From Paraburkholderia aromaticivorans (lineage in GTDB: Bacteria > Pseudomonadota > Gammaproteobacteria > Burkholderiales > Burkholderiaceae): a DNA stretch of 64,000 nucleotides. Position 1 is the first letter of the stretch, and every line of letters starts with the position of its first letter. The DNA lies in the NCBI RefSeq assembly GCF_002278075.1, contig NZ_CP022989.1:930001-994000 (forward strand), read 5' to 3'. This document shows positions 1 to 64,000 of the stretch, in pieces. The position numbers were made by a program, and so were the translations under genes. The notes under the pieces were generated by a model. The model was given only the letters and a program-made list of their open reading frames with translations. It did no database searches and was not told the DNA's origin.

Positions 1-1
1 A

Positions 2-787
2 ACCAACACGTTCGGGGCGACTACGGTCGCCCAGGCGGACTACGGCATGGAAGCGCTCGCGGTCGAGATGAATCTCGAGTCGGCGAAACTGGCGCGCGCC
101 GCCTGCGACAAGTATTCGACGCCCGACAAGCCGCGCTTCGTCGCCGGTGCGATCGGACCGACGCCGAAGACCGCGAGCATTTCTCCTGACGTGAACGACC
201 CGGGCGCGCGCAACGTGACGTTCGACGAACTGCGCGCGGCCTACTACGAGCAAGCCAAGGCCCTGCTCGAGGGCGGCGCCGATCTGTTCCTCGTCGAAAC
301 CATTTTCGACACGCTCAATGCGAAGGCGGCCCTCTTTGCATTGGACGAACTGTTCGAAGACACCGGCGAGCGTCTGCCGATCATGATCTCCGGCACCGTC
401 ACCGACGCCTCGGGCCGCATTCTGTCGGGCCAGACGGTCGAAGCGTTCTGGAACTCGCTGCGTCACGCCAGGCCGCTCACGTTCGGTTTGAACTGCGCGT
501 TGGGCGCGGCTTTGATGCGCCCGTACATCGCGGAACTGGCCAGGCTCTGCGACACGTATGTGTCGTGCTATCCGAATGCCGGCTTGCCGAATCCGATGAG
601 CGATACGGGCTTTGATGAACTGCCTGCGGATACTTCGGGCCTGCTCAAGGAATTCGCGCAAGCGGGTCTCGTGAATATCGCCGGCGGCTGCTGCGGCACG
701 ACGCCGGAGCATATTGCGGCGATTGCGCAGGCGCTGGCCGAAGTCAAGCCGCGCCAATGGCCGACGCAATACCGCGACGCAGCCTGA
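2..787 (+). CDS. metH: Methionine synthase, homocysteine-binding module (5' truncated)
   Basis: This is the 3' 261 codons of the homocysteine S-methyltransferase half of cobalamin-dependent methionine synthase. The reading frame is open to the window edge, so the start lies outside. The zinc-binding signature is visible: one Cys in GLNCALG and the Cys pair in GGCCGTT (about residues 230-231 of the visible part), which in the family hold Zn2+ and activate homocysteine thiolate. In E. coli this module is the N-terminal third of one 1227-residue MetH. Here it ends with its own stop, and the other modules follow as a separate gene 85 bp downstream in the same direction. The two products presumably act together. 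The domain assignment is firm; that the halves form one enzyme is inference. Confidence 0.93.
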
Positions 788-872
788 GTCCCAGTGGCGG
801 CCTGCCGAGCCGCCGCCGCACTTCCGCCATCGAACACGACGCACTTAATCGCAGCAATCGAGCACATACGCC

Positions 873-3590
873 ATGACCGATCACACCTTGCGCCTTGCCG
901 GCCTCGAGCCGTTCAACGTCACGTCCGGGACGCTCTTCATCAACGTGGGTGAACGCACCAACGTGACCGGCTCGAAGGCGTTTGCGCGAATGATCCTGAA
1001 CGACCAGTTCGACGACGCGATCGCGGTTGCACGCCAGCAGGTCGAAAACGGCGCGCAGATCATCGACGTCAACATGGACGAGGCGATGCTCGATTCGAAA
1101 GCGGCGATGGTGCGCTTCATGAATCTGATCGCATCGGAACCGGATATCGCGCGCGTGCCGATCATGATCGACTCGTCGAAATGGGAAGTGATCGAAGCGG
1201 GCCTGAAGTGCGTGCAAGGCAAGGCGATCGTCAACTCGATCTCGCTGAAGGAAGGCGAAGACGCGTTCCGCCATCACGCCAACCTGATTCGCCGCTACGG
1301 CGCGGCCGCCGTGGTGATGGCCTTCGACGAACAAGGCCAGGCCGACACCTTCGAGCGCAAGACGCAGATCTGCAAACGCTCGTATGACTTCCTCGTGAAC
1401 GAAGTCGGCTTTCCGCCGGAAGACATCATCTTCGATCCGAACATCTTCGCGATCGCGACCGGCATCGAGGAGCACAACAACTATGCGGTCGACTTCATCA
1501 ACGCGACGCGCTGGATCAAGCAGAACCTGCCGTACGCGAAGGTGAGCGGCGGCGTGTCGAACGTGTCGTTCTCGTTCCGCGGCAACGACCCGGTGCGCGA
1601 AGCGATCCACACCGTGTTCCTGTACCACGCGATCCAGGCGGGCATGGATATGGGCATCGTCAACGCGGGCCAGCTCGGCGTGTATGCCGAGCTCGATCCG
1701 GAGTTGCGCGAACGGGTCGAAGACGTCGTGTTGAACCGCCGTGAAGACGGCACCGACCGGCTGCTCGAAATCGCCGACAAGTTCAAGACCGGCGCCGCGA
1801 AGAAAGAAGAGAACCTCGAGTGGCGCAATCAGCCGGTCGAGAAACGTTTGTCGCACGCGCTCGTGCACGGCATCACCAATTTCATTGTCGAAGACACCGA
1901 GGAAGTCCGCGCGAAGATCGCCGCCGAAGGCGGCCGTCCGATCAACGTGATCGAAGGCCCGTTGATGGACGGCATGAATATCGTCGGCGACCTGTTCGGT
2001 CAGGGCAAGATGTTCCTGCCGCAGGTGGTGAAGTCGGCGCGCGTGATGAAGCAGGCCGTCGCGCATCTGATTCCGTACATCGAAGAAGAAAAGAAACAGC
2101 TCGCCGAAGCCGGCGCCGACGTGCGCGCGAAGGGCAAGATCGTCATCGCCACGGTGAAGGGCGACGTGCACGATATCGGCAAGAACATCGTCTCGGTGGT
2201 GCTTCAGTGCAATAACTTCGAAGTGGTCAACATGGGCGTGATGGTCCCGTGCAACGACATTCTCGCCAAGGCGAAGGTCGAAGGCGCCGACATCATCGGT
2301 CTCTCCGGGCTGATCACGCCGAGCCTCGAAGAGATGGCCTACGTCGCGTCGGAAATGCAGCGCGACGACTACTTCCGCATCAAGAAGATTCCGCTCCTGA
2401 TCGGCGGCGCCACCACCTCGCGCGTGCACACTGCCGTGAAGATCGCGCCGCATTACGAAGGGCCGGTGGTCTATGTGCCGGACGCGTCGCGCTCGGTGTC
2501 CGTGGCGTCGAGCCTGCTGTCCGACGAAGGCGCCGCCAGGTACCTCGACGAACTCAAGTCCGACTACGACCGGATCCGCGATCAGCACGCCAACAAGAAA
2601 GCACAGCCCATGGTCACGCTGGCCGAAGCCCGCGCCAACAAGACCAGGATCGACTGGGCGAGCTATCAGCCGGTCAAGCCGAAGTTCATCGGCCGCCGCG
2701 TGTTCAAGAACTTCGATCTGGCTGAACTGGCCAACTATATCGACTGGGGTCCGTTCTTCCAGACGTGGGACCTGGCGGGTCCGTATCCGGCCATTCTGAA
2801 CGACGAGATCGTCGGCGAATCGGCGCGGCGCGTGTTCTCGGACGGCAAGTCGATGCTCGCGCGTCTGATCCAGGGCCGCTGGCTGCAGGCGAACGGCGTG
2901 ATCGCGCTGCTGCCCGCCAACACGGTGAACGACGACGACATCGAAATCTACACGGACGAATCGCGCTCGGAAGTCGCGCTCACCTGGCGCAATCTGCGCC
3001 AGCAAAGCGTGCGTCCGGTAGTGGACGGCGTGATGCGGCCGAACCGGTCGCTCGCCGACTTCATCGCGCCGAAGGAATCGGGCGTGGCCGACTACATCGG
3101 CATGTTCGCGGTGACGGCGGGTCTGGGCGTCGACGTGAAGGAAAAGCAGTTCGAAAAGGACCACGACGACTACAGCGCGATCATGCTGAAGGCGCTCGCC
3201 GACCGTTTCGCCGAAGCCTTCGCCGAAGCGCTGCATGCACGCGTGCGGCGCGACCTGTGGGGCTACGCGAATGACGAAACCCTCGCCAACGACGACCTGA
3301 TCGCGGAAAAGTACCGTGGCATTCGCCCGGCGCCCGGCTATCCGGCTTGCCCGGATCACCTGGTGAAGCGCGACATGTTCAACGTGCTGAACGCCACCGA
3401 AATCGGCATGAGCGTGACCGAATCACTGGCCATGCTGCCGGCGGCGAGCGTCTCAGGCTTCTATCTGGCGCATCCGGACAGCACTTATTTCTCGGTCGGC
3501 AAGATCGGCCAGGACCAGCTGGAGGACTACGCAAAGCGCATGTCGCTGTCGAAGGCGGATGCGGAACGCGCCTTGGCGCCTTTGCTGTAA
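873..3590 (+). CDS. metH: Methionine synthase, folate/cobalamin/AdoMet modules
   Basis: This 905-residue protein carries the remaining modules of cobalamin-dependent methionine synthase: the pterin (methyl-tetrahydrofolate) domain from the N-terminus (GERTNVTGS at about 26-34), the cap and B12-binding domains, and the C-terminal reactivation domain. The B12 motif DVHDIGKN supplies His433 as the expected lower axial cobalt ligand. The AdoMet-binding RPAPGYP motif begins at Arg818. It lacks the homocysteine module, which is encoded by the gene just upstream. The chosen ATG at 873 has no strong Shine-Dalgarno, so translation may depend on coupling or on the preceding gene. The 85-bp gap shows no terminator, so the two are probably co-transcribed. 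Confidence 0.95.
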
Positions 3591-3761
3591 GCGCCGAGCG
3601 GCGTGGCGTGGCGTGGCGGGAAACCCACTATATCGGGCATGAAAGACTGAATATTTGCGGCAACGTAATTTTCGGCTTTGTAGACTGAGGCGGCTTGACC
3701 CCGCCAGACGCGGCGAAAACGCGTCGGCTCATTAATTGCAATCGTCAACGGAGAAAATAGT

Positions 3762-3971
3762 ATGAAGAAGCTGACGCTGTTGTTGACCGCTGTTTCGCTT
3801 GCCTTGGGCGCCTCGGCTGCGCTGGCCCAGACCGCCGCGCCCGGCGGCTCCAGTTCGGTCAGTTCGTATTCGCCGCCCACGGTGAAACACGTCAAGAAAC
3901 CGAAGAAAGCCAAAGCGAAGAAAGGTGCGTCAGCTCCCGCGGCCGCGCCGGCGGACGCCGCCAGCCAGTAA
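3762..3971 (+). CDS. Small secreted Lys/Ala-rich protein
   Basis: This 69-residue protein has a clear Sec signal peptide: Lys2-Lys3, a Leu/Ala-rich core and an ALA-Q cleavage site near residues 22-23. The mature part is about 46 residues. It has a Ser/Gly-rich stretch followed by a strongly basic segment (VKHVKKPKKAKAKKG) and an Ala/Pro tail, with no Cys. A good ribosome-binding site (GGAGAAAATAGT) precedes the ATG, and a 14-bp perfect terminator lies 37 bp after the stop, so it looks like a genuine monocistronic gene. I do not recognise a named family. Small secreted basic proteins of this kind are common in Burkholderia, and no function can be assigned from sequence. Confidence 0.8.
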   Translation: MKKLTLLLTAVSLALGASAALAQTAAPGGSSSVSSYSPPTVKHVKKPKKAKAKKGASAPAAAPADAASQ

Positions 3972-4008
3972 GCAGCACGGCAGCACCGGCCGGTTCGGAT
4001 CTCCGAAC

Positions 4009-4043
4009 GACAAAGAGCCCGCACGAGCGGGCTCTTTGTCATT
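4009..4043 (+). terminator. Rho-independent terminator after small secreted protein
   Basis: Perfect 14-bp inverted repeat: gacaaagagcccgc at 4009-4022 and its complement at 4027-4040, with a 4-nt loop. The A-rich and T-rich ends are within the stem, so it could work in both directions: for the upstream secreted-protein gene and for the DUF1840 gene that converges from the right and stops at 4115. Confidence 0.85.
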
Positions 4044-4114
4044 GGTGCGCCGGGGTTCGCGCCGCCGCACGCCGCGGCTCTATCGAGCGCCGCGTCCGGC
4101 AAAGCCGCGCGGGA

Positions 4115-4441
4115 TCAGAGGCCCCAGACGATATCCGCGTTTTCCTTGCGCGCCGCGCGCAGCATGTCGAGGAACGGATATGCACGCTGTGCGAGGCCGG
4201 GCGGGATCTCGTGATGTTCGTGACCGTCTTCGCCCTCGTGGAAATGACCGTCGTGCTCGGCACGTTCCTGTTTGTCGACGGAAATAGCTGCTTCGAGTTT
4301 CTCGATGGCCACGCCCAGTTCGTCGTGAGTGATGACGCCGCGCTCACCCAGCCGCTTGCCGATGATCCCGACCAGATACTGTGCGAGATTTTCCAGCATC
4401 ATCACGTCCGGGCAGGCGTGGCATTTGAAAGTAATCAGCAT
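4115..4441 (-). CDS. DUF1840 domain-containing protein
   Basis: A 108-residue protein that I recognise as the DUF1840 type. It begins MLITFKCHACPDVMMLENLA, has a helix-rich N-terminal part, then a His/Glu-rich loop (HDGHFHEGEDGHEHHE at about 63-78), and ends with a short conserved helix containing PFLDMLRAA. The loop could bind a metal, but no function is known for the family. It faces away from argS and converges on the secreted-protein gene. No partner genes are evident. The family call is from memory of the N-terminal pattern. Confidence 0.8.
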   Translation of the reverse strand: MLITFKCHACPDVMMLENLAQYLVGIIGKRLGERGVITHDELGVAIEKLEAAISVDKQERAEHDGHFHEGEDGHEHHEIPPGLAQRAYPFLDMLRAARKENADIVWGL

Positions 4442-4888
4442 GACTGTTCCCTTTTTCGTTATGTTGGATTGGCGCGGAGGCGGCTCACAGGCAACCGCCG
4501 GCGCGCGTTACGTTGGCTCGCCGATCAGGCGTGGCGGCCACGGCCCTTGCTGGGCATCTCATTGAACATATTAGCACCTGCTAAAATCCGTCTGGACGGA
4601 AAAGCGTGCCGCAATGCGCCGCACGCGGCAAAGCAAAAGTGGCGTGGCTGGGGCGGTTGGCCGCGACTCGCCTCACCGCTGCGAGCCGCGGCAGCCAATG
4701 CCACGGCAGGCCGCCGCGCACCGCGCTTAACGCGTTGCAGGCAACGTGCCTGATGCCGCAGTCATTGCGCCTTATGCGCCGCGGCGGGTGCACGCCGCTT
4801 TCCACGCTTCTGACGAACCGGTTGCGCCTGCTGCGCGGCCGGCGCCTCTTCCGCATCACCGGATTGCCTCACTGGACTCGCAACAAGC
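4442..4888. other. Intergenic region, DUF1840 / argS promoters
   Basis: 447 bp between two divergently oriented genes, so it should hold both promoters. The one discrete element I see is a 14-bp inverted repeat at 4571-4584 (ttagca, 2-nt spacer, tgctaa), inside the most AT-rich patch of the gap. Short frames here have no Shine-Dalgarno or recognisable domain. Confidence 0.5.
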
Positions 4889-6679
4889 ATGCTGCCTGCA
4901 CATAAACATACCCTCGAAACACTGCTCGCCGACACGGTGAAGCAGGTCGCGCTTGCCTCGCAAGGCGCGACCGAAGCTGCGTTCGTGTCGCCCACCATCA
5001 CGCTGGAGCGTCCTAAAGTCGCCGCGCACGGCGACGTCGCCTGCAACGTGGCGATGCAACTCGCCAAGCCGCTGCGCGCCAATCCGCGCCAGCTCGCGCA
5101 ACAGATCGTCGACGCGCTGCTCGCGCAGCCGCAGGCCAAAGGCCTGATCGAAGCCGCCGAAGTGGCGGGCCCCGGGTTCATCAACCTGCGCCTCGCGGCC
5201 GCTGCCAAACAGGCGGTGATCGCCGCCGTGTTCGCTGAACAGGAGCGCTTCGGCCGCTCGGCACGCGACGCAGGCAAGCATGTGCTGATCGAATTCGTCT
5301 CGGCCAACCCGACCGGCCCGCTGCACGTCGGCCACGGCCGCCAGGCCGCGCTCGGCGACGCGCTCTCGAACGTGCTGGCTAGCCAGGGCTGGGACGTGCA
5401 CCGCGAGTTCTATTACAACGACGCGGGCGTGCAGATCCAGACGCTCGCCCTGTCCACCCAGGCGCGCGCCCGCGGCCTCGCCCCCGGCGACGAAGGCTGG
5501 CCTGCTTCGGCGTACAACGGCGAGTACATTGCCGACATCGCGAAAGACTATCTGGACGGCGCAACCGTGGCCGCGAGCGACGGCGAGCCGGTCACCGGCG
5601 CGCGTGACGTGGAAGACCTCGAAGCGATCCGCCGCTTCGCCGTGGCGTATCTGCGCCGCGAGCAGGACATGGACTTGCAGGCGTTCGGCGTGAAGTTCGA
5701 CCAGTACTACCTGGAATCGTCGCTGTACAAGGAAGGCCGCGTCGAGAAGACCGTCGAGGCACTGATCGCCGCCGGCAAGACCTACGAGCAGGAAGGCGCG
5801 CTGTGGCTGCGCACCACGGACGACGGCGACGACAAAGACCGCGTGATGCGCAAGACCGACGGCACCTACACGTATTTCGTGCCGGACGTCGCCTATCACG
5901 TCGCCAAGTGGGAGCGCGGCTTCACCAAGGTGATCAACATTCAGGGCTCGGACCACCACGGCACGATCGCGCGGGTGCGCGCCGGCCTGCAGGGTCTCGG
6001 CATCGGCATTCCGAAGGGCTATCCCGACTACATCCTTCACAAAATGGTCACGGTCATGCGCAACGGCGAAGAGGTGAAAATCTCCAAGCGCGCCGGCAGC
6101 TACGTGACGGTGCGTGACCTGATCGAATGGTCGGGCGGCGCCACGCCGGGCTCGGAAGCCGCCGTCGATCTGATCGACGAGGAAACGATCCGCCGCGGCC
6201 GCGACGCCGTGCGCTTCTTCCTGATCTCGCGCAAGGCGGACACAGAATTCGTGTTCGACATCGACCTCGCGCTGAAGCAGAACGACGAGAATCCGGTGCA
6301 TTACGTGCAGTACGCGCATGCGCGGATCTGCTCGGTGATCGCCGAGTGCAAGGCACGCTACAACACGGACGAAAGCACGCTGGCGGATGTGGACGTCGCG
6401 CCGCTCACGAGCGAACGTGCGATGGCCCTGCTGAACAAGCTCGCCGAATTCCCGGACATGCTGCAACACGCCGCCGATGAACTCGCGCCGCACGCGGTCG
6501 CGTTCTATCTGCGCGACCTCGCCGGGGAATTCCACTCGTTCTACAATGACAAAGCCGAACGCGTGCTGGTCGACGATGCGGCCGAGCGCAATGCACGCGT
6601 GGCGCTGCTCGCGGCCACGCGTCAGGTGCTGGCCAACGGTCTCGCGACGATCGGCGTCTCCGCTCCCGTCAAGATGTAA
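4889..6679 (+). CDS. argS: Arginine--tRNA ligase
   Basis: This is class I arginyl-tRNA synthetase, 596 residues. It charges tRNA-Arg with arginine in the cytoplasm. The N-terminal tRNA-recognition domain precedes the HIGH-type signature HVGH (146-149, within [13 protein letters not shown]). The KMSKS-equivalent loop is the degenerate KISKR (397-401), as is common in ArgRS. The C-terminal anticodon-binding domain (DALR type) ends the protein. Length fits the family. It is followed at 80 bp by a SPOR-domain gene and then dsbA on the same strand, an order I recall as conserved in Burkholderia. Confidence 0.97.
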
Positions 6680-6758
6680 GTCCTCCGGCGCAACATGCAT
6701 GCGGCCGTCGTTATAATCGACGGCCGTTCCAGGATTCTTTTTGCAGGTGATTCATACG

Positions 6759-7559
6759 ATGGCAAAACCACGCCGCACAACGAAGCAATCGAAACAAACC
6801 GGGGGGACTTTTCTCGGCATCGTGCTGGGCCTGATCGTTGGCCTTGCGATCGCGGTAGTGGTGGCGCTGTATATCACCCGTGCGCCCACGCCATTCGTCT
6901 CGAAGGTGGCGCCGCCCGCGGCGTCGGATGCCGGCGCGAGCCAGCCTCAGTACGATCCGAACCGTCCGCTGCAAGGCAAGACGCCGGGTCAGCCGGTGCC
7001 GCAAGCCGCGCAGCCGGCGCCGCCGAACACCGCGCCTGGCCAGACCAACCCGCAAACGCAGTCGGGCATGCTGGAAGAGCCGCAGATCGTCGAAGTGCCG
7101 CCGGCCAACGGCAACGCCGGCAACGCGAGCGGCACGGCGCTCGCGCCGAAGCCCGCGCAGGATAACGCCAACAACACGGCCGCCACGCCCGCGAAGAAGC
7201 CGCAAGCCTCCAGCGCGCCGGCCGCCACCGCGGCGGGTTCGGCGCCGAAGAGCAGTTCGTCCGCCAGCACCGCCAACGCCAAGCCCGGTTCGGGCGCGGC
7301 GCCGGCGGCAGGCGACGCGAACACGGGCTACTTCCTGCAAGTCGGCGCCTACAAGACCGCGGCGGACGCCGAACAGCAGCGCGCGCGTCTCGCCTTCCAG
7401 GGCTTCGAATCGAAGGTCACGCAGCGCGATGCGGGCGGCGTCACGTATTACCGCGTGCGTATCGGGCCGTTCTCGAAGTTCGAAGACATGAATTCGAGCC
7501 GTCAGCGTCTGTCCGATGCGGGCGTGGATACCGCGGTGATCCGCTTCACGAAGCAATAA
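6759..7559 (+). CDS. SPOR-domain single-pass membrane protein
   Basis: A 266-residue cell-division-type protein. It has a short basic cytoplasmic tail, one transmembrane helix (about 18-39, Gly/Leu/Val-rich), a long low-complexity Ala/Pro/Gln/Asn periplasmic linker, and a C-terminal SPOR domain (about 188-266; FLQVGAYKTAADAEQQ and YYRVRIGPF are typical). SPOR domains bind denuded septal peptidoglycan, so a FtsN-like septal role is likely. I chose the ATG at 6759 over an in-frame TTG at 6741 because the sequence around the TTG supplies the ribosome-binding region. It lies between argS and dsbA. It lacks the FtsN essential motif as far as I can judge, so it may be an accessory SPOR protein. Confidence 0.88.
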   Translation: MAKPRRTTKQSKQTGGTFLGIVLGLIVGLAIAVVVALYITRAPTPFVSKVAPPAASDAGASQPQYDPNRPLQGKTPGQPVPQAAQPAPPNTAPGQTNPQTQSGMLEEPQIVEVPPANGNAGNASGTALAPKPAQDNANNTAATPAKKPQASSAPAATAAGSAPKSSSSASTANAKPGSGAAPAAGDANTGYFLQVGAYKTAADAEQQRARLAFQGFESKVTQRDAGGVTYYRVRIGPFSKFEDMNSSRQRLSDAGVDTAVIRFTKQ

Positions 7560-7639
7560 GCCAACAAGAAACAAACGGTGATTTGCCGGGACGCGCCGCC
7601 GCCGAACTATCGGCGCGCGGCGCGTGTCACAAACACGAC

Positions 7640-7703
7640 GGACGGTTCAAACCGTCCGACGCCGAATCTTGAAGACGGTGGCGGGCTTTTGCGTGGCGCC
7701 ACC
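7640..7703 (+). promoter_or_regulatory. Paired hairpins in the SPOR-dsbA intercistronic region
   Basis: Two RNA hairpins lie between the SPOR gene and dsbA: an 8-bp perfect stem (ggacggtt / aaccgtcc, 7640-7657, 2-nt loop) and a 7-bp stem (ggtggcg / cgccacc, 7677-7703). Neither is followed by a T-run. They could be a processing or attenuation site rather than a simple terminator; the role is inferred only. Confidence 0.4.
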
Positions 7704-7731
7704 GCTTTACGCCTACTTGGGTCAACACAAC

Positions 7732-8370
7732 ATGAAAAAACTGCTGAGCATTCTGTTCCTCTCGCTGGGACTCGTTGCCGCCACGGCGCAGGCATCGCCG
7801 GCCGCGCCGGTATCGGGCAAGGACTACACCGTGCTGGCCACGGCGCAGCCGACCGACGTGCCCGCCGGCAAGATCGAAGTCACCGAATTCTTCTGGTACG
7901 GCTGCCCGCACTGCAACGAATTCAACCCGTATCTCGAAACGTGGGTGAAGAAACAGGGTCCGGACGTGGTATTCAAGCGCGTGCCGGTCGCCTTCCGCGA
8001 CGACTTCATTCCGCACTCCCGGATGTATCACGCGCTCGACGCGCTCGGCCTCGCCACGCAGCTCACGCCGAAGGTTTTCAACGAAATCCACGTCAACAAG
8101 AACTACCTGCTGACGCCGGAAGATCAGGCCAAATTCCTCGCGAAGAACGGCGTCGATCCGAAGAAGTACATGGACGCGTACAACTCGTTCTCGACGCAAA
8201 GCGCGCTGCAGAAAGACAAGAAGCTGCTGGAAGACTACAAGATCGACGGTGTGCCGACGCTGGCCGTGCAGGGCAAGTATGAAACCGGCCCGGCCGCGAC
8301 CAACAGCTTGCCGGGCACGATCCAGGTGCTGGACTACCTGGTCGCGCAGGTCCGCGCCAAGAAGATGTAA
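7732..8370 (+). CDS. dsbA: Thiol:disulfide interchange protein DsbA
   Basis: A 212-residue periplasmic oxidoreductase that introduces disulfides into exported proteins. It starts with a signal peptide (MKKLLSILFL onward, Ala-rich cleavage near 22). The thioredoxin-fold active site is C58-P-H-C61 in FFWYGCPHCNEF, and the cis-proline loop is V-P175-T. The frame is open 36 codons further upstream, but only the ATG at 7732 gives a signal peptide. It is followed after 15 bp by a short-chain dehydrogenase gene. The partner DsbB is not in the window. Confidence 0.95.
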   Translation: MKKLLSILFLSLGLVAATAQASPAAPVSGKDYTVLATAQPTDVPAGKIEVTEFFWYGCPHCNEFNPYLETWVKKQGPDVVFKRVPVAFRDDFIPHSRMYHALDALGLATQLTPKVFNEIHVNKNYLLTPEDQAKFLAKNGVDPKKYMDAYNSFSTQSALQKDKKLLEDYKIDGVPTLAVQGKYETGPAATNSLPGTIQVLDYLVAQVRAKKM

Positions 8371-8385
8371 CGCCGAGGCGCCGGA

Positions 8386-9165
8386 ATGAGTTCACCGTTG
8401 AAGGTTTTCATTACCGGCGCTTCGAGTGGCATCGGCCTCGCGCTCGCCGCCGAATATGCGCGGCGCGGCGCGATTCTCGGCCTGGTTGCCCGCCGCGGCG
8501 ACGCCCTCGCCGCTTTCCAGCAGTCCCATCCGCAAAACACCGTCTCCATCTATTCCGTCGACGTGCGCGACGCCGAAGCGCTCGCCGAGGCGGCTGCGCA
8601 ATTCATCGCGCGGCACGGCTTGCCGGACGTCGTGATCGCCAACGCCGGCATCAGCCGCGGCGCGGTCACCGGCCATGGCGATCTGCGCGCCTTCCGCGAA
8701 GTGATGGATATCAATTACTTCGGCATGGTCGCCACCTTCGAGCCGTTCGCCGCCGCGATGGTCGCCGCGAAACACGGCACGCTGGTGGGGATTGCCAGCG
8801 TCGCCGGCGTGCGCGGCTTGCCGGGTTCCGGCGCGTACAGCGCGTCGAAATCGGCGGCGCTGAAGTATCTCGAAGCGTTGCGCGTCGAGATGCGGCCGTG
8901 CGGCGTCGGTGTGGTCACCATCGCGCCCGGCTACATCCGCACGCCCATGACCGAGCACAACCCGTACACCATGCCGTTCCTGATGGACGCCGACCGTTTC
9001 GCCGCGAAGGTGGCAAAGGCCATCGAGCGTCGAACGGCGTTCGCGGTGTTCCCCTGGCAGATGCGCATCGTGGCCATGCTGCTGCACGTGCTGCCGCGCT
9101 GGCTGTACGACCGCGCGTTCGAACGCGCGCCGCGCAAGCCGCGCGCCGCCGCGGAAACCGAGTAA
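8386..9165 (+). CDS. SDR family oxidoreductase
   Basis: A 259-residue short-chain dehydrogenase/reductase of classical type. The Rossmann nucleotide motif is TGASSGIG (10-17), the structural NAG motif is IANAGIS, and the catalytic pair is Tyr151 and Lys155 in YSASK. A basic, hydrophobic C-terminal part (MLLHVLPRWLYDRAFERAP) suggests membrane association. The substrate cannot be told from sequence. It sits tightly between dsbA (15 bp) and the BtuF-like gene (3 bp), so the three are probably one transcription unit. Confidence 0.9.
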   Translation: MSSPLKVFITGASSGIGLALAAEYARRGAILGLVARRGDALAAFQQSHPQNTVSIYSVDVRDAEALAEAAAQFIARHGLPDVVIANAGISRGAVTGHGDLRAFREVMDINYFGMVATFEPFAAAMVAAKHGTLVGIASVAGVRGLPGSGAYSASKSAALKYLEALRVEMRPCGVGVVTIAPGYIRTPMTEHNPYTMPFLMDADRFAAKVAKAIERRTAFAVFPWQMRIVAMLLHVLPRWLYDRAFERAPRKPRAAAETE

Positions 9166-9168
9166 GCC

Positions 9169-9987
9169 ATGCACACCCGTGCGGTCGATGCAGCCGGCGT
9201 CGCGCACGAACCGGCAGGCGCCGCGGCACGCATCGTCTCGCTGGTGCCGAGCATCACCGAACTGCTTTTCGCCCTTGGTCTGGACCGGCGGATCGTCGGC
9301 CGCACCGGCTTTTGCGTGCATCCCCGAGACAAGGTGCGTGAGGTCCGCAAGGTCGGCGGCACCAAAGCCGTGAATCTCGCCGCCATTCGTGCGTTGCGCC
9401 CCACTCATCTGATCGTCAATATCGACGAAAACGAGCACGATACCGTCGAGCAATTGCGCACATTCGTGCCACACATCGTCGTGACGCATCCGCGAACGCC
9501 GCAGGACAATCTGGCGCTGTACACGCTGCTGGGCGCGATCTTCGATCGGGCGCAGGAAGCGCAGCGTCTGTGCGAAACGCTCGAAGCCCGCCTGCACGAA
9601 GCGGCGGCGCACGCGTTCAGTCCGCAAAGCGTGCTGTATCTGATCTGGCGCGAACCGTGGATGACCGTGGCGCGCGACACTTATATCTCCGCGATGCTGC
9701 GACTCGTGAACTGGCACACGCTGCCTGACGTGCAAGGCGGAGCGGCAGGCGCCGCACGTTACCCGATGCTCGAGTTCGACACCGCGCCGTGGCTCGCCCA
9801 GGTCGACCGCATCCTGCTCTCCAGTGAGCCGTACCGCTTCACGCAGGTCCATTGCGACGCGCTGAAGCGCGATTCGCGGCTAGCCGGCAAGCGCATCGAG
9901 TTGATCGACGGGGAAATGGTGTCGTGGTACGGCGTGCGCGCGATCGAAGGCATCGCTTATCTGCTGCGGCGCGCCGGGGCGGCATGA
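9169..9987 (+). CDS. BtuF-like helical-backbone metal/cobalamin-binding protein
   Basis: A 272-residue protein of the ABC-type Fe3+/cobalamin periplasmic-binding fold. The family N-terminus is clear: RIVSLVPSITELLFALGL, then GRTGFCVHP and VGGTKAVNL. Unlike transported BtuF proteins it has no signal peptide, and no permease or ATPase gene is adjacent. It may therefore be a cytoplasmic cobamide- or metal-binding protein rather than a transporter component. It starts 3 bp after the SDR gene. The B12 link is plausible in a region with two B12 enzymes but remains unproven. Confidence 0.8.
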   Translation: MHTRAVDAAGVAHEPAGAAARIVSLVPSITELLFALGLDRRIVGRTGFCVHPRDKVREVRKVGGTKAVNLAAIRALRPTHLIVNIDENEHDTVEQLRTFVPHIVVTHPRTPQDNLALYTLLGAIFDRAQEAQRLCETLEARLHEAAAHAFSPQSVLYLIWREPWMTVARDTYISAMLRLVNWHTLPDVQGGAAGAARYPMLEFDTAPWLAQVDRILLSSEPYRFTQVHCDALKRDSRLAGKRIELIDGEMVSWYGVRAIEGIAYLLRRAGAA

Positions 9988-10252
9988 GTGCGGGCGCCGC
10001 GGCGCGACGCGGCGCAGGCCCACCCTTCCATATAAATATGCGGATTATGTTGTTGTCGGCGCAACGACCCTTCGATAAGCTTTCGCGAAGGCCGACGCGC
10101 GCGCAGCCGGCATTGTCCCACCCATGCGCCAGCGCCGGAAACGTATCACAATGAAGAAGGCGGCTACGCCTCATGGCCGCTCGTCCCTCGTCAACGGAAC
10201 ATAACCACACAACCAGACGCACTGCCTGACTGCGCTTGTTATGGGAGATCCT

Positions 10253-11839
10253 ATGCGCTTCAAACTGCTCGCAGCCGCCGTACTGTTCACGGCGCCCGCG
10301 CTCGTGCTCGCCAAACCGCTGACCGTCTGTACCGAGTCGAGCCCCGACGGCTTCGATGTCGTGCAGTTCAATTCGCTCGTCACGACCAACGCATCGGCCG
10401 ACGTGATCTTCAATTCGCTGGTCTCCTACGACGAGGCCGCGAAGAAAGTGGTGCCGGCGCTGGCCGACAAGTGGGACGTGAGCGCCGACGGCCTCACCTA
10501 CACGTTCCATCTGCGCCCGAACGTGCAATTCCAGAGCACCGACTACTTCAAGCCCACCCGCCCGCTCAACGCCGACGACGTGGTCTTCACGTTCGACCGC
10601 ATGCTCGACGACAGCAATCCGTGGCACAAGGTGGCGGGCGCGAGCGGCTTCCCGCATGCGCAGTCCATGGGCCTGCCCAAGCTCATCAAATCCATCAGCA
10701 AGGTCGACGAGAACACCGTCAAGTTCGAACTGAACGCGCCCGACGCAACCTTCGTGTCGATCCTGACCATGGGGTTCGCGTCGATCTATTCGGCTGAATA
10801 CGCCGATCAGTTGCTCAAGGCCGGCAAGCAGGCCGATCTGAATTCGAAGCCGATCGGCACCGGTCCGTTCGAACTGAAGAGCTATACGAAAGACGCGGTG
10901 ATCCGCTACGACGTGAACCCGGCCTACTGGGGTCCGAAGCCGAAGATCGACCGCCTGATCTATGCGATCACGCCGGACGCCACGGTGCGGGCGCAGAAGG
11001 TGAAAACCGGCGAATGCCAGATCGCGTTGTCGCCGAAGCCGCAGGATCTCGCCGACGCGAAGAGCGACAAGTCGCTCGCGATCGTGCAGACGCCCGCGTT
11101 CATGACGGCGTTCGTCGCGTTGAACACACAGAAAAAGCCGCTCGACAACCAGAAGGTGCGCGCCGCGCTGAACATGGCATTCGACCGCACCACGTACCTG
11201 AAGACCGTGTTCGACAACACGGCGACGCCGGCCGTGAACCCGTATCCGCCGAACACGTGGAGCTACAACAAGTCCGTGAAAGCATGGCCGTACGACCCGG
11301 CAAAGGCGAAGAAACTGCTCGCCGACGCGGGCTATCCGAACGGCTTCGAAACGACGATCTGGGTACGTCCGAACGGCAGCGTGCTGAACCCGAATCCGAA
11401 GGCCGGCGCGGAACTGCTGCAAGCCGACTTCGCGAAGATCGGCGTGAAGGCCGAGGTGAAGGTGATCGAATGGGGCGAGTTGATCAAGGAGGCCAAGCAA
11501 GGCCAGCATGACTCGCTCTTCATGGGCTGGGCCGGCGACAACGGCGATCCGGACAACTACCTGTCGCCGCTGTTCAGCTGCAACGCGGTCAAGTCGGGCA
11601 TCAACTTCGCGCGTTTCTGCGATCAGGATCTGGACAAGCTGATTGCCGACGGCAAGGCAACGCCGGATCAATCCAGGCGCGCGAAAGCGTATGAGCAGGC
11701 GCAGCAGGTCATTCACGATCAGGCGCTGTGGATTCCGCTCGGTTATCCGACCGCCGCTGCGATCACGCGCACGAATGTGAGCGGTTATCACGTGAGTCCG
11801 TTTGGACGGCAGAACTTTGGGACGGCGTCGGTGCAGTAG
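10253..11839 (+). CDS. ABC transporter substrate-binding protein, family 5 (DppA/OppA type)
   Basis: A 528-residue periplasmic solute-binding protein for peptides or related solutes. The signal peptide covers residues 1-20 (MRFKLLAAAVLF onward). The family features are present: DKWDVSADGLTYTFHLRPNV, PLNADDVVFTFDRM and the GTGPFEL motif. I chose the ATG at 10253 because the in-frame ATG at 10241 begins the Shine-Dalgarno sequence GGGAGAT. Length is normal for DppA. No permease or ATPase genes follow; a strong terminator closes the gene, so the rest of the transporter must be elsewhere. The substrate is not certain. Confidence 0.92.
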   Translation: MRFKLLAAAVLFTAPALVLAKPLTVCTESSPDGFDVVQFNSLVTTNASADVIFNSLVSYDEAAKKVVPALADKWDVSADGLTYTFHLRPNVQFQSTDYFKPTRPLNADDVVFTFDRMLDDSNPWHKVAGASGFPHAQSMGLPKLIKSISKVDENTVKFELNAPDATFVSILTMGFASIYSAEYADQLLKAGKQADLNSKPIGTGPFELKSYTKDAVIRYDVNPAYWGPKPKIDRLIYAITPDATVRAQKVKTGECQIALSPKPQDLADAKSDKSLAIVQTPAFMTAFVALNTQKKPLDNQKVRAALNMAFDRTTYLKTVFDNTATPAVNPYPPNTWSYNKSVKAWPYDPAKAKKLLADAGYPNGFETTIWVRPNGSVLNPNPKAGAELLQADFAKIGVKAEVKVIEWGELIKEAKQGQHDSLFMGWAGDNGDPDNYLSPLFSCNAVKSGINFARFCDQDLDKLIADGKATPDQSRRAKAYEQAQQVIHDQALWIPLGYPTAAAITRTNVSGYHVSPFGRQNFGTASVQ

Positions 11840-11863
11840 TCGCTTCTACGTCTGACACCGCAA

Positions 11864-11898
11864 AAAAAAGCCCGGCTGCGAAAGCACCGGGCTTTTTT
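11864..11898 (+). terminator. Rho-independent terminator of the substrate-binding protein gene
   Basis: A 12-bp stem (aaaaaagcccgg at 11864-11875, complement at 11887-11898) closes an 11-nt loop that holds a small GAAA-tetraloop hairpin. A-run on one side and T-run on the other make it suited to bidirectional use. The convergent metallo-hydrolase gene ends at 11917. Confidence 0.9.
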
Positions 11899-11916
11899 AT
11901 CTAATCACCACCGCGA

Positions 11917-12990
11917 TCACGCCGGCGAAAACCGAATCACCCCATCCGCATCCTGCTTACGTGTCAGCTCGCCCGCCAGCCACAGCAGATGCAAGTGCGC
12001 CAAAGCTTCGCCCATCGCAAACGTCATTTGATGGATGTCGAGCTGGCGCTTGAACATGAGCGGCACGATATCCGCGGCGCTCTGCGGTTTCTCCGCGCAT
12101 GCCTCGCGCACTTCCGCCAGACGCGCGTCATGATGCTCGCGCAGTTGCCGGATCCGCGTGCGCACACCGCGAAACGGCTTGCCATGCGACGGCAGCACGA
12201 GCGTATCTTCCGGCATCGTCTCGTAACGGCCGAGCGACTCCAGATACAGCGCGAGCGGTGAGCCTTCCGGCTCCATATCGAACACCGAGACATTGGTCGA
12301 AATGCGCGGCAGCACCATGTCACCCGAAATCAATACGCCGGTCTCTTCGCAGAACAACGCGCAGTGTTCCGGCGAATGGCCGAAGCCGGTCACCACGCGC
12401 CACGTCCTGCCGCCGATCTTCACGCCGTCCGCTTCCCGCAAGCGGCGATACTGGCCCGGAATCGCCGGCACGAGGCTTGAGTAATAGCTCTTGCGATTGC
12501 GCAGCTTCTCGAGCGATTCCTCGTCGCTCACGCCGTGCCGCGCGAAGTGCCGCGCCGCGCCCTCGCCGCCCGCGTTCGAACCGTCGCCGGCCGCCATCAC
12601 GCGGGCCTGCATGTATTCGCCGAGCGTAGTCCACAACCGCACGTCCCAGCGCTGTTTGTCGCCGCCCGCGCAAATCCAGTGCGCAAGACCGATGTGATCG
12701 GGATGGCAGTGCGTGACGATCACCCGTAGCACCGGCAGGCCGTCGAGCACCGAGTCGAACACCTTCTCCCAGTTCTCCTTGATCGCGTCCGAGGCGATGC
12801 CGCAGTCCACCACCGTCCAGCCCTGCTGGCCGTCGATCTCGTCACGCAGCAGCCACAGGTTGATGTGATCCAGCGCGAACGGCAACGGCATGCGCAGCCA
12901 GAACACGCCTCGCGCGACTTCCATCGCGTGGCCCGCGTCCGGCAACGCGTCGTTGAACGGGTAGTCGAGTTGGTGTTCGAGTGCATTCAT
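11917..12990 (-). CDS. MBL-fold metallo-hydrolase
   Basis: A 357-residue metallo-beta-lactamase-fold protein. The metal signature THCHPDH is at 93-99, the later metal ligands are in GFGHSPEHC and ISGDMVLP, and SHGKPFRG supplies the last His. A C-terminal helical winged-type region (HQMTFAMGEALAHL) resembles the LACTB2/RNase-like subgroup, with which several uncharacterised thioesterase-like proteins share architecture. The start at 12990 is preceded by GGAGGA; an in-frame start at 13023 is less likely. It is divergent from a MerR regulator gene 187 bp away, which may control it. The substrate is unknown. Confidence 0.88.
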   Translation of the reverse strand: MNALEHQLDYPFNDALPDAGHAMEVARGVFWLRMPLPFALDHINLWLLRDEIDGQQGWTVVDCGIASDAIKENWEKVFDSVLDGLPVLRVIVTHCHPDHIGLAHWICAGGDKQRWDVRLWTTLGEYMQARVMAAGDGSNAGGEGAARHFARHGVSDEESLEKLRNRKSYYSSLVPAIPGQYRRLREADGVKIGGRTWRVVTGFGHSPEHCALFCEETGVLISGDMVLPRISTNVSVFDMEPEGSPLALYLESLGRYETMPEDTLVLPSHGKPFRGVRTRIRQLREHHDARLAEVREACAEKPQSAADIVPLMFKRQLDIHQMTFAMGEALAHLHLLWLAGELTRKQDADGVIRFSPA

Positions 12991-13110
12991 CGTGGGTGTC
13001 TTCCTCCGTCGGCCGTCCGGCATGGCGAGATGCGCGATGCCGGATGGTGTGGTTGCGGCGTGCTGGTGCCGTACTGCGGCCGTACAGCGCCTGGTTGCGT
13101 TCGGCTCAAG

Positions 13111-13130
13111 TTGACGATAACGTAAACGTT
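13111..13130. promoter_or_regulatory. Candidate MerR-family operator
   Basis: Between the divergent MBL and MerR genes lies ttgacgataacgtaaacgtt. It contains a perfect dyad (aacgt, 2-nt spacer, acgtt at 13119-13130) and a second overlapping dyad (ttgacg/cgtaa). Overlapping palindromes in a divergent promoter are typical sites for autoregulating MerR proteins. The assignment to this MerR is inference. Confidence 0.5.
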
Positions 13131-13177
13131 GATTCTATCGTTCAATCCGATTTTCTGCCTGACCACGGAATGCCCCG

Positions 13178-13582
13178 ATGAACACGCAATACACGATCAC
13201 CGAGCTCGCGCGGGAATTCGACGTCACGCCGCGCGCGATCCGCTTCTACGAAGATCAGGGTTTACTCTCGCCGAGCCGGGAAGGATCGAGCGGCTTGCGG
13301 CGCGTCTATTCCGGCCGCGACCGAACGCGGCTCAAGCTCACGTTGCGCGGCAAGCGGCTCGGCTTCACGTTGTCGGAGATTCGCGATCTGCTGGACGTGT
13401 ACGAGTCGCCGACCGACACGGTGCCGCAACTGCACGCGTTTCTCGCCACGGTGGCGCGTCATCAGGAAGTGCTGGCGCGTCAACTGGAAGACCTCAATGC
13501 GACGCTCGAAGACCTCGCGCAATACGAAGCGCAGGCGCGCGCGCTGCTCGCGACCGGCTCGCGCGAAGCCAAGCCGGCATGA
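13178..13582 (+). CDS. MerR family transcriptional regulator (LiuR-like)
   Basis: A 134-residue regulator with an N-terminal winged helix (YTITELAREFDVTPRAIRFY at 5-24, then YEDQGLL) and a C-terminal coiled-coil dimerisation helix (about 80-120). It has no metal-binding Cys. The N-terminus closely resembles LiuR, which controls leucine/isovalerate degradation genes in Pseudomonas and relatives. HMG-CoA lyase, thiolase and acyl-CoA dehydrogenase genes lie elsewhere in the window, so such a regulon is possible. It may instead regulate the divergent metallo-hydrolase. The subfamily call is moderately sure; targets are inferred. Confidence 0.88.
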   Translation: MNTQYTITELAREFDVTPRAIRFYEDQGLLSPSREGSSGLRRVYSGRDRTRLKLTLRGKRLGFTLSEIRDLLDVYESPTDTVPQLHAFLATVARHQEVLARQLEDLNATLEDLAQYEAQARALLATGSREAKPA

Positions 13583-13667
13583 ACCACGGCGGCGAGATGC
13601 GTCGCGGGCCCACCCGGACGATACAATCCCGGGTGTCTTCACGACATGAGACGGATGCACGGTCGAC

Positions 13668-15497
13668 ATGAATCACTTCCCCAAACTGCTGTCGTCGCAA
13701 ATCGGCTTTGACGTCGCACAGACCATGCTCGAAGGGTTCGACCGGCATTACCGGATCTTTCGCGACGCAGCGATCCACGCCAAGACGCTCTTTGAACAGG
13801 CCGACTGGCACGGTCTGCAGAAGCTCGCGCGCGATCGCATCACCTCGTACGACGAGCGCGTCGAGGAATGCGTCGAAGTGCTCGAAGACGAATACGACGC
13901 GGAGAATATCGACGACGAAGTGTGGCAGCAGATCAAGCTGCACTACATCGGCCTGTTGACCACGCACCGGCAACCCGAATGCGCGGAGACGTTTTTCAAT
14001 TCGGTGTGCTGCAAGATCCTGCACCGCTCGTACTTCAACAACGATTTCATTTTCGTGCGCCCGGCCATCTCGACCGAATACATCGAGAATGACGAGCCGG
14101 CCGCGAAGCCCACGTACCGTGCGTATTATCCCGGCAAGGATGGCCTCGCGGCGACGCTCGAACGTATCGTCACGAACTTCCAGCTGGAGCCGCCGTTCGA
14201 GGACCTGACACGCGACGTCGGCTGCGTGATGCAGGCTATCCAGGACGCGTTCGGCGTGTTCGACGAAGCGCCCAATTTCCAGATTCACGTGCTCTCGTCG
14301 CTGTTCTACCGCAACAAGTCGGCGTATATCGTCGGACGGATCATCAACGGCGATCTGCTGCTGCCGTTCGCCGTGCCGGTGCGTCATGTTGAGCCGGGCG
14401 TGCTCGCGCTCGACACGGTGCTGCTCAAGCGCGACCAGTTGCTGATCATCTTCAGCTTCTCGCATTCGTACTTTCTGGTGGATATGGAAGTGCCGTCCGC
14501 TTATGTCGAATTTCTCGGCACCATCATGCAGGGCAAACCGAAAGCGGAGATCTATACGTCCGTGGGTTTGCAGAAGCAGGGCAAGAATCTGTTCTATCGC
14601 GACCTGCTGCATCATCTGTCGCATTCGAGCGACCAGTTCATCATCGCGCCCGGCATCAAGGGGCTCGTGATGCTGGTGTTCACGCTGCCGTCGTTTCCGT
14701 ACGTGTTCAAGCTGATCAAAGACAGCTTCCCGCCGCCCAAGGAAACCACGCGCGCGCAGATCAAGGAAAAGTATCAACTGGTCAAACGGCACGACCGTTT
14801 GGGCCGCATGGCCGACACGCTCGAATATTCGAGCGTCGCGCTGCCCATTTCGCGGCTCGACGAAGCGCTGGTGCGTGAGCTCGAAAAGGAAGTGCCGTCG
14901 CAGATCGAATACGACGGCGATAGCCTCGTGATTCGCCATATGTATATCGAACGCCGCATGGTGCCGCTCAATCTGTTCCTGCAGAACGGCAACGACGAGG
15001 ACATCGAGCACGGCATCAAGGAATACGGCAAGGCCATCAAGGAACTGATGCAGGCGAACATCTTCCCCGGCGACATGCTGTACAAAAACTTCGGCGTGAC
15101 GCGCCATGGCCGCGTCGTGTTCTACGACTACGATGAAATCGAATATCTGACCGACTGCAACGTGCGCGCGGTGCCGGCGCCACGTAACGAGGAAGACGAA
15201 ATGTCGGGCGAGCCGTGGTACTCGGTCGGGCCGCACGACATTTTCCCGGAGACGTACGGCACGTTTCTGCTCGGCGACCCACGCGTGCGCCGCTCCTTCA
15301 TGCAGCATCACGCGGACTTCTTCGATCCCGCGCTGTGGCAACGGCACAAGGACCATCTATTGAAAGGCGAACTGCCCGACTTTTTCCCGTACGACGACAA
15401 CGTGCGCTTCTGCATGCGCTACCCGGAACGCTTTGCGGATGCCGCCAACCGCGCTGCGGACACGCCGGCAGACGAACGCAGCGCGCGGGTGGCGTGA
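13668..15497 (+). CDS. aceK: Isocitrate dehydrogenase kinase/phosphatase
   Basis: AceK, 609 residues, the bifunctional enzyme that phosphorylates and dephosphorylates isocitrate dehydrogenase to switch carbon between the TCA cycle and the glyoxylate bypass. The N-terminal regulatory half begins [20 protein letters not shown]. The unusual kinase ATP-binding loop is [20 protein letters not shown] (about 325-344), and the catalytic part includes [20 protein letters not shown]. Length matches the family. The glyoxylate enzymes themselves (aceA, aceB) are not in the window. The following carbonic anhydrase gene starts 99 bp after the stop. Confidence 0.96.
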
Positions 15498-15558
15498 CGC
15501 TCATGCGCCGCGCGCAGCGCAGTATTGAGTGCCTCGTTCGAACCTTATGTAACGACAT

Positions 15559-15576
15559 CGACCGGTCAACCGGTCG
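15559..15576. promoter_or_regulatory. 18-bp palindrome upstream of carbonic anhydrase
   Basis: Perfect inverted repeat: cgaccggt at 15559-15566, a 2-nt spacer, then accggtcg at 15569-15576, ending 20 bp before the start codon. The size and symmetry fit a dimeric repressor operator (for instance TetR-type), or an RNA hairpin near the ribosome-binding site. No regulator gene of that type is adjacent. Confidence 0.45.
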
Positions 15577-15596
15577 AGCAACCGCCAAGACGCACC

Positions 15597-16373
15597 ATGA
15601 ACACAAACGCTTCCACGCCTGACAATCCGCTCTCGCATCTGTTCGACAACAACGAAGCATGGGTCGCCCGCAAGCTGTCCGAAGACCCCGAGTACTTCTC
15701 GCGTCTCGCCCATCAGCAGACGCCCGAGTATCTGTGGATCGGCTGCTCCGATTCGCGCGTGCCGGCGAACCAGATCATCGGCCTGCCGCCGGGCGAAGTG
15801 TTCGTGCACAGAAACATCGCCAACGTGGTGGTGCATTCCGATCTGAACTGTCTCTCGGTGATCCAGTTCGCCGTCGATCTGCTGAAGGTCAAGCACATCA
15901 TGGTGGTCGGCCACTACGGCTGCTCGGGTGTCGGCGCGGCGCTGCACGGCCGCCGCGTGGGTCTCGCGGACAACTGGCTGCATCACGTGCAGGACGTGCG
16001 TACCAAGCACGCGGCGCTGATCGAGGAATGGCCGATCGGTGAGGCCCGTCATCGGCGCCTCGTCGAACTGAACGCGATCGAGCAGGTGGTGAACGTATGC
16101 CGCACCACCATCGTCAACGACGCATGGGCGCGTGGCCAGGCGTTGACGGTGCACGGCTGGGCCTACGGCGTGCATGACGGCAAGGTGCGCAACCTCGGCA
16201 TGACGATCAGCGAACCGGCCGCGCTCGACGCGACCTATCAGAAGTGCGTGGCGGCCGTGTCGGCCGGCCGCGCACACAACGCAGACAACGACGTGGTGGC
16301 CGCCGATGCGGCGCAGCTCGGCGACGTGCCGGCCATCGTCGCAGGCGTCATCAAGGAGCTTAAACATGAGTGA
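15597..16373 (+). CDS. can: Beta-class carbonic anhydrase
   Basis: A 258-residue cytoplasmic enzyme interconverting CO2 and bicarbonate. The zinc ligands and catalytic dyad are all visible: Cys50, Asp52 and Arg54 in CSDSRVPANQ, and His106 and Cys109 in HYGCSGVG. The ATG at 15597 was chosen because it gives the usual family N-terminus; a longer in-frame start would lie across the palindrome. The last 8 bp overlap the start of the thiolase gene, so the two are translationally coupled. Supplying bicarbonate to carboxylases of acyl-CoA metabolism is a plausible reason for this pairing. Confidence 0.95.
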   Translation: MNTNASTPDNPLSHLFDNNEAWVARKLSEDPEYFSRLAHQQTPEYLWIGCSDSRVPANQIIGLPPGEVFVHRNIANVVVHSDLNCLSVIQFAVDLLKVKHIMVVGHYGCSGVGAALHGRRVGLADNWLHHVQDVRTKHAALIEEWPIGEARHRRLVELNAIEQVVNVCRTTIVNDAWARGQALTVHGWAYGVHDGKVRNLGMTISEPAALDATYQKCVAAVSAGRAHNADNDVVAADAAQLGDVPAIVAGVIKELKHE

Positions 16374-16395
16374 GACGAGCATGAGTGAGACGAGC
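16366..16395 (+). repeat. 15-bp tandem duplication at the thiolase start
   Basis: The unit atgagtgagacgagc occurs twice in direct succession and is followed by a third ATGAGC. Each unit begins with an in-frame ATG, so duplication adds the pentapeptide MSETS without shifting frame. Confidence 0.9.
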
Positions 16396-17589
16396 ATGAG
16401 CGGGACCAGGACTGATCCGATCGTCATCGTGGGCGTGGCCCGCACGCCGATGGCGGCCTTCCAGGGCGACTTCGCCACGTTGACCGCGCCGCAACTAGGC
16501 TCGGTGGCGATCGCGGCGGCCGTGCAACGCGCGGGCCTCAAGCCTGAACAGATCGACGAAGTGGTAATGGGCTGCGTGCTGCCCGCAGGTCTCGGCCAGG
16601 CGCCCGCGCGCCAGGCCGCGCTCGGCGCCGGCTTGCCGCTCGCCACCGGCAGCACCACGGTGAACAAGATGTGCGGCTCCGGCATGCGCGCGGCGATGTT
16701 CGCGCACGACATGCTCGCCGCGGGCTCCGTCGACGTGATCGTCGCGGGCGGCATGGAAAGCATGACGAACGCGCCGTATCTGCTGCCCAAAGCGCGGGCC
16801 GGCATGCGCATGGGCCACGGCCAGGTAATCGACCACATGTTCTACGACGGTCTCGAAGATGCCTACGAAAAAGGCCGCCTGATGGGCACCTTTGCCGAAG
16901 AATGCGCGGCCTCGTTCGACTTCACGCGCGAAGCGCAGGACGCGTTCGCCGTCGAGTCCCTCAACCGTGCGAAGCGTGCGAACGAAGACGGTTCGTTCGC
17001 CTGGGAAATCGCGCCGGTGAAGGTGCAGAGCCGAAAGGGCGAAGTCACCGTCGATCACGACGAACAGCCGTTCAAGGCAAACATCGACAAGATTGCGACG
17101 CTCAAACCCGCGTTCAGCAAAACCGGCACGGTGACGGCGGCGAATTCGTCGTCGATTTCCGACGGCGCGGCCGCGCTCGTCATGATGCGCGAGTCGACCG
17201 CAAAGCGTCTGGGCGTTCAGCCGATCGCGCGCGTGGTCGGCCACTCGACCTTCGCGCAGGAACCGGCGAAGTTCACCACCGCGCCGGTCGGGGCGATTCG
17301 CAAGCTGTTCGAGAAGAACGGCTGGCGCGCCGACGAGGTTGATCTGTACGAGGTCAACGAAGCATTCGCCGTCGTGACGATGGCGGCCATGAAGGAACAT
17401 CAGTTGCCGCACGAAAAGGTCAACGTGAACGGCGGCGCCTGTGCGCTCGGTCATCCGATCGGCGCGTCGGGCGCGCGGATTCTCGTCACGCTGATCGGCG
17501 CGCTGAAGCAACGCGGCGGCAAGCGCGGCGTCGCGACGCTGTGCATCGGCGGCGGCGAAGCCACGGCCATGGGTATCGAACTGGTGTAA
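16366..17589 (+). CDS. Acetyl-CoA C-acyltransferase (thiolase)
   Basis: A 407-residue thiolase that condenses or cleaves acyl-CoA and acetyl-CoA. The catalytic residues are Cys103 (NKMCGSGMRA), His363 (GHPIGASG) and Cys393 (ATLCIGGGEA). The start at 16366 has a strong AAGGAG site and overlaps the carbonic anhydrase stop. The first 30 bp are an exact tandem copy of 15 bp, so the protein begins MSETSMSETSMSG and has three possible in-frame starts. It is followed by an SDR gene and an acyl-CoA dehydrogenase gene, which suggests a fatty or branched acyl-CoA degradation set. Biosynthetic versus degradative direction is not determined. Confidence 0.94.
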   Translation: MSETSMSETSMSGTRTDPIVIVGVARTPMAAFQGDFATLTAPQLGSVAIAAAVQRAGLKPEQIDEVVMGCVLPAGLGQAPARQAALGAGLPLATGSTTVNKMCGSGMRAAMFAHDMLAAGSVDVIVAGGMESMTNAPYLLPKARAGMRMGHGQVIDHMFYDGLEDAYEKGRLMGTFAEECAASFDFTREAQDAFAVESLNRAKRANEDGSFAWEIAPVKVQSRKGEVTVDHDEQPFKANIDKIATLKPAFSKTGTVTAANSSSISDGAAALVMMRESTAKRLGVQPIARVVGHSTFAQEPAKFTTAPVGAIRKLFEKNGWRADEVDLYEVNEAFAVVTMAAMKEHQLPHEKVNVNGGACALGHPIGASGARILVTLIGALKQRGGKRGVATLCIGGGEATAMGIELV

Positions 17590-17632
17590 CGCGCGTTTTG
17601 CGGCGCACTCTTTTGACGGCATGAGGTGTTCG

Positions 17633-18310
<678 letters not shown>

Positions 18311-18377
18311 GCAGCTAATTGCGTGAGACCGGAGCAATGCGCTGAAGCGCCAACTCCGGTCGACAGGAGACACACCG

Positions 18378-19508
18378 ATGGTACTGGATCAGGATCACCT
18401 GATGGTGCGCGACGCGCTGCGCACATTCGTGCGCGAAGCGGTTACGCCCCATGCGGCGGAATGGGACCGCGAACGCACCTTTCCGAAGGACGTGCACCGG
18501 CAACTCGCGGAACTCGGCGCGTATGGCGTGCTGGTGCCGGAAAGCTATGGCGGCGCCGGCATGGACGCGCTGGCGCTCGCGTTGATTCTCGAAGAAATCG
18601 CGGCCGGCGACGGCGGCACGTCGACGGCCATCTCCGTCAACAACTGTCCCGTGTGCAGCATTCTGCTCACCTACGGCAACGACGCGCAAAAACGCGACTG
18701 GCTGACGCCGCTCGCCCGCGGCGAAATGCTCGGCGCGTTTTGCCTGACCGAACCGCAAGCCGGTTCCGACGCCTCCGCGCTGCGCACCACCGCGACACGC
18801 GACGGCGATGCGTACGTGCTGAACGGCGTCAAACAGTTCATCACGAGCGGCAAGAACGGCAATGTTGCGATCGTCATGGCCGTGACCGACAAGGCCGCGG
18901 GCAAACGCGGCATCAGTGCGTTCATCGTGCCGACGGATACGAAGGGTTACGTCGTCGCACGGGTGGAAGACAAACTCGGCCAGCATTCGTCGGATACGGC
19001 GCAGATCATTTTCGAGGATTGCCGCGTGCCGGCCGCGAACCTGATCGGCGCGCAAGGCGAAGGCTACCGGATCGCGCTGTCGGGGCTCGAAGGCGGCCGC
19101 ATCGGTATCGCCGCGCAAAGCGTCGGCATGGCGCGCGCCGCGTTCGAGGCCGCGCTGAATTATGCGAAGGAACGGGAGAGCTTCGGTGCGCCGCTCTTTT
19201 CGCATCAGGCCGTGCAATTCCGCCTCGCCGACATGGCGACGCAACTCGAGGCGGCGCGCCAGTTGATCTGGCACGCCGCGTCGTTAAAAGACGCCGGCCA
19301 GCCGTGCCTCACCGAAGCCGCGATGGCGAAACTGTTCGCCTCCGAAGCCGCCGAGCGCATCTGTTCGGCCGCCTTACAGATTCATGGCGGCTACGGCTAT
19401 CTGAGCGACTTCCCGGTCGAGCGGATTTACCGCGACGTGCGCGTCTGCCAGATCTACGAAGGCACCAGCGACATCCAGAAAATCCTGATCGCGCGCGGTC
19501 TTGGCTGA
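18378..19508 (+). CDS. Acyl-CoA dehydrogenase
   Basis: A 376-residue FAD enzyme that introduces the alpha-beta double bond into an acyl-CoA thioester and passes electrons to ETF. The N-terminal helical domain, the FAD-binding FCLTEPQAGSDAS stretch (about 121-133) and the C-terminal QIHGGYGYLSDFPVERIYRD segment are present, as is the YEGTSDIQK end signature. Length is standard. The start has AGGAGA. It closes a probable operon of carbonic anhydrase, thiolase, SDR and ACAD. Chain-length or branched-chain preference is not clear from sequence. Confidence 0.94.
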   Translation: MVLDQDHLMVRDALRTFVREAVTPHAAEWDRERTFPKDVHRQLAELGAYGVLVPESYGGAGMDALALALILEEIAAGDGGTSTAISVNNCPVCSILLTYGNDAQKRDWLTPLARGEMLGAFCLTEPQAGSDASALRTTATRDGDAYVLNGVKQFITSGKNGNVAIVMAVTDKAAGKRGISAFIVPTDTKGYVVARVEDKLGQHSSDTAQIIFEDCRVPAANLIGAQGEGYRIALSGLEGGRIGIAAQSVGMARAAFEAALNYAKERESFGAPLFSHQAVQFRLADMATQLEAARQLIWHAASLKDAGQPCLTEAAMAKLFASEAAERICSAALQIHGGYGYLSDFPVERIYRDVRVCQIYEGTSDIQKILIARGLG

Positions 19509-19515
19509 AAGTCTG

Positions 19516-19965
19516 ATGAATAAGCAACTGTTGCCGTTACAACGACCTTCCGAGTGTCCCTGCGGCGGCGCCGCGCCCGAGCAGCGCAGCGGCGCCAGGG
19601 CGCCCCGCTTCGCGCAATGCTGTGGCCGCTATATCGACGGCGGCGAAGCGGCCCCGCGAGCCCTTGAACTGATGCGCTCGCGCTATAGCGCGTATGTTGT
19701 CGGCGCAACGGACTACTTGCGCGCCACCTGGGCCCCGCACACCTGCCCCGCCGATCTCGACGCGGATCCCGCTTCCGCCGACGCGCCCCGTTGGCTCGGA
19801 CTGCAGATCAAGGCGTTCGCCGAAACCGACGCTCACCACGCCACAGTCGAATTCGTCGCGCGTTATAAGGTGAACGGCCGCGCGCACCGGCTGCACGAAC
19901 TGAGCCGCTTCGTACGCGGTGACGACGGCCGCTGGCGTTACGTGGACGGCGACGTCAGCGAATAA
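19516..19965 (+). CDS. YchJ family SEC-C/zinc-binding protein
   Basis: A 149-residue protein of the YchJ (UPF0225) type. The N-terminal Cys motif CPCGG (Cys14, Cys16) and the Cys pair at 35-36 (FAQCCGRYI) form a probable zinc site. The middle NTF2-like part contains LMRSRYSAYVVG and TDYLRATW, both typical. The start at 19516 is 8 bp past the acyl-CoA dehydrogenase stop; a TTG start at 19501 would overlap it. Its function is unknown. A factor-independent terminator follows. Confidence 0.87.
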   Translation: MNKQLLPLQRPSECPCGGAAPEQRSGARAPRFAQCCGRYIDGGEAAPRALELMRSRYSAYVVGATDYLRATWAPHTCPADLDADPASADAPRWLGLQIKAFAETDAHHATVEFVARYKVNGRAHRLHELSRFVRGDDGRWRYVDGDVSE

Positions 19966-20018
19966 GCCTTCCCGCGCCTTACACGACACAGTGGCGACCT
20001 TACGCCGCGCTCACATAT

Positions 20019-20045
20019 GGCCCCGATAGCGGGGCCGTTTTTCGT
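20019..20045 (+). terminator. Rho-independent terminator after ychJ-like gene
   Basis: A 7-bp GC-rich stem (ggccccg at 20019-20025, cggggcc at 20030-20036) with a 4-nt loop, followed by gttttt. It lies 54 bp after the stop and should end the carbonic anhydrase-to-YchJ transcript. Confidence 0.8.
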
Positions 20046-20546
20046 GTTGGTCCAATGCCACAACGCCCGCCCAGCACCCGCCCCGCGCCTGATTGCTTCG
20101 TTGCGCCAATCACCCGCGAGGCCTGCACCGAGCGGCCGGAGACCGTCAATCGACGCGCGGCAATTTTTTCGTCGCGGGTTCTCCTTGATTGCACAAAACA
20201 AAATTGTCGTGCCAGGATGAGGCCGTAGCTTCATGACGTCACGTTGCGAGAGCCGGTCCATAGCGGCTCCGCAAATTGCGCAGGGCGCCCTGCCGGGCAC
20301 CAGAGAGTGTGGGTCCGGCGGCGGCTTCAGGTAGCAGGCGTGACGCTCATCATCGGCGCGTGGGGTCGCGTCGGCCGTTTGGGTTCATCCCGTGCGATCT
20401 CGACTAGCGTGCGTGCGCCTTCGGCGCACTCCGTACGCGAGTGTGCTTTTGTTTGTCGAAAACTCGCCGAAAGGCAAATGTCAGAAATGACGTTCGATAG
20501 ACGGGCATCACGGTGTTCAGGGCAGGTTTTCGAGGCAGGTGCGTCA
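20046..20546. other. Intergenic region upstream of the secreted hydrolase
   Basis: About 500 bp with no convincing gene. The hydrolase frame is open through part of it, but the signal peptide begins only at 20547. One stable hairpin is visible at 20413-20429 (gtgcgcc / ggcgcac around a TTC turn), 117 bp before the start codon, so it would lie in a long 5' leader. I see no recognised riboswitch. Confidence 0.5.
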
Positions 20547-21812
20547 ATGGTGTTCAGCAAGGTTCTGACGAAGTGTGCGGTGATCTGTGCAGCGGCTGCG
20601 TGCACTGTCGCGCTCGCGCACGCCGACCCGCTCGCCGACACCCAGGCAGGACCGCTGACCCGGGCTCACGTTCCGCGTATTGCGCTCGACGACGACGTTT
20701 ATCTGCCCAGCGCGGGCCTCAACGAACAGATCATCCGCGTGCCGGTCGACGCAGCCGGCACGGTCACCCTCGAAACGACGATCTACAAGCCAGACGGCGC
20801 GGGCCCGTTTCCGATGATCGTTTTCAACCACGGCAAGATTCCCGGCGACCCACGCGCGCAGGAGCGCAGCGACCCGCTGCCGTTCGCACGTGAATTCGTG
20901 CGCCGCGGCTACGTGGTAGTGGCGCCGAACCGCCAGGGTTTCGGCCGCTCGGACGGCGTGTACGAGCAAGACGGTTGCGATGTCGAAAAAAACGGCCTCG
21001 GTCAGGCCGGCGACGTCGCTGCAACGATCGACTTCATGTCGAAGCAGCCTTACGTGGACGCGACCCATATTGTCGTAGCCGGCACTTCGCACGGCGGCCT
21101 TGCGACGATCGCGTACGGCACTGAGGCCGCGCCGGGCGTGCGGGCACTGATCAATTTTTCCGGCGGCTTGCGGCAGGATGCCTGCAGCGACTGGCAGGGC
21201 AACCTGACGCGCGCGTTCGGCGCGTACGGCGAGAAGACCAAGGTGCCGTCGCTGTGGATGTACGGCGATAACGATTCCGTCTGGAACGCGCCGCTGGTGG
21301 CGGGCATGTACGCCGCGTACGGTGCGCATGGCGCGAGCGTCAAGATGGTGGATTTCGGCAACTACAAGAACGACGCGCACCGGCTGGTCGGCGACCGCGA
21401 CGGCGTGCACGTGTGGTGGCCGGCTGTCGAGGCTTTCCTTGCGCGTGTCGGGATGCCGACGGGTGTGCAATATCGCGTGTCGGATCCTTCCACGCCGAAA
21501 GCGAGCGGGTTTGCCGCTGTCGATGCGGTCGATGCCGTGCCGTTTGTCGACGAAGCCGGGCGCAATGGGTATCGGAATTTCCTGCATCAGTTTCCTAGCC
21601 GGGCTTTTGCTGTGTCTGATACCGGGGCCTGGTCGTGGGCTGAAGGCGGCGACGATCCGATGTCGGTTGCCGTGGCGAATTGTCAGAAGCAGAGTTCGGC
21701 GCCTTGCCGGTTGTATGCGGTGAATAATGCGGTGGTTTGGGGGGATCAGTCTTCGCAGACGGCTGAGAGCGGTGGTGCCGATGCTCGGCGGGATGTGGCT
21801 AGTCGGGAGTAA
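20547..21812 (+). CDS. Secreted alpha/beta hydrolase (dienelactone-hydrolase-like)
   Basis: A 421-residue protein with a signal peptide (hydrophobic core near 8-25, AHA-D cleavage near 27). The catalytic triad is readable: Ser181 in GTSHGG, Asp241 or Asp243 in YGDNDSVW, and His278 in NDAHRL. The fold includes FNHGKIPGD (oxyanion region) and FVRRGYVVVAPNRQGFG. Residues after about 300 form an extra C-terminal domain with two Cys (CQKQSSAPC), likely a disulfide. It resembles dienelactone hydrolases and prolyl oligopeptidase-like esterases; the substrate is unknown. The dispersed repeat starts right after the stop codon. The upstream extension to 20244 is not used because it has no signal peptide. 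Confidence 0.82.
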   Translation: MVFSKVLTKCAVICAAAACTVALAHADPLADTQAGPLTRAHVPRIALDDDVYLPSAGLNEQIIRVPVDAAGTVTLETTIYKPDGAGPFPMIVFNHGKIPGDPRAQERSDPLPFAREFVRRGYVVVAPNRQGFGRSDGVYEQDGCDVEKNGLGQAGDVAATIDFMSKQPYVDATHIVVAGTSHGGLATIAYGTEAAPGVRALINFSGGLRQDACSDWQGNLTRAFGAYGEKTKVPSLWMYGDNDSVWNAPLVAGMYAAYGAHGASVKMVDFGNYKNDAHRLVGDRDGVHVWWPAVEAFLARVGMPTGVQYRVSDPSTPKASGFAAVDAVDAVPFVDEAGRNGYRNFLHQFPSRAFAVSDTGAWSWAEGGDDPMSVAVANCQKQSSAPCRLYAVNNAVVWGDQSSQTAESGGADARRDVASRE

Positions 21813-21815
21813 GGG

Positions 21816-21977
21816 GTTTTTGCCTGCTCGGCGGGTTTTTTTGTCTGTGTTCTCGTTGGTGTTGGCCTTTCCTTGTTTTCTTACTGGTCTATTGGCGTTG
21901 CCCCTGTGCGGGGCGGCACCTACTTTCTTTGCCGCGGCAAAGAAAGTAGGTAAAGAAAGCCGCTTTGGACCGCCAGC
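21816..21977 (+). repeat. Dispersed palindromic repeat, left copy, outer part
   Basis: First part of a ~285-bp repeat interrupted by the insertion sequence; it continues at 23350. It runs from tttttgcctgctcggcgggt through the hairpin gcccctgtgcggggc to a 34-bp perfect palindrome at 21918-21951 (arms acctactttctttgccg and its complement, no spacer). The other copy of the same sequence is inverted at 23746-24034. Frames through this DNA (for example on either strand ending in PTFFAAAKK) come from the repeat and are not genes. I recall this sequence as widespread in Paraburkholderia intergenic DNA. Confidence 0.85.
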
Positions 21978-22005
21978 GGACCTATCCGCGATTTCGTGGG
22001 CGGGG
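21978..22005 (+). repeat. Left terminal inverted repeat of the IS
   Basis: ggacctatccgcgattt onward. It differs from the right end at repeat positions 7, 13, 14 and 26 only. Confidence 0.9.
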
Positions 22006-22027
22006 CATATCATGAGGGATCAAGGTC

Positions 22028-23302
22028 ATGGATATGCCGATGAAAAAGAAACGGACAGCAGCGTCTCAGGCAGCGGCCCGCGGGCCGCTGCCTGAACTGC
22101 CAGATGAGTTGATGGATCAACTGGTCAAAGGGCCTATGTCGCCCGGCGACGTTCAAGACCTGATGCTGGCATTCAACAAGGCCATCATCGAACGGGCGAT
22201 GGGCGCCGAGATGAATCTGCATCTGGGTTACCCGTCCGGCCAGGTCAAGCCGCTCGGTCAGGTCAACGAACGCAACGGCGCCAGTGGCAAAACCGTCATG
22301 ACCGACCGCGGCCCGGTTCGGGTCGAGATCCCACGCGACCGGGACGGCAGCTTCGAGCCGATCCTCATTCCCAAGCACGAGCGCCGTTTTACCGGCTTCG
22401 ACGAGCGCATCATCGCGATGTACGCGCGTGGCATGAGTGTGCGTGAGATCCGCGCTTTTCTAGCCGAGAGCTACGGAACCGAGGTCTCGCCCGATTTCAT
22501 CAGTTCGGTGACCGACGAAGTCATGGCCGAAGCCTTCGCCTGGCAAAGTCGTCCGCTCGAGACGATGTATCCGGTGGTGTTCTTCGACGCGCTGCGGGTC
22601 AAGATTCGCGACGGCGGCATGGTCAGCAATAAGGCCGTGTACCTGGCGCTGGGCATCCAGGCCGACGGCCAGCGCGACGTGCTGGGGCTCTGGATCGAGC
22701 AGACCGAAGGCGCGAAGTTCTGGCTCAAGGTGTTCAACGAACTCAAGACGCGCGGCTGTCAGGACATCCTGATCGCCGTGGTGGATGGTCTGAAGGGTTT
22801 GCCCGAGGCAATCGCTGCGGTCTACCCCCGTGCCACCGTGCAGACCTGCATCGTGCATTTGATCCGCAATAGCCTGGAATTTGCCAACTACAAGGACCGC
22901 AAAGCGCTCGCCCAAGCGTTGAGACCGATCTATGCTGCCGCCAGCGCAGAGGCCGCAGAGCAAGCGTTACGCGACTTCGCCGAAGGGCCATGGGGCGCCA
23001 AATACCCGATGATCGTCCAATGCTGGCAGCGTGCCTGGGAGCACGTCATACCGTTCTTCGTGTTCCCCCCGGACATTCGACGGGTGGTGTACACCACCAA
23101 CGCCATTGAGAGTTTGAACATGCAACTGCGCAAGATCATCAAGACGCGAGGCCATTTCCCGAACGACGAGGCGGCCGTCAAGCTGCTCTGGCTCGCGCTA
23201 CGCAACATGTTGGCGAAATCGGTGCGGAGCACCTTTGATTGGAAATCCGCGATGAACCAGTTTGCTATTCTGTTCGGTGAACGATTTACGCAGGCCCGTT
23301 GA
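22028..23302 (+). CDS. IS256-family (Mutator-type) transposase
   Basis: A 424-residue DDE transposase that cuts and rejoins the element ends. The catalytic acidic residues can be placed at Asp187 (VVFFDALRVK), Asp253 (AVVDGLKGLPEAI) and Glu361 (TNAIESLNMQLRK). The Mutator-type hallmark around CIVHLIRNSL and the YTTNAIE motif are present. Length is normal and no frameshift is seen. The N-terminus is Lys/Arg-rich (MKKKRTAAS), as expected for end binding. Confidence 0.96.
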   Translation: MDMPMKKKRTAASQAAARGPLPELPDELMDQLVKGPMSPGDVQDLMLAFNKAIIERAMGAEMNLHLGYPSGQVKPLGQVNERNGASGKTVMTDRGPVRVEIPRDRDGSFEPILIPKHERRFTGFDERIIAMYARGMSVREIRAFLAESYGTEVSPDFISSVTDEVMAEAFAWQSRPLETMYPVVFFDALRVKIRDGGMVSNKAVYLALGIQADGQRDVLGLWIEQTEGAKFWLKVFNELKTRGCQDILIAVVDGLKGLPEAIAAVYPRATVQTCIVHLIRNSLEFANYKDRKALAQALRPIYAAASAEAAEQALRDFAEGPWGAKYPMIVQCWQRAWEHVIPFFVFPPDIRRVVYTTNAIESLNMQLRKIIKTRGHFPNDEAAVKLLWLALRNMLAKSVRSTFDWKSAMNQFAILFGERFTQAR

Positions 23303-23321
23303 GCACGAGGGTTTTTAACCG

Positions 23322-23349
23322 CCTCGCCCACGAAAATGCGGACAGGTCC
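23322..23349 (-). repeat. Right terminal inverted repeat of the IS
   Basis: Its complement reads ggacctgtccgcatttt onward, matching the left end at 24 of 28 positions. Confidence 0.9.
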
Positions 23350-23480
23350 CCGCCAGCTCATAAGCGGGTCTCCCGCACAGCCACGGTAGTGGCCCATCTG
23401 GAATCCGTGCCCTCGCACATTCCGCCTTCGTGACAAGGCAGTCATTCTTCCGGCGACGCTGCGCGCGCCGTCGCGGTACC
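23350..23480 (+). repeat. Dispersed repeat, left copy, inner part
   Basis: Continuation of the repeat begun at 21816 after the IS. It carries the conserved block cacggtagtggcccatctgg (near 23382-23401), which reappears inverted in the right copy. Removing the IS and one target duplication restores an uninterrupted copy of about 285 bp. The inner edge is approximate. Confidence 0.8.
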
Positions 23481-23745
23481 TCATTCAAACCACGTCGTAC
23501 CCACCGCCTGCAGTACCTCTCGGTTCAGCTTCCCTTCCTTCTCGACGGCACTTCGTACCCTGCTCTTTTTTGCGGCGGCCCCTCGTAAAGCTGCTGGTGA
23601 CTTCTTCTACCGGCTGGTCTCTTGAATCGGTGCTGCGTCCTGCCTCGTCAAAATTCCGAAGCCACTGGCCAACCACTTCAGCGCCACGCCGAGGCGAAGC
23701 CGACGGCCCCCACTGCCTAAGAACGAAGCCTCTGTCTTGAACGCA
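23481..23745. other. Unique segment between inverted repeat copies
   Basis: About 265 bp separating the two inverted copies. A frame on the minus strand (23485-23796, 103 codons) crosses it but is highly charged, lacks a Shine-Dalgarno and runs into the repeat, so I do not call a gene. No other structure is evident. Confidence 0.5.
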
Positions 23746-24034
23746 CCGTTCCGGCGCGCGCGCAGCACGAGGCGGGAAGCACGACTGCTGTGTCACGAGC
23801 GCGGAAAGTGCGACGACACAGATTCCAGATGGGCCACTACCGTGACTGTGCGGGGGACCCGCCTAAGAGCTGGTGTGAAGCGGCCGCGGCTTTCTTTGCT
23901 TACTTTCTTTGCGGCGGCAAAGAAAGTAGGTGCCGCCCCGCACAGGGGCAACACTAATAGACCACCAAGAAAGCAAGGAAAGGCCAACACCCAAAGAGAA
24001 CCCAGCCCACACCCGCCGAGCAGGCAAAAAAACA
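23746..24034 (-). repeat. Dispersed palindromic repeat, right (inverted) copy
   Basis: Inverted copy of the repeat at 21816-23480, uninterrupted and about 288 bp. Its palindrome has decayed slightly: 12-bp arms (tactttctttgc / gcaaagaaagta) around a 4-nt centre at 23901-23928. The block gcccctgtgcggggcggcac is conserved exactly in its complement. It lies upstream of bioA and ends about 240 bp before that gene. Confidence 0.85.
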
Positions 24035-24277
24035 CCCACACCCCCAATTTCCCGCCAGTAAAACCCAACTACTTTGCCGTCGCTAACTGCGCCGATCATG
24101 AACCATCGATCGAAAACAGACCCCACCTGCGCGGAACAGCCCACAACCCCGGCGCCGCAGGCAAAAACCGCCCACCTACCCCCTAGTGCACAGCACGAAA
24201 TAAACCGCTAATCTCAACCCCGCACGCCCGCCAAGGGCCGCGCGCAGCGCAGAAAAAAGACGCGCAGCACGCCCAAA

Positions 24278-25695
24278 ATGGCCCTAAAAAAGCCACGCCG
24301 CGCAGCGGCAAAAAAAAGTACCCTGGAGTACCCTTTGGAAACGTCAGCACCACAGTCAACCTCCCCCGAAGACTGGATCACCCGCAGCCTGCGCGCCGTC
24401 TGGCACCCCTGCACCCAGATGAAGCACCACGAACGCCTGCCGCTCGTGCCCGTCGCGCGCGGTCAAGGCGCATGGCTGTACGATCGCGCCGGTCATCGCT
24501 ATCTGGATGCCATCAGCTCCTGGTGGGTCAACCTGTTCGGTCACGCCAATCCGCGCATCAACGCGGCATTGAAACACCAACTCGACACGCTCGAACACGC
24601 AATGCTCGCCGGCTGCACGCATGAACCGGCCATCGAACTCGCGGAGCGACTCGGCGCCCTCACCGGCAACACGCTCGGCCATGCCTTCTTCGCATCGGAC
24701 GGCGCGTCCGCCGTCGAAATCGCCTTGAAGATGAGCTTCCACTCGTGGCGCAATCGCGGTTTCGCCGACAAGCAGGAATTCGTCTGCATCGCCAACAGCT
24801 ATCACGGCGAAACCATCGGCGCGCTCGGCGTCACCGATGTCGCACTTTTCAAGGACGCCTACGATCCGTTGATCCGCCACGCGCACGTCGTGGCATCGCC
24901 CGATGCGCGCCTCGCGCAAGCCGGCGAGAGCGCTGCCGATGTCGCGCGCCGAGCGCTCGATCACGTTCGCTCACTGTTCGAAGCACGCGCCACGAAAATC
25001 GCCGCGGTAATCGTCGAGCCACTGGTGCAGTGCGCGGCCGGCATGGCCATGCACGACGCGTCCTATATCGCCGGATTGCGCACCCTGTGCGATCAGTACG
25101 GCGTGCATCTGATCGCCGATGAAATCGCCGTCGGCTGCGGGCGCACCGGCACCTTCTTCGCATGCGAACAGGCCGGTATCTGGCCAGACTTCATCTGTCT
25201 GTCCAAAGGCATCAGCGGCGGCTATCTGCCGCTCTCGATCGTGTTGTCGCGCAATGAAATTTTCGAAGCCTTCTATCACGACGACACCGCGCGCGGCTTC
25301 CTGCACTCGCATTCGTACACGGGCAATCCGCTGGCCTGCCGGGCGGCGCTCGCCACACTCGATCTGTTCGAGAGCGACGACGTTCTGGCCGCCAACACGC
25401 GCAAGTCCGCGACGCTGAAAACCGCACTCGCACCACTCGCCACCCACGAACGCGTTCGCAATCTGCGCCAGTGCGGCACGATCTTCGCGTTCGACGCCGT
25501 GATCGACGATGCTCAGCAAGCCAGAACATTCTCGCGCCGCTTCTTCGAAAACGCGTTGCAGCGCGAATTGCTGCTGCGCCCGATCGCGACCACGGTGTAT
25601 CTGATGCCCCCTTATATCCTCGACGACGAAGAACTCGCGCTGCTCGCCTCGCGCACGCGTGAGACCTTCGACGCCACGCTTGCGGAGACCCGCTG

Positions 25696-25696
<1 letters not shown>
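24278..25696 (+). CDS. bioA: Adenosylmethionine--8-amino-7-oxononanoate aminotransferase
   Basis: BioA converts 8-amino-7-oxononanoate to 7,8-diaminononanoate with S-adenosylmethionine as amino donor. It is a class III PLP aminotransferase of 472 residues from this ATG. The PLP lysine is Lys310 ([13 protein letters not shown]), and [19 protein letters not shown] and [12 protein letters not shown] are typical. [11 protein letters not shown] near the N-terminus is the BioA hallmark. The ATG has no Shine-Dalgarno. A TTG at 24335 has GGAG at good spacing and would remove a 19-residue Lys/Arg-rich extension, so it may be the true start. First gene of the bioAFDB operon. Confidence 0.95.
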
Positions 25697-26876
<1,180 letters not shown>

Positions 26877-26880
<4 letters not shown>

Positions 26881-27608
26881 GTGGCGCGAAGCAAAACGCA
26901 CTGTCTTTATTCGTCACCGGCACCGATACGGAAATCGGCAAGACATTCGTCTCGTCGGCGCTGTTGCGCGGCTTCGTCCGCGAAGGCCTGCAAGCCGCCG
27001 CGATGAAGCCGATCGCGGCCGGCGCATTCGAACTGAACGGCGCGCTGCATAACGAGGACGCGGATCAACTGGACGCCGCCTCGAACGTCCTGCTGCCGCC
27101 CGACATGCGCACGCCCTATCTGCTGAGGGAACCGGCCGCGCCGCACATCGCGGCTGCGCTGGAAAACGTCACGTTCGATCTCGATCACATCGTCGACTGT
27201 CACACGCAAGCGCTCCAGCGCGCGGAGATCGTCGTGGTGGAAGGCGTCGGCGGATTTCGCGTGCCGTTGACCGCCACCCAGGATACCGCCGATCTCGCCG
27301 TCGCCCTGAAGCTGCCGGTCGTGCTGGTGGTCGGCATGCGGCTCGGCTGCATCAGCCATGCGCTGCTTACCGCCGAGGCGATCGCCGCGCGCGGGCTCAC
27401 GCTCGCGGGCTGGGTCGCCAACCGCATCGATCCGGACATGACCTTTCCCGACGAAAACATCGCGTCGATCCGCGCGCATCTCGCCCGCGATTACGACGCG
27501 CCGCTGCTCGGCATCGTGCCGCGTCTGAGCCCGGCTTCGCCCGAGCTCGCCGCGCAGCAACTCGACATCAACCGGCTTCTGCAGACGCTGCGCCATACGC
27601 AGCGCTGA
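26877..27608 (+). CDS. bioD: Dethiobiotin synthetase
   Basis: BioD closes the ureido ring of biotin from diaminononanoate, CO2 and ATP. It has 243 residues with the P-loop GTDTEIGKT (15-23) and the second motif [12 protein letters not shown]. The ATG overlaps the bioF stop by 4 bp (ATGA). The frame is open further upstream inside bioF, but only this start places the P-loop as in the family. Confidence 0.96.
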
Positions 27609-27646
27609 CCACCCATCACATCCATCCATCCATGAGGATCGACGAC

Positions 27647-28726
27647 ATGACGCAACTGAACATCGCTCCGGCGTCCGCCGAGACGGCCGCCAACAACAAC
27701 AACGCCGCCGCCGGCTCGAAGCAGATCGCGCGCTGGCGCGTGGCGGATATCGTCGCGTTGTACGAACTGCCGTTCAACGACCTGATGTTCCGGGCACAGC
27801 AAACCCATCGCGAACATTTCGATGCGAATACCGTGCAGTTGTCGACGCTGTTGTCGATCAAGACCGGCGGCTGCGAAGAAGATTGCGCGTACTGTCCGCA
27901 GTCGGTGCATCACGACACGGGCCTGCAAGCCGACAAGCTGATGCCGGTCGACGAAGTGCTCGCCGCCGCGAAGCTCGCCAAGGAAAACGGCGCGACGCGT
28001 TTCTGCATGGGCGCCGCGTGGCGCAACCCGAAAGACCGTCACCTCGAACCGATCAAGGACATGATCCGCGGCGTGAAGGCCATGGGCCTCGAAACCTGTG
28101 TGACGCTCGGCATGCTCGAAACGCATCAGGCGCGGGGACTGCGCGAAGCGGGCCTCGACTACTACAACCACAATCTCGATACCTCGCCGGAGTTCTACGG
28201 CCAGATCATTTCGACGCGCACGTATCAGGATCGCCTCGACACGCTCGAACGTGTGCGCGACGCCGGCATCAACGTCTGCTGCGGCGGAATTGTCGGCCTG
28301 GGCGAGTCGCGCCGTGAGCGCGCGGGGCTGATCGCGCAACTCGCGAATATGGAGCCGTATCCGGAATCGGTGCCCATCAACAATCTGGTGCAGGTGGAAG
28401 GCACGCCGCTGACCGGCACCGAAGCGATCGACCCGTTCGAATTCGTGCGCACGATCGCGATTGCGCGCATCACCATGCCGCGCGCGATGGTGCGTCTGTC
28501 CGCGGGCCGCGAGCAGATGAACGAAGCGTTGCAGGCGATGTGCTTCCTCGCCGGCGCGAACTCGATTTTCTACGGCGATCAATTGCTGACCACGAGCAAT
28601 CCGCAAGCCGAAGCCGACCGCAAGCTGCTTGAGCGTCTGGGCATTCGCGCCGAGGCCGCGCAACAGATGCCGCTCGATCAAAGCGGCTGCGAGCACGGCT
28701 GTGATAAACACGCCGCGCCGAACTGA
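27647..28726 (+). CDS. bioB: Biotin synthase
   Basis: BioB inserts sulfur into dethiobiotin by radical S-adenosylmethionine chemistry. It has 359 residues. The radical SAM cluster ligands are Cys76, Cys80 and Cys83 ([13 protein letters not shown]); the Y-N-H-N-L-D-T motif and the LMEG-like [16 protein letters not shown] region are present. I chose the ATG at 27647 because GAGG lies nine bases upstream; the in-frame ATG at 27632 forms part of that site. It starts 38 bp after bioD. A strong terminator follows. bioC and bioH, which make the pimeloyl precursor, are not in the window. Confidence 0.97.
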
Positions 28727-28761
28727 GCGCACGCGTCGCGTGCAATAAAACACGTGCGATA

Positions 28762-28798
28762 AAAAAGGCTGCCTCGTTTTGTACGAGGCAGCCTTTTT
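28762..28798. terminator. Bidirectional terminator between bioB and sulfate-binding gene
   Basis: A 15-bp perfect stem (aaaaaggctgcctcg at 28762-28776, complement at 28784-28798) with a 7-nt loop. A-run and T-run ends serve both convergent genes. Confidence 0.93.
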
Positions 28799-28816
28799 AC
28801 TTAAGAAGCCGAAGTA

Positions 28817-29842
28817 TTATTTCTTGTCGACGATGATCTGATCAAACGTCCCGCCGTCGGAAAAATGGGTTTGCTGCGCTTTCTGCCAGCTGCCGAACAT
28901 TTCTTCGACCGTGAACGTCTTGACCGGCTTGAACTCCGCCGCATGCTTCGCGAGCACCGTCTTGTCGCGCGGACGCAGATGATGCTGCGCGATGATTTCC
29001 TGCGCGGCCGGCGACCACAGATAGTCGAGGTACGCCTGCGCTTCCTTGCGCGTGCCGCGCTTGTCGACCACCTTGTCGACGATCGAAACCGGCGGCGCCG
29101 CCAGCAAGCTCACCGACGGATACACCGCCTCGAAGTTGCCGCCGCCCACGCCCGTGTCCATCAGCGCCACTTCGTTTTCGAACGTCACCAGCACGTCGCC
29201 GATACCGCGCTGCGTGAACGTGGTCGTCGCGCCGCGGCCGCCCGTGTCGAGTACCGGCACGTTCTTGAAGAGCGCTTTTTCGAAGTCGAGCGCCTGCGCG
29301 TCGGTGCCGCCGTGCTGCTTGCGATAACCCCAGGCGGCCAGATACGTGTAGCGCCCGTTACCCGATGTCTTCGGGTTGGCGATCACCACCTGCACGCCGG
29401 GCCTGGCGAGATCGTCCCAGTCCTTGATGTGTTTCGGATTGCCCTTGCGTACCAGGAACACCATCGTCGTGGTGTACGGCGCGCTGTCGTCGGGCAGGCG
29501 CGTGCGCCAGTTCGCCGGCACCAGTTGGCCTTTCTCGGCAAGCAGGTCGATGTCGTTCGGCTGATTCATCGTCACCACGTCGGCCTGCAAGCCTTGCAGC
29601 ACCGACAGCGCCTGTGCGCTCGACGCGCCATGCGACTGGCGGATCGACACGGTTTCGCCGCTCTTCTGCTTGTACGCGGCAATGAAGCCGGCGTTGATGT
29701 CCTTGTACAACTCACGCGTCACGTCGTACGACACGTTGAGCAGCGACGCATCCGCATGCGCCGTCGACACGCCCGCCAGCGCGAGCGTGATTGCCGTCAT
29801 GCCGGCCGCCAGCCAGCGCGAAGTCCCCGTCTTGCCTGCCAT
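28817..29842 (-). CDS. Sulfate ABC transporter substrate-binding protein
   Basis: A 341-residue periplasmic sulfate/thiosulfate-binding protein (Sbp/CysP family). The signal peptide ends near Ala30. The mature start LLNVSYDVTRELYKDIN and the motifs RQSHGASSAQA and TSGNGRYTYLAAWGY are characteristic. The ATG at 29842 gives the signal peptide; a longer frame does not. No cysT, cysW or cysA follows, so it is an orphan binding protein that must use a transporter encoded elsewhere. It converges on bioB and shares its terminator; a functional link through sulfur demand is only a guess. Confidence 0.94.
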   Translation of the reverse strand: MAGKTGTSRWLAAGMTAITLALAGVSTAHADASLLNVSYDVTRELYKDINAGFIAAYKQKSGETVSIRQSHGASSAQALSVLQGLQADVVTMNQPNDIDLLAEKGQLVPANWRTRLPDDSAPYTTTMVFLVRKGNPKHIKDWDDLARPGVQVVIANPKTSGNGRYTYLAAWGYRKQHGGTDAQALDFEKALFKNVPVLDTGGRGATTTFTQRGIGDVLVTFENEVALMDTGVGGGNFEAVYPSVSLLAAPPVSIVDKVVDKRGTRKEAQAYLDYLWSPAAQEIIAQHHLRPRDKTVLAKHAAEFKPVKTFTVEEMFGSWQKAQQTHFSDGGTFDQIIVDKK

Positions 29843-29990
29843 CCTGTCCCCGCCTATCGTTGATGAAAACCAATGGCCGCACGAACGCGCGGCGTGAAGC
29901 GGGATTCTAACGGATCGCTTACTTGGCCACTGGCACTTAGCCACTGGCTCGTTCGCGCGCCTCGCAATATTCGAACGCCGGCCCGGTCAC

Positions 29991-30593
29991 TCAAACGAAT
30001 GCGTGCTGTGCGGCCTCGAACGACGCCTCGCGAAACCGCAGCGGCGCCGCGCAATGCACCAGCGTGTCGACGAAATATTTCGCGCGCGGCCACGGACCGA
30101 AACCGGCCGCGGTGTTGATATGCCCCGCGTCCCCGAGATTGACGAACGCGCTGCCGAAGCGCTGCGCCAGATCGCGCGCTCCGGCGAGCGGCATCCACGG
30201 GTCGGTTTCACTGCCGATCAGGATGGACGGCACGCCGAGACGCCGCGCGTCGAACGGGCCCGCGAAGGCGAATTTCTGCGGACTCGCGGGCGCCACGAAC
30301 AGCACGCCGACCACGTCGTTCGCGTACGACGCCTGCTGCAACGCGTGCGCGGTCGCAAGGCAGCCGAAGCTATGCGCGGCCAGCACGAACGGCCCGCGCT
30401 CGCGCGCCAGCAGATCGCGCAACGATTTCGCCCACAGCGCGAGGTCCGGCGCGTCCCAGTCAGCCTGTTCGACGCGCAGCGAGCGCGCGAACTGGCGCTC
30501 CAGCCATGTCTGCCAGTGCGCGCCCTCGCTGCCGTGCAAGCCGGGCACGGTAACGAGCCGCGGCGGCCATGTCGATTTGGTGCATGAAAGCAT
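29991..30593 (-). CDS. RBBP9/YdeN-family alpha/beta hydrolase
   Basis: A 200-residue minimal alpha/beta hydrolase. The N-terminal VTVPGLHGSEGAHWQTW motif is the hallmark of the RBBP9/YdeN family. Catalytic residues: Ser75 in AAHSFGCLA, Asp in SETDPWMP, His in GDAGHINTA. The start at 30593 has GAGG upstream; a much longer frame through this strand is not coding. Serine hydrolase activity is likely, with unknown substrate. It is divergent from the leader ORF and reductase gene. Confidence 0.88.
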   Translation of the reverse strand: MLSCTKSTWPPRLVTVPGLHGSEGAHWQTWLERQFARSLRVEQADWDAPDLALWAKSLRDLLARERGPFVLAAHSFGCLATAHALQQASYANDVVGVLFVAPASPQKFAFAGPFDARRLGVPSILIGSETDPWMPLAGARDLAQRFGSAFVNLGDAGHINTAAGFGPWPRAKYFVDTLVHCAAPLRFREASFEAAQHAFV

Positions 30594-30858
30594 GTGGGTG
30601 CCTCGCTGCGGAATGCCGGGTAGTGATTGTCCCGCCGGGCGCCGCGCGGGCGAACCAAGATTTTGTGCTTTGTTTATCGGAACCAGCGCGCGGATGAACG
30701 CGCCGCCCGATGCGGGGCACGAATGCGCGTGCAAAGCCCCCGCCAGACAAAGGCCTCGCGACGAAAAACCACCGCCGGATCCGCACGTCCGTGCGCAAAC
30801 GCGCGCGATGCGCGTCGAAAAAGTAGAATGAAGCCTATCCATAAAAGGAGGAGGCTTT

Positions 30859-30960
30859 ATGCCGCTAGTGTCGTCCGCAGCGTTGCCGCTGCCGCATGCG
30901 TCATGCCGCGGCGTCTGCGTCGCTCGACCCGACCTCGCCAACGCCTTCCGGACCGTATGA
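30859..30960 (+). CDS. Putative 33-residue leader peptide coupled to the reductase gene
   Basis: A 33-codon frame beginning MPLVSSAALPLPHAS. It is preceded by an exceptionally strong Shine-Dalgarno (aaaaggaggagg at 30843-30854, 4 to 7 nt before the ATG) and ends in TGA that overlaps the ATG of the reductase gene (ATGA). The reductase gene has no good site of its own, so translation of this frame probably drives it by coupling. The sequence has no run of one amino acid that would suggest a classic attenuator. I do not recognise the peptide. It is small and could be only a translational enhancer. Confidence 0.55.
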   Translation: MPLVSSAALPLPHASCRGVCVARPDLANAFRTV

Positions 30961-31898
30961 AAATCCTCTTCTACATGCCGCATGCCGACGCCGCCGCGTG
31001 GCTGCACGATTTCGCCCGCGCGCTGCCGCAAGCCGATCTGCGTGAATGGCAGCCGGGCGACACCGCGCCGGCCGATTTCGCGGTGGTGTGGCGTCCGCCG
31101 CGCGAGATGCTGGCCGGCCGCGACGACCTGCGCGCAATCTTCAATCTCGGCGCGGGCGTCGACGCGATCCTCGCGCTGGAACACGACCAGCCCGGCACGT
31201 TGCCGCGCAACGCGCAATTGATCCGCCTCGAAGACACCGGCATGGCGCCGCAAATGGCCGAGTACGTCATGCATGCGGTGCTGCGCTACCTGCGCCGTTT
31301 CGACGAATACCAGACGCTGCAAAACGAGCGCCGCTGGGAAGTGCTCGAGCCGCATCCGCGTGAAACCTTTACCGTCGGCGTGCTCGGACTCGGTGTGCTG
31401 GGCGCGCATGTCGCGCAGGCGGTGGCGGCATCGGGCATGCCGGTGCGTGGTTATAGCCGCAGCCCGCGGCAGATCGACGGCATCAGGACGTTCGCTGGAG
31501 AAGCGCAATTCGACGCGTTTCTCGACGGCGTGAAAGTGCTGGTGAACCTGCTGCCGCATACGCCGGATACCCGCGACGTACTGAACGCGCGGACCTTCGC
31601 GAGGCTCGCACGCGGCGCGTACCTGATCAACGTGGCGCGCGGCGGGCATCTGGTCGAACATGACCTGCTCGACGCGCTTGCGAATGGTCAGATCGCCGCC
31701 GCCACGCTCGACGTGTTTCGCGAAGAACCGTTGCCGGCGGATCATCCGTTCTGGCGGGAGCCTCGTATCACGATCACGCCGCATATATCCGCGCTGACGT
31801 TGCGCGAAGAAAGCGTCGACCAGGTCGCGCGGAAAATCACCGCGCTGGTAGGCGGCAGCACGGTCAGCGGCGTGGTGAATATCGAACGCGGATACTGA
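30957..31898 (+). CDS. ghrA: Glyoxylate/hydroxypyruvate reductase A
   Basis: A 313-residue D-isomer-specific 2-hydroxyacid dehydrogenase that reduces glyoxylate and hydroxypyruvate with NADPH. Visible features: cofactor motif GLGVLGAHV, catalytic Arg in NVARGG, Glu in REEPLP and His in TPHISALT. The N-terminus (MKILFYMPHADAAAW) fits GhrA. The start overlaps the stop of an upstream leader ORF. An HMG-CoA lyase gene begins 77 bp downstream. Confidence 0.93.
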   Translation: MKILFYMPHADAAAWLHDFARALPQADLREWQPGDTAPADFAVVWRPPREMLAGRDDLRAIFNLGAGVDAILALEHDQPGTLPRNAQLIRLEDTGMAPQMAEYVMHAVLRYLRRFDEYQTLQNERRWEVLEPHPRETFTVGVLGLGVLGAHVAQAVAASGMPVRGYSRSPRQIDGIRTFAGEAQFDAFLDGVKVLVNLLPHTPDTRDVLNARTFARLARGAYLINVARGGHLVEHDLLDALANGQIAAATLDVFREEPLPADHPFWREPRITITPHISALTLREESVDQVARKITALVGGSTVSGVVNIERGY

Positions 31899-31975
31899 AC
31901 ATATCGCGTCCCATTGAAGGAACGCCGCCAGCCGCGGCGGCAAGCGTTGCACGGGACCAGACTAGGAGACACATC

Positions 31976-32902
31976 ATGGCACTACCCCAGCAGGTGAAAA
32001 TCGTCGAAGTCGGTCCGCGCGACGGACTGCAGAACGAAAAAGAATTCGTCCCCACCGCGACCAAGATCGAGCTGATCAACCGTTTGTCGGCGGCAGGCTT
32101 CCGTAACGTCGAGGCCGCTTCGTTCGTGTCGCCGAAATGGGTGCCGCAGATGGCCGACGGCGCCGACGTGATGGCCGGCATCGAACGGCGTGCGGGCACG
32201 ATCTACTCGGTGCTCACGCCCAACCTGCGCGGCTTCGAAGGCGCGCTCGCCGCGCGTGCGGACGAGATCGTGATTTTCGGCGCCGCGAGCGAAGCCTTCT
32301 CGCAGAAAAACATCAACTGCAGCATCGCCGAAAGCATCGACCGGTTCGCACCCGTCGCGCAGGCGGCCAAACAGCATGGCTTGCGGATTCGCGGCAGCGT
32401 GTCGTGCGCGCTGGGCTGCCCGTATCAAGGCGAAGTGCCGGTGGCGTCGGTGGTGGATGTCGTCGAACGCTTCGCGGCGCTCGGCTGCGACGAAATCGAT
32501 ATCGCCGACACGATCGGCGTCGGCACGCCCAGGCGCACGCGCGAAGTGTTCGAGGCGGTCACCCGCGTGTTTCCGCGCGAGCGTCTGTCCGGCCACTTCC
32601 ACGACACCTATGGTCAGGCACTCGCCAACATCTACGCGGCGTTGCTGGAAGGCATCGAGATCTATCACGCGTCGGTGGCGGGCCTCGGCGGCTGCCCGTA
32701 TGCGAAGGGCGCGACCGGCAACGTCGCGACCGAAGACGTGCTGTATCTGATGAACGGCCTCGGCATCGAGACCGGCATCGACCTCGCACAAGTCGTGGCG
32801 ATCGGCGATTTCATCTCGACGTCGATCGGCCGGCCCAACGTCTCGCGCGCCGGTAAAGCGCTGCTCGCCAAGGCGCGCAGCGAAGCGGCCAACTGCGTCT
32901 GA
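31976..32902 (+). CDS. mvaB: Hydroxymethylglutaryl-CoA lyase
   Basis: A 308-residue lyase that splits HMG-CoA into acetoacetate and acetyl-CoA, the last step of leucine degradation. The metal-binding start EVGPRDGLQNE, the conserved HFHDTYGQALANIYAAL and the signature GLGGCPYAKGATGNVATED (with catalytic Cys) are clear. Strong AGGAG site. It heads a same-strand group with a YbaK-type gene, DUF1289, MaoC and an MBL-fold gene. The leucine genes upstream in the pathway (liu) are not adjacent. Confidence 0.96.
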   Translation: MALPQQVKIVEVGPRDGLQNEKEFVPTATKIELINRLSAAGFRNVEAASFVSPKWVPQMADGADVMAGIERRAGTIYSVLTPNLRGFEGALAARADEIVIFGAASEAFSQKNINCSIAESIDRFAPVAQAAKQHGLRIRGSVSCALGCPYQGEVPVASVVDVVERFAALGCDEIDIADTIGVGTPRRTREVFEAVTRVFPRERLSGHFHDTYGQALANIYAALLEGIEIYHASVAGLGGCPYAKGATGNVATEDVLYLMNGLGIETGIDLAQVVAIGDFISTSIGRPNVSRAGKALLAKARSEAANCV

Positions 32903-32962
32903 CGCCGGCCCGGCGCACGCGCGTGGGCGCAACACTCATGCAAACATTCAGGACCTTAAACG

Positions 32963-33484
32963 ATGACGGACCACGCTTCTCTCGAATCCGACGATCTCAC
33001 CGCGCTGCCGGACGCGGCACGCCGCGTCGCGCTGCTGTTGCGCGAACGCGGTCACGCGGGCCGGATCGTGATGCTGCCGGAAACCGGCAAGACTTCCGCC
33101 GAAGCCGCCGCGGGACTCGGCTGCTCGGTCGCGCAGATCGCCAAGTCGATCCTGTTTCGCCGCCGTGAAGACGACGCGCCGGTATTGGTGGTCGCGAGCG
33201 GCGCGAATCGCGTCGACGAAAAGAAGGTCGCGGCGCAGGTCGGCGAAATCGGCCGCGCGGACGCGAAGTTCGTCCGTGAAAAAACCGGCTATGCGATCGG
33301 CGGCGTCTGTCCGATCGGTCATGCCACCGAACCGGTCACGCTGATCGACGCCGACCTGCTCGAACTCGACAGCCTGTGGGCCGCCGCGGGCCATCCGCAT
33401 GCGGTGTTCAATCTGACGGCGCAGGAACTGATCGCGCTGACGGGTGCGCCGGTGATCGACGTGGCGCTGCGTGAGACGGCGTGA
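32963..33484 (+). CDS. YbaK/EbsC-family aminoacyl-tRNA deacylase-like protein
   Basis: A 173-residue protein of the YbaK/ProX editing-domain family, which hydrolyses mischarged tRNAs. Features include the conserved KSILFRRR lysine region (AQIAKSILF), the [15 protein letters not shown] segment and the [12 protein letters not shown] motif. It stands alone rather than fused to ProRS. Specificity (Cys-tRNA-Pro or another) cannot be assigned. It begins 60 bp after the HMG-CoA lyase gene and is followed after 4 bp by a DUF1289 gene. Confidence 0.9.
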
Positions 33485-33488
33485 CGAC

Positions 33489-33713
33489 ATGACAGCCGGC
33501 CTCGATAACGAAGACGACCCCGCCGTGCCGTCGCCTTGCATCAGCGTGTGCAGGATGGACGCGACGACCGGCTGGTGCGAAGGATGCCTGCGCACCATCG
33601 ACGAAATCGCCAGTTGGTCGTCGCTCGACGACGACGCGAAGCGCGCGGTCTGGGACGCGATCGAGACGCGCCACGTGGAGTTCATGGCCAGCCTGCCGAA
33701 GGAGCGGCGGTGA
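33489..33713 (+). CDS. DUF1289 domain-containing protein
   Basis: A 74-residue protein with the DUF1289 signature: four Cys in [18 protein letters not shown], probably binding zinc or another metal, followed by a helix with TIDEIASW. The start at 33489 follows the YbaK stop by 4 bp; an earlier in-frame ATG at 33471 would overlap it. The stop overlaps the GTG start of the MaoC gene. Function unknown. Confidence 0.9.
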
Positions 33714-34183
33714 ACGCGGCGGCGCGCATCGTCACGATCGGCGAGACGTTCAGTTCGACGCTGGCGCTGTCGGCGGAGTCGGTGAAGTCGTTCGCCTCGC
33801 TCGTCAACGACCACAACCCGCTGCATCACGACGACGCCTATGCGGCGCAAAGCCGCTTCGGCGGTCTGATCGCCTCCGGCACGCAGCCGACCGCGCATTT
33901 CATGGCGCTGCTGGCGACGCATTTTTCGACCTACGCGCAACCGCTGGGCCTCGAGTTCAATATCAAGCTGAAGAAGGCCGTGCATGCGAACGACACGCTC
34001 ACAATCACCTGGCGGGTGAAGCACGCCTACTGGAAACCGAGCCTGAACGGCGATCTGACGCATCTTGAAGGCACGGTCGTGAATCAGCGCGGCGAGCTCA
34101 TGTTGATCGGTTCGTCGACCATTCTGGTGATGCCGAAACCTGAAGCCGCGGCTAACGCAAACGCGGCGCCCACCTTGCCATGA
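33710..34183 (+). CDS. MaoC-family (R)-hydratase/dehydratase
   Basis: A 157-residue hot-dog fold protein of the MaoC type, likely hydrating a 2-enoyl-CoA. The catalytic Asp/His pair is in [15 protein letters not shown], followed by the conserved [10 protein letters not shown]. The GTG start at 33710 has AAGGAG six bases upstream and overlaps the DUF1289 stop. The stop overlaps the next gene ATG (ATGA). Membership in an acyl-CoA degradation set is supported by the nearby HMG-CoA lyase. Confidence 0.9.
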
Positions 34184-35100
34184 TCACGCTGCCGGAATCG
34201 ATTCGGGTATTCGAGCGCGGCTGGCTGTCGTCGAACAACGTGCTGATGGTGGACGACGCATGCGCCGCGCTCGTCGATACCGGCTATGCCACGCACGCGC
34301 CGCAAACGGTGGCGCTGGTGCGGCAGGCGCTCGGCGCGCGGCCGCTCGATCTGATCGTCAACACGCATCTGCATTCGGACCACTGCGGCGGCAATGCGCT
34401 CCTGCAGGCGGCGTGGCCGTGCCGTACCGTCATTCCCGCTTCGGAGGCCGATGCGGTGCGCGACTGGGACGAGGCACGCCTCACCTTTCGCGCCACCGGC
34501 CAGAACTGCGAGCGCTTCGGCTTCACCGGAACGATTGCACCCGGCACACCGTTGCGGCTCGGCGCGCTCGCTTGGGAGGTGCTCGGCGCGCCCGGTCACG
34601 ACCCGCATTCGCTGATGCTGTACTGCGCGGACGAACGCATCCTGATCAGCGCGGACGCGTTATGGGAAAACGGCTTCGGCGTGATCTTTCCCGAACTGGA
34701 AGGCGAAAGTGGTTTCGCCGAGGAACAGGCCGTCCTGGAGGCCATTGCGAAGCTCGACGTGCGCCTCGTGATTCCCGGCCATGGCGCGCCCTTCACGAGT
34801 GTCGAACAGGCGCTTGAACGCGCGTTTTCGCGGCTTGCCTGGCTGCGTGCCGATCCTGCTCGCAATGCAAAGAATGCCCTGAAGGTGCTGATCGTGTTCA
34901 AGCTGCTCGAGGTGCGCGCAATGCGCTTCGACACGTTGCTGCAAATGCTCGACGACGCCGCCGTGATGCGCGCCGCCGCGTCCATGCTCAGGCCGCGCGG
35001 CGAATGGCCGGCGCTGGTGAAGGACATCGTGGAGGAATTGGCGGCGCGCAATGGGCCGCTGGCGGTGGAAGGTGAGCGCATTGTCGCGCGCGCGGCGTGA
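34180..35100 (+). CDS. MBL-fold metallo-hydrolase
   Basis: A 306-residue metallo-beta-lactamase-fold protein. The metal-binding motif THLHSDHCGG is near residue 62, later ligands are in LGAPGHDPHS, ISADALWENG and IPGHGAPF. The C-terminal helical domain (residues after about 215) resembles that of the other MBL-fold gene in this window. It overlaps the MaoC gene by 4 bp and ends the coupled group. Thioesterase or lactonase activity is possible; the substrate is unknown. Confidence 0.9.
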   Translation: MITLPESIRVFERGWLSSNNVLMVDDACAALVDTGYATHAPQTVALVRQALGARPLDLIVNTHLHSDHCGGNALLQAAWPCRTVIPASEADAVRDWDEARLTFRATGQNCERFGFTGTIAPGTPLRLGALAWEVLGAPGHDPHSLMLYCADERILISADALWENGFGVIFPELEGESGFAEEQAVLEAIAKLDVRLVIPGHGAPFTSVEQALERAFSRLAWLRADPARNAKNALKVLIVFKLLEVRAMRFDTLLQMLDDAAVMRAAASMLRPRGEWPALVKDIVEELAARNGPLAVEGERIVARAA

Positions 35101-35425
35101 GATGCCGCTGCTGCCGAGGCAACGCCGGGATGCTCGAAACGTCGGTACAAAAAGAAAGCCGCTCGACCATGACTGGCGAGCGGCGGAAATTCTGTCGGAC
35201 GTGATCAGCGTCAAGTCGCATGATACGCGTGCCGGTTTTTTGGCCGCATCAGTGATTTCCCTACAGAAGTTTGACGTCCGCTTTTAAAGCCCCCTACACA
35301 GCGCGGCGCATAACCCCAGAGTCGCACGGCTTTCACAACATTGAGTCCGCTTATACGGACAATCTCGGCGTTCAGTTATTCCGGAATCCGTAGCATTTTG
35401 GTCCGCCATCACGACGCAATGGCTG
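35101..35425. other. Intergenic region between convergent genes
   Basis: 325 bp with no convincing gene. It holds one terminator-like hairpin (35158-35184), listed separately. Nothing else stands out. Confidence 0.5.
35150..35184 (-). terminator. Candidate terminator downstream of the EamA gene
   Basis: An 8-bp stem (gccgctcg at 35158-35165, complement at 35177-35184) with an 11-nt loop. On the minus strand it is followed by tttctttttg, so it fits termination of the leftward EamA transcript, though 240 bp past its stop. Confidence 0.5.
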
Positions 35426-36325
35426 TCATGGCGACGACAGGCGCTTTTGCGGCACGATCCGCCAGCCGAGATTGACACCGGCGGCGGCCAGTAGAATCAG
35501 CACCGCGCCGAGCACCTGAATCCACGCCAGCGTTTGCCCGAACGCAACCCGATCGACGATGATCGCCACCACCGGATAGATGAACGAAAGCGCGCCGGTC
35601 ATCGAAGTGGGCAGCTTCTGGATCGCCCCGTACAGCAGCACGTACATGAGGCCGGTATTGACGATGCCGAGCACGATCAGCTCGAGCCACTGCACGCCGC
35701 TCGTGGGCAGCGCGTCGAAGCGCACGAAGGGAGCGAGCATCAGCACGCCGAGCGACACCTGGATCAACGCAATCAGGTGCGGCGGCGTACCCTTGAGCCG
35801 CTTCGTAATGATCGACGACACCGCATACATCGCCGCGGCGCCCACCGCGTACGCCACGCCGACCAGGTAGTGCCCCGGCACCGCCAACACCGCCGGCTCG
35901 ACCTTCACGACGAACACGAGTCCGATGAACGCGACCACCAGCCAGGCCACCGTCGACGGGCTGATGCGCTCGCGAAACACGAGTGCGCCGAGCGCCACCA
36001 GCATGAACGGCTGCGTGTTGTACACGGCTGTCGCCATCGAGATCGACGCGCGCGAATACGCGGCGAACAGCAACACCCAGTTGATGACGATCGCCGCGCC
36101 GCCGAGCAGGGCGAGGCCGAGCATCTTCCACGAGAAGAGCCGGCGCCGGAACAGGCCCAGCACCGCGCACACGAGCGCCAGCGTCGCGCCGCCGAAAATA
36201 CAGCGGAAAAACACGACATTGAACGGGCTTTGCTGCGACGACACCACCAGCCAGCCGATGGTGCCGGACATCAGCATCGCCATGGTCATTTCCGCGGCGC
36301 CGCGGCGAATTTCATTTGACGCCAT
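35426..36325 (-). CDS. EamA-family (DMT) transporter
   Basis: A 299-residue inner-membrane protein with ten predicted transmembrane helices in two EamA repeats. The repeats are visible from GTIGWLVVSSQQSPFNVVFF and from GVAYAVGAAAMYAVSSIITK. The start at 36325 has GAGG upstream. It is divergent from a Lrp/AsnC regulator gene 113 bp away, an arrangement typical for an amino-acid exporter and its sensor. Amino-acid or metabolite efflux is therefore likely; the substrate is unknown. Confidence 0.92.
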   Translation of the reverse strand: MASNEIRRGAAEMTMAMLMSGTIGWLVVSSQQSPFNVVFFRCIFGGATLALVCAVLGLFRRRLFSWKMLGLALLGGAAIVINWVLLFAAYSRASISMATAVYNTQPFMLVALGALVFRERISPSTVAWLVVAFIGLVFVVKVEPAVLAVPGHYLVGVAYAVGAAAMYAVSSIITKRLKGTPPHLIALIQVSLGVLMLAPFVRFDALPTSGVQWLELIVLGIVNTGLMYVLLYGAIQKLPTSMTGALSFIYPVVAIIVDRVAFGQTLAWIQVLGAVLILLAAAGVNLGWRIVPQKRLSSP

Positions 36326-36438
36326 GTTGGATCCTCGAATTGATGCCTGCACGACGAGCAGTGTAATTAATCCGGTCGTCCGAATACATGGCTAAACTTA
36401 AGCGTTACCGCGGTAGAACCTAATAATCGAAGGCCGTC

Positions 36439-36909
36439 ATGACCAAACGCCTTACACCCTTAGCGCCCGCCCCGCTCGACGACACGGACCGCGCCCTGCT
36501 CGCCGCGCTCGCGGAAGACGCCCGTCAGCCGGTCAGCGAACTGGCGCGTCAGGTCGGCCTGTCCGCGCCGAGTACCGCGGAGCGCGTGCGCAGGCTCGAA
36601 GCGCAAGGCGTGATCGAGCGCTTCACGGTGCAGGTCGATCCGCGCGCGCTCGGCTACACGCTGCAGGCCATCGTGCGTGTGAAGCCGCTGCCCGGTCAGT
36701 TGCATCTGGTGGAAGAGGTGATCCGGCGGATTCCGGAGTTCGTCGAATGCGACAAGGTGACGGGCGACGATTGCTTCATCTGTCGCCTGTACCTCCACTC
36801 GATCGAGCAGCTCGACGAGATTCTGACGAAGGTCGCCGAGCGCGCGGAGACCAGTTCCGCGATCGTCAAGTCGACGCCGGTCGCGCGCCGCTTGCCGCCG
36901 CTCGGCTGA
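36439..36909 (+). CDS. Lrp/AsnC-family transcriptional regulator
   Basis: A 156-residue regulator with an N-terminal helix-turn-helix (PVSELARQVGLSAPSTAERV at about 32-51) and a C-terminal RAM domain (about 75-150) that binds amino acids. It is divergent from the EamA gene and probably controls it. The intergenic region contains a 10-bp perfect palindrome, taccgcggta at 36406-36415, close to the regulator start; whether it is the operator is inference. Confidence 0.93.
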   Translation: MTKRLTPLAPAPLDDTDRALLAALAEDARQPVSELARQVGLSAPSTAERVRRLEAQGVIERFTVQVDPRALGYTLQAIVRVKPLPGQLHLVEEVIRRIPEFVECDKVTGDDCFICRLYLHSIEQLDEILTKVAERAETSSAIVKSTPVARRLPPLG

Positions 36910-36957
36910 ACGGCGAGCGGGCGCGGCTACGCACGGGAGCGCGTTGAACGAAGGGGC

Positions 36958-37848
36958 TTACTGCTCGACCGCTTCGAAGAAAGACAGCATTTCGGCGACC
37001 AGCTCGTCCGACGCCTCTTCCGGTATGTAGTGTCCGCACGGCAGCGCGCGGCCGCTCACGTCGCGCGCCACATGGCGCCATTCCGCCAGCGCGTCGAAGC
37101 ACTTTTCAATCACGCCCTTGTCGCCCCACAACACGCGCAGCGGACAGCCGATCTTGTGGCCACGCTCGATATCGGCCCGATCGTGCTCCAGATCGATGCT
37201 CGCCGACGCGCGATAGTCCTCGCACATCGCGTGCACGGCGCCCGGTTCCGCGAGGGCCGAACGATAGGCGTCGAGCGCGGCGGGATCGAACGGCGCCAGA
37301 CCCGCGTGCCGGCTGCCCATCACCGCATCGACATAGGCCGTCGGGTTGGCGCCGATCAGCGTTTCGGGCAGCGGCTCCGGCTGGATCAGGAAGAACCAGT
37401 GGAAGTAGTGCGTCGCAAACGTGCGGTCGGTGGCTTCGTACATTGCGAGCGTCGGCGCGATATCGAGCAGCATCAGACGCTCGACGGCGTCGGCGTGATC
37501 GAGCGCCATGCGGTGCGCGACGCGCGCGCCGCGATCATGAGCGCACACGAGAAAACGTTCGTAGCCGAAATGACGCATCACGGCGACCTGATCGGCCGCC
37601 ATCGTGCGCTTGGAATAGGGTGCGTGCGCGGCGTCGCTCGACGGCTTGTCCGATGCGCCGTAGCCGCGCAGGTCGGTGGCGATGACGGTGAAATGTTCGG
37701 CCAGTCGCACGGCGCACTGTTGCCAGATCAAATGCGACTGCGGATGACCGTGCAGCAACAGAAGCGGCGGCCCCGCGCCGCCCTTCACTCCGAAAATATC
37801 GACATCGCCCACGGCAAGGCGAAAGGGCGTGAAATTCTCGAAGGCCAT
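36958..37848 (-). CDS. Alpha/beta hydrolase, fluoroacetate/haloacetate dehalogenase type
   Basis: A 296-residue cytoplasmic hydrolase whose active-site residues line up with those I recall for fluoroacetate dehalogenase (Burkholderia FA1): nucleophile Asp105 with Arg106 and Arg109 (HDRGARVAHR), acid Asp129, base His273, and halide-pocket residues His150, Trp151 and Tyr212. The RGYGASDKP segment at 61-69 is also typical. The start at 37848 gives the usual N-terminus; the longer frame to 37929 is less likely. The protein may hydrolyse haloacetates or act on an epoxide or ester. It has no neighbour that hints at a substrate. Confidence 0.82.
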   Translation of the reverse strand: MAFENFTPFRLAVGDVDIFGVKGGAGPPLLLLHGHPQSHLIWQQCAVRLAEHFTVIATDLRGYGASDKPSSDAAHAPYSKRTMAADQVAVMRHFGYERFLVCAHDRGARVAHRMALDHADAVERLMLLDIAPTLAMYEATDRTFATHYFHWFFLIQPEPLPETLIGANPTAYVDAVMGSRHAGLAPFDPAALDAYRSALAEPGAVHAMCEDYRASASIDLEHDRADIERGHKIGCPLRVLWGDKGVIEKCFDALAEWRHVARDVSGRALPCGHYIPEEASDELVAEMLSFFEAVEQ

Positions 37849-38129
37849 GGCGTCTCTCTTGTGATTTGGAGTGACTGCATTGTAGGAGCCCAATGTGTCC
37901 GCGCGAGGTGGGGTATCCCACTCAAGCATAGAACCTGAACACTCCTTCCAACAGTTCCGGACGCAGTGGCCGAACGCGAGCGCCGTGCTTCGCCTATAAT
38001 CGAACGACCGTTCTTAAATCTTCGGATGGCTGCGGCTGAAGAAAGCACCGCAAGCCATGTGCCGCTAAACTCAATCATCGCCGGCCGCGCAACGACGCAC
38101 CGGTCCGCTCAAATCAGGAGACTCGCACT

Positions 38130-39089
38130 ATGGCATTGCCCGCCGTTCTGCAAAAACTTGCGCTGCCCGTCGTCGCCTCGCCGATGTTCATCGTCAGCTA
38201 TCCCGAGCTCGTGCTGGCTCAATGCAAGGCTGGCATCGTCGGCTCGTTCCCCGCGCTGAATGCGCGCCCGGCCGAGTTGCTCGACGAATGGCTCACGCAG
38301 ATTCAGGCGCAGCTCGCCGAGCACAAGGCGGCCCACCCCGATGCGATCATCGGCCCGATCGCCGTCAACCAGATCGTCCATCAGTCGAATACGCGGCTCG
38401 AACACGACGTGCGCGTGTGCGTCGAACACAAGGTGCCGATCTTCATCACGAGTCTGCGGGCGCCGGCGCGGGAAATCGTCGACGCCGTGCATAGCTACGG
38501 CGGCATCGTGCTGCACGACGTGATCAATCTGCGCCATGCGCAGAAGGCGCTGGAAGCGGGCGTCGACGGCCTGATCCTCGTGGCCTCCGGCGCGGGCGGC
38601 CATGCGGGCACGACCTCGCCGTTCGCGCTGGTCGGCGAAGTGCGGCGCATATTCGACGGCCCGATCGTGCTGTCGGGCTCGATCGCCAACGGCGGCTCGA
38701 TTCTCGCCGCGCAGGCCATGGGCGCGGACCTCGCCTATATGGGCACGCGCTTCATCGCGACCAAAGAAGCGCACGCGGTCGACAGCTACAAGCAGGCGAT
38801 CGTCAATTCCTCGGCATCGGACATCATCTACACGAATCTGTTCACCGGCGTGCACGGCAACTACATCCGCGAAAGTATCGTGAACGCGGGGTTGGACCCG
38901 GACGCGCTGCCGGAGTCGGACAAGACCAAGATGAACTTCGGCGGCGACAAGGCGAAGGCGTGGAAAGACATCTGGGGTGCGGGCCAGGGCGTCGGCCTGA
39001 TGGACGACGTGCCGAGCGTGAGCGAACTGGTGCAGCGTCTGACGAAGGAATATAACGACGCGAAGGCGCGGCTGGGAATCGCGCGCTGA
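38130..39089 (+). CDS. Nitronate monooxygenase
   Basis: A 319-residue FMN-dependent TIM-barrel protein of the nitronate monooxygenase (2-nitropropane dioxygenase) family, oxidising alkyl nitronates such as propionate 3-nitronate. Features: SPMFIVSYPELVLAQ at the N-terminus, VASGAGGHAGTTSPFALV (FMN phosphate loop), and LSGSIANGGSILAAQAMGAD with MGTRFIATKEA. GGAG precedes the start. It stands alone, divergent from the hydrolase gene and convergent with icmF. Confidence 0.93.
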   Translation: MALPAVLQKLALPVVASPMFIVSYPELVLAQCKAGIVGSFPALNARPAELLDEWLTQIQAQLAEHKAAHPDAIIGPIAVNQIVHQSNTRLEHDVRVCVEHKVPIFITSLRAPAREIVDAVHSYGGIVLHDVINLRHAQKALEAGVDGLILVASGAGGHAGTTSPFALVGEVRRIFDGPIVLSGSIANGGSILAAQAMGADLAYMGTRFIATKEAHAVDSYKQAIVNSSASDIIYTNLFTGVHGNYIRESIVNAGLDPDALPESDKTKMNFGGDKAKAWKDIWGAGQGVGLMDDVPSVSELVQRLTKEYNDAKARLGIAR

Positions 39090-39187
39090 GCGTCTGATCG
39101 GAGCGCCGCGGCTGCGGCGCGGAATCCGGGGTGGTTTCGCTGCTGCCTGCTTCATGCCGAGCCGCAGCGACCGCCGTGCAGCAAGAT

Positions 39188-42100
39188 TCACATATTGCGG
39201 CGGTACTGCCCGCCCACTTCGAACAACGCGTGCGTGATCTGCCCGAGCGAACAGACGCGCACGACGTCCATCAGCACCGCGAACACGTTTTCATCGTCGA
39301 TCACCGCGCGCTTCAGACGTTCGAGCGCGGCGGGCGCCGCCTCGCAATGCCGCGCCTGGAAAGCATGCAGACGTTGCAACTGGCTCTGCTTTTCTTCGTC
39401 AGTGGAACGGGCTAGCGCGACCGGCTGCGGCGCTTCATGCGGATGGGGGCTCAAGAACGTGTTCACGCCGACGATCGGATACGAACCGTCATGCTTGCGA
39501 TGCTCATACAGCATCGACTCGTCCTGGATGCGCCCGCGCTGGTAGCCGGTTTCCATTGCGCCGAGCACGCCGCCGCGCTCGGTCAACCGGTCGAACTCGG
39601 CCAGCACCGCTTCTTCCACCAGGTCGGTCAGCTCTTCGATCACGAAGCTGCCCTGATTCGGATTCTGATTCTTCGCGAGCCCCCATTCACGGTTGATGAT
39701 CAACTGGATCGCCACCGCGCGGCGCACCGATTCCTCGGTGGGCGTGGTGATCGCTTCATCGAAGGCATTGGTGTGCAGCGAGTTGCAATTGTCGTAAATC
39801 GCGATCAGCGCTTGCAGCGTGGTGCGAATATCGTTGAAGTCGATCTCCTGCGCGTGCAGGCTGCGGCCCGAGGTCTGCACGTGATACTTGAGCTTCTGGC
39901 TGCGTTCGTTTGCGCCGTAGCGCTCGCGCATCGCAACGGCCCAGATGCGGCGCGCGACCCGGCCCAGCACCGTGTATTCCGGCTCCATGCCGTTTGAAAA
40001 GAAGAACGACAGATTCGGCGCGAAGTCGTCGATCGACATGCCGCGGGCGAGATAGGCCTCGACATAGGTGAAGCCGTTCGCGAGCGTGTAGGCGAGCTGC
40101 GAAATCGGGTTCGCGCCGGCTTCGGCGATGTGATAGCCGGAGATCGACACCGAATAGAAGTTGCGCACGCCATGCTCGACGAAATACGCCTGAATATCGC
40201 CCATCACTTTCAGGCTGAATTCGGTCGAGAAGATACAGGTGTTCTGGCCCTGATCTTCCTTCAGGATGTCGGCCTGCACGGTGCCGCGCACGTTTTCCAG
40301 CGCCGCACGGCGCGTCGCGGCGAGTTCGTCGTCCGTGAGCGGGCGGCCTTGCCGCTGGGCCGTGCGCGCGATCTGCTGATCGATCGCGACGTTGAAGAAC
40401 ATCGCCAGGATGGTCGGCGCGGGCCCGTTGATCGTCATCGAGACCGAGGTTTCCGGCGCGCAGAGGTCGAAGCCGTCGTAGAGCGTTTTCATGTCGTCGA
40501 GCGTCGCCACCGAGACGCCCGAATTGCCCACCTTGCCGTAGATGTCGGGACGCTCGTGCGGCTCTTCGCCGTAGAGCGTGACCGAATCGAATGCGGTCGA
40601 CAGACGTTTGGCCGGCGTGCCCTCGGAGAGCAGTTTGAAGCGGCGATTGGTGCGTTGCGGATCGCCTTCGCCCGCGAACATCCGCGTCGGGTCTTCGTTT
40701 TCGCGGCGGAACGCGAATACGCCGGCGGTGAACGGGAAGTAGCCGGGCAGATTGTCGAGCATGAGCCAGCGCAGAATCTCGCCCTGGTCGACGAATTTCG
40801 GCAGCGAAACCTTGCGGACTTCAGAGCCTGAAAGCGTCGTGACGGTGAGCGCGGTGCGGATTTCGCGGTCGCGAATGCGGACGATGTGTTCGGCGCCAGA
40901 ATAGGTAGCGACAGTCTGCGGCCAGGTGTCGAGGAGAATGCGTTCGCGTTCGCCGAGTGCGGCGGTGCGTTGGGTGATGAGCGTGTCGAGTGGCGAGTGA
41001 GTTGGGTTGAGCGCGTCGGCGGGGGTGGTTGTGCCGCCGGTTGCGGCTGCGCATGAGGTCGCGGCCGTGTCTGCTCCGGGGCTTGCGTTTGCGTTTGCGT
41101 TTGCGCTTGCGTTCGCTTCCGAGCTCGCCCTTGTGGCAACAACGGAGCCTGCGCCCACAGCCGCGCCCGCCTCACCGAGCATCCGGCGCGCCTCGATCAG
41201 TTGCCAGCGCTCGCGCGCCACACGCGCTTGCGCGTCGGCCCGCTCGCGATAAGCGTGAACCGTCTGCGCAATATCCGCCAGATAGCGCACGCGCGCCGGC
41301 GGCACGATCGCGTTGCGGCCACTCGAAAAGCGCAGACCTTCGGGCGCGGCCAGCCGGCCGCCGCCCAAGCGCAAACCGTGCTTGCGCAGCGCTTGCGCAA
41401 CGTGGCGGTACAGCGCGGTCACGCCGTCGTCGTTAAAGCGCGAGGCGATCGTGCCGAACACGGGCATCGACTCGGGCGGCTTCGCGAAGTCGCCGCGATT
41501 GCGCTGAACCTGCTTGGCGACGTCGCGCAACGCGTCCGGCGCGCCTTTGCGATCGAACTTGTTGATCGCGACGAAGCCGGCGAAGTCGAGCATGTCGATC
41601 TTCTCCAACTGGCTGGCCGCGCCGAACTCCGGCGTCATGACATACAGCGATTCGTCGACGAACGGCACGATCGCCGCATCCCCCTGACCGATGCCCGACG
41701 TTTCCACGACGATCAGATCGAAACCCGCCGCCTTGCACAGCATCAGCGCGTCGGGCAGAGAATCGGAGATTTCGCTCGATGCTTCGCGCGTCGCCATCGA
41801 TCGCATGTACACCCGCGCGCCGCCGCCCCAGTCGCCAATGGCATTCATGCGGATGCGGTCGCCCAGCAGCGCGCCGCCGGACTTGCGGCGCGACGGATCG
41901 ATGGCGAGCACGGCAATGGTGAGCGCGTCGCCGTAGTCGAGGCGAAAGCGCCGGATCAGTTCGTCGGTGAGCGACGATTTGCCGGCGCCGCCGGTTCCGG
42001 TGATGCCGAGGACGGGGATCGCGGCTGCTTTCGCCAAGGCGGACAGGTTTTCCCGCGTCACGGCGTCGATAGCGCCCGTTTCGAATGCGCTGATGAGCCG

Positions 42101-42814
42101 CGCGAGTCGGCGGAAGGCGAAGGATGCGGGGTCGGGCGCGGCCGTGTTGGCGGTGTTGCCCGCGCCCGCCTGCTGTTCCGCGCCCGCCGTCTCGCCCGCA
42201 AGACTCGCCTTGCTGGATGGATCGCGCGCTGCGTCCACGCGCGCGTCGGCGCCGGCATCGCCATGCGAATCAAACCGCGGCAGCCGGTGCGCCGCAAGCT
42301 CGGCCACCCAGGCGCCGACCGGGCTCTGTGCTGCGGCCGCCGCCGCGCGCGCACTATCGGCGCAGCGCGCGATCATGTCGTCGATCATGCCTTGCAGACC
42401 GAGCCGCTGGCCGTCCTGCGGCGAATAGATCTTCTCGACGCCATAGCGTTCGAGTTCGGCGATTTCGTCAGGGACGATCACCCCGCCGCCGCCGCCGAAT
42501 ACCTTGATACGCTCGCCACCGCGTGCGCGCAGCAAGTCGACCAGATAGCGGAAGTATTCGTTGTGACCACCCTGGTAGCTCGACACGGCGACGCCGTCGG
42601 CGTCTTCGTGCAGCGCGGCGGTGGCGACTTCATCGACGGAGCGATTGTGGCCGAGGTGAACCACCTCGACGCCGCTCGCCTGAAGAATGCGCCGCATGAT
42701 GTTGATCGACGCATCGTGACCATCGAACAACGCGGCGGCCGTAACAAAACGCAGTCGCCGGCCCGCGGGCAGCTTGTGGCTGCCGGCGCGCTGCGGCGTG
42801 GACAGATCGGTCAT
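39188..42814 (-). CDS. icmF: Fused isobutyryl-CoA mutase (IcmF)
   Basis: A 1208-residue adenosylcobalamin enzyme fusing three parts. Residues 20-150 form the B12-binding domain with FDGHDASIN (His33 expected to ligate cobalt). Residues about 230-560 form a MeaI-type G-protein chaperone with P-loop GTGGAGKS (273-280). The C-terminal half is the acyl-CoA mutase barrel ([14 protein letters not shown]). It interconverts isobutyryl-CoA and butyryl-CoA, with known side activity on isovaleryl-CoA. Two low-complexity linkers (Ala/Gly/Asp-rich near 150-230 and an Ala/Asn repeat near 570-600) separate the parts. A LysR gene lies 81 bp upstream on the same strand. GGGGGAG precedes the start. Confidence 0.96.
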
Positions 42815-42895
42815 GTCTCCCCCAGATCGTTACGCGTATGGGTGCTGGCAACCAGTATAGCGAAACGGGTCGGGGCGCCTGAGCGGCCCGCGCGC

Positions 42896-43834
42896 CTACC
42901 GCACCGCGAGCGCCTTGATCTGTTCGAGCGACGGCCACAGCGACTCGTTCGCGAACCGTTCGGCGAGAAAGTCGACAAACGAACGCACCTTGGCCGACAG
43001 ATGCCGGCGGCTCGCATAGACGACATGGATGGGCAGCTCGCGCGGCGGCACCTCATCCACCAACAGGGGCACGAGGCGCCCCGCGGCCAGATCGTCGCCG
43101 ATCACCTCGGTGCCGAGCATCGCGATACCCGCGCCCTGCAGCACGATCACGCGCTGCGCTTCCAGATGATTGACGATGAGGTTGCCCGTCAGGCGCACGC
43201 GCGTCGAGGCGTCGCCGGTTGCCGGCGCGATTTCGAGTGCCGACACGCCTGCGTACTGCAGATAGTTGTGACGCGCCAGATCGGCGACCGTCTTCGGCGT
43301 GCCGTGCCGTTTCAGATAGGCGGGAGACGCGCACAGCACGAGATGCGCGGTCGCGATCTGCCGCGCGATCAAGGAAGAGGACTTGAGCCCGCTCGGCGAC
43401 GCCCGGATCGCGACATCGAAACCTTCGTCGATCAGTTCGACCACCCGGTCGGACAGCGTCATATCGACGGTGACTTGCGGATACTGCGCGGCGTAATCCG
43501 CCACCGCGGCCATCACATGGCTCAAGCCGAACGCCGACAGCGACGACACCCGCAAGCGCCCCTGCGGCACGACGCTCGCCGCGCCGACCACCTGTTCGGC
43601 TTCCTCGAGTTCGGTGAGCACCTGGCTCAAACGCTCGTAGTATTCGCGGCCCGCCTCCGTCGGCGCGACCCGTCGCGTGGTGCGGTTCAAAAGACGCGCG
43701 CCGAGTTGCTGTTCGAGATGCATCACGTGCTTGCTCGCCATGGCCGCCGACATTTCCATCCGTTCGGCCGCGCCGACAAAGCTGCCGACTTCGACCACGT
43801 GCCGGAACACTTTCATGCTGACGAGGGTATCCAT
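42896..43834 (-). CDS. LysR-family transcriptional regulator
   Basis: A 312-residue LysR protein. The N-terminal helix-turn-helix (FRHVVEVGSFVGAAERMEMS, about residues 10-29) and a periplasmic-binding-type effector domain (from about 90) are present. It resembles the CrgA/DsdC-like subgroup that begins MDTLVSMKVF. It precedes icmF on the same strand at 81 bp, so co-transcription and control of icmF are possible. LysR genes more often regulate a divergent gene, and the divergent side here is a noncoding shadow. Confidence 0.93.
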   Translation of the reverse strand: MDTLVSMKVFRHVVEVGSFVGAAERMEMSAAMASKHVMHLEQQLGARLLNRTTRRVAPTEAGREYYERLSQVLTELEEAEQVVGAASVVPQGRLRVSSLSAFGLSHVMAAVADYAAQYPQVTVDMTLSDRVVELIDEGFDVAIRASPSGLKSSSLIARQIATAHLVLCASPAYLKRHGTPKTVADLARHNYLQYAGVSALEIAPATGDASTRVRLTGNLIVNHLEAQRVIVLQGAGIAMLGTEVIGDDLAAGRLVPLLVDEVPPRELPIHVVYASRRHLSAKVRSFVDFLAERFANESLWPSLEQIKALAVR

Positions 43835-43937
43835 CTCAATCGCTCACTTCAGGAATCAATCGACGGTATTTTGCCGGGTTTATCAAAGGTTGGTCGGCAA
43901 AGTACGCGTTCAACGATTGAATCGGGCGCCAGAAAGC

Positions 43938-43970
43938 AAAAAACCCGCTTTCCGAAGAAGACGGGCTTTG
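43938..43970 (-). terminator. Terminator of the porin gene
   Basis: On the minus strand, aaagcccg and cgggtttttt surround a loop of about 14 nt, with one G-T pair in the stem, followed by a run of T. It lies 80 bp after the porin stop. Confidence 0.7.
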
Positions 43971-44050
43971 AGATCAAGCTGATGCGGCCAGTACGCGGCA
44001 CCCGCACGCAGGCGCCACGCGGCACGCGGCACGCGGCGCGGCCGAGACGC

Positions 44051-45136
44051 TTAGAACTTCGCGCGCAAACCGACACCGTAGGTGTTGCCGCTCGACTGAC
44101 TGGTGATGTGGTCGTACAGATAAGCCGCGTAGATGTCCGTGCGCTTGGACAGCGGATAGTCGTAGCCGATCGCAGCCGTCTGGCGGGTCTGGTCGAAGCC
44201 GCCGCCGTCGCGCGAGTAGGCGTACGACGCCATCACCGTGCCCGGGCCGAACGGCACCGACGCGCCGCCCTGTGCCGTGTTCACGTGCCAGCTCGTGACC
44301 TGCTGGTCGTTATACGTGTACATGTACTGGCCGAAGAACTTCACGAACTTCAGGTCGTACGACAGGCCGAGCTGCGCGACGCTCTGGCTCTTCAGGCCGG
44401 GAACGCCCGACGTGCTGAAGCTGCCGAGGTCGCTCGGCACGTTGTTGAAGTTCACGTACTGGTAGACCGCCGTTGCCGCGAACGGGCCGTGGAAATACAG
44501 CACCTGGCCGCTCCACTTCTTCGCGCCGTTCTCGGTCGTATTGCCGAGCGCGTACATGGCCGTCGCCGACAGGCCATTGAAGTTCGGCGACGAGTACGAC
44601 ACCGCGTTGCTCCAGCCGGAGTCACCCGTCACGCCTTGGTCCGTCGAGTACGTCGGGAACGTGCCGAGGCCGAGGTACGTGTGATAGACCATCGGCGAGA
44701 ACACGTACGAATCGATGAAGGGGTTGAACAGAATCGTCGACACGAACAGCGGCGTCGTCAGACGGCCTGCGGTCACCGTGCCGTAAGGCGATTCGATACC
44801 GACGTACGCGTTACGCGAGAACATCGTGTCGCCCGTGAAGCGGCCGTACTGGCCGTTCTGCGCGAGGAAGAAGCCTTCCAGCGCGAAGATCGCCTTGTAG
44901 CCGTTGCCCAGATCCTCCGCCCCCTTCAGGCCCCAGTACGAGGTCGACATGCCGCCACCCGAGACTTGCACCGCAGTCTTGCCGCCCGGAAACTTCTGCG
45001 CGCCGACCCATTCGTCGACCTGACCGTAGAGCTGCACGCTCGATTGCGCAAAAGCAGACGATGCACTGGCCAGCAAAGCGGCACACGCGGTTGCCTTGAG
45101 GGTGGTCTTCAGCGCACTGCTGATGCTTGTTTTCAT
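44051..45136 (-). CDS. Gram-negative general porin
   Basis: A 361-residue outer-membrane beta-barrel of the Burkholderia/Neisseria trimeric porin type. The signal peptide ends at FAQ (residue near 30). The mature N-terminus SSVQLYGQVDEWVG, the constriction-loop region with GLKGAEDLGNGYKAIFALE, and the C-terminal YGVGLRAKF ending in Phe are characteristic. The ATG at 45136 has AGGAGA; the open frame further upstream is not used. It allows diffusion of small solutes; specificity is unknown. Confidence 0.95.
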   Translation of the reverse strand: MKTSISSALKTTLKATACAALLASASSAFAQSSVQLYGQVDEWVGAQKFPGGKTAVQVSGGGMSTSYWGLKGAEDLGNGYKAIFALEGFFLAQNGQYGRFTGDTMFSRNAYVGIESPYGTVTAGRLTTPLFVSTILFNPFIDSYVFSPMVYHTYLGLGTFPTYSTDQGVTGDSGWSNAVSYSSPNFNGLSATAMYALGNTTENGAKKWSGQVLYFHGPFAATAVYQYVNFNNVPSDLGSFSTSGVPGLKSQSVAQLGLSYDLKFVKFFGQYMYTYNDQQVTSWHVNTAQGGASVPFGPGTVMASYAYSRDGGGFDQTRQTAAIGYDYPLSKRTDIYAAYLYDHITSQSSGNTYGVGLRAKF

Positions 45137-45642
45137 GGGTTCTCCTGTCTTTGTCAAAAGGGGTGTGGCTGTGCGAAAGGGGGAACTCGCGCGAACCATT
45201 GTTGTTGTCCGTTCGGTCATCGAGCCAATCTGGGCGGGACCATCTTTGCGGACCATTTTTATGAACAAAAATATCGTTGGTTATTGCGGGTATATCGGTC
45301 TGATTAGTTTTGTCGCTTATCGGCCTGATAAAGGCTTGGCCGACGGCACGCTCGCGGTGCCGCCGCAGACCGCGCGGCAGCGCGCAAAGCGAGACTGACA
45401 CGGCGCCCGACGGGCCGATAACGCCTCAGATGACAAGCGGATGACGCACCGCCGCATAACCGACGAGATTTGACGACGGGAGGGGGCGCGCTGCCGAGTG
45501 TTTTCAAAAAAGTGTGGCGTCGAAACGTCACAAAGCGGGCGGCCTGGGCGCGCGAAGACCCGGCGGGCGGTTGCTGCCGGGCAGTTCGAAAGGGGGAGAA
45601 GTGTTTCAGCGGGCGCGACCGGGCGCGACGTCCGCGCGACGC
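45137..45642. other. Intergenic region upstream of the porin gene
   Basis: 506 bp. The left end must hold the leftward porin promoter in the AT-richer part near 45240-45310. A weak dyad (ttatc, 5-nt spacer, gataa at 45317-45331) is present there. I see no gene. Confidence 0.5.
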
Positions 45643-46305
45643 TTAATTGCGGTAAGGCGAACCTTCCGGTTGGCGCGGGTCGTCCGCCTGGCGCGGCATG
45701 GCGCGCCAGGCGGACGACCCGCCGCGTTCCTCGTTATAGCGCGCAACGTCCGCCCGAATCGAGCCGGCGCGAACCGGCGCATTAGCGGGTGGCCGCGGCA
45801 CGGTGCGCGACTCGGCACTGACCGGCGTGATGGCACCGGCGTACTGCATGCCGCCGCGGCCGTCGCCGGCATAACCGGCCGGTCCGGCGACCCGCCGCAT
45901 GCCCGGGTTATACACACCAAACCCGTTGCCATAACCGCCAGCCGCGAAGTTCGCTCCACGCTGCGGCAGATGCGCGTTGCGGTCGGCGTTCGTATTGCGG
46001 GCTGGTCCTGCGGCGCTGGCGCCATCGTGGCGGCCACCGTTGTGCGCGTCGCCACGGGCGGCGTGATTCACCGGGCCATGCGAATAGCCGCCACCGCCGC
46101 CGTGAGGCATGCCAGGCGCTTTCGCATAGGCGAAGGAGAACAGCGCGGCGATAACCGCGCCCAACGCCCAGTGCCTCGTTCTCGACAACCCGTCCACCCA
46201 GTGACTCTCATGCCCGAAGACTTGCCTGAAGCCCACCGTTCGAGCTGCGATGGACTTGTTTTGGGACTGGCACGGGCGCTGCGACAACATCGCGGCGCGC
46301 GACAT
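45643..46305 (-). CDS. Hypothetical Gly/His/Ala-rich exported protein
   Basis: An uncharacterised protein of about 220 residues. A hydrophobic segment (HWALGAVIAALFSFAYA) is preceded by Arg residues and acts as a signal anchor or signal peptide. The rest is rich in Gly, His, Asn and Ala (MPHGGGGGYSHG) with no Cys and a Pro/Arg-rich end (ADDPRQPEGSPYRN). No family is recognised. The start is uncertain: 46305 and 46359 are both possible. The last 80 bp of the gene contain a long perfect inverted repeat. It may encode a small periplasmic protein. Confidence 0.6.
   Translation of the reverse strand: MSRAAMLSQRPCQSQNKSIAARTVGFRQVFGHESHWVDGLSRTRHWALGAVIAALFSFAYAKAPGMPHGGGGGYSHGPVNHAARGDAHNGGRHDGASAAGPARNTNADRNAHLPQRGANFAAGGYGNGFGVYNPGMRRVAGPAGYAGDGRGGMQYAGAITPVSAESRTVPRPPANAPVRAGSIRADVARYNEERGGSSAWRAMPRQADDPRQPEGSPYRN
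45676..45723. repeat. 21-bp perfect inverted repeat inside a coding region
   Basis: Arms of 21 bp (45676-45696 and 45703-45723) separated by 6 bp, GC-rich and perfectly complementary. It lies in the 3' end of the hypothetical gene, about 35 bp before its stop. Neither side has a T-run, so it is not a standard terminator. Confidence 0.9.
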
Positions 46306-46762
46306 CCCGACGGCCTTTGAACCGTAATTTATGGGTGCCGGCAAAGGGTGTCGAGCCAAAAAGTGTTAGGCCTGCGCCGCGGATGTAACACCTTGTTACT
46401 GCGACGTTTTTTTGCGACAGAGCGCTTGCGGGAAAGCCCTGAAACCGCTTGCTTTCAAGGCGTTAGCGAGATAGCGGACCAGTGCTTGCGTATGACGAAT
46501 CGCGGGCACCGTTTTCACCTGGATTGTCAAAAGTCCATGGACCAAACAGACGACGTCGCCAATACTGAACCACCGCTTGCAGCGCGGTCGCGACGTCACG
46601 CTGACCTGCGTGGCAATGCGCAGCACTCATTAATCGATTCGGCAAATGAATTTGCATTTTCAATCGAAAATCAACAACAATAAGGGTTTCCCATAAGCGG
46701 GAGCGGCGCCTTCATGCGCACGGCCCGCGCGCTTATCCGCATTACCGAATCGAGATTCCGAC
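46306..46762. other. Intergenic region, hypothetical gene / SBF transporter
   Basis: 457 bp between divergent genes, containing both promoters. A 15-bp dyad (gtaaca, 3-nt spacer, tgttac) is at 46385-46399. No RNA gene or convincing ORF is visible; a downstream stretch near 46620-46690 is AT-rich. Confidence 0.5.
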
Positions 46763-47791
46763 ATGGCTCGCCCGAAACTGCTTCCCGACAACTTCACCTT
46801 ATGCCTCGTCGGCACGGTGATTCTTGCCAGCTTCCTGCCGGTTCACGGGCAGGCCGCCGTCGGCTTCAACTGGGTGACGAACGTGGCGGTCGGCCTGCTG
46901 TTTTTCCTGCACGGCGCCAAGCTCTCACGCGAAGCGATCATTGCGGGCGCGACGCATTGGCGTTTGCACGCGGTGGTGCTGCTCAGCACGTTCGCGCTCT
47001 TTCCGCTGCTCGGCCTCGCGCTTAAGCCGCTCCTTTCGCCACTTGTCACGCCGGCGCTCTATGCGGGGATCCTCTTCCTCTGCACGCTGCCGTCTACGGT
47101 TCAGTCGTCGATCGCGTTCACGTCCATTGCCAAAGGCAACGTGCCGGCTGCGGTATGCAGCGCGTCGGCCTCGAGCCTGCTCGGCATCTTCATCACGCCC
47201 GCGCTCGTCAGCCTCGTAATCGCCAATCAGGCGGGCGCGAGCGGCGCTTCGCCGTGGCACACGGTGGGCAACATCGTGCTGCAGCTGCTGGTGCCGTTCG
47301 TGGCCGGGCAGCTGCTGCGCCCGTTGATCGGCAAGTGGATCGAGCGCAATCGCGGCGTGCTGAAGTTCGTCGACCAGGGGTCGATCCTGCTGGTGGTGTA
47401 CGGCGCGTTCAGCGAAGCCGTCACTGAAGGCCTGTGGCATCAGATTCCGCTCTCCGCGCTCGGCGGCCTGCTGGTGGTTTGCGTCGTGCTGCTCGCTCTC
47501 GCCCTCGCCGTGACGATATTCGTCAGCAAGCGGCTCGGCTTTAGCCGTGCGGACCAGATCACCATCATCTTCTGCGGCTCGAAGAAGAGCCTCGCGGCCG
47601 GCGTGCCGATGGCCAAGGTGATTTTCGCCTCGCATGCGGTGGGCGCCGTGGTCTTGCCGCTCATGCTGTTCCACCAGATCCAGTTGATGGTGTGCGCCGC
47701 GCTCGCGCAGCGCTGGGGCGCGCGCGACACCAGCGGCGAGGCCCACGCCGCCTCGCGCGAGCGGACCGCCGCCGCCGTCGCGCGCCGTTGA
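46763..47791 (+). CDS. Bile acid:sodium symporter-like (SBF-like) membrane protein
   Basis: A 342-residue inner-membrane protein with about nine or ten transmembrane helices, of the SBF-like family (YfeH/DUF4137 relatives). The motifs LPSTVQSSIAFTSIAKGNVPAAVC and FCGSKKSLAAGVPMAK are diagnostic. It is probably a sodium-coupled symporter for an organic anion; the substrate is not known. The C-terminal 30 residues are a soluble Arg/Ala tail. A terminator follows 58 bp after the stop. Confidence 0.9.
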   Translation: MARPKLLPDNFTLCLVGTVILASFLPVHGQAAVGFNWVTNVAVGLLFFLHGAKLSREAIIAGATHWRLHAVVLLSTFALFPLLGLALKPLLSPLVTPALYAGILFLCTLPSTVQSSIAFTSIAKGNVPAAVCSASASSLLGIFITPALVSLVIANQAGASGASPWHTVGNIVLQLLVPFVAGQLLRPLIGKWIERNRGVLKFVDQGSILLVVYGAFSEAVTEGLWHQIPLSALGGLLVVCVVLLALALAVTIFVSKRLGFSRADQITIIFCGSKKSLAAGVPMAKVIFASHAVGAVVLPLMLFHQIQLMVCAALAQRWGARDTSGEAHAASRERTAAAVARR

Positions 47792-47849
47792 ATACGCGCG
47801 CAATGCAAACAGGACATTCATAAGCGCCCTCCCTGAGCGTCATTTGAAG

Positions 47850-47873
47850 AAAGCCGCCTTGCGCGGCTTTTTT
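47850..47873 (+). terminator. Rho-independent terminator after the SBF-like gene
   Basis: An 8-bp stem (aaagccgc / gcggcttt, loop cttgc) followed by ttttttg. Confidence 0.9.
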
Positions 47874-48103
47874 GTTATTTCACGCGCAATCGCCGCGGCT
47901 GTCGCCTCGGCCTGACGGCATAGGCGAATTCCTGGCAAGACGGATCCCGCCGGCGGCAGCACGCAAACGCAACCGCAAGCGCAAACCAAAACACCCACGC
48001 CAATCCAAACGCACCACCCCGGTGCGACGATTCATCAAAAGTTCACTCAATTAGCCGCGGGGTCAGCCGATAAGCCAAAGGTCGATCGCTACGCCTACCT
48101 GCC

Positions 48104-49954
48104 ATGCAACCTCGCTCGCCCTCCCGATCCGCCGCGCCTCGCATCGAGGAGTTGATCGCCCGGCGTGATCTGTCAGCCGTCTTCCAGCCGATCATCGATC
48201 TGAAAGACGGTGCGATTCTCGGTTACGAAGGTCTGATCCGCGGGCCGGCCGGCACGCCGCTCGAAGCGCCGTTCGCGCTGTTTTCGCAAGCGCAGGCCGA
48301 GGGCTGCGGCATCGCGCTCGAACGCGCCGCCGCGCGCACCTGCATCGAGGCGTTCGCGCGGCTCGATGCCGAGGGCAAGCTGTTTCTGAATTTCAGCGCG
48401 GGCGCGATGCGCCAACTCGCCGAAGCGCGCGACGACACGCTCGCGCTCCTGCGTCATCGCGGCGTCGATCCGCAGCGGCTCGTGATCGAGTTGACCGAGC
48501 AAAGCACGATTCCGGATGTCGGCAGTTTTCTGCCGGTGATCTCGGCGCTGCGCAACGCCGGCGCGCAATTCGCGCTCGACGACTACGGCACCGCGAACGC
48601 CAGCATGAACTTGTGGGTGCGGCTGCAACCGGACGTCGTGAAGATCGACCGCTTCTTCATTCACGACATTGCTTGCGACCCGCTCAAGTTCGAAGCCGTG
48701 CGCGCCATGCAGTGCTTTGCCCACGCAAGCGGCGCCCGGCTCGTGGCCGAGGGCATCGAAAACGAAGCGGATCTGATCGTGGTGCGCGACATGGGGATCG
48801 GCTGCGGGCAGGGGTTTTTCTTCGGCCGTCCGGATGCGCAACCGGCCCGCAAGGTGACCGACGACGCCCGCGACGCGCTGCGCGCCGGCCACATCGCCGT
48901 ATTTCCCGAGACCACGCGCACGCTGAGCAGCGCATCGCCCTCGGGCGGCATGGCGTCGGAAAAGATGCTGGTGCACGCGCCCGCGCTGCCGCGCCACGCG
49001 ACCAACAACGACGTGCTCGAACTATTCAACCGCCTGCCCGACCTGCACGCGGTGGCGGTGGTCGAGCACGACGAGCCGGTCGCGCTGATCAATCGCCGCA
49101 GCTTCATGGACCGATACGCGCTGCCGTACCACCGGGAGCTCTTCGGCAAGCGCCCTTGCCTGCTGTTCGCCAATGCGTCGCCGGTGGTCATCGAGAAATC
49201 GATGAGCGTCGAGCAGATGGCCAAGCTCCTCGCGAGCGACGATCAGCGTTATCTCGCCGACGGCTTCGTGATCACCGACAACGGCAAATACGCGGGCCTC
49301 GGCACCGGCGAGAACCTGGTGCGCGCGGTTACCGAAGTGCGCATCGAAGCCGCCCGCTACGCGAACCCGCTGACCTTCCTGCCCGGCAACATCCCGATCA
49401 GTTCGCACATTGCCCGCCTGCTCGGCAACGACGCCGGCTTCCACGCGTGCTACGTCGATCTGAATCACTTCAAGCCGTTCAACGATCAGTACGGCTACTG
49501 GCAAGGCGACGAGGTGCTGAAATTCGCCGCCGTCGTACTCGCCGACGTGTGCGACCCGACCCGCGACTTCCTCGGGCACGTAGGCGGCGACGACTTCCTG
49601 ATCCTGTTCCAGAGCGAAGACTGGCGCGAACGCGTGCTGCGCGCGATCCACGTGTTCAACGAGGGTGCGCAGCGCTTTTACGCGCCGACCGACCGGCTCG
49701 CCGGCGGCATTCACGGCGAGGACCGGCGCGGCAACCCGACGTTCTTCGGCTTCGTGACGATGGCGATCGGCTGCGTGCGCGTCGAGCCGGGCGACGGGCC
49801 GCCGCTCTATAGCAGCGAGGAAATTGCCTCCGTGGCGGCGCTGGCCAAGCGTCGCGCGAAGCACGAGGCGAGCGGTTTCGTGCTGATCGATGCCGATGAA
49901 AGTGTGGCGCTGCTGCGCGGAGAGGCGGAAGGCGCTCATCTGTCTCCAGAGTGA
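48104..49954 (+). CDS. EAL-CBS-GGDEF cyclic-di-GMP protein
   Basis: A 616-residue signalling protein. Residues about 12-250 are an EAL phosphodiesterase domain with the catalytic residues in place: YEGLIRG, NFSAG, ELTEQS, DDYG, KIDR, EGIEN and QGFFFG. Residues about 300-430 look like a paired CBS module (ALINRRSFMDRYALPYHREL). Residues about 440-600 are a GGDEF domain, where the motif is GGDDF (HVGGDDFLIL), a mild change that may or may not keep diguanylate cyclase activity. No membrane helix or signal peptide, so cytoplasmic. Nucleotide binding by the CBS pair may regulate the EAL part. It stands alone. Confidence 0.9.
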   Translation: MQPRSPSRSAAPRIEELIARRDLSAVFQPIIDLKDGAILGYEGLIRGPAGTPLEAPFALFSQAQAEGCGIALERAAARTCIEAFARLDAEGKLFLNFSAGAMRQLAEARDDTLALLRHRGVDPQRLVIELTEQSTIPDVGSFLPVISALRNAGAQFALDDYGTANASMNLWVRLQPDVVKIDRFFIHDIACDPLKFEAVRAMQCFAHASGARLVAEGIENEADLIVVRDMGIGCGQGFFFGRPDAQPARKVTDDARDALRAGHIAVFPETTRTLSSASPSGGMASEKMLVHAPALPRHATNNDVLELFNRLPDLHAVAVVEHDEPVALINRRSFMDRYALPYHRELFGKRPCLLFANASPVVIEKSMSVEQMAKLLASDDQRYLADGFVITDNGKYAGLGTGENLVRAVTEVRIEAARYANPLTFLPGNIPISSHIARLLGNDAGFHACYVDLNHFKPFNDQYGYWQGDEVLKFAAVVLADVCDPTRDFLGHVGGDDFLILFQSEDWRERVLRAIHVFNEGAQRFYAPTDRLAGGIHGEDRRGNPTFFGFVTMAIGCVRVEPGDGPPLYSSEEIASVAALAKRRAKHEASGFVLIDADESVALLRGEAEGAHLSPE

Positions 49955-49986
49955 ATGAGTGGCTTTCATAGCCGTCAACAGAGGCT

Positions 49987-50008
49987 TGTTTAGTTATTTT
50001 ACTAAACA
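49987..50008. promoter_or_regulatory. Candidate LacI-family operator
   Basis: Perfect inverted repeat: tgtttagt at 49987-49994, 6-nt spacer, actaaaca at 50001-50008. A related half-site, ttttactatac, occurs at 50087-50097, closer to the lacI-type gene. The AT-rich repeats stand out from the GC-rich surroundings and suggest autoregulation of the operon; the regulator-site link is inference. Confidence 0.55.
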
Positions 50009-50150
50009 GTATATTTCAGGCCATGACCCGCGTTTACGGGTATTTCCGGGTGTCCAGCGAGGGTTTTTTGGGCGGCTTTAACACGGTTTTACTATACAAT
50101 CGCCCGAACCCAAACACCCTGCGGCCGCTCTCGCGCGGCTGCCTGATTCG

Positions 50151-51137
50151 ATGGCTACAACCATCCGCGACGTCGCCCGCGCGGCGAGCGTGTCGATCGG
50201 CACCGTCTCACGCGCATTGAAGAACCAGCCGGGCCTTTCCGAGGCCACCCGCGAGCGCGTCGTCGAAGCGGCGCGCAAGCTCGGCTATGACGCCGCCCAG
50301 TTGCGCCCGCGCATTCGCCGCCTCACCTTTCTGCTGCACCGTCAGCACAACAATTTCGCCGTTAGCCCGTTCTTTTCGCACGTGCTGCACGGCGTGGAAG
50401 ACGCCTGCCGCGAACGCGGCATCGTGCCGTCCGTGCTGACCGCCGGCCCCACCGAAGACGTGATCCAGCAGATGCGCCTGCATGCGCCGGATGCGGTGGC
50501 AATTGCCGGTTTCGTCGAGCCGGAAACGCTGGCCACGCTGGTGGCAATGCAACGTCCGCTCGTGTTGATCGACCTGTGGGCACCCGGCATGCGCTCGGTG
50601 AATCTCGACAACGCCGCGGGCGCCACGCTCGCCATGCGGCATCTGTTCGAACAGCAGCGCAAGCGCGTCGCGTTCATCGGCGGCTCGCTTGCGCACTTCA
50701 GCATCGCCCAGCGCGCACTCGGCTATCGACGAGCGTTTTTCGAGGCAGGGTTGCTGTTCGACCCGTCGCTGGAAGTGACCATCGACGCCGGCCTCGACGC
50801 CGACAGCGGCGCCGCGCGCGCGATGCATCAACTGCTCGACGCGCCGGGCCCGCGCCCCGACGCCGTGTTCGCCTATAACGACGCCGCCGCGCTCGCCGCG
50901 CTGCGCGCATGCCTCGCGCGCGGCCTGCGCGTGCCCGAGGACATCGCCATCATCGGTTTCGACGACATTCCCGCCGCCGCGCATGCCACGCCGCCGCTGT
51001 CCACCATCTCGGTCGACAAGGAAGCGCTCGGCCGGCGCGGCGTCGAGCTTCTGCTCGAAGACGCACCCGCCGAACTGGAAGTCCGCCTGCCCGTCCATCT
51101 CATTGCCCGTGCCAGCACTTTGGTGAAAACACCATGA
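50151..51137 (+). CDS. LacI-family transcriptional regulator
   Basis: A 328-residue repressor. The N-terminal helix-turn-helix TTIRDVARAASVSIGTVSRA (3-22) and the hinge region are standard; the effector domain resembles ribose-binding proteins and contains GFDDIPAAAHATPPLSTI. It overlaps the following isomerase gene (ATGA), so it controls its own operon of a sugar isomerase and a sugar kinase. The likely effector is a hexose or hexose phosphate. Confidence 0.94.
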   Translation: MATTIRDVARAASVSIGTVSRALKNQPGLSEATRERVVEAARKLGYDAAQLRPRIRRLTFLLHRQHNNFAVSPFFSHVLHGVEDACRERGIVPSVLTAGPTEDVIQQMRLHAPDAVAIAGFVEPETLATLVAMQRPLVLIDLWAPGMRSVNLDNAAGATLAMRHLFEQQRKRVAFIGGSLAHFSIAQRALGYRRAFFEAGLLFDPSLEVTIDAGLDADSGAARAMHQLLDAPGPRPDAVFAYNDAAALAALRACLARGLRVPEDIAIIGFDDIPAAAHATPPLSTISVDKEALGRRGVELLLEDAPAELEVRLPVHLIARASTLVKTP

Positions 51138-52417
51138 CGCAATCCGATCCGCTTCACCCCGCCAACGGCGCCGCTGCGGTGCCGCCCGTCGAGAGCTTTC
51201 GCAAGCGTGACTTTCTGCTCTCGCATGTGCAGGACACCCTGCGCTTTTACGCGCCGAACGTGTTCGATCCGAGCGGCGGCTTTTTCCATTTCTTCCGCGA
51301 CGACGGTTCGGTCTACGACAGGACCACGCGGCATCTGGTAAGCAGTTGCCGCTACGTCTTCAATTACGCCATGGCGTATCGGCAGTTCGGCGACCCGCAA
51401 CATCTCGAATACGCGCGCCACGGTTTGCAGTTCCTGCGCGAGGCACATTGGGATGCCCAGCACGAAGGCTACGACTGGGAACTCGAATGGCACGACGGCA
51501 AGAAGCGCACGCTCGACGCGACGCGCCACTGCTACGGCCTCGCGTTCGTCCTGCTCGCTTATTCGCATGCGGCGATGGCCGGCATCGAGGAAGCGAAGCC
51601 CATGATCGGCGCGACCTTCGAGTTGATGGAACACCGCTTCTGGGACGCCGCCGCGGGCCTGTATGCCGACGAAGCATCGCCCGAATGGCGAGTCAGTTCG
51701 TATCGCGGGCAGAACGCGAACATGCACACCACCGAGGCGCTCCTCGCCGCGCACGAAGCAACCGGCCATCTCGTCTATCTGGATCGCGCCGAACGGGTGG
51801 CGTCGAATATCACACTGCGCCAGGCGAAGCTGTCGCAGGGCCTGGTGTGGGAACACTTTCACGCCGACTGGTCGGTCGACTGGCACTACAACGAGGAAGA
51901 CAGCTCGAACATCTTCCGCCCGTGGGGTTTCCAGCCCGGGCATCAGACCGAATGGGCGAAGCTGCTGCTGATTCTCGAGCGCTTCCGTCCGTTGCCGTGG
52001 CTGTTGCCGCGCGCCATCGAACTGTTCGACGCCGCCATGACGCACGCCTGGGACGAAGACCACGGCGGTCTCTATTACGGCTTCGGCCCCGACGGCACCG
52101 TGTGCGACCACGACAAGTATTTCTGGGTCCAGGCGGAGACCTTCGCGACAGCCGCGCTGCTCGGCAAGCGCACCGGCAACGAACGCTTCTGGGACTGGTA
52201 CGACGAGATCTGGCGCTATAGCTGGGCGCATTTCGTCGATCACAAGTATGGCGCGTGGTATCGCATCCTCACCTGCGACAACCGCAAGTACAGCGACGAA
52301 AAGAGTCCGGCCGGCAAGACCGACTACCACACCATGGGCGCCTGCTACGAGGTCCTGGTCCACGCGCTGCCCGACGGCGCGGCCGCTGCGTCCGAATCCG
52401 CGGAGCAAACAAAATGA
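51134..52417 (+). CDS. AGE-family sugar isomerase (mannose isomerase type)
   Basis: A 427-residue (alpha/alpha)6-barrel of the N-acylglucosamine 2-epimerase family, subgroup of D-mannose isomerase and YihS. Conserved active-site elements: SSCRYVFNYAMAYRQF, RGQNANMHTTEALLAAHEAT, PWGFQPGHQTEWAKLL and YHTMGACYEVL with their His residues. It most likely interconverts mannose (or a related aldose) and fructose. It overlaps the repressor gene upstream and the PfkB kinase gene downstream by 4 bp each, so the three are one coupled operon. No transporter is encoded nearby. Confidence 0.87.
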   Translation: MTQSDPLHPANGAAAVPPVESFRKRDFLLSHVQDTLRFYAPNVFDPSGGFFHFFRDDGSVYDRTTRHLVSSCRYVFNYAMAYRQFGDPQHLEYARHGLQFLREAHWDAQHEGYDWELEWHDGKKRTLDATRHCYGLAFVLLAYSHAAMAGIEEAKPMIGATFELMEHRFWDAAAGLYADEASPEWRVSSYRGQNANMHTTEALLAAHEATGHLVYLDRAERVASNITLRQAKLSQGLVWEHFHADWSVDWHYNEEDSSNIFRPWGFQPGHQTEWAKLLLILERFRPLPWLLPRAIELFDAAMTHAWDEDHGGLYYGFGPDGTVCDHDKYFWVQAETFATAALLGKRTGNERFWDWYDEIWRYSWAHFVDHKYGAWYRILTCDNRKYSDEKSPAGKTDYHTMGACYEVLVHALPDGAAAASESAEQTK

Positions 52418-53331
52418 GCAATCCCAGCGAGAACAGCGAACTTCCCGTCTTCGTCTCGGCCGGCGACATCCTCACCGACCTGGTCCGCACCGGGCCTTCG
52501 CAATGGCTTTCGCGTCCGGGCGGCGCCGGCTGGAACGTGGCGCGCTGCGTGGCGCGGCTCGGCCTGCCCACCGCGTGCGCCGGCTCGCTAGGCGTCGACA
52601 ATTTCTCCGATGAACTGTGGAACGCGAGCGTCGCCGCGGGGCTCGACATGCGCTTCATGCAGCGCGTGGACCGCCCGCCCCTGCTCGCCATCGTGCATCA
52701 GACGCATCCGCCCGCGTACTTCTTCATGGGCGAGAACAGCGCCGATCTGGCCTTCGATCCCGCACGTCTGCCGGCGGGCTGGATGGGCCAGGTGAAGTGG
52801 GCGCACTTCGGCTGCATCAGCCTCGTGCGGCAGCCGATCGGCGCCACGCTCGCCGCGCTGGCCGCCGAGCTGCGTTCGCAAGGCGTGAAGATCAGTTTCG
52901 ATCCGAACTACCGCAACCTGATGGAGCACGGTTACGAACCCACGTTGCGCAAGATGGCCGCGCTTGCCGATCTCATCAAAGTGTCGGACGAAGACTTGCG
53001 CCTGCTGTTCAAGACCGACGACGAGGCCGGCGCCCTCGCGCAGTTGCAGGCCATGAATCCGGCCGCCACCGTGCTGGTGACGCGCGGGCCGGAGAGCGCC
53101 GTGTTGATCGACGGCGCCATGGTGACCGAGGCGCGGCCGCCGCGCGTCGAAGTGGTCGATACGGTCGGGGCGGGCGATGCGTCGATCGGCGGCCTGCTGT
53201 TCAGCCTGATGACCGCGCCGCAACGGGCGTGGCCGGAACACCTGGCCTTCGCGCTGGCGGCCGGCGCGGCCGCGTGCCGCCACGCCGGCGCGCACGCGCC
53301 GTCGCTCGACGAAGTTGTCGCGCTGCTGTAA
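52414..53331 (+). CDS. PfkB-family carbohydrate kinase
   Basis: A 305-residue ribokinase-type sugar kinase. The first signature is GGAGWNVARCVARLG, and the second is DTVGAGDASIGGLL with catalytic Asp. Its start overlaps the isomerase stop (ATGA). With the isomerase it would convert mannose to fructose and then to a fructose phosphate. Substrate specificity is inferred from context; a fructokinase is the simplest reading. Confidence 0.9.
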   Translation: MSNPSENSELPVFVSAGDILTDLVRTGPSQWLSRPGGAGWNVARCVARLGLPTACAGSLGVDNFSDELWNASVAAGLDMRFMQRVDRPPLLAIVHQTHPPAYFFMGENSADLAFDPARLPAGWMGQVKWAHFGCISLVRQPIGATLAALAAELRSQGVKISFDPNYRNLMEHGYEPTLRKMAALADLIKVSDEDLRLLFKTDDEAGALAQLQAMNPAATVLVTRGPESAVLIDGAMVTEARPPRVEVVDTVGAGDASIGGLLFSLMTAPQRAWPEHLAFALAAGAAACRHAGAHAPSLDEVVALL

Positions 53332-53452
53332 TTCTGCTGCCTTGTGCGGCGCGCATGGTCAGCGGCATGGCGCGCCGGCAGGGTGGAGAACCGAAGCTCC
53401 GTCATCGTGCTAGGATGAAAAAACCGAAACCTTTGGAAGACGGAGAGACGCC

Positions 53453-53683
53453 ATGGACGACATCACCTACACCAAAGGCATCTACACAGCCACGGCCTCG
53501 ACACGAGAAATAGAAAAAGACACGTGGCAGGGCGTGGTCACCCTCTCGCGCGACGAAGGCGACGCAACCGCCGATCAGGAAACCACGGTGTACGAAGTCG
53601 AAGCCACTTCGTCGACGCCGGAGGAAGCCCTCGAGGAAGCCAAGGCGCTCGCTCATCGCATCCTCGGGGAAATCGAACTCTAG
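53453..53683 (+). CDS. Small acidic hypothetical protein
   Basis: A 76-residue acidic protein beginning MDDITYTKGIYTATASTREI. It has no signal peptide and no Cys, and alternates beta-strand-like and helical segments (TPEEALEEAKALAHRILGEIEL). GGAGAGAC stands before the start, supporting translation. I do not recognise a family. It is followed after 84 bp by another small gene. Confidence 0.7.
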   Translation: MDDITYTKGIYTATASTREIEKDTWQGVVTLSRDEGDATADQETTVYEVEATSSTPEEALEEAKALAHRILGEIEL

Positions 53684-53767
53684 GCAGACCGGCGCCGCGC
53701 CTTTCGCGTTTGAGCTTGCTTTCGCGTTCGCGTTGCGCCACGCTGGACCAACAGGCTGGAGGCGGCC

Positions 53768-54013
53768 ATGGCTGAGCAGCTCTTCCTCTACGGCGTGTAC
53801 TCGATTCACGTCCGCCCGCTCGAACTCAGCGCCGCGCGCTGGGATGCGGAATATGAAATCCGCCATCGCGAGAAAGCCGTCAAACCGTGGACGACGGTAG
53901 GCGGCGACAACGGCTACGGTGCCGTGACCGAAGCTGTCGCGGCGGCCCATCAGCAGGCGGTCGACGACATCGAACACGGTGCAGGCATTCCCAAGCCGCG
54001 CGCCTTTCCGTAA
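53768..54013 (+). CDS. Small hypothetical protein
   Basis: An 81-residue protein with GGAGG before its ATG. It begins MAEQLFLYGVYSIHVRPLEL and looks like a small mixed alpha/beta domain with a conserved-looking segment VGGDNGYGAVTEAVAAAHQQ. No Cys, signal peptide or transmembrane segment. No family is recognised. A tandem-repeat stretch starts 22 bp after the stop. Confidence 0.7.
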   Translation: MAEQLFLYGVYSIHVRPLELSAARWDAEYEIRHREKAVKPWTTVGGDNGYGAVTEAVAAAHQQAVDDIEHGAGIPKPRAFP

Positions 54014-54413
54014 GCCCAAGGCGCGCAGGCCGTAGCGTGTGTGATTGCGTGTGTGATTGCGTGTGTGATTGCGTGTGTGAGTAATTGCGTGATTGCGTGA
54101 TTGCGTGCGTGGGCGCGTGGTGATTGCATTAGCCCGCAGCGCGAAGCGTGACGACGCTGCGTCGGCATGCCCAAATGAGCGCATTTCATGGCGTACCGCG
54201 TCGCTGCCGGGCAGCGGCGCACGCAGTGTCCAACGTCGCAGACGCGCAGGACAGCACAGACAGCGCAAAGTGTCCGAACGTCGCACGCGCACGCCGCGGC
54301 ACACGGCAGCACACGGCCGCGGCACGCATTCACCCGCCCACCCGCCGAAAACCACCTTCCGCGGACAAGGCGGCATGCTACGCTTTGGCCGTTTTCATTT
54401 CCACGATCCTGCA
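54014..54413. other. Intergenic region upstream of KirBac
   Basis: 400 bp without a convincing gene. Its left part is the short tandem repeat 54035-54107; the right part must hold the channel promoter. The channel frame stays open into this region, but no start there has better support. Confidence 0.5.
54035..54107 (+). repeat. Short tandem repeat (12-bp and 8-bp units)
   Basis: The 12-bp unit gcgtgtgtgatt occurs three times and then partially (54035-54080), followed by two 8-bp units gcgtgatt (54087-54102). The units differ by deletion of gtgt, consistent with slippage. It is intergenic, so copy number may vary between strains. Confidence 0.85.
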
Positions 54414-55385
54414 ATGGCGACAGAACCGACAGACCGTCCTTCAGGCTTCGGCAGCGGCGAAGCACGCGCGCAGGCGCGCCGCGCGCGCGGCAGCCGCGAA
54501 CTGCGTCTGGACGATCGCGTGGTCATTGCCCACGGCATGCCGACACCGCTCTGGCAGGATCTCTATCACCGCGCCCTGGCGGTTCGCTGGCCGACGTTTT
54601 TCGTCTCGCTCGCGGTGCTGTTCCTGCTGCTCAACACCACCTTCGCCGCACTCTACATGCTCGGCGACGCGCCGATCGCCAATCAGTTTCCAGCCGGTTT
54701 CGGCGGCGCATTTTTCTTCAGTGTCGAAACGCTCGCGACGGTCGGCTATGGCGACATGCATCCGCAAACCGTCTACGCGCACTGGATCGCCACACTGGAA
54801 ATTTTCGTCGGCATGTCCAGCATCGCGTTGGCGACCGGGCTGATCTTCGCGCGCTTTTCGCGCCCGCACGCCAAGATCATGTTCGCCCGTTACGCGGTGA
54901 TCCGGCCGCTCGACGGCCGCATGACACTGATGGTGCGCTCGGCCAACGCGCGTCAGAATGTGATCGCCGAGGCCCACGCAAGGCTGCGTATTCTGCGCCA
55001 GGAAACCACGGCCGAAGGTTATACGCTGCGCAAGCTCTATGACCTGACGCTGGTGCGCGATCAGCACCCCGTGTTCAAACTCGGCTGGACGGTCATGCAC
55101 ATCATCGACGAAAGCAGCCCGCTGTTCGGCGAAACCGCCGAAACGCTCAAGCACCGGGACACGTCGCTGATTCTCACGCTGGAGGGCGTGGACGAGTCGA
55201 CCTCCCAAACCATGCAGGCGCGTCACATGTGGTCGTGCGACCAGATCTACTGGCACCACCGTTTCGTCGACATCATGAGCGAGGAGAGCGGCGTGAGCCA
55301 TATCGACTACGCGTATTTCAACGAGATCGTGCCGCTCGACGAAGCGCCCGTCGTGGCCCCGAGAGCAACGGCTCCGGTCCGATAG
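54414..55385 (+). CDS. Inward-rectifier potassium channel, KirBac type
   Basis: A 323-residue K+ channel closely matching KirBac1.1 of Burkholderia pseudomallei as I recall it. Transmembrane helix 1 is about 60-82, the pore helix 97-108, the selectivity filter TVGYGD is 109-114, and transmembrane helix 2 is 125-147. The C-terminal immunoglobulin-like domain includes RMTLMVRSANARQNVIAEA and MMHVIDESSPLFGET-like segments (VMHIIDESSPLFGET). It forms a homotetramer in the inner membrane. An in-frame ATG at 54375 would add 13 residues. Confidence 0.95.
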   Translation: MATEPTDRPSGFGSGEARAQARRARGSRELRLDDRVVIAHGMPTPLWQDLYHRALAVRWPTFFVSLAVLFLLLNTTFAALYMLGDAPIANQFPAGFGGAFFFSVETLATVGYGDMHPQTVYAHWIATLEIFVGMSSIALATGLIFARFSRPHAKIMFARYAVIRPLDGRMTLMVRSANARQNVIAEAHARLRILRQETTAEGYTLRKLYDLTLVRDQHPVFKLGWTVMHIIDESSPLFGETAETLKHRDTSLILTLEGVDESTSQTMQARHMWSCDQIYWHHRFVDIMSEESGVSHIDYAYFNEIVPLDEAPVVAPRATAPVR

Positions 55386-55611
55386 ACCGCTCGCAACGCA
55401 CCAGGGCATACCCGAACGCCGCCCCGGCGTGGCAGATCTATCTCAAAACTCCGTTAAAACGCGTGGCTCTTCTCGCCTATTCGTGAGCTGCCCGCCAAAG
55501 TAGAAAAAATTCACTCTAATCGGCGCTAAAAAATAGAGTCTCTTTCGCTGCGCCATTTTCATGGTCCCCACCACCGGGCGCGGATGCGAATCCCAAAACC
55601 ATGTTGCATGG

Positions 55612-55645
55612 GATCGGAGTGAGCGCCGCAGTGCCCACTCCGATC
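55612..55645. promoter_or_regulatory. Inverted repeat in the leader of the ferredoxin oxidoreductase gene
   Basis: A 10-bp perfect dyad: gatcggagtg (55612-55621), 14-nt spacer, cactccgatc (55636-55645), ending 18 bp before the start codon. It would occlude the ribosome-binding site as RNA, or bind a regulator as DNA. Either role is inferred. Confidence 0.5.
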
Positions 55646-55663
55646 GACAACGGAGACTCACCC

Positions 55664-58600
55664 ATGACCGCTCGCCTGCCCATCGACGGCACGCCCGCAC
55701 TAGCCGATTACAAGCTGTCCGATAACCTCACCGCGACGCGCGGCCGGATCTTCCTGACCGGCACGCAGGCGCTGGTGCGCCTTTCGCTCATGCAGCGCGC
55801 CGCTGACAAGGCACGCGGCTTGAACACCGCCGGGTTCATCAGCGGCTATCGCGGCTCGCCGCTCGGCATGGTCGACCAGCAGTTGTGGAAAGCGAAAAAA
55901 CTGCTCACGGCGAGTGATATCCGCTTCTTGCCCGCCATCAACGAGGAGCTCGGCGGCACCGCCGTGCTAGGCACGCAGCGGGTGGAATCCGACCCGGAGC
56001 GCACCGTCGAAGGCGTGTTCGCGATGTGGTACGGCAAGGGCCCGGGCGTGGACCGTGCCGGCGACGCACTCAAGCACGGCAACGCCTACGGCTCGTCGCC
56101 GCACGGCGGCGTGCTGGTGGTGGCAGGCGACGACCACGGCTGCGTATCGTCGTCGATGCCGCATCAGAGCGACTTCGCGATGATGGCCTGGCATATGCCA
56201 GTCGTGAATCCGTCGAACATCGCGGACATGCTCGAGTTCGGCTTGTACGGCTGGGCGCTGTCGCGCTTCTCGGGCGCGTGGGTCGGCTACAAGGCCATCT
56301 CCGAAACGGTCGAATCGGGCTCGACGGTCGATCTCGACGTGCTGCGCACCGACTGGGCCACGCCGCAGGATTTCGAAGCGCCGGCAGGCGGCCTGCACAA
56401 TCGCTGGCCCGATCTGCCGAGCCTGACGATCGAATCGCGGATGCATGCGAAGCTCGACGCGGTGCGCCACTTCGCGCGCGTGAACAGCATCGACAAATGG
56501 ATCGCGCCGAGCCCGCATGCGAACGTGGGGATCGTGACGTGCGGCAAGGCGCATCTGGACCTCATGGAAACGCTGCGCCGCCTCGATCTGACGGTCGCCG
56601 ATCTGGAAGCGGCCGGCGTGCGGATCTATAAGGTCGGACTGTCGTTTCCGCTCGAGATGACGCGTATCGACGCATTCGTGTCCGGCTTGTCCGAAGTGCT
56701 GGTGATCGAGGAGAAAGGCCCGGTCATCGAACAGCAGATCAAGGACTATCTGTACAACCGCACGCAGGGCACGCGGCCGATCGTGGTCGGCAAGCACGCC
56801 GAGGACGGCACGCTGCTGCTGTCGTCGCTCGGGGAACTGCGGCCGTCGCGCATTCTGCCGGTGTTTGCCAACTGGCTCGCGAGGCACAAGCCCGCGCTCG
56901 ATCGCCGCGAACGCGTGGTCGATCTGGTCGCGCCGCAGATCCTCTCGAACGCGGCGGACGGCGTGAAGCGCACGCCGTACTTCTGCTCGGGTTGTCCGCA
57001 CAACACGTCGACCAAAGTGCCGGAAGGGTCGATCGCGCAGGCGGGCATCGGTTGTCACTTCATGGCGTCGTGGATGGAGCGCGACACGACCGGTCTCATC
57101 CAGATGGGTGGCGAAGGCGTGGACTGGGCCTCGCATTCCATGTTCACGAAAACGCGCCACGTATTCCAGAATCTCGGCGACGGCACGTACTTCCACTCCG
57201 GCATTCTGGCGATCCGTCAGGCCGTGGCCGCGAAAACCACCATCACCTACAAGATTCTCTATAACGACGCCGTCGCGATGACGGGCGGCCAGCCGGTGGA
57301 CGGCAGCATCTCGGTGCCGCAGATCGCGCGTCAGGTGGAAGCCGAAGGCGTGTCGCGCTTCGTCGTGGTCAGCGACGAGCCGGAGAAATACGACGGCCAT
57401 CACGACCTTTTCCCGAAGGGCACCACGTTTCACCATCGCAGCGAGATGGACACCGTGCAGCGCCAATTGCGCGACACGGACGGCGTGACCGTGCTGATCT
57501 ACGACCAGACCTGCGCGGCGGAAAAACGCCGGCGCCGGAAGAAAGGCGAATTTCCCGATCCGGACAAGCGTCTGTTCATCAACGAGGAAGTCTGCGAAGG
57601 CTGCGGCGATTGCGGTGTGCAGTCGAATTGCCTTTCGGTGGAACCGCTTGAAACCGCACTGGGCCGCAAGCGCCGCATCGATCAATCGTCGTGCAACAAA
57701 GACTATTCGTGCGTGAACGGCTTCTGCCCGAGCTTCGTCACGGTGGAAGGCGGCAAGCTGAAGAAGGCCGCGGGCGCCGCATTCGATCCGGCGGCACTCG
57801 CTGCGCGCGTCGATGCATTGCCGGTTCCCGCCACGCATCTCGATGCCGCACCGTACGACATTCTGGTGACGGGCGTCGGCGGCACGGGCGTCGTGACGGT
57901 CGGCGCATTGATCAGCATGGCGGCGCATCTGGAAGGCAAGAGCGCGTCGGTGCTCGACTTCATGGGCTTCGCGCAAAAGGGCGGCTCGGTGCTGTCGTTC
58001 GTGCGTTTCGCCGCGCGTGACGAATGGCTCAATCAGGTGCGTATCGACACGCAGCAGGCCGACGTGCTGCTCGCCTGCGATATGGTGGTCGGCGCGAGCG
58101 CCGATGCGCTGCAAACGGTGCGTCATGGCCGCACGCGCATTGTCGTAAACACGCACGCGATTCCGAACGCGACGTTCGTGCAGAACCCGGACGCGACCCT
58201 GCACGCCGACGCGCTGATCGACAAGATGCGTCACGCGGCCGGCGCGGAGCGCATGTCGACGTGCGACGCGCAGGCACTCGCCACACGCTTTCTCGGCGAC
58301 ACCATCGGCGCGAACATTCTGATGCTCGGTTATGCCTGGCAACTCGGTCTGGTGCCGGTCTCGTTCGGTGCGATGATGCGCGCGATCGAATTGAACAACG
58401 TGGCGGTGCCGATGAACCAGCTCGCGTTTTCGATCGGCCGCCTCGCGGCCGAAGATCCGGCCGCGCTCGAATCGCTGTGGCAGGCACGGCATCTGGCGAA
58501 GCAGGCGGTGCGCGTCGATACGCTCGACGAACTGATCGCCCATCGCGAAGGCCGGCTCGAGATTTACGGCGGCGCCAGCTATGTGAAGCGCTATCGCGCG

Positions 58601-59251
58601 TTGGTCGATGCGGCACGCCGCGCGGAAACCGCCGTGGACGCGCCGAGCGAGCGCGTGACGCGCGCGGTGGCGAGCACGTTCTATCGTCTGCTCGCGGTCA
58701 AGGACGAATACGAAGTGGCGCGCCTGCATACGGATGCCGCGTTCCGTGAAGCGCTGGAAGCGCAATTCGAAGGGGTGGCCGGCAAGGACTTCGGCATCAA
58801 GTTCAATCTCGCGCCGCCGACGCTCACGCGCCCGGAACCCGGCAAGAATCCGGCCAAGAAAACTTTCGGTCAATGGATGTGGCCGGTGCTCGGCGCGCTG
58901 GCGAAAGTCCGCGGTCTGCGCGGCACGATGCTCGACCCGTTCGGCCGCACGCTGGAGCGCAAGATGGAGCGCGAACTCGCCGGCGACTACGAAACCACCT
59001 TGCAACGTGCGCTGGCAAAGCTCCATACCGGCAACCTGGAAGACGTGGCGAAGCTGGCCGATCTGCACGCACGCGTGCGCGGTTATGGCCACGTGAAGCT
59101 CGCGAATCTGGCGGGTGTGAAGCGTGGCGAGCGCGATCTGGCCGCACGCTTGCAGATCGAAGCGGCGACGGGTGAGTCGGTGCGCAAATCGCTCGACGAG
59201 GTGAAGGGCGCGGGGCAGCTGCGCGGCATTCCGGTGGTCGTGGCGAAGTAG
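55664..59251 (+). CDS. Indolepyruvate ferredoxin oxidoreductase, fused subunits
   Basis: A 1195-residue thiamine-diphosphate enzyme that oxidatively decarboxylates arylpyruvates (or branched 2-oxoacids) to acyl-CoA with ferredoxin as acceptor. The alpha-type part is N-terminal (SGYRGSPLGMVDQQLWKA), the thiamine-binding part is central, and cluster ligands lie near residues 643-655 (CEGCGDCGVQSNC) with a second group in CVNGFCPS. The gamma-type domain follows, starting with GVGGTGVVTVGALI. This single-chain form is common in proteobacteria. GGAG precedes the ATG at 55664. A long leader has an inverted repeat. It stands alone with a terminator after it. Confidence 0.94.
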   Translation: MTARLPIDGTPALADYKLSDNLTATRGRIFLTGTQALVRLSLMQRAADKARGLNTAGFISGYRGSPLGMVDQQLWKAKKLLTASDIRFLPAINEELGGTAVLGTQRVESDPERTVEGVFAMWYGKGPGVDRAGDALKHGNAYGSSPHGGVLVVAGDDHGCVSSSMPHQSDFAMMAWHMPVVNPSNIADMLEFGLYGWALSRFSGAWVGYKAISETVESGSTVDLDVLRTDWATPQDFEAPAGGLHNRWPDLPSLTIESRMHAKLDAVRHFARVNSIDKWIAPSPHANVGIVTCGKAHLDLMETLRRLDLTVADLEAAGVRIYKVGLSFPLEMTRIDAFVSGLSEVLVIEEKGPVIEQQIKDYLYNRTQGTRPIVVGKHAEDGTLLLSSLGELRPSRILPVFANWLARHKPALDRRERVVDLVAPQILSNAADGVKRTPYFCSGCPHNTSTKVPEGSIAQAGIGCHFMASWMERDTTGLIQMGGEGVDWASHSMFTKTRHVFQNLGDGTYFHSGILAIRQAVAAKTTITYKILYNDAVAMTGGQPVDGSISVPQIARQVEAEGVSRFVVVSDEPEKYDGHHDLFPKGTTFHHRSEMDTVQRQLRDTDGVTVLIYDQTCAAEKRRRRKKGEFPDPDKRLFINEEVCEGCGDCGVQSNCLSVEPLETALGRKRRIDQSSCNKDYSCVNGFCPSFVTVEGGKLKKAAGAAFDPAALAARVDALPVPATHLDAAPYDILVTGVGGTGVVTVGALISMAAHLEGKSASVLDFMGFAQKGGSVLSFVRFAARDEWLNQVRIDTQQADVLLACDMVVGASADALQTVRHGRTRIVVNTHAIPNATFVQNPDATLHADALIDKMRHAAGAERMSTCDAQALATRFLGDTIGANILMLGYAWQLGLVPVSFGAMMRAIELNNVAVPMNQLAFSIGRLAAEDPAALESLWQARHLAKQAVRVDTLDELIAHREGRLEIYGGASYVKRYRALVDAARRAETAVDAPSERVTRAVASTFYRLLAVKDEYEVARLHTDAAFREALEAQFEGVAGKDFGIKFNLAPPTLTRPEPGKNPAKKTFGQWMWPVLGALAKVRGLRGTMLDPFGRTLERKMERELAGDYETTLQRALAKLHTGNLEDVAKLADLHARVRGYGHVKLANLAGVKRGERDLAARLQIEAATGESVRKSLDEVKGAGQLRGIPVVVAK

Positions 59252-59280
59252 ATTGTTCGCACGCGGACAGGCGTAAATCG

Positions 59281-59316
59281 ATGCCGCTTCGGGAGCGTTC
59301 TCGAAGCGGCATTTTC
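59281..59316 (+). terminator. Bidirectional terminator
   Basis: An 11-bp perfect stem (atgccgcttcg at 59281-59291, cgaagcggcat at 59302-59312) followed by ttttc. It separates the oxidoreductase gene from convergent cutC. Confidence 0.88.
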
Positions 59317-59329
59317 TTTGCCCGACGAC

Positions 59330-60046
59330 TTATCTGCGCGATGCGGCGCTCACGTGCGCATCCAGCAGCGCTCTGACCTTCGCGACTCGGGACGCGTCGA
59401 CCGGCGCGAGACCCTTGCCGTCCACACGAACGCCCGAGCCGAAATGCACCGCCTCGACTTGCGTGCTGCTCACGAAACCGGCGATGGCGTCGACCGTCAA
59501 ACCCGCGCCGGCCAGCACCGTCAAATGCGAACCGGCCGCTTGCCGCACCAGCTCGCGGATCGTGGCTTGCGCCTGCAGCACCGAAGGTTGTCCGCCCGAG
59601 GTCAACACATTCGTCACGGCGTGAAAGCCAAGCAGCACGTCGAGCGATTCGCCCAAATCACGCGCTTCGTCGAATGCGCGATGGAAGGTGATCGCCAGTC
59701 CGTCGGCCGCGTCGATCGCACGTGCGAGACCTTCGCGGTCGATCTCGCCCGCGGCGTCGAGCATGCCGATCACGATACCGTTCGCGCCTGCTGTCTTGAG
59801 CGCCCGCACGTCGCGCAGCATCACCGCGTAGTCGTCGGCGTCGTACACGAACGAGCGGCTATGCGGCCGCACGATCACGTTGACGGGAATGCCGACCGCC
59901 GCCACCACCGCTTCGATCAAGCCAAGGCTTGGCGTCAGGCCGCCCTCGCCCATCGCGGTGACAAGTTCGAGACGGTCGGCGCCCGCTTGCGCGGCGAGGC
60001 GCGCATCGGCAACGGTCGTGGCAATGACTTCTAGAAGGACGGACAT
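59330..60046 (-). CDS. cutC: Copper homeostasis protein CutC
   Basis: A 238-residue TIM-barrel CutC protein. The family start VLLEVIATTVADARLAAQAGADRLELV and the segments TFHRAFDE and GVRVDG are characteristic. CutC was linked to copper tolerance in E. coli, but its true role is not settled. The start at 60046 places the conserved N-terminus correctly; the longer frame to 60103 adds residues not seen in the family. It lies downstream of the EAL phosphodiesterase gene on the same strand. Confidence 0.93.
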   Translation of the reverse strand: MSVLLEVIATTVADARLAAQAGADRLELVTAMGEGGLTPSLGLIEAVVAAVGIPVNVIVRPHSRSFVYDADDYAVMLRDVRALKTAGANGIVIGMLDAAGEIDREGLARAIDAADGLAITFHRAFDEARDLGESLDVLLGFHAVTNVLTSGGQPSVLQAQATIRELVRQAAGSHLTVLAGAGLTVDAIAGFVSSTQVEAVHFGSGVRVDGKGLAPVDASRVAKVRALLDAHVSAASRR

Positions 60047-60128
60047 AAGCACGGCTGGGAGTCGTTGAAGACGACATGATCTCCCAGAAACATGCCGGGC
60101 CATCCCAAAGTAGTTTTATCCCCCTTGG

Positions 60129-60153
60129 CGGACTGGCGCAAAGCGCCAGTCCG
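60129..60153 (-). terminator. Hairpin downstream of the EAL gene
   Basis: An 11-bp perfect GC-rich stem (cggactggcgc / gcgccagtccg) with a 3-nt loop, just past the EAL gene stop and before cutC. There is no T-run on the minus strand, so it may be a Rho-type or processing hairpin rather than an intrinsic terminator. Confidence 0.45.
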
Positions 60154-60160
60154 GGGGCAT

Positions 60161-61438
60161 TCAAAAGCGCTCTTCGTCCACCCAGTCGATATCGCCGCAC
60201 AGCACACAGGTCTGCTCGCCGACGCGCGTTGCCACCGACAGCGTGACGCACGGCAACGCCTCGTTGATCGACAGATAGGGACGCGTCACATGCACGCGCT
60301 CCGGCGCATTGATCGCATCGCGGAAATACGGGCGACGCAGCCAGTTCGCCCCTTGCGCGTCGGCCAGCGGCAGAAAGCGCGTTTCGTGCGCCGCGCGATC
60401 GGCGCGCAGCACGACGTTGCGCCCCGCCTGCTTGCCCTTCGCATCGAGCAGGAAGCAGCGCGCGGCATGGTCGAGGGCGAGAAAATTCCAGCACACTTCC
60501 TCGAGCGGTTCGCCGGCCGCGAGGCGCTCCGCCGCCCGCTCGAAAGCCCGCAAGTACGGCGCGAGGCGGCTCGCATTGCGGCGCTCGCGCGCTTCGACCT
60601 GGTCACGATAACGCTCGGTGAGTTCGCTGATGCACGTCGCCGCGTGCAACGCGTCGGCCGCGCCCGGATTCGGACGGCCAAAGAAGAAGCCTTGCACGAA
60701 GTCCGCGTTGCAGGCGAGCGCCATCTGCGCTTCATGCTCCGTTTCCACGCCTTCGATCAGCACCAGCTTGCCCGCTTCGTGCAGCAGCGCAACGAGGCCC
60801 GGCAGGATCGTCGCCATGTCGGCGCGATGCGCGGCGTGCGACAGCATCACGCGATCGAGCTTCACGATGTCCGGATTCAATTGCCAGATCCGCTCGACAT
60901 TCGAGTGGCCCGCGCCGAAGTCGTCGAGCGCGATCAGGAACCCGCGCTCGCGGAACTGGCGCACCGCGTCGGCGAGACGCTCCAGATCTTCCGCGCGATG
61001 TTCGAGCACCTCGAGCACGATGCGCCGCGGCGGCAGATCGAGCCGCTTCAGGGTGGCCAGCAAGGCGGCGGCGAGATACGGATCGGTGAGCGCGCCGGGA
61101 TGCACGTTCAGGAACAGCCATTCCCGCTCGGCGCCGAGCACCTTGAAATTTTCCAGATGCAGCGTCTGGGCCAGCCGGTCCACCTGCAGTACGTCGCCGA
61201 CGCGCGCGGCCTCGCCGAAAACATCGAGCGGGGACACGGGCCGGTCGAGCGCGTCATGCGCCCGCAGCAGCCCTTCGTAACCGACCGCCCGCATATGAGA
61301 CAGGCTGAAAATCGGCTGAAACACGCTGCTTAGCGTGAGCTCGCCATGCTGCACCGTAAAACGTTCGAGCCCCGACGTCATCTCGACCTCGAAGCCATGC
61401 GGCGCGCTGGCCGTCCTTTCCTGTTGCGCAATCGTCAT
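60161..61438 (-). CDS. EAL-domain cyclic-di-GMP phosphodiesterase (YkuI-like)
   Basis: A 425-residue protein. Residues about 20-270 are an EAL domain with the full catalytic set: GYEGLLRAHD, FLNVHPGAL, LEVLEH, ALDDFGAGHS, KLDR, IEGVET and VQGFFFG. Residues about 285-425 look like a PDC-type sensor domain as in YkuI, ending FNFL-like (CWNFLALDHAARCFLLD) and containing CVLCGDIDW. No transmembrane helix, so cytoplasmic. It degrades c-di-GMP and probably senses a small molecule through the C-terminal domain. GAGAGGAC stands before the start. Confidence 0.93.
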   Translation of the reverse strand: MTIAQQERTASAPHGFEVEMTSGLERFTVQHGELTLSSVFQPIFSLSHMRAVGYEGLLRAHDALDRPVSPLDVFGEAARVGDVLQVDRLAQTLHLENFKVLGAEREWLFLNVHPGALTDPYLAAALLATLKRLDLPPRRIVLEVLEHRAEDLERLADAVRQFRERGFLIALDDFGAGHSNVERIWQLNPDIVKLDRVMLSHAAHRADMATILPGLVALLHEAGKLVLIEGVETEHEAQMALACNADFVQGFFFGRPNPGAADALHAATCISELTERYRDQVEARERRNASRLAPYLRAFERAAERLAAGEPLEEVCWNFLALDHAARCFLLDAKGKQAGRNVVLRADRAAHETRFLPLADAQGANWLRRPYFRDAINAPERVHVTRPYLSINEALPCVTLSVATRVGEQTCVLCGDIDWVDEERF

Positions 61439-61813
61439 GCAGTCCTCTCACGCGAGACCCGGCCCGGTCCGAACGCGGAGGCGAACAACCTCGGCGCCGT
61501 TTCTCAAATGTGCTTTATCGATATACCTTAAGCAAGCTCCATGCGCACGCTGACACACATTCCAATGAAATTTATCCGAAAGATTGCGCCCGCCGAGGGG
61601 AGCATGCGCCGCCTGTGGGCGTGGCTTGCACCGTCAAGGTGCATCGCCTCGTCTAGGCGGTCATGCGCGTCGCGTCTGGCCGCGCTCATGCCGGCCTGCC
61701 ACTGGCGTAACACGTCATCGGGCTAAACTTCTGCCTTACGCTTCGTCAGCGTCGCGCGGCCGCATCGCCGAAGCTCACCGAAGCCACGCCGTTATATCCC
61801 CAGAAATAGACCG
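61439..61813. other. Intergenic region, EAL gene / antiporter promoters
   Basis: 375 bp between divergent genes; it must contain both promoters. I see no clear operator, RNA or gene. The more AT-rich stretch at 61490-61590 is the likeliest leftward promoter. Confidence 0.5.
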
Positions 61814-63469
61814 ATGGACATTGTCTTTACCGTACTGATTCTTTTGCTCGCCGTCGCCGCGTCCGGCGTCGTGATCCGTCTCCTGCCAATCGTCTTGCCG
61901 CTGCCGCTCGTGCAAATCACGATCGGCGCGTTCCTCGCATGGCCGAGGCTCGGGCTGCACGTCACCTTCGACCCGGACATTTTCATGATGCTGTTCATTC
62001 CGCCTTTGCTGTTCGCGGACGGATGGCGCATCCCCAAGCGCGAATTCTTCATGGCGCGCCGCTCGATCCTGATGCTCGCGCTCGGCCTCGTTTTCATGAC
62101 GGTAGTGGTGGTTGGCTACTTCGTGCATGCGCTGGTGCCGTCGATCTCGCTGCCGGTTGCGTTCGCGCTCGCCGCGGTGTTGTCCCCGACCGATGCGGTG
62201 GCGCTGTCCGGCATCGTCGGCAAGGGCAAGATCCCCGGGCGGCTCATGCACATCCTGGAAGGCGAGGCGCTGATGAACGACGCCTCCGGACTGGTCGCGC
62301 TGAAATTCGCCATTGCCGCGGCGCTGACGGGCGTGTTTTCGCTGCGCGATGCGTCGATCAGTTTCGTGATCATCGCCGTGGGCGGTGTCGTGACCGGCGC
62401 GGCCGTGAGCTGGCTGTTCAGCTTCGTGTCGGCGCGCTTCCTGAATCTCACGGAAGAAGGCGATCCGGCGCCCGGCGTCGTGATGACGCTGCTGATTCCG
62501 TTCGCCGCATATCTGATCGCGGAGCGCTTCGAGTTGTCGGGCATCCTCGCCGCGGTCGCCGCCGGCATGATGATGAACTACGCGACGATCGCGAACGCCG
62601 GGTCGGTGTCATCGCGAGTGCGCGCCAACAGCACGTGGACGATGATCGAGTTCGTCTTCAACGGCATGGTGTTCATTCTGCTGGGGCTGCAGTTTCCCCA
62701 CATTCTCGGCCGGGCATTGCTCGACGCGCACGAGACCAGCAATACGCAGGTCTGGCTGCTGATCGGCTATATCGCCGCAGTGGCGGTGGCGCTCTATACG
62801 ATGCGCTTCATATGGGTCTGGCTGCTGCGCTGGTTCGCGAGCCGCGGCGCCGCGAAGCACGGCGTGTCGAATGCGGTACCCGGCTTGCGCATGGTCGCGA
62901 TCACGACGGTGGCCGGGGTGCGCGGCGCCGTGACGCTCGCGGGCGTGCTGTCGTTGCCGGAGCTGTTGCCGGGCGGCATCCCATTGCCGGGCCGCGATCT
63001 GGCGATCTTCATCGCGTCCGGCGTGATTCTGCTCTCGCTGCTGGTGGCGGTCGTGGCGCTGCCGCTGTTGCTGAACGGCTGGCGCCGTGGCAAGGATCCG
63101 CACGCCGCCGAGGAATTGCTCGCGCGCACGATGGCCGCGCAAGCCGCGATTCGCGCGGTCGACGAGGTGCACGACACCGAGTGCGCGGATCTGGACGAGT
63201 CGGCCTCGGCGTATGCGGCGGATGTCACCGCGCGGGTGATGGATCTCTACCGGCGCCGCCTCGCCACGCTCGATGAAGAGCAGGAACCCCGCGAGCTGGC
63301 GCGCCGCGCCGATGCGCTGGAGTTCAGGATGAAGCTCGCGGCCATGAGAGCCGAGCGCAAGACGCTGCTGGCGCTGCGCAGCAGTCAGGAGATCAACGAC
63401 GAGACGTTGAACAAGCTCATGCGCGAAGTGGATCTGTCCGAGACTGCGCTGACGGCGCGAAGGCGATGA
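61814..63469 (+). CDS. Na+/H+ antiporter (CPA1 family)
   Basis: A 551-residue inner-membrane antiporter exchanging Na+ (or K+) for H+. About 12 transmembrane helices are expected in the first 420 residues. The CPA1 ion-binding motifs are visible: LSPTDAVALSGIV and LEGEALMNDASGLVALKF, with the ND pair typical of electroneutral exchangers, and RGAVTLAGVLSL later. The C-terminal 130 residues form a hydrophilic, helical cytoplasmic domain rich in Glu and Arg. It stands alone. Confidence 0.93.
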   Translation: MDIVFTVLILLLAVAASGVVIRLLPIVLPLPLVQITIGAFLAWPRLGLHVTFDPDIFMMLFIPPLLFADGWRIPKREFFMARRSILMLALGLVFMTVVVVGYFVHALVPSISLPVAFALAAVLSPTDAVALSGIVGKGKIPGRLMHILEGEALMNDASGLVALKFAIAAALTGVFSLRDASISFVIIAVGGVVTGAAVSWLFSFVSARFLNLTEEGDPAPGVVMTLLIPFAAYLIAERFELSGILAAVAAGMMMNYATIANAGSVSSRVRANSTWTMIEFVFNGMVFILLGLQFPHILGRALLDAHETSNTQVWLLIGYIAAVAVALYTMRFIWVWLLRWFASRGAAKHGVSNAVPGLRMVAITTVAGVRGAVTLAGVLSLPELLPGGIPLPGRDLAIFIASGVILLSLLVAVVALPLLLNGWRRGKDPHAAEELLARTMAAQAAIRAVDEVHDTECADLDESASAYAADVTARVMDLYRRRLATLDEEQEPRELARRADALEFRMKLAAMRAERKTLLALRSSQEINDETLNKLMREVDLSETALTARRR

Positions 63470-63574
63470 TGCGTAGCGTGGCTGCGGGACCGCCGGTCAG
63501 AGCTTGCTTCGAATAAGACATCTCGGAAGAAGTAGCCCTGCCGGCGGCGAAACGATGGATACGAAAAAGGAAGA

Positions 63575-64000
63575 TCAGGCTACCTGACCTTGCACCGGCT
63601 TTCTTCTCAGGAGCGCATAGAGAATGATCGCGCCAAAGGTCGCGGTGCCGATGCCACCCAGACCAAAGCCGCCGAGCTTCAACGAGAAATCGCCGGCGCC
63701 GAGCACGAGCGTGACCGCGGCCACGATCAGATTGCGGTTGTCGGAGAAGTCCACCTTGTTGACGACCCAGATGCGCGCGCCGGTCACGGCGATCAGCCCG
63801 AATACGACAATCGACACGCCGCCCAGCACCGGCCCCGGAATGGTCTGGATCACCGCGCCGAACTTCGGCGAAAAGCCCAGCACCAAGGCGATCACCGCGG
63901 CGATCACGAAAACCAGCGTCGAATAAATCTTGGTGACGGCCATCACGCCGATGTTCTCGGCATACGTCGTGACACCGGTGCCGCCGGCAAAGCCGGACAC
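63575..64000 (-). CDS. Uracil/xanthine permease, NCS2 family (5' truncated)
   Basis: The C-terminal 141 codons of a nucleobase transporter; the frame continues past the window end. The motif GGTGVTTYAENIGVMAVTKIYS contains the conserved glutamate/asparagine region of NCS2 permeases, and GGVSIVVFGLIAVTGARIW is typical of UraA/PyrP. Uracil specificity is more likely than xanthine from the motif, but not certain. Confidence 0.9.
   Translation of the reverse strand: MSGFAGGTGVTTYAENIGVMAVTKIYSTLVFVIAAVIALVLGFSPKFGAVIQTIPGPVLGGVSIVVFGLIAVTGARIWVVNKVDFSDNRNLIVAAVTLVLGAGDFSLKLGGFGLGGIGTATFGAIILYALLRRKPVQGQVA

Follow-up and report, generated by a model that had tools for sequence, protein, structure and literature searches.

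An inverted-arm repeat at Paraburkholderia gene ends, its kilobase strand-asymmetric flanks and a possible origin in single-strand exposure

In the 64-kb stretch of Paraburkholderia DNA analyzed here (the window), an intergenic repeat element is located between a hydrolase gene (stop codon ending at 21812; Pfam peptidase/hydrolase families) and a gene at 24278–25696 that we take, from its sequence and neighbours, to be bioA. The usual unit of this element is an inverted pair of two ~275-bp arms, whose outer ends face outwards on either side of a variable centre. On its outer side, each arm is flanked by a strand-asymmetric footprint of ~1 kb, in which the strand running 5′ to 3′ toward the arm loses C (and overall A) and gains T and G. 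This footprint goes with the presence of the arm, being strong with an arm and mostly weak or absent without one at four orthologous loci. It may be, although we would put this somewhat below an even chance, that this is a dispersed element with polar arms, each of which renders the adjoining kilobase single-stranded in a strand-specific manner, such that dozens of gene ends per genome fall under a strand-biased mutation regime of their own. A preliminary description of the locus had missed both the skew and the recurring pair; the most informative feature is the composition of the flanking genes, outside the segment that it covered.

Structure and distribution of the arm element

The left arm occupies 21817–21977 plus 23358–23470, and the right arm 23757–24030 on the minus strand (~274 bp each). 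The arms are inverted toward each other, ~285–289 nt apart between their inner parts, and their inverted matches comprise 106 nt at 92%, 116 nt at 82% and 20 nt at 100%. The left arm begins, 4 nt past the stop codon of the upstream gene, with a recurrent outer module (TTTTTGCCTGCTCGGCGGG..., 21817–21857, plus strand), followed by a conserved core (GGTGTTGGCCTTTCCTTG...GCCCC..GGGGC...palindrome; 21858–21963, plus strand; L042:3859–3964) that contains the GC hairpin GCCCCTGTGCGGGGC (21900–21914, plus strand) and a perfect 34-bp palindrome (21918–21951). Its inner part (23358–23470, plus strand) was identified as an inverted-repeat match, as was that of the right arm (23757–23885, minus strand), which continues into the conserved core (23886–23991, minus strand), with the reverse complement of the GC hairpin at 23935–23949 and an imperfect counterpart of the palindrome, and ends with the outer module (23992–24030, minus strand). 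The left arm is interrupted by a 1372-bp IS256-family element (21978–23349, plus strand; transposase at 22028–23302), assigned by Pfam Transposase_mut (4.4e-125) and NCBIfam transpos_IS256 (2.6e-120) and flanked by an 8-bp target duplication, CCGCCAGC, at 21970–21977 and 23350–23357; the ends of the insertion sequence (IS) and the positions of the duplication were read by eye from the sequence. Subtraction of the IS and one duplication leaves 274 nt, which by arithmetic is the length of the right arm. The preliminary description had reported this equality, the two inverted copies, the split of one by an IS, their intergenic position and, in each copy, a GC hairpin followed by an A/T-rich palindrome, and all of these were reproduced. 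It had also placed about 265 bp of unique DNA between the copies; the distance between inner parts is 289 nt, and the copies are two arms of one bilateral element rather than two separate repeats. Allowing up to 2 mismatches, GTTGGCCTTTCCTTG had 2 matches vs 0.06 expected, and allowing up to 3, AAAGAAAGTAGGTGCCGCCCC had 2 vs 0.01, thereby indicating that the repeat is not due to chance. No Rfam family matched at its gathering score in the 64-kb window.

A 280-base arm query gave 35 matches in the same genome (40 of 56 candidates scored), several of which were the palindrome matched on the other strand. Twelve loci fetched from this genome comprised nine inverted pairs and three solo arms, and in three of the nine pairs (L034, L038 and L039) the arms were cut at the hairpin. 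Arm matches were found in 33 of 39 genomes of the genus, and the exact core pattern occurred up to 68 times in one genome (counts complete), so that the great abundance in Paraburkholderia claimed in the preliminary description was borne out by a genus-wide search and the copies are far from being just these two. Among 299 genomes of the family, the exact pattern GGCCTTTCCTTG-N18–26-GCCCCTGTGCGGGGC was present in 24, all of them among the 39 of the window's genus, vs none for a reversed control pattern. The first 20 genus loci fetched were nearly all evident pairs in the match list. Of 20 further loci from the same list, 16 had an opposite-strand partner, always in plus-then-minus order, which means that the outer ends face outwards; 12 of another 20, picked by eye because no partner was listed, were still paired in this order. 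Among the 80 named-contig loci listed (of 120 stretches), 45 had at least one plus-then-minus pair, two were minus-then-plus and 31 were one-armed, many of these near a contig or locus end; the names on these 80 loci were Paraburkholderia, Burkholderia sp. and three Caballeronia species. Folded as RNA, one whole element (L158) formed a single giant hairpin of −519 kcal/mol, vs −282 for 20 shuffles. A selected long RNA stem within the element was not supported, because inner-arm identity was 0.63 within elements (39 pairs, two of which, L033 and L042, carry IS sequence that slightly lowers the mean) vs 0.66 when different elements of one genome were compared.

The consensus of 96 arms starts at the outermost end with TTTTTTTGCCTGCGsGGCGC, followed by a G/T-rich stretch, GGTGTTGGCCTTTCCTTG, a TGGTCTATTAGC stretch, the GC hairpin, the TACTTTCTTTGCCGCCGCAAAGAAAGTA palindrome and a more variable inner part that retains GTGACAnnGCnnTCAT. 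Since the core served as the query by which arms were selected, its conservation stems partly from that selection. The outer module is tandemly repeated in some arms. A simple GC3 rule was used to call neighbouring genes and yielded both neighbours in 42 of 48 pair loci: 14 of these pairs lie between convergent genes, 25 between tandem genes and three between divergent genes. A stop codon precedes the core by 28–57 nt in 29 of 55 3′-facing flanks. The preliminary description had suggested a gene-end or DNA-architecture role and proposed counting orientations and empty sites; elements that often follow closely on stop codons and seldom separate divergent genes are compatible with such roles, and the one empty orthologue read (L050) had a junction too diverged for a target duplication of the arm element to be delimited. 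At an orthologous site between convergent genes, four carriers (L336–L338 and L357, with the same right neighbour) have a 661–766-nt space that holds two arms, and in 12 of 20 non-carriers a perfect hairpin with a stem of at least 7 lies shortly past the stop codon; in carriers, this hairpin comparison covered the first ~150 nt. In the consensus, the GC hairpin is followed by GGCAC(C/T)TACTTTC and the palindrome by an A-rich stretch, with no U run as in an intrinsic terminator. The elements may, we infer, also stop transcription from one gene to the next.

The centre of the window element spans 23471–23756. In three other pairs of the same genome (8 of 12 own-genome loci and the window were scanned), this position is occupied by a C4 antisense RNA together with a 150-aa ORF, a cassette that L099 also contains. 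The ORF has 354 homologues, and the 120 listed bear hypothetical or uncharacterized names, except for one source name, squalene cyclase. The C4 cassette was also found outside arms and, at a site between genes that are presumably cbiX and cobA (L031 and L099), is inverted relative to its flanks. It was discarded as the engine of the element, because only two of 30 C4 loci had arm hits within ~1.5 kb per side, one of them single-armed. IS elements were repeatedly found inside arms or centres; 1352 bases of the window IS recur in eight identical genome copies, three of which (window, L033 and L038) lie inside arm elements. A non-autonomous mobile element, one of the roles first suggested for the repeat, is possible, but the nine centres read contained no transposase besides those of inserted ISs, and there was no link to RAYT transposases.

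Composition of the outer flanks

The initial visual sign of the footprint was that gene ends were G/T-rich to the left and C/A-rich to the right of the element. In the window, the G/T-rich top strand extends from the left arm into the 3′ end of the hydrolase gene (20800–21816, plus strand), and the G/T-rich bottom strand from the right arm across the bioA upstream region into the bioA 5′ end (24031–25000, minus strand); both extents are approximate, the left one being taken from the average gradient. With L052, L053, L054 and L099 set aside, the composition of the arm-pointing strand changed smoothly from A.180, C.316, G.323 and T.181 at 2–2.5 kb (79 flanks) to A.126, C.174, G.381 and T.319 at 0–50 nt (96 flanks, 52 of 56 loci), with a fitted decay length of 604 nt and an offset of 0.001. 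At four-fold sites of genes whose coding strand runs toward the arm, C changed from.374 to.141, T from.075 to.377 and A from.058 to.022. Where the coding strand runs away from the arm, T changed from.052 to.251 and C from.416 to.236, and A showed no fall near the arm (.085 far,.101 at 0–150 nt). The C-to-T shift at four-fold sites is thus independent of gene orientation, and A falls clearly only where the coding strand runs toward the arm.

A skew above 0.1 was found in 87 of 88 flanks of 44 pairs, vs 9 of 87 controls at 2–2.4 kb. Both sides were skewed in 43 of the 44 pairs, with left and right values nearly uncorrelated (r 0.16), and a replication-fork barrier, which predicts a one-sided effect set by fork direction, was rejected on these figures. 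New loci gave 31 skewed outer flanks of 32, and named genomes (80 of 120 stretches listed) gave 111 of 123, vs 6 of 92 far controls. Random DNA from the same genome, 400 kb without an arm hit, exceeded an absolute skew of 0.25 in 0.2% of 400-nt windows, vs 60 of 96 arm flanks; the strongest skew flips in random DNA were.20 (L187, where no arm motif was seen) and.175 (L178, with a remnant outer module). Within the 64-kb window, the two strongest flips were the two arms (23950 and 21900), and two of the next three (near 47700 and 35450) showed no arm motif on reading. No word was strongly over-represented in the flanks (largest z ~4, small counts). A Chi-like site was discarded, as Chi was seen 6 times in the flanks vs 5.5 expected, with no excess. 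The lone motif TTTTGCC[TC]G was discarded as the cause, because 13 copies away from the window element averaged.051 upstream, with one above.2 (L178); the copy at 24166 was kept out of this mean since it lies inside the element's own footprint.

Solo arms were skewed on one side. Thirteen of them had a mean skew of.26 in the first outer 300 nt vs.01 in the first inner 300 nt, and six solo arms of named genomes gave.247 vs −.019, with just.03 on the outer side in one of the six. This leaves either a polar arm or the loss of the other side from former pairs, of which solo arms would be the remnants; one solo arm (L157) retains half of a lost partner. The lack of inner skew fits poorly with a simple two-ended break, unless solo arms are such remnants.

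The dependence on the arm was seen by comparing orthologous loci. At the bioA locus, the last 300 nt of the hydrolase gene had a skew of.25–.28 where the arm is present (window, L052, L053 and L054),.07–.12 where the site holds a different insert, is empty or has a decayed copy (L049, L050 and L051), and −.15 to −.03 in nine genomes with no arm, six of which carry arms elsewhere; L056 lacked the upstream gene. The 150 nt before bioA gave.33–.55,.28–.40 and −.20 to.13 for the same three classes, which indicates that the three intermediate loci are still skewed on the bioA side. For three further genes (30, 29 and 29 loci, each drawn from the best 30 of 39 matching genomes, with L369 and L408 omitted for short flanks), carriers vs non-carriers had skews of.207 (n=10) vs.025 (20),.247 (13) vs.037 (16) and.321 (7) vs.122 (22), with Mann-Whitney p-values, which ignore phylogeny, of 1.7e-5, 3.0e-5 and 8.0e-5. 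In both the skew and the divergence comparisons, L361 was classed as a carrier because 30 nt of its 171-nt space matched the arm. Four loci were skewed without a detected arm (L351,.22; L370,.29; L400,.21; L411,.30), and these could be recent arm losses or missed arms.

Possible origin of the footprint

Our preferred reading, which we consider only just short of an even chance and which is drawn from sequence comparison, is that of a bilateral gene-end element whose arm would start processing, with recurrent single-strand exposure of the outer flank writing the gradient. Processing would start at the arm, either with a nick specific to one strand or with cleavage of the hairpin or cruciform into which the arm can fold. 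Removal or unwinding of the strand with its 5′ end at the arm would then proceed outwards and leave its complement, which runs 5′ to 3′ toward the arm, single-stranded until the gap was refilled. Damage to the bare strand would turn C to T and A to G by deamination, and possibly G to T by oxidation; repeated over evolutionary time, such damage would produce the composition gradient, and selection for GC at synonymous sites would convert part of the T into G. Exposure of the arm-ending strand is suggested by the sign of the skew, by the loss of C and gain of T, by their independence of gene orientation, by the two-sided footprint of pairs regardless of fork direction and by the one-sided footprint of solo arms.

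This reading is kept tentative because synonymous divergence was not clearly raised and C-to-G differences were common. The near/far ratio of synonymous divergence was 1.38, 1.15 and 1.18 in carriers vs 1.46, 1.13 and 1.37 in non-carriers over all pairs, and 1.46, 2.45 and 2.04 vs 1.64, 1.72 and 1.77 over close pairs; since carriers are not clearly above non-carriers, raised divergence was dropped as a demonstration of a mutation hotspot. C-to-G differences at the bioA locus numbered 11–17 vs 4–9 for C-to-T (11 comparisons), which argues that plain deamination is not the whole account and that a second step, e.g. selection for GC, is needed. Near the arm, close carriers (14 pairs in total) vs non-carriers had G–T differences per site of.11,.17 and.10 vs.05,.04 and.07, and C–T differences of.092,.115 and.078 vs.065,.046 and.081, the latter being higher in two of the three genes.

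It is rather unlikely that the arm is instead an oriT-like site, left over from rolling-circle or single-strand transposition, in which an HuH enzyme of the relaxase or RAYT type nicks one strand and unwinding runs outwards. The one-sided footprint at solo arms and the GTAG or GTAA that adjoins the GC hairpin would fit such a site, but PF01797 proteins were present in 21 of 21 genomes, the arm-free G009–G011 among them, and none of their 29 loci has an arm within ~1.5 kb per side (best hit, 19 nt; E 0.26), so that a RAYT/REP relationship was not supported. Moreover, the PF01797 copy of G000 reads GAVQLLV where the HuH motif is to be expected.

Transcription offers an explanation that we regard as unlikely, in which polymerase stalls at the hairpin-rich gene end and R-loops bare the non-template strand, leading to coding-strand C-to-T changes upstream of the element. 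The placement of the core shortly past stop codons and the sign of the skew in 3′-facing flanks agree with it. However, the 35 flanks in which genes are transcribed away from the arm have the same sign and a similar size at 0–100 nt (GC skew.33 and TA skew.45, vs.36 and.35 in 60 3′-facing flanks), and the footprint is also present at the bioA 5′ end.

No more probable is selection on composition, whereby RNA leaving the element would be kept rich in C and poor in G, like a rut site, allowing Rho to stop read-through, the arm-pointing strand being G/T-rich as a result. Outward RNA does have C above G and A above U on both sides, the polarity of solo arms fits, and divergence is not raised. Rut sites are not expected to be U-poor and A-rich, as the outward RNA is, and the effect spans synonymous sites over hundreds of nucleotides as well as the 5′ coding part of downstream genes, with no strongly enriched word. 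An ordinary non-autonomous, MITE-like transposon that chose already skewed sites without causing the footprint is improbable, for although terminal inverted repeats, high copy number and presence or absence between species agree with it, armless orthologous sites are mostly unskewed even in genomes with arms elsewhere (six of nine at the bioA locus).

Relation to known systems

A literature search at the level of results listings, with subscription journals largely outside its reach, returned no description of the element or the footprint. If single-strand exposure is the correct reading, the element would provide a natural many-copy assay of how bacterial DNA becomes locally single-stranded, and would offer, within one chromosome, replicate sites at which palindrome processing could be tested. 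It would be a repeat that reshapes the codon usage of adjoining genes, would explain the odd G/T-rich gene ends in the genus and would caution against taking them for foreign DNA or for a sign of selection.

MITEs carry terminal inverted repeats, and the arm element shares these, as well as the lack of a transposase in most copies read. It differs in having no defined target duplication and no autonomous relative seen in the nine centres read, and in its conserved core and variable inside. In mitochondrial and bacterial replication strand asymmetry, a G/T-rich strand is attributed to single-strand exposure; the arm footprint is similar in its G/T-rich strand, but is centred on many local elements and lies on both sides of pairs. 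To our knowledge, kilobase strand-asymmetric flanks have been noted for no REP. REPs are extragenic palindromes of 20–40 bp found with RAYT transposases (PMC3733652). REP, BIME and REPIN sequences resemble the arms as extragenic palindromes of high copy number that form inverted pairs and are targeted by ISs (ISPpu9 in REPs); the arms differ in being ~275 nt long with several palindromes, in having GTAG or GTAA beside the GC hairpin and in having no adjoining RAYT. The nearest process is that of fragile inverted repeats in yeast, for which an increase in mutations as far as 8 kb to either side is reported and long single-stranded regions are proposed (PMC3681665). There, as here, long inverted repeats, proposed single-stranded DNA and effects on genes on both sides are combined, and the arm element, like a fragile palindrome, has a long inverted repeat able to form a hairpin, as in the L158 fold, and a footprint that switches strand between its two sides in nearly all pairs. 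The yeast case concerns reporter constructs and distances of up to 8 kb, whereas the arm element is a natural dispersed bacterial element whose footprint, known from sequence composition, decays over ~600 nt and is one-sided at solo arms.

Inversion of a pair centre

In three of the own-genome loci in which two arms lie inverted around a variable centre, that centre contains a C4 antisense RNA (RF01695; L031:5222-5308, L033:4444-4540 and L037:5179-5270, minus strand), followed by a 150-aa ORF that matched no known family in NCBIfam, the one collection compared. C4 matches were observed in 30 of 39 genus genomes, and an ORF homologue was located downstream of C4 in 11 of the 30 C4 loci read. 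Comparison of L031 (4829-5476) with L099, the locus sharing its site in another species, showed that the C4/ORF segment is reversed against orthologous flanks, so that the centre of an arm pair can flip.

Insertions and remnants

Three of the eight identical copies of an IS256-family element lie inside arm elements (window 21978-23349; C1:526545 and C1:2379122 of the same genome), although these elements constitute a tiny fraction of the genome, and the arm elements therefore look like targets for IS insertion. IS-like remnants with the ends AATGCTCTCAACTTAAGCCCC are located at the GC hairpin of two pairs (L034:4192-5254 and L039:3725-4275). At L178:15780, in a random stretch of the same genome, a single outer module (TTTTTTGCCTGCGGCGC...GGTTGGCC) occurs with the remainder of the arm absent; it is likely to be a remnant, and it too carries the skew, on one side.

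A RAYT-like protein

A PF01797 (RAYT-like) protein was detected in 21 of 21 genus genomes, with one match each in 17. The own-genome copy (L116; G000:C1:1529554-1529844) reads GAVQLLV at what we take to be the place of the HuH motif, and is perhaps a domesticated, inactive nickase.
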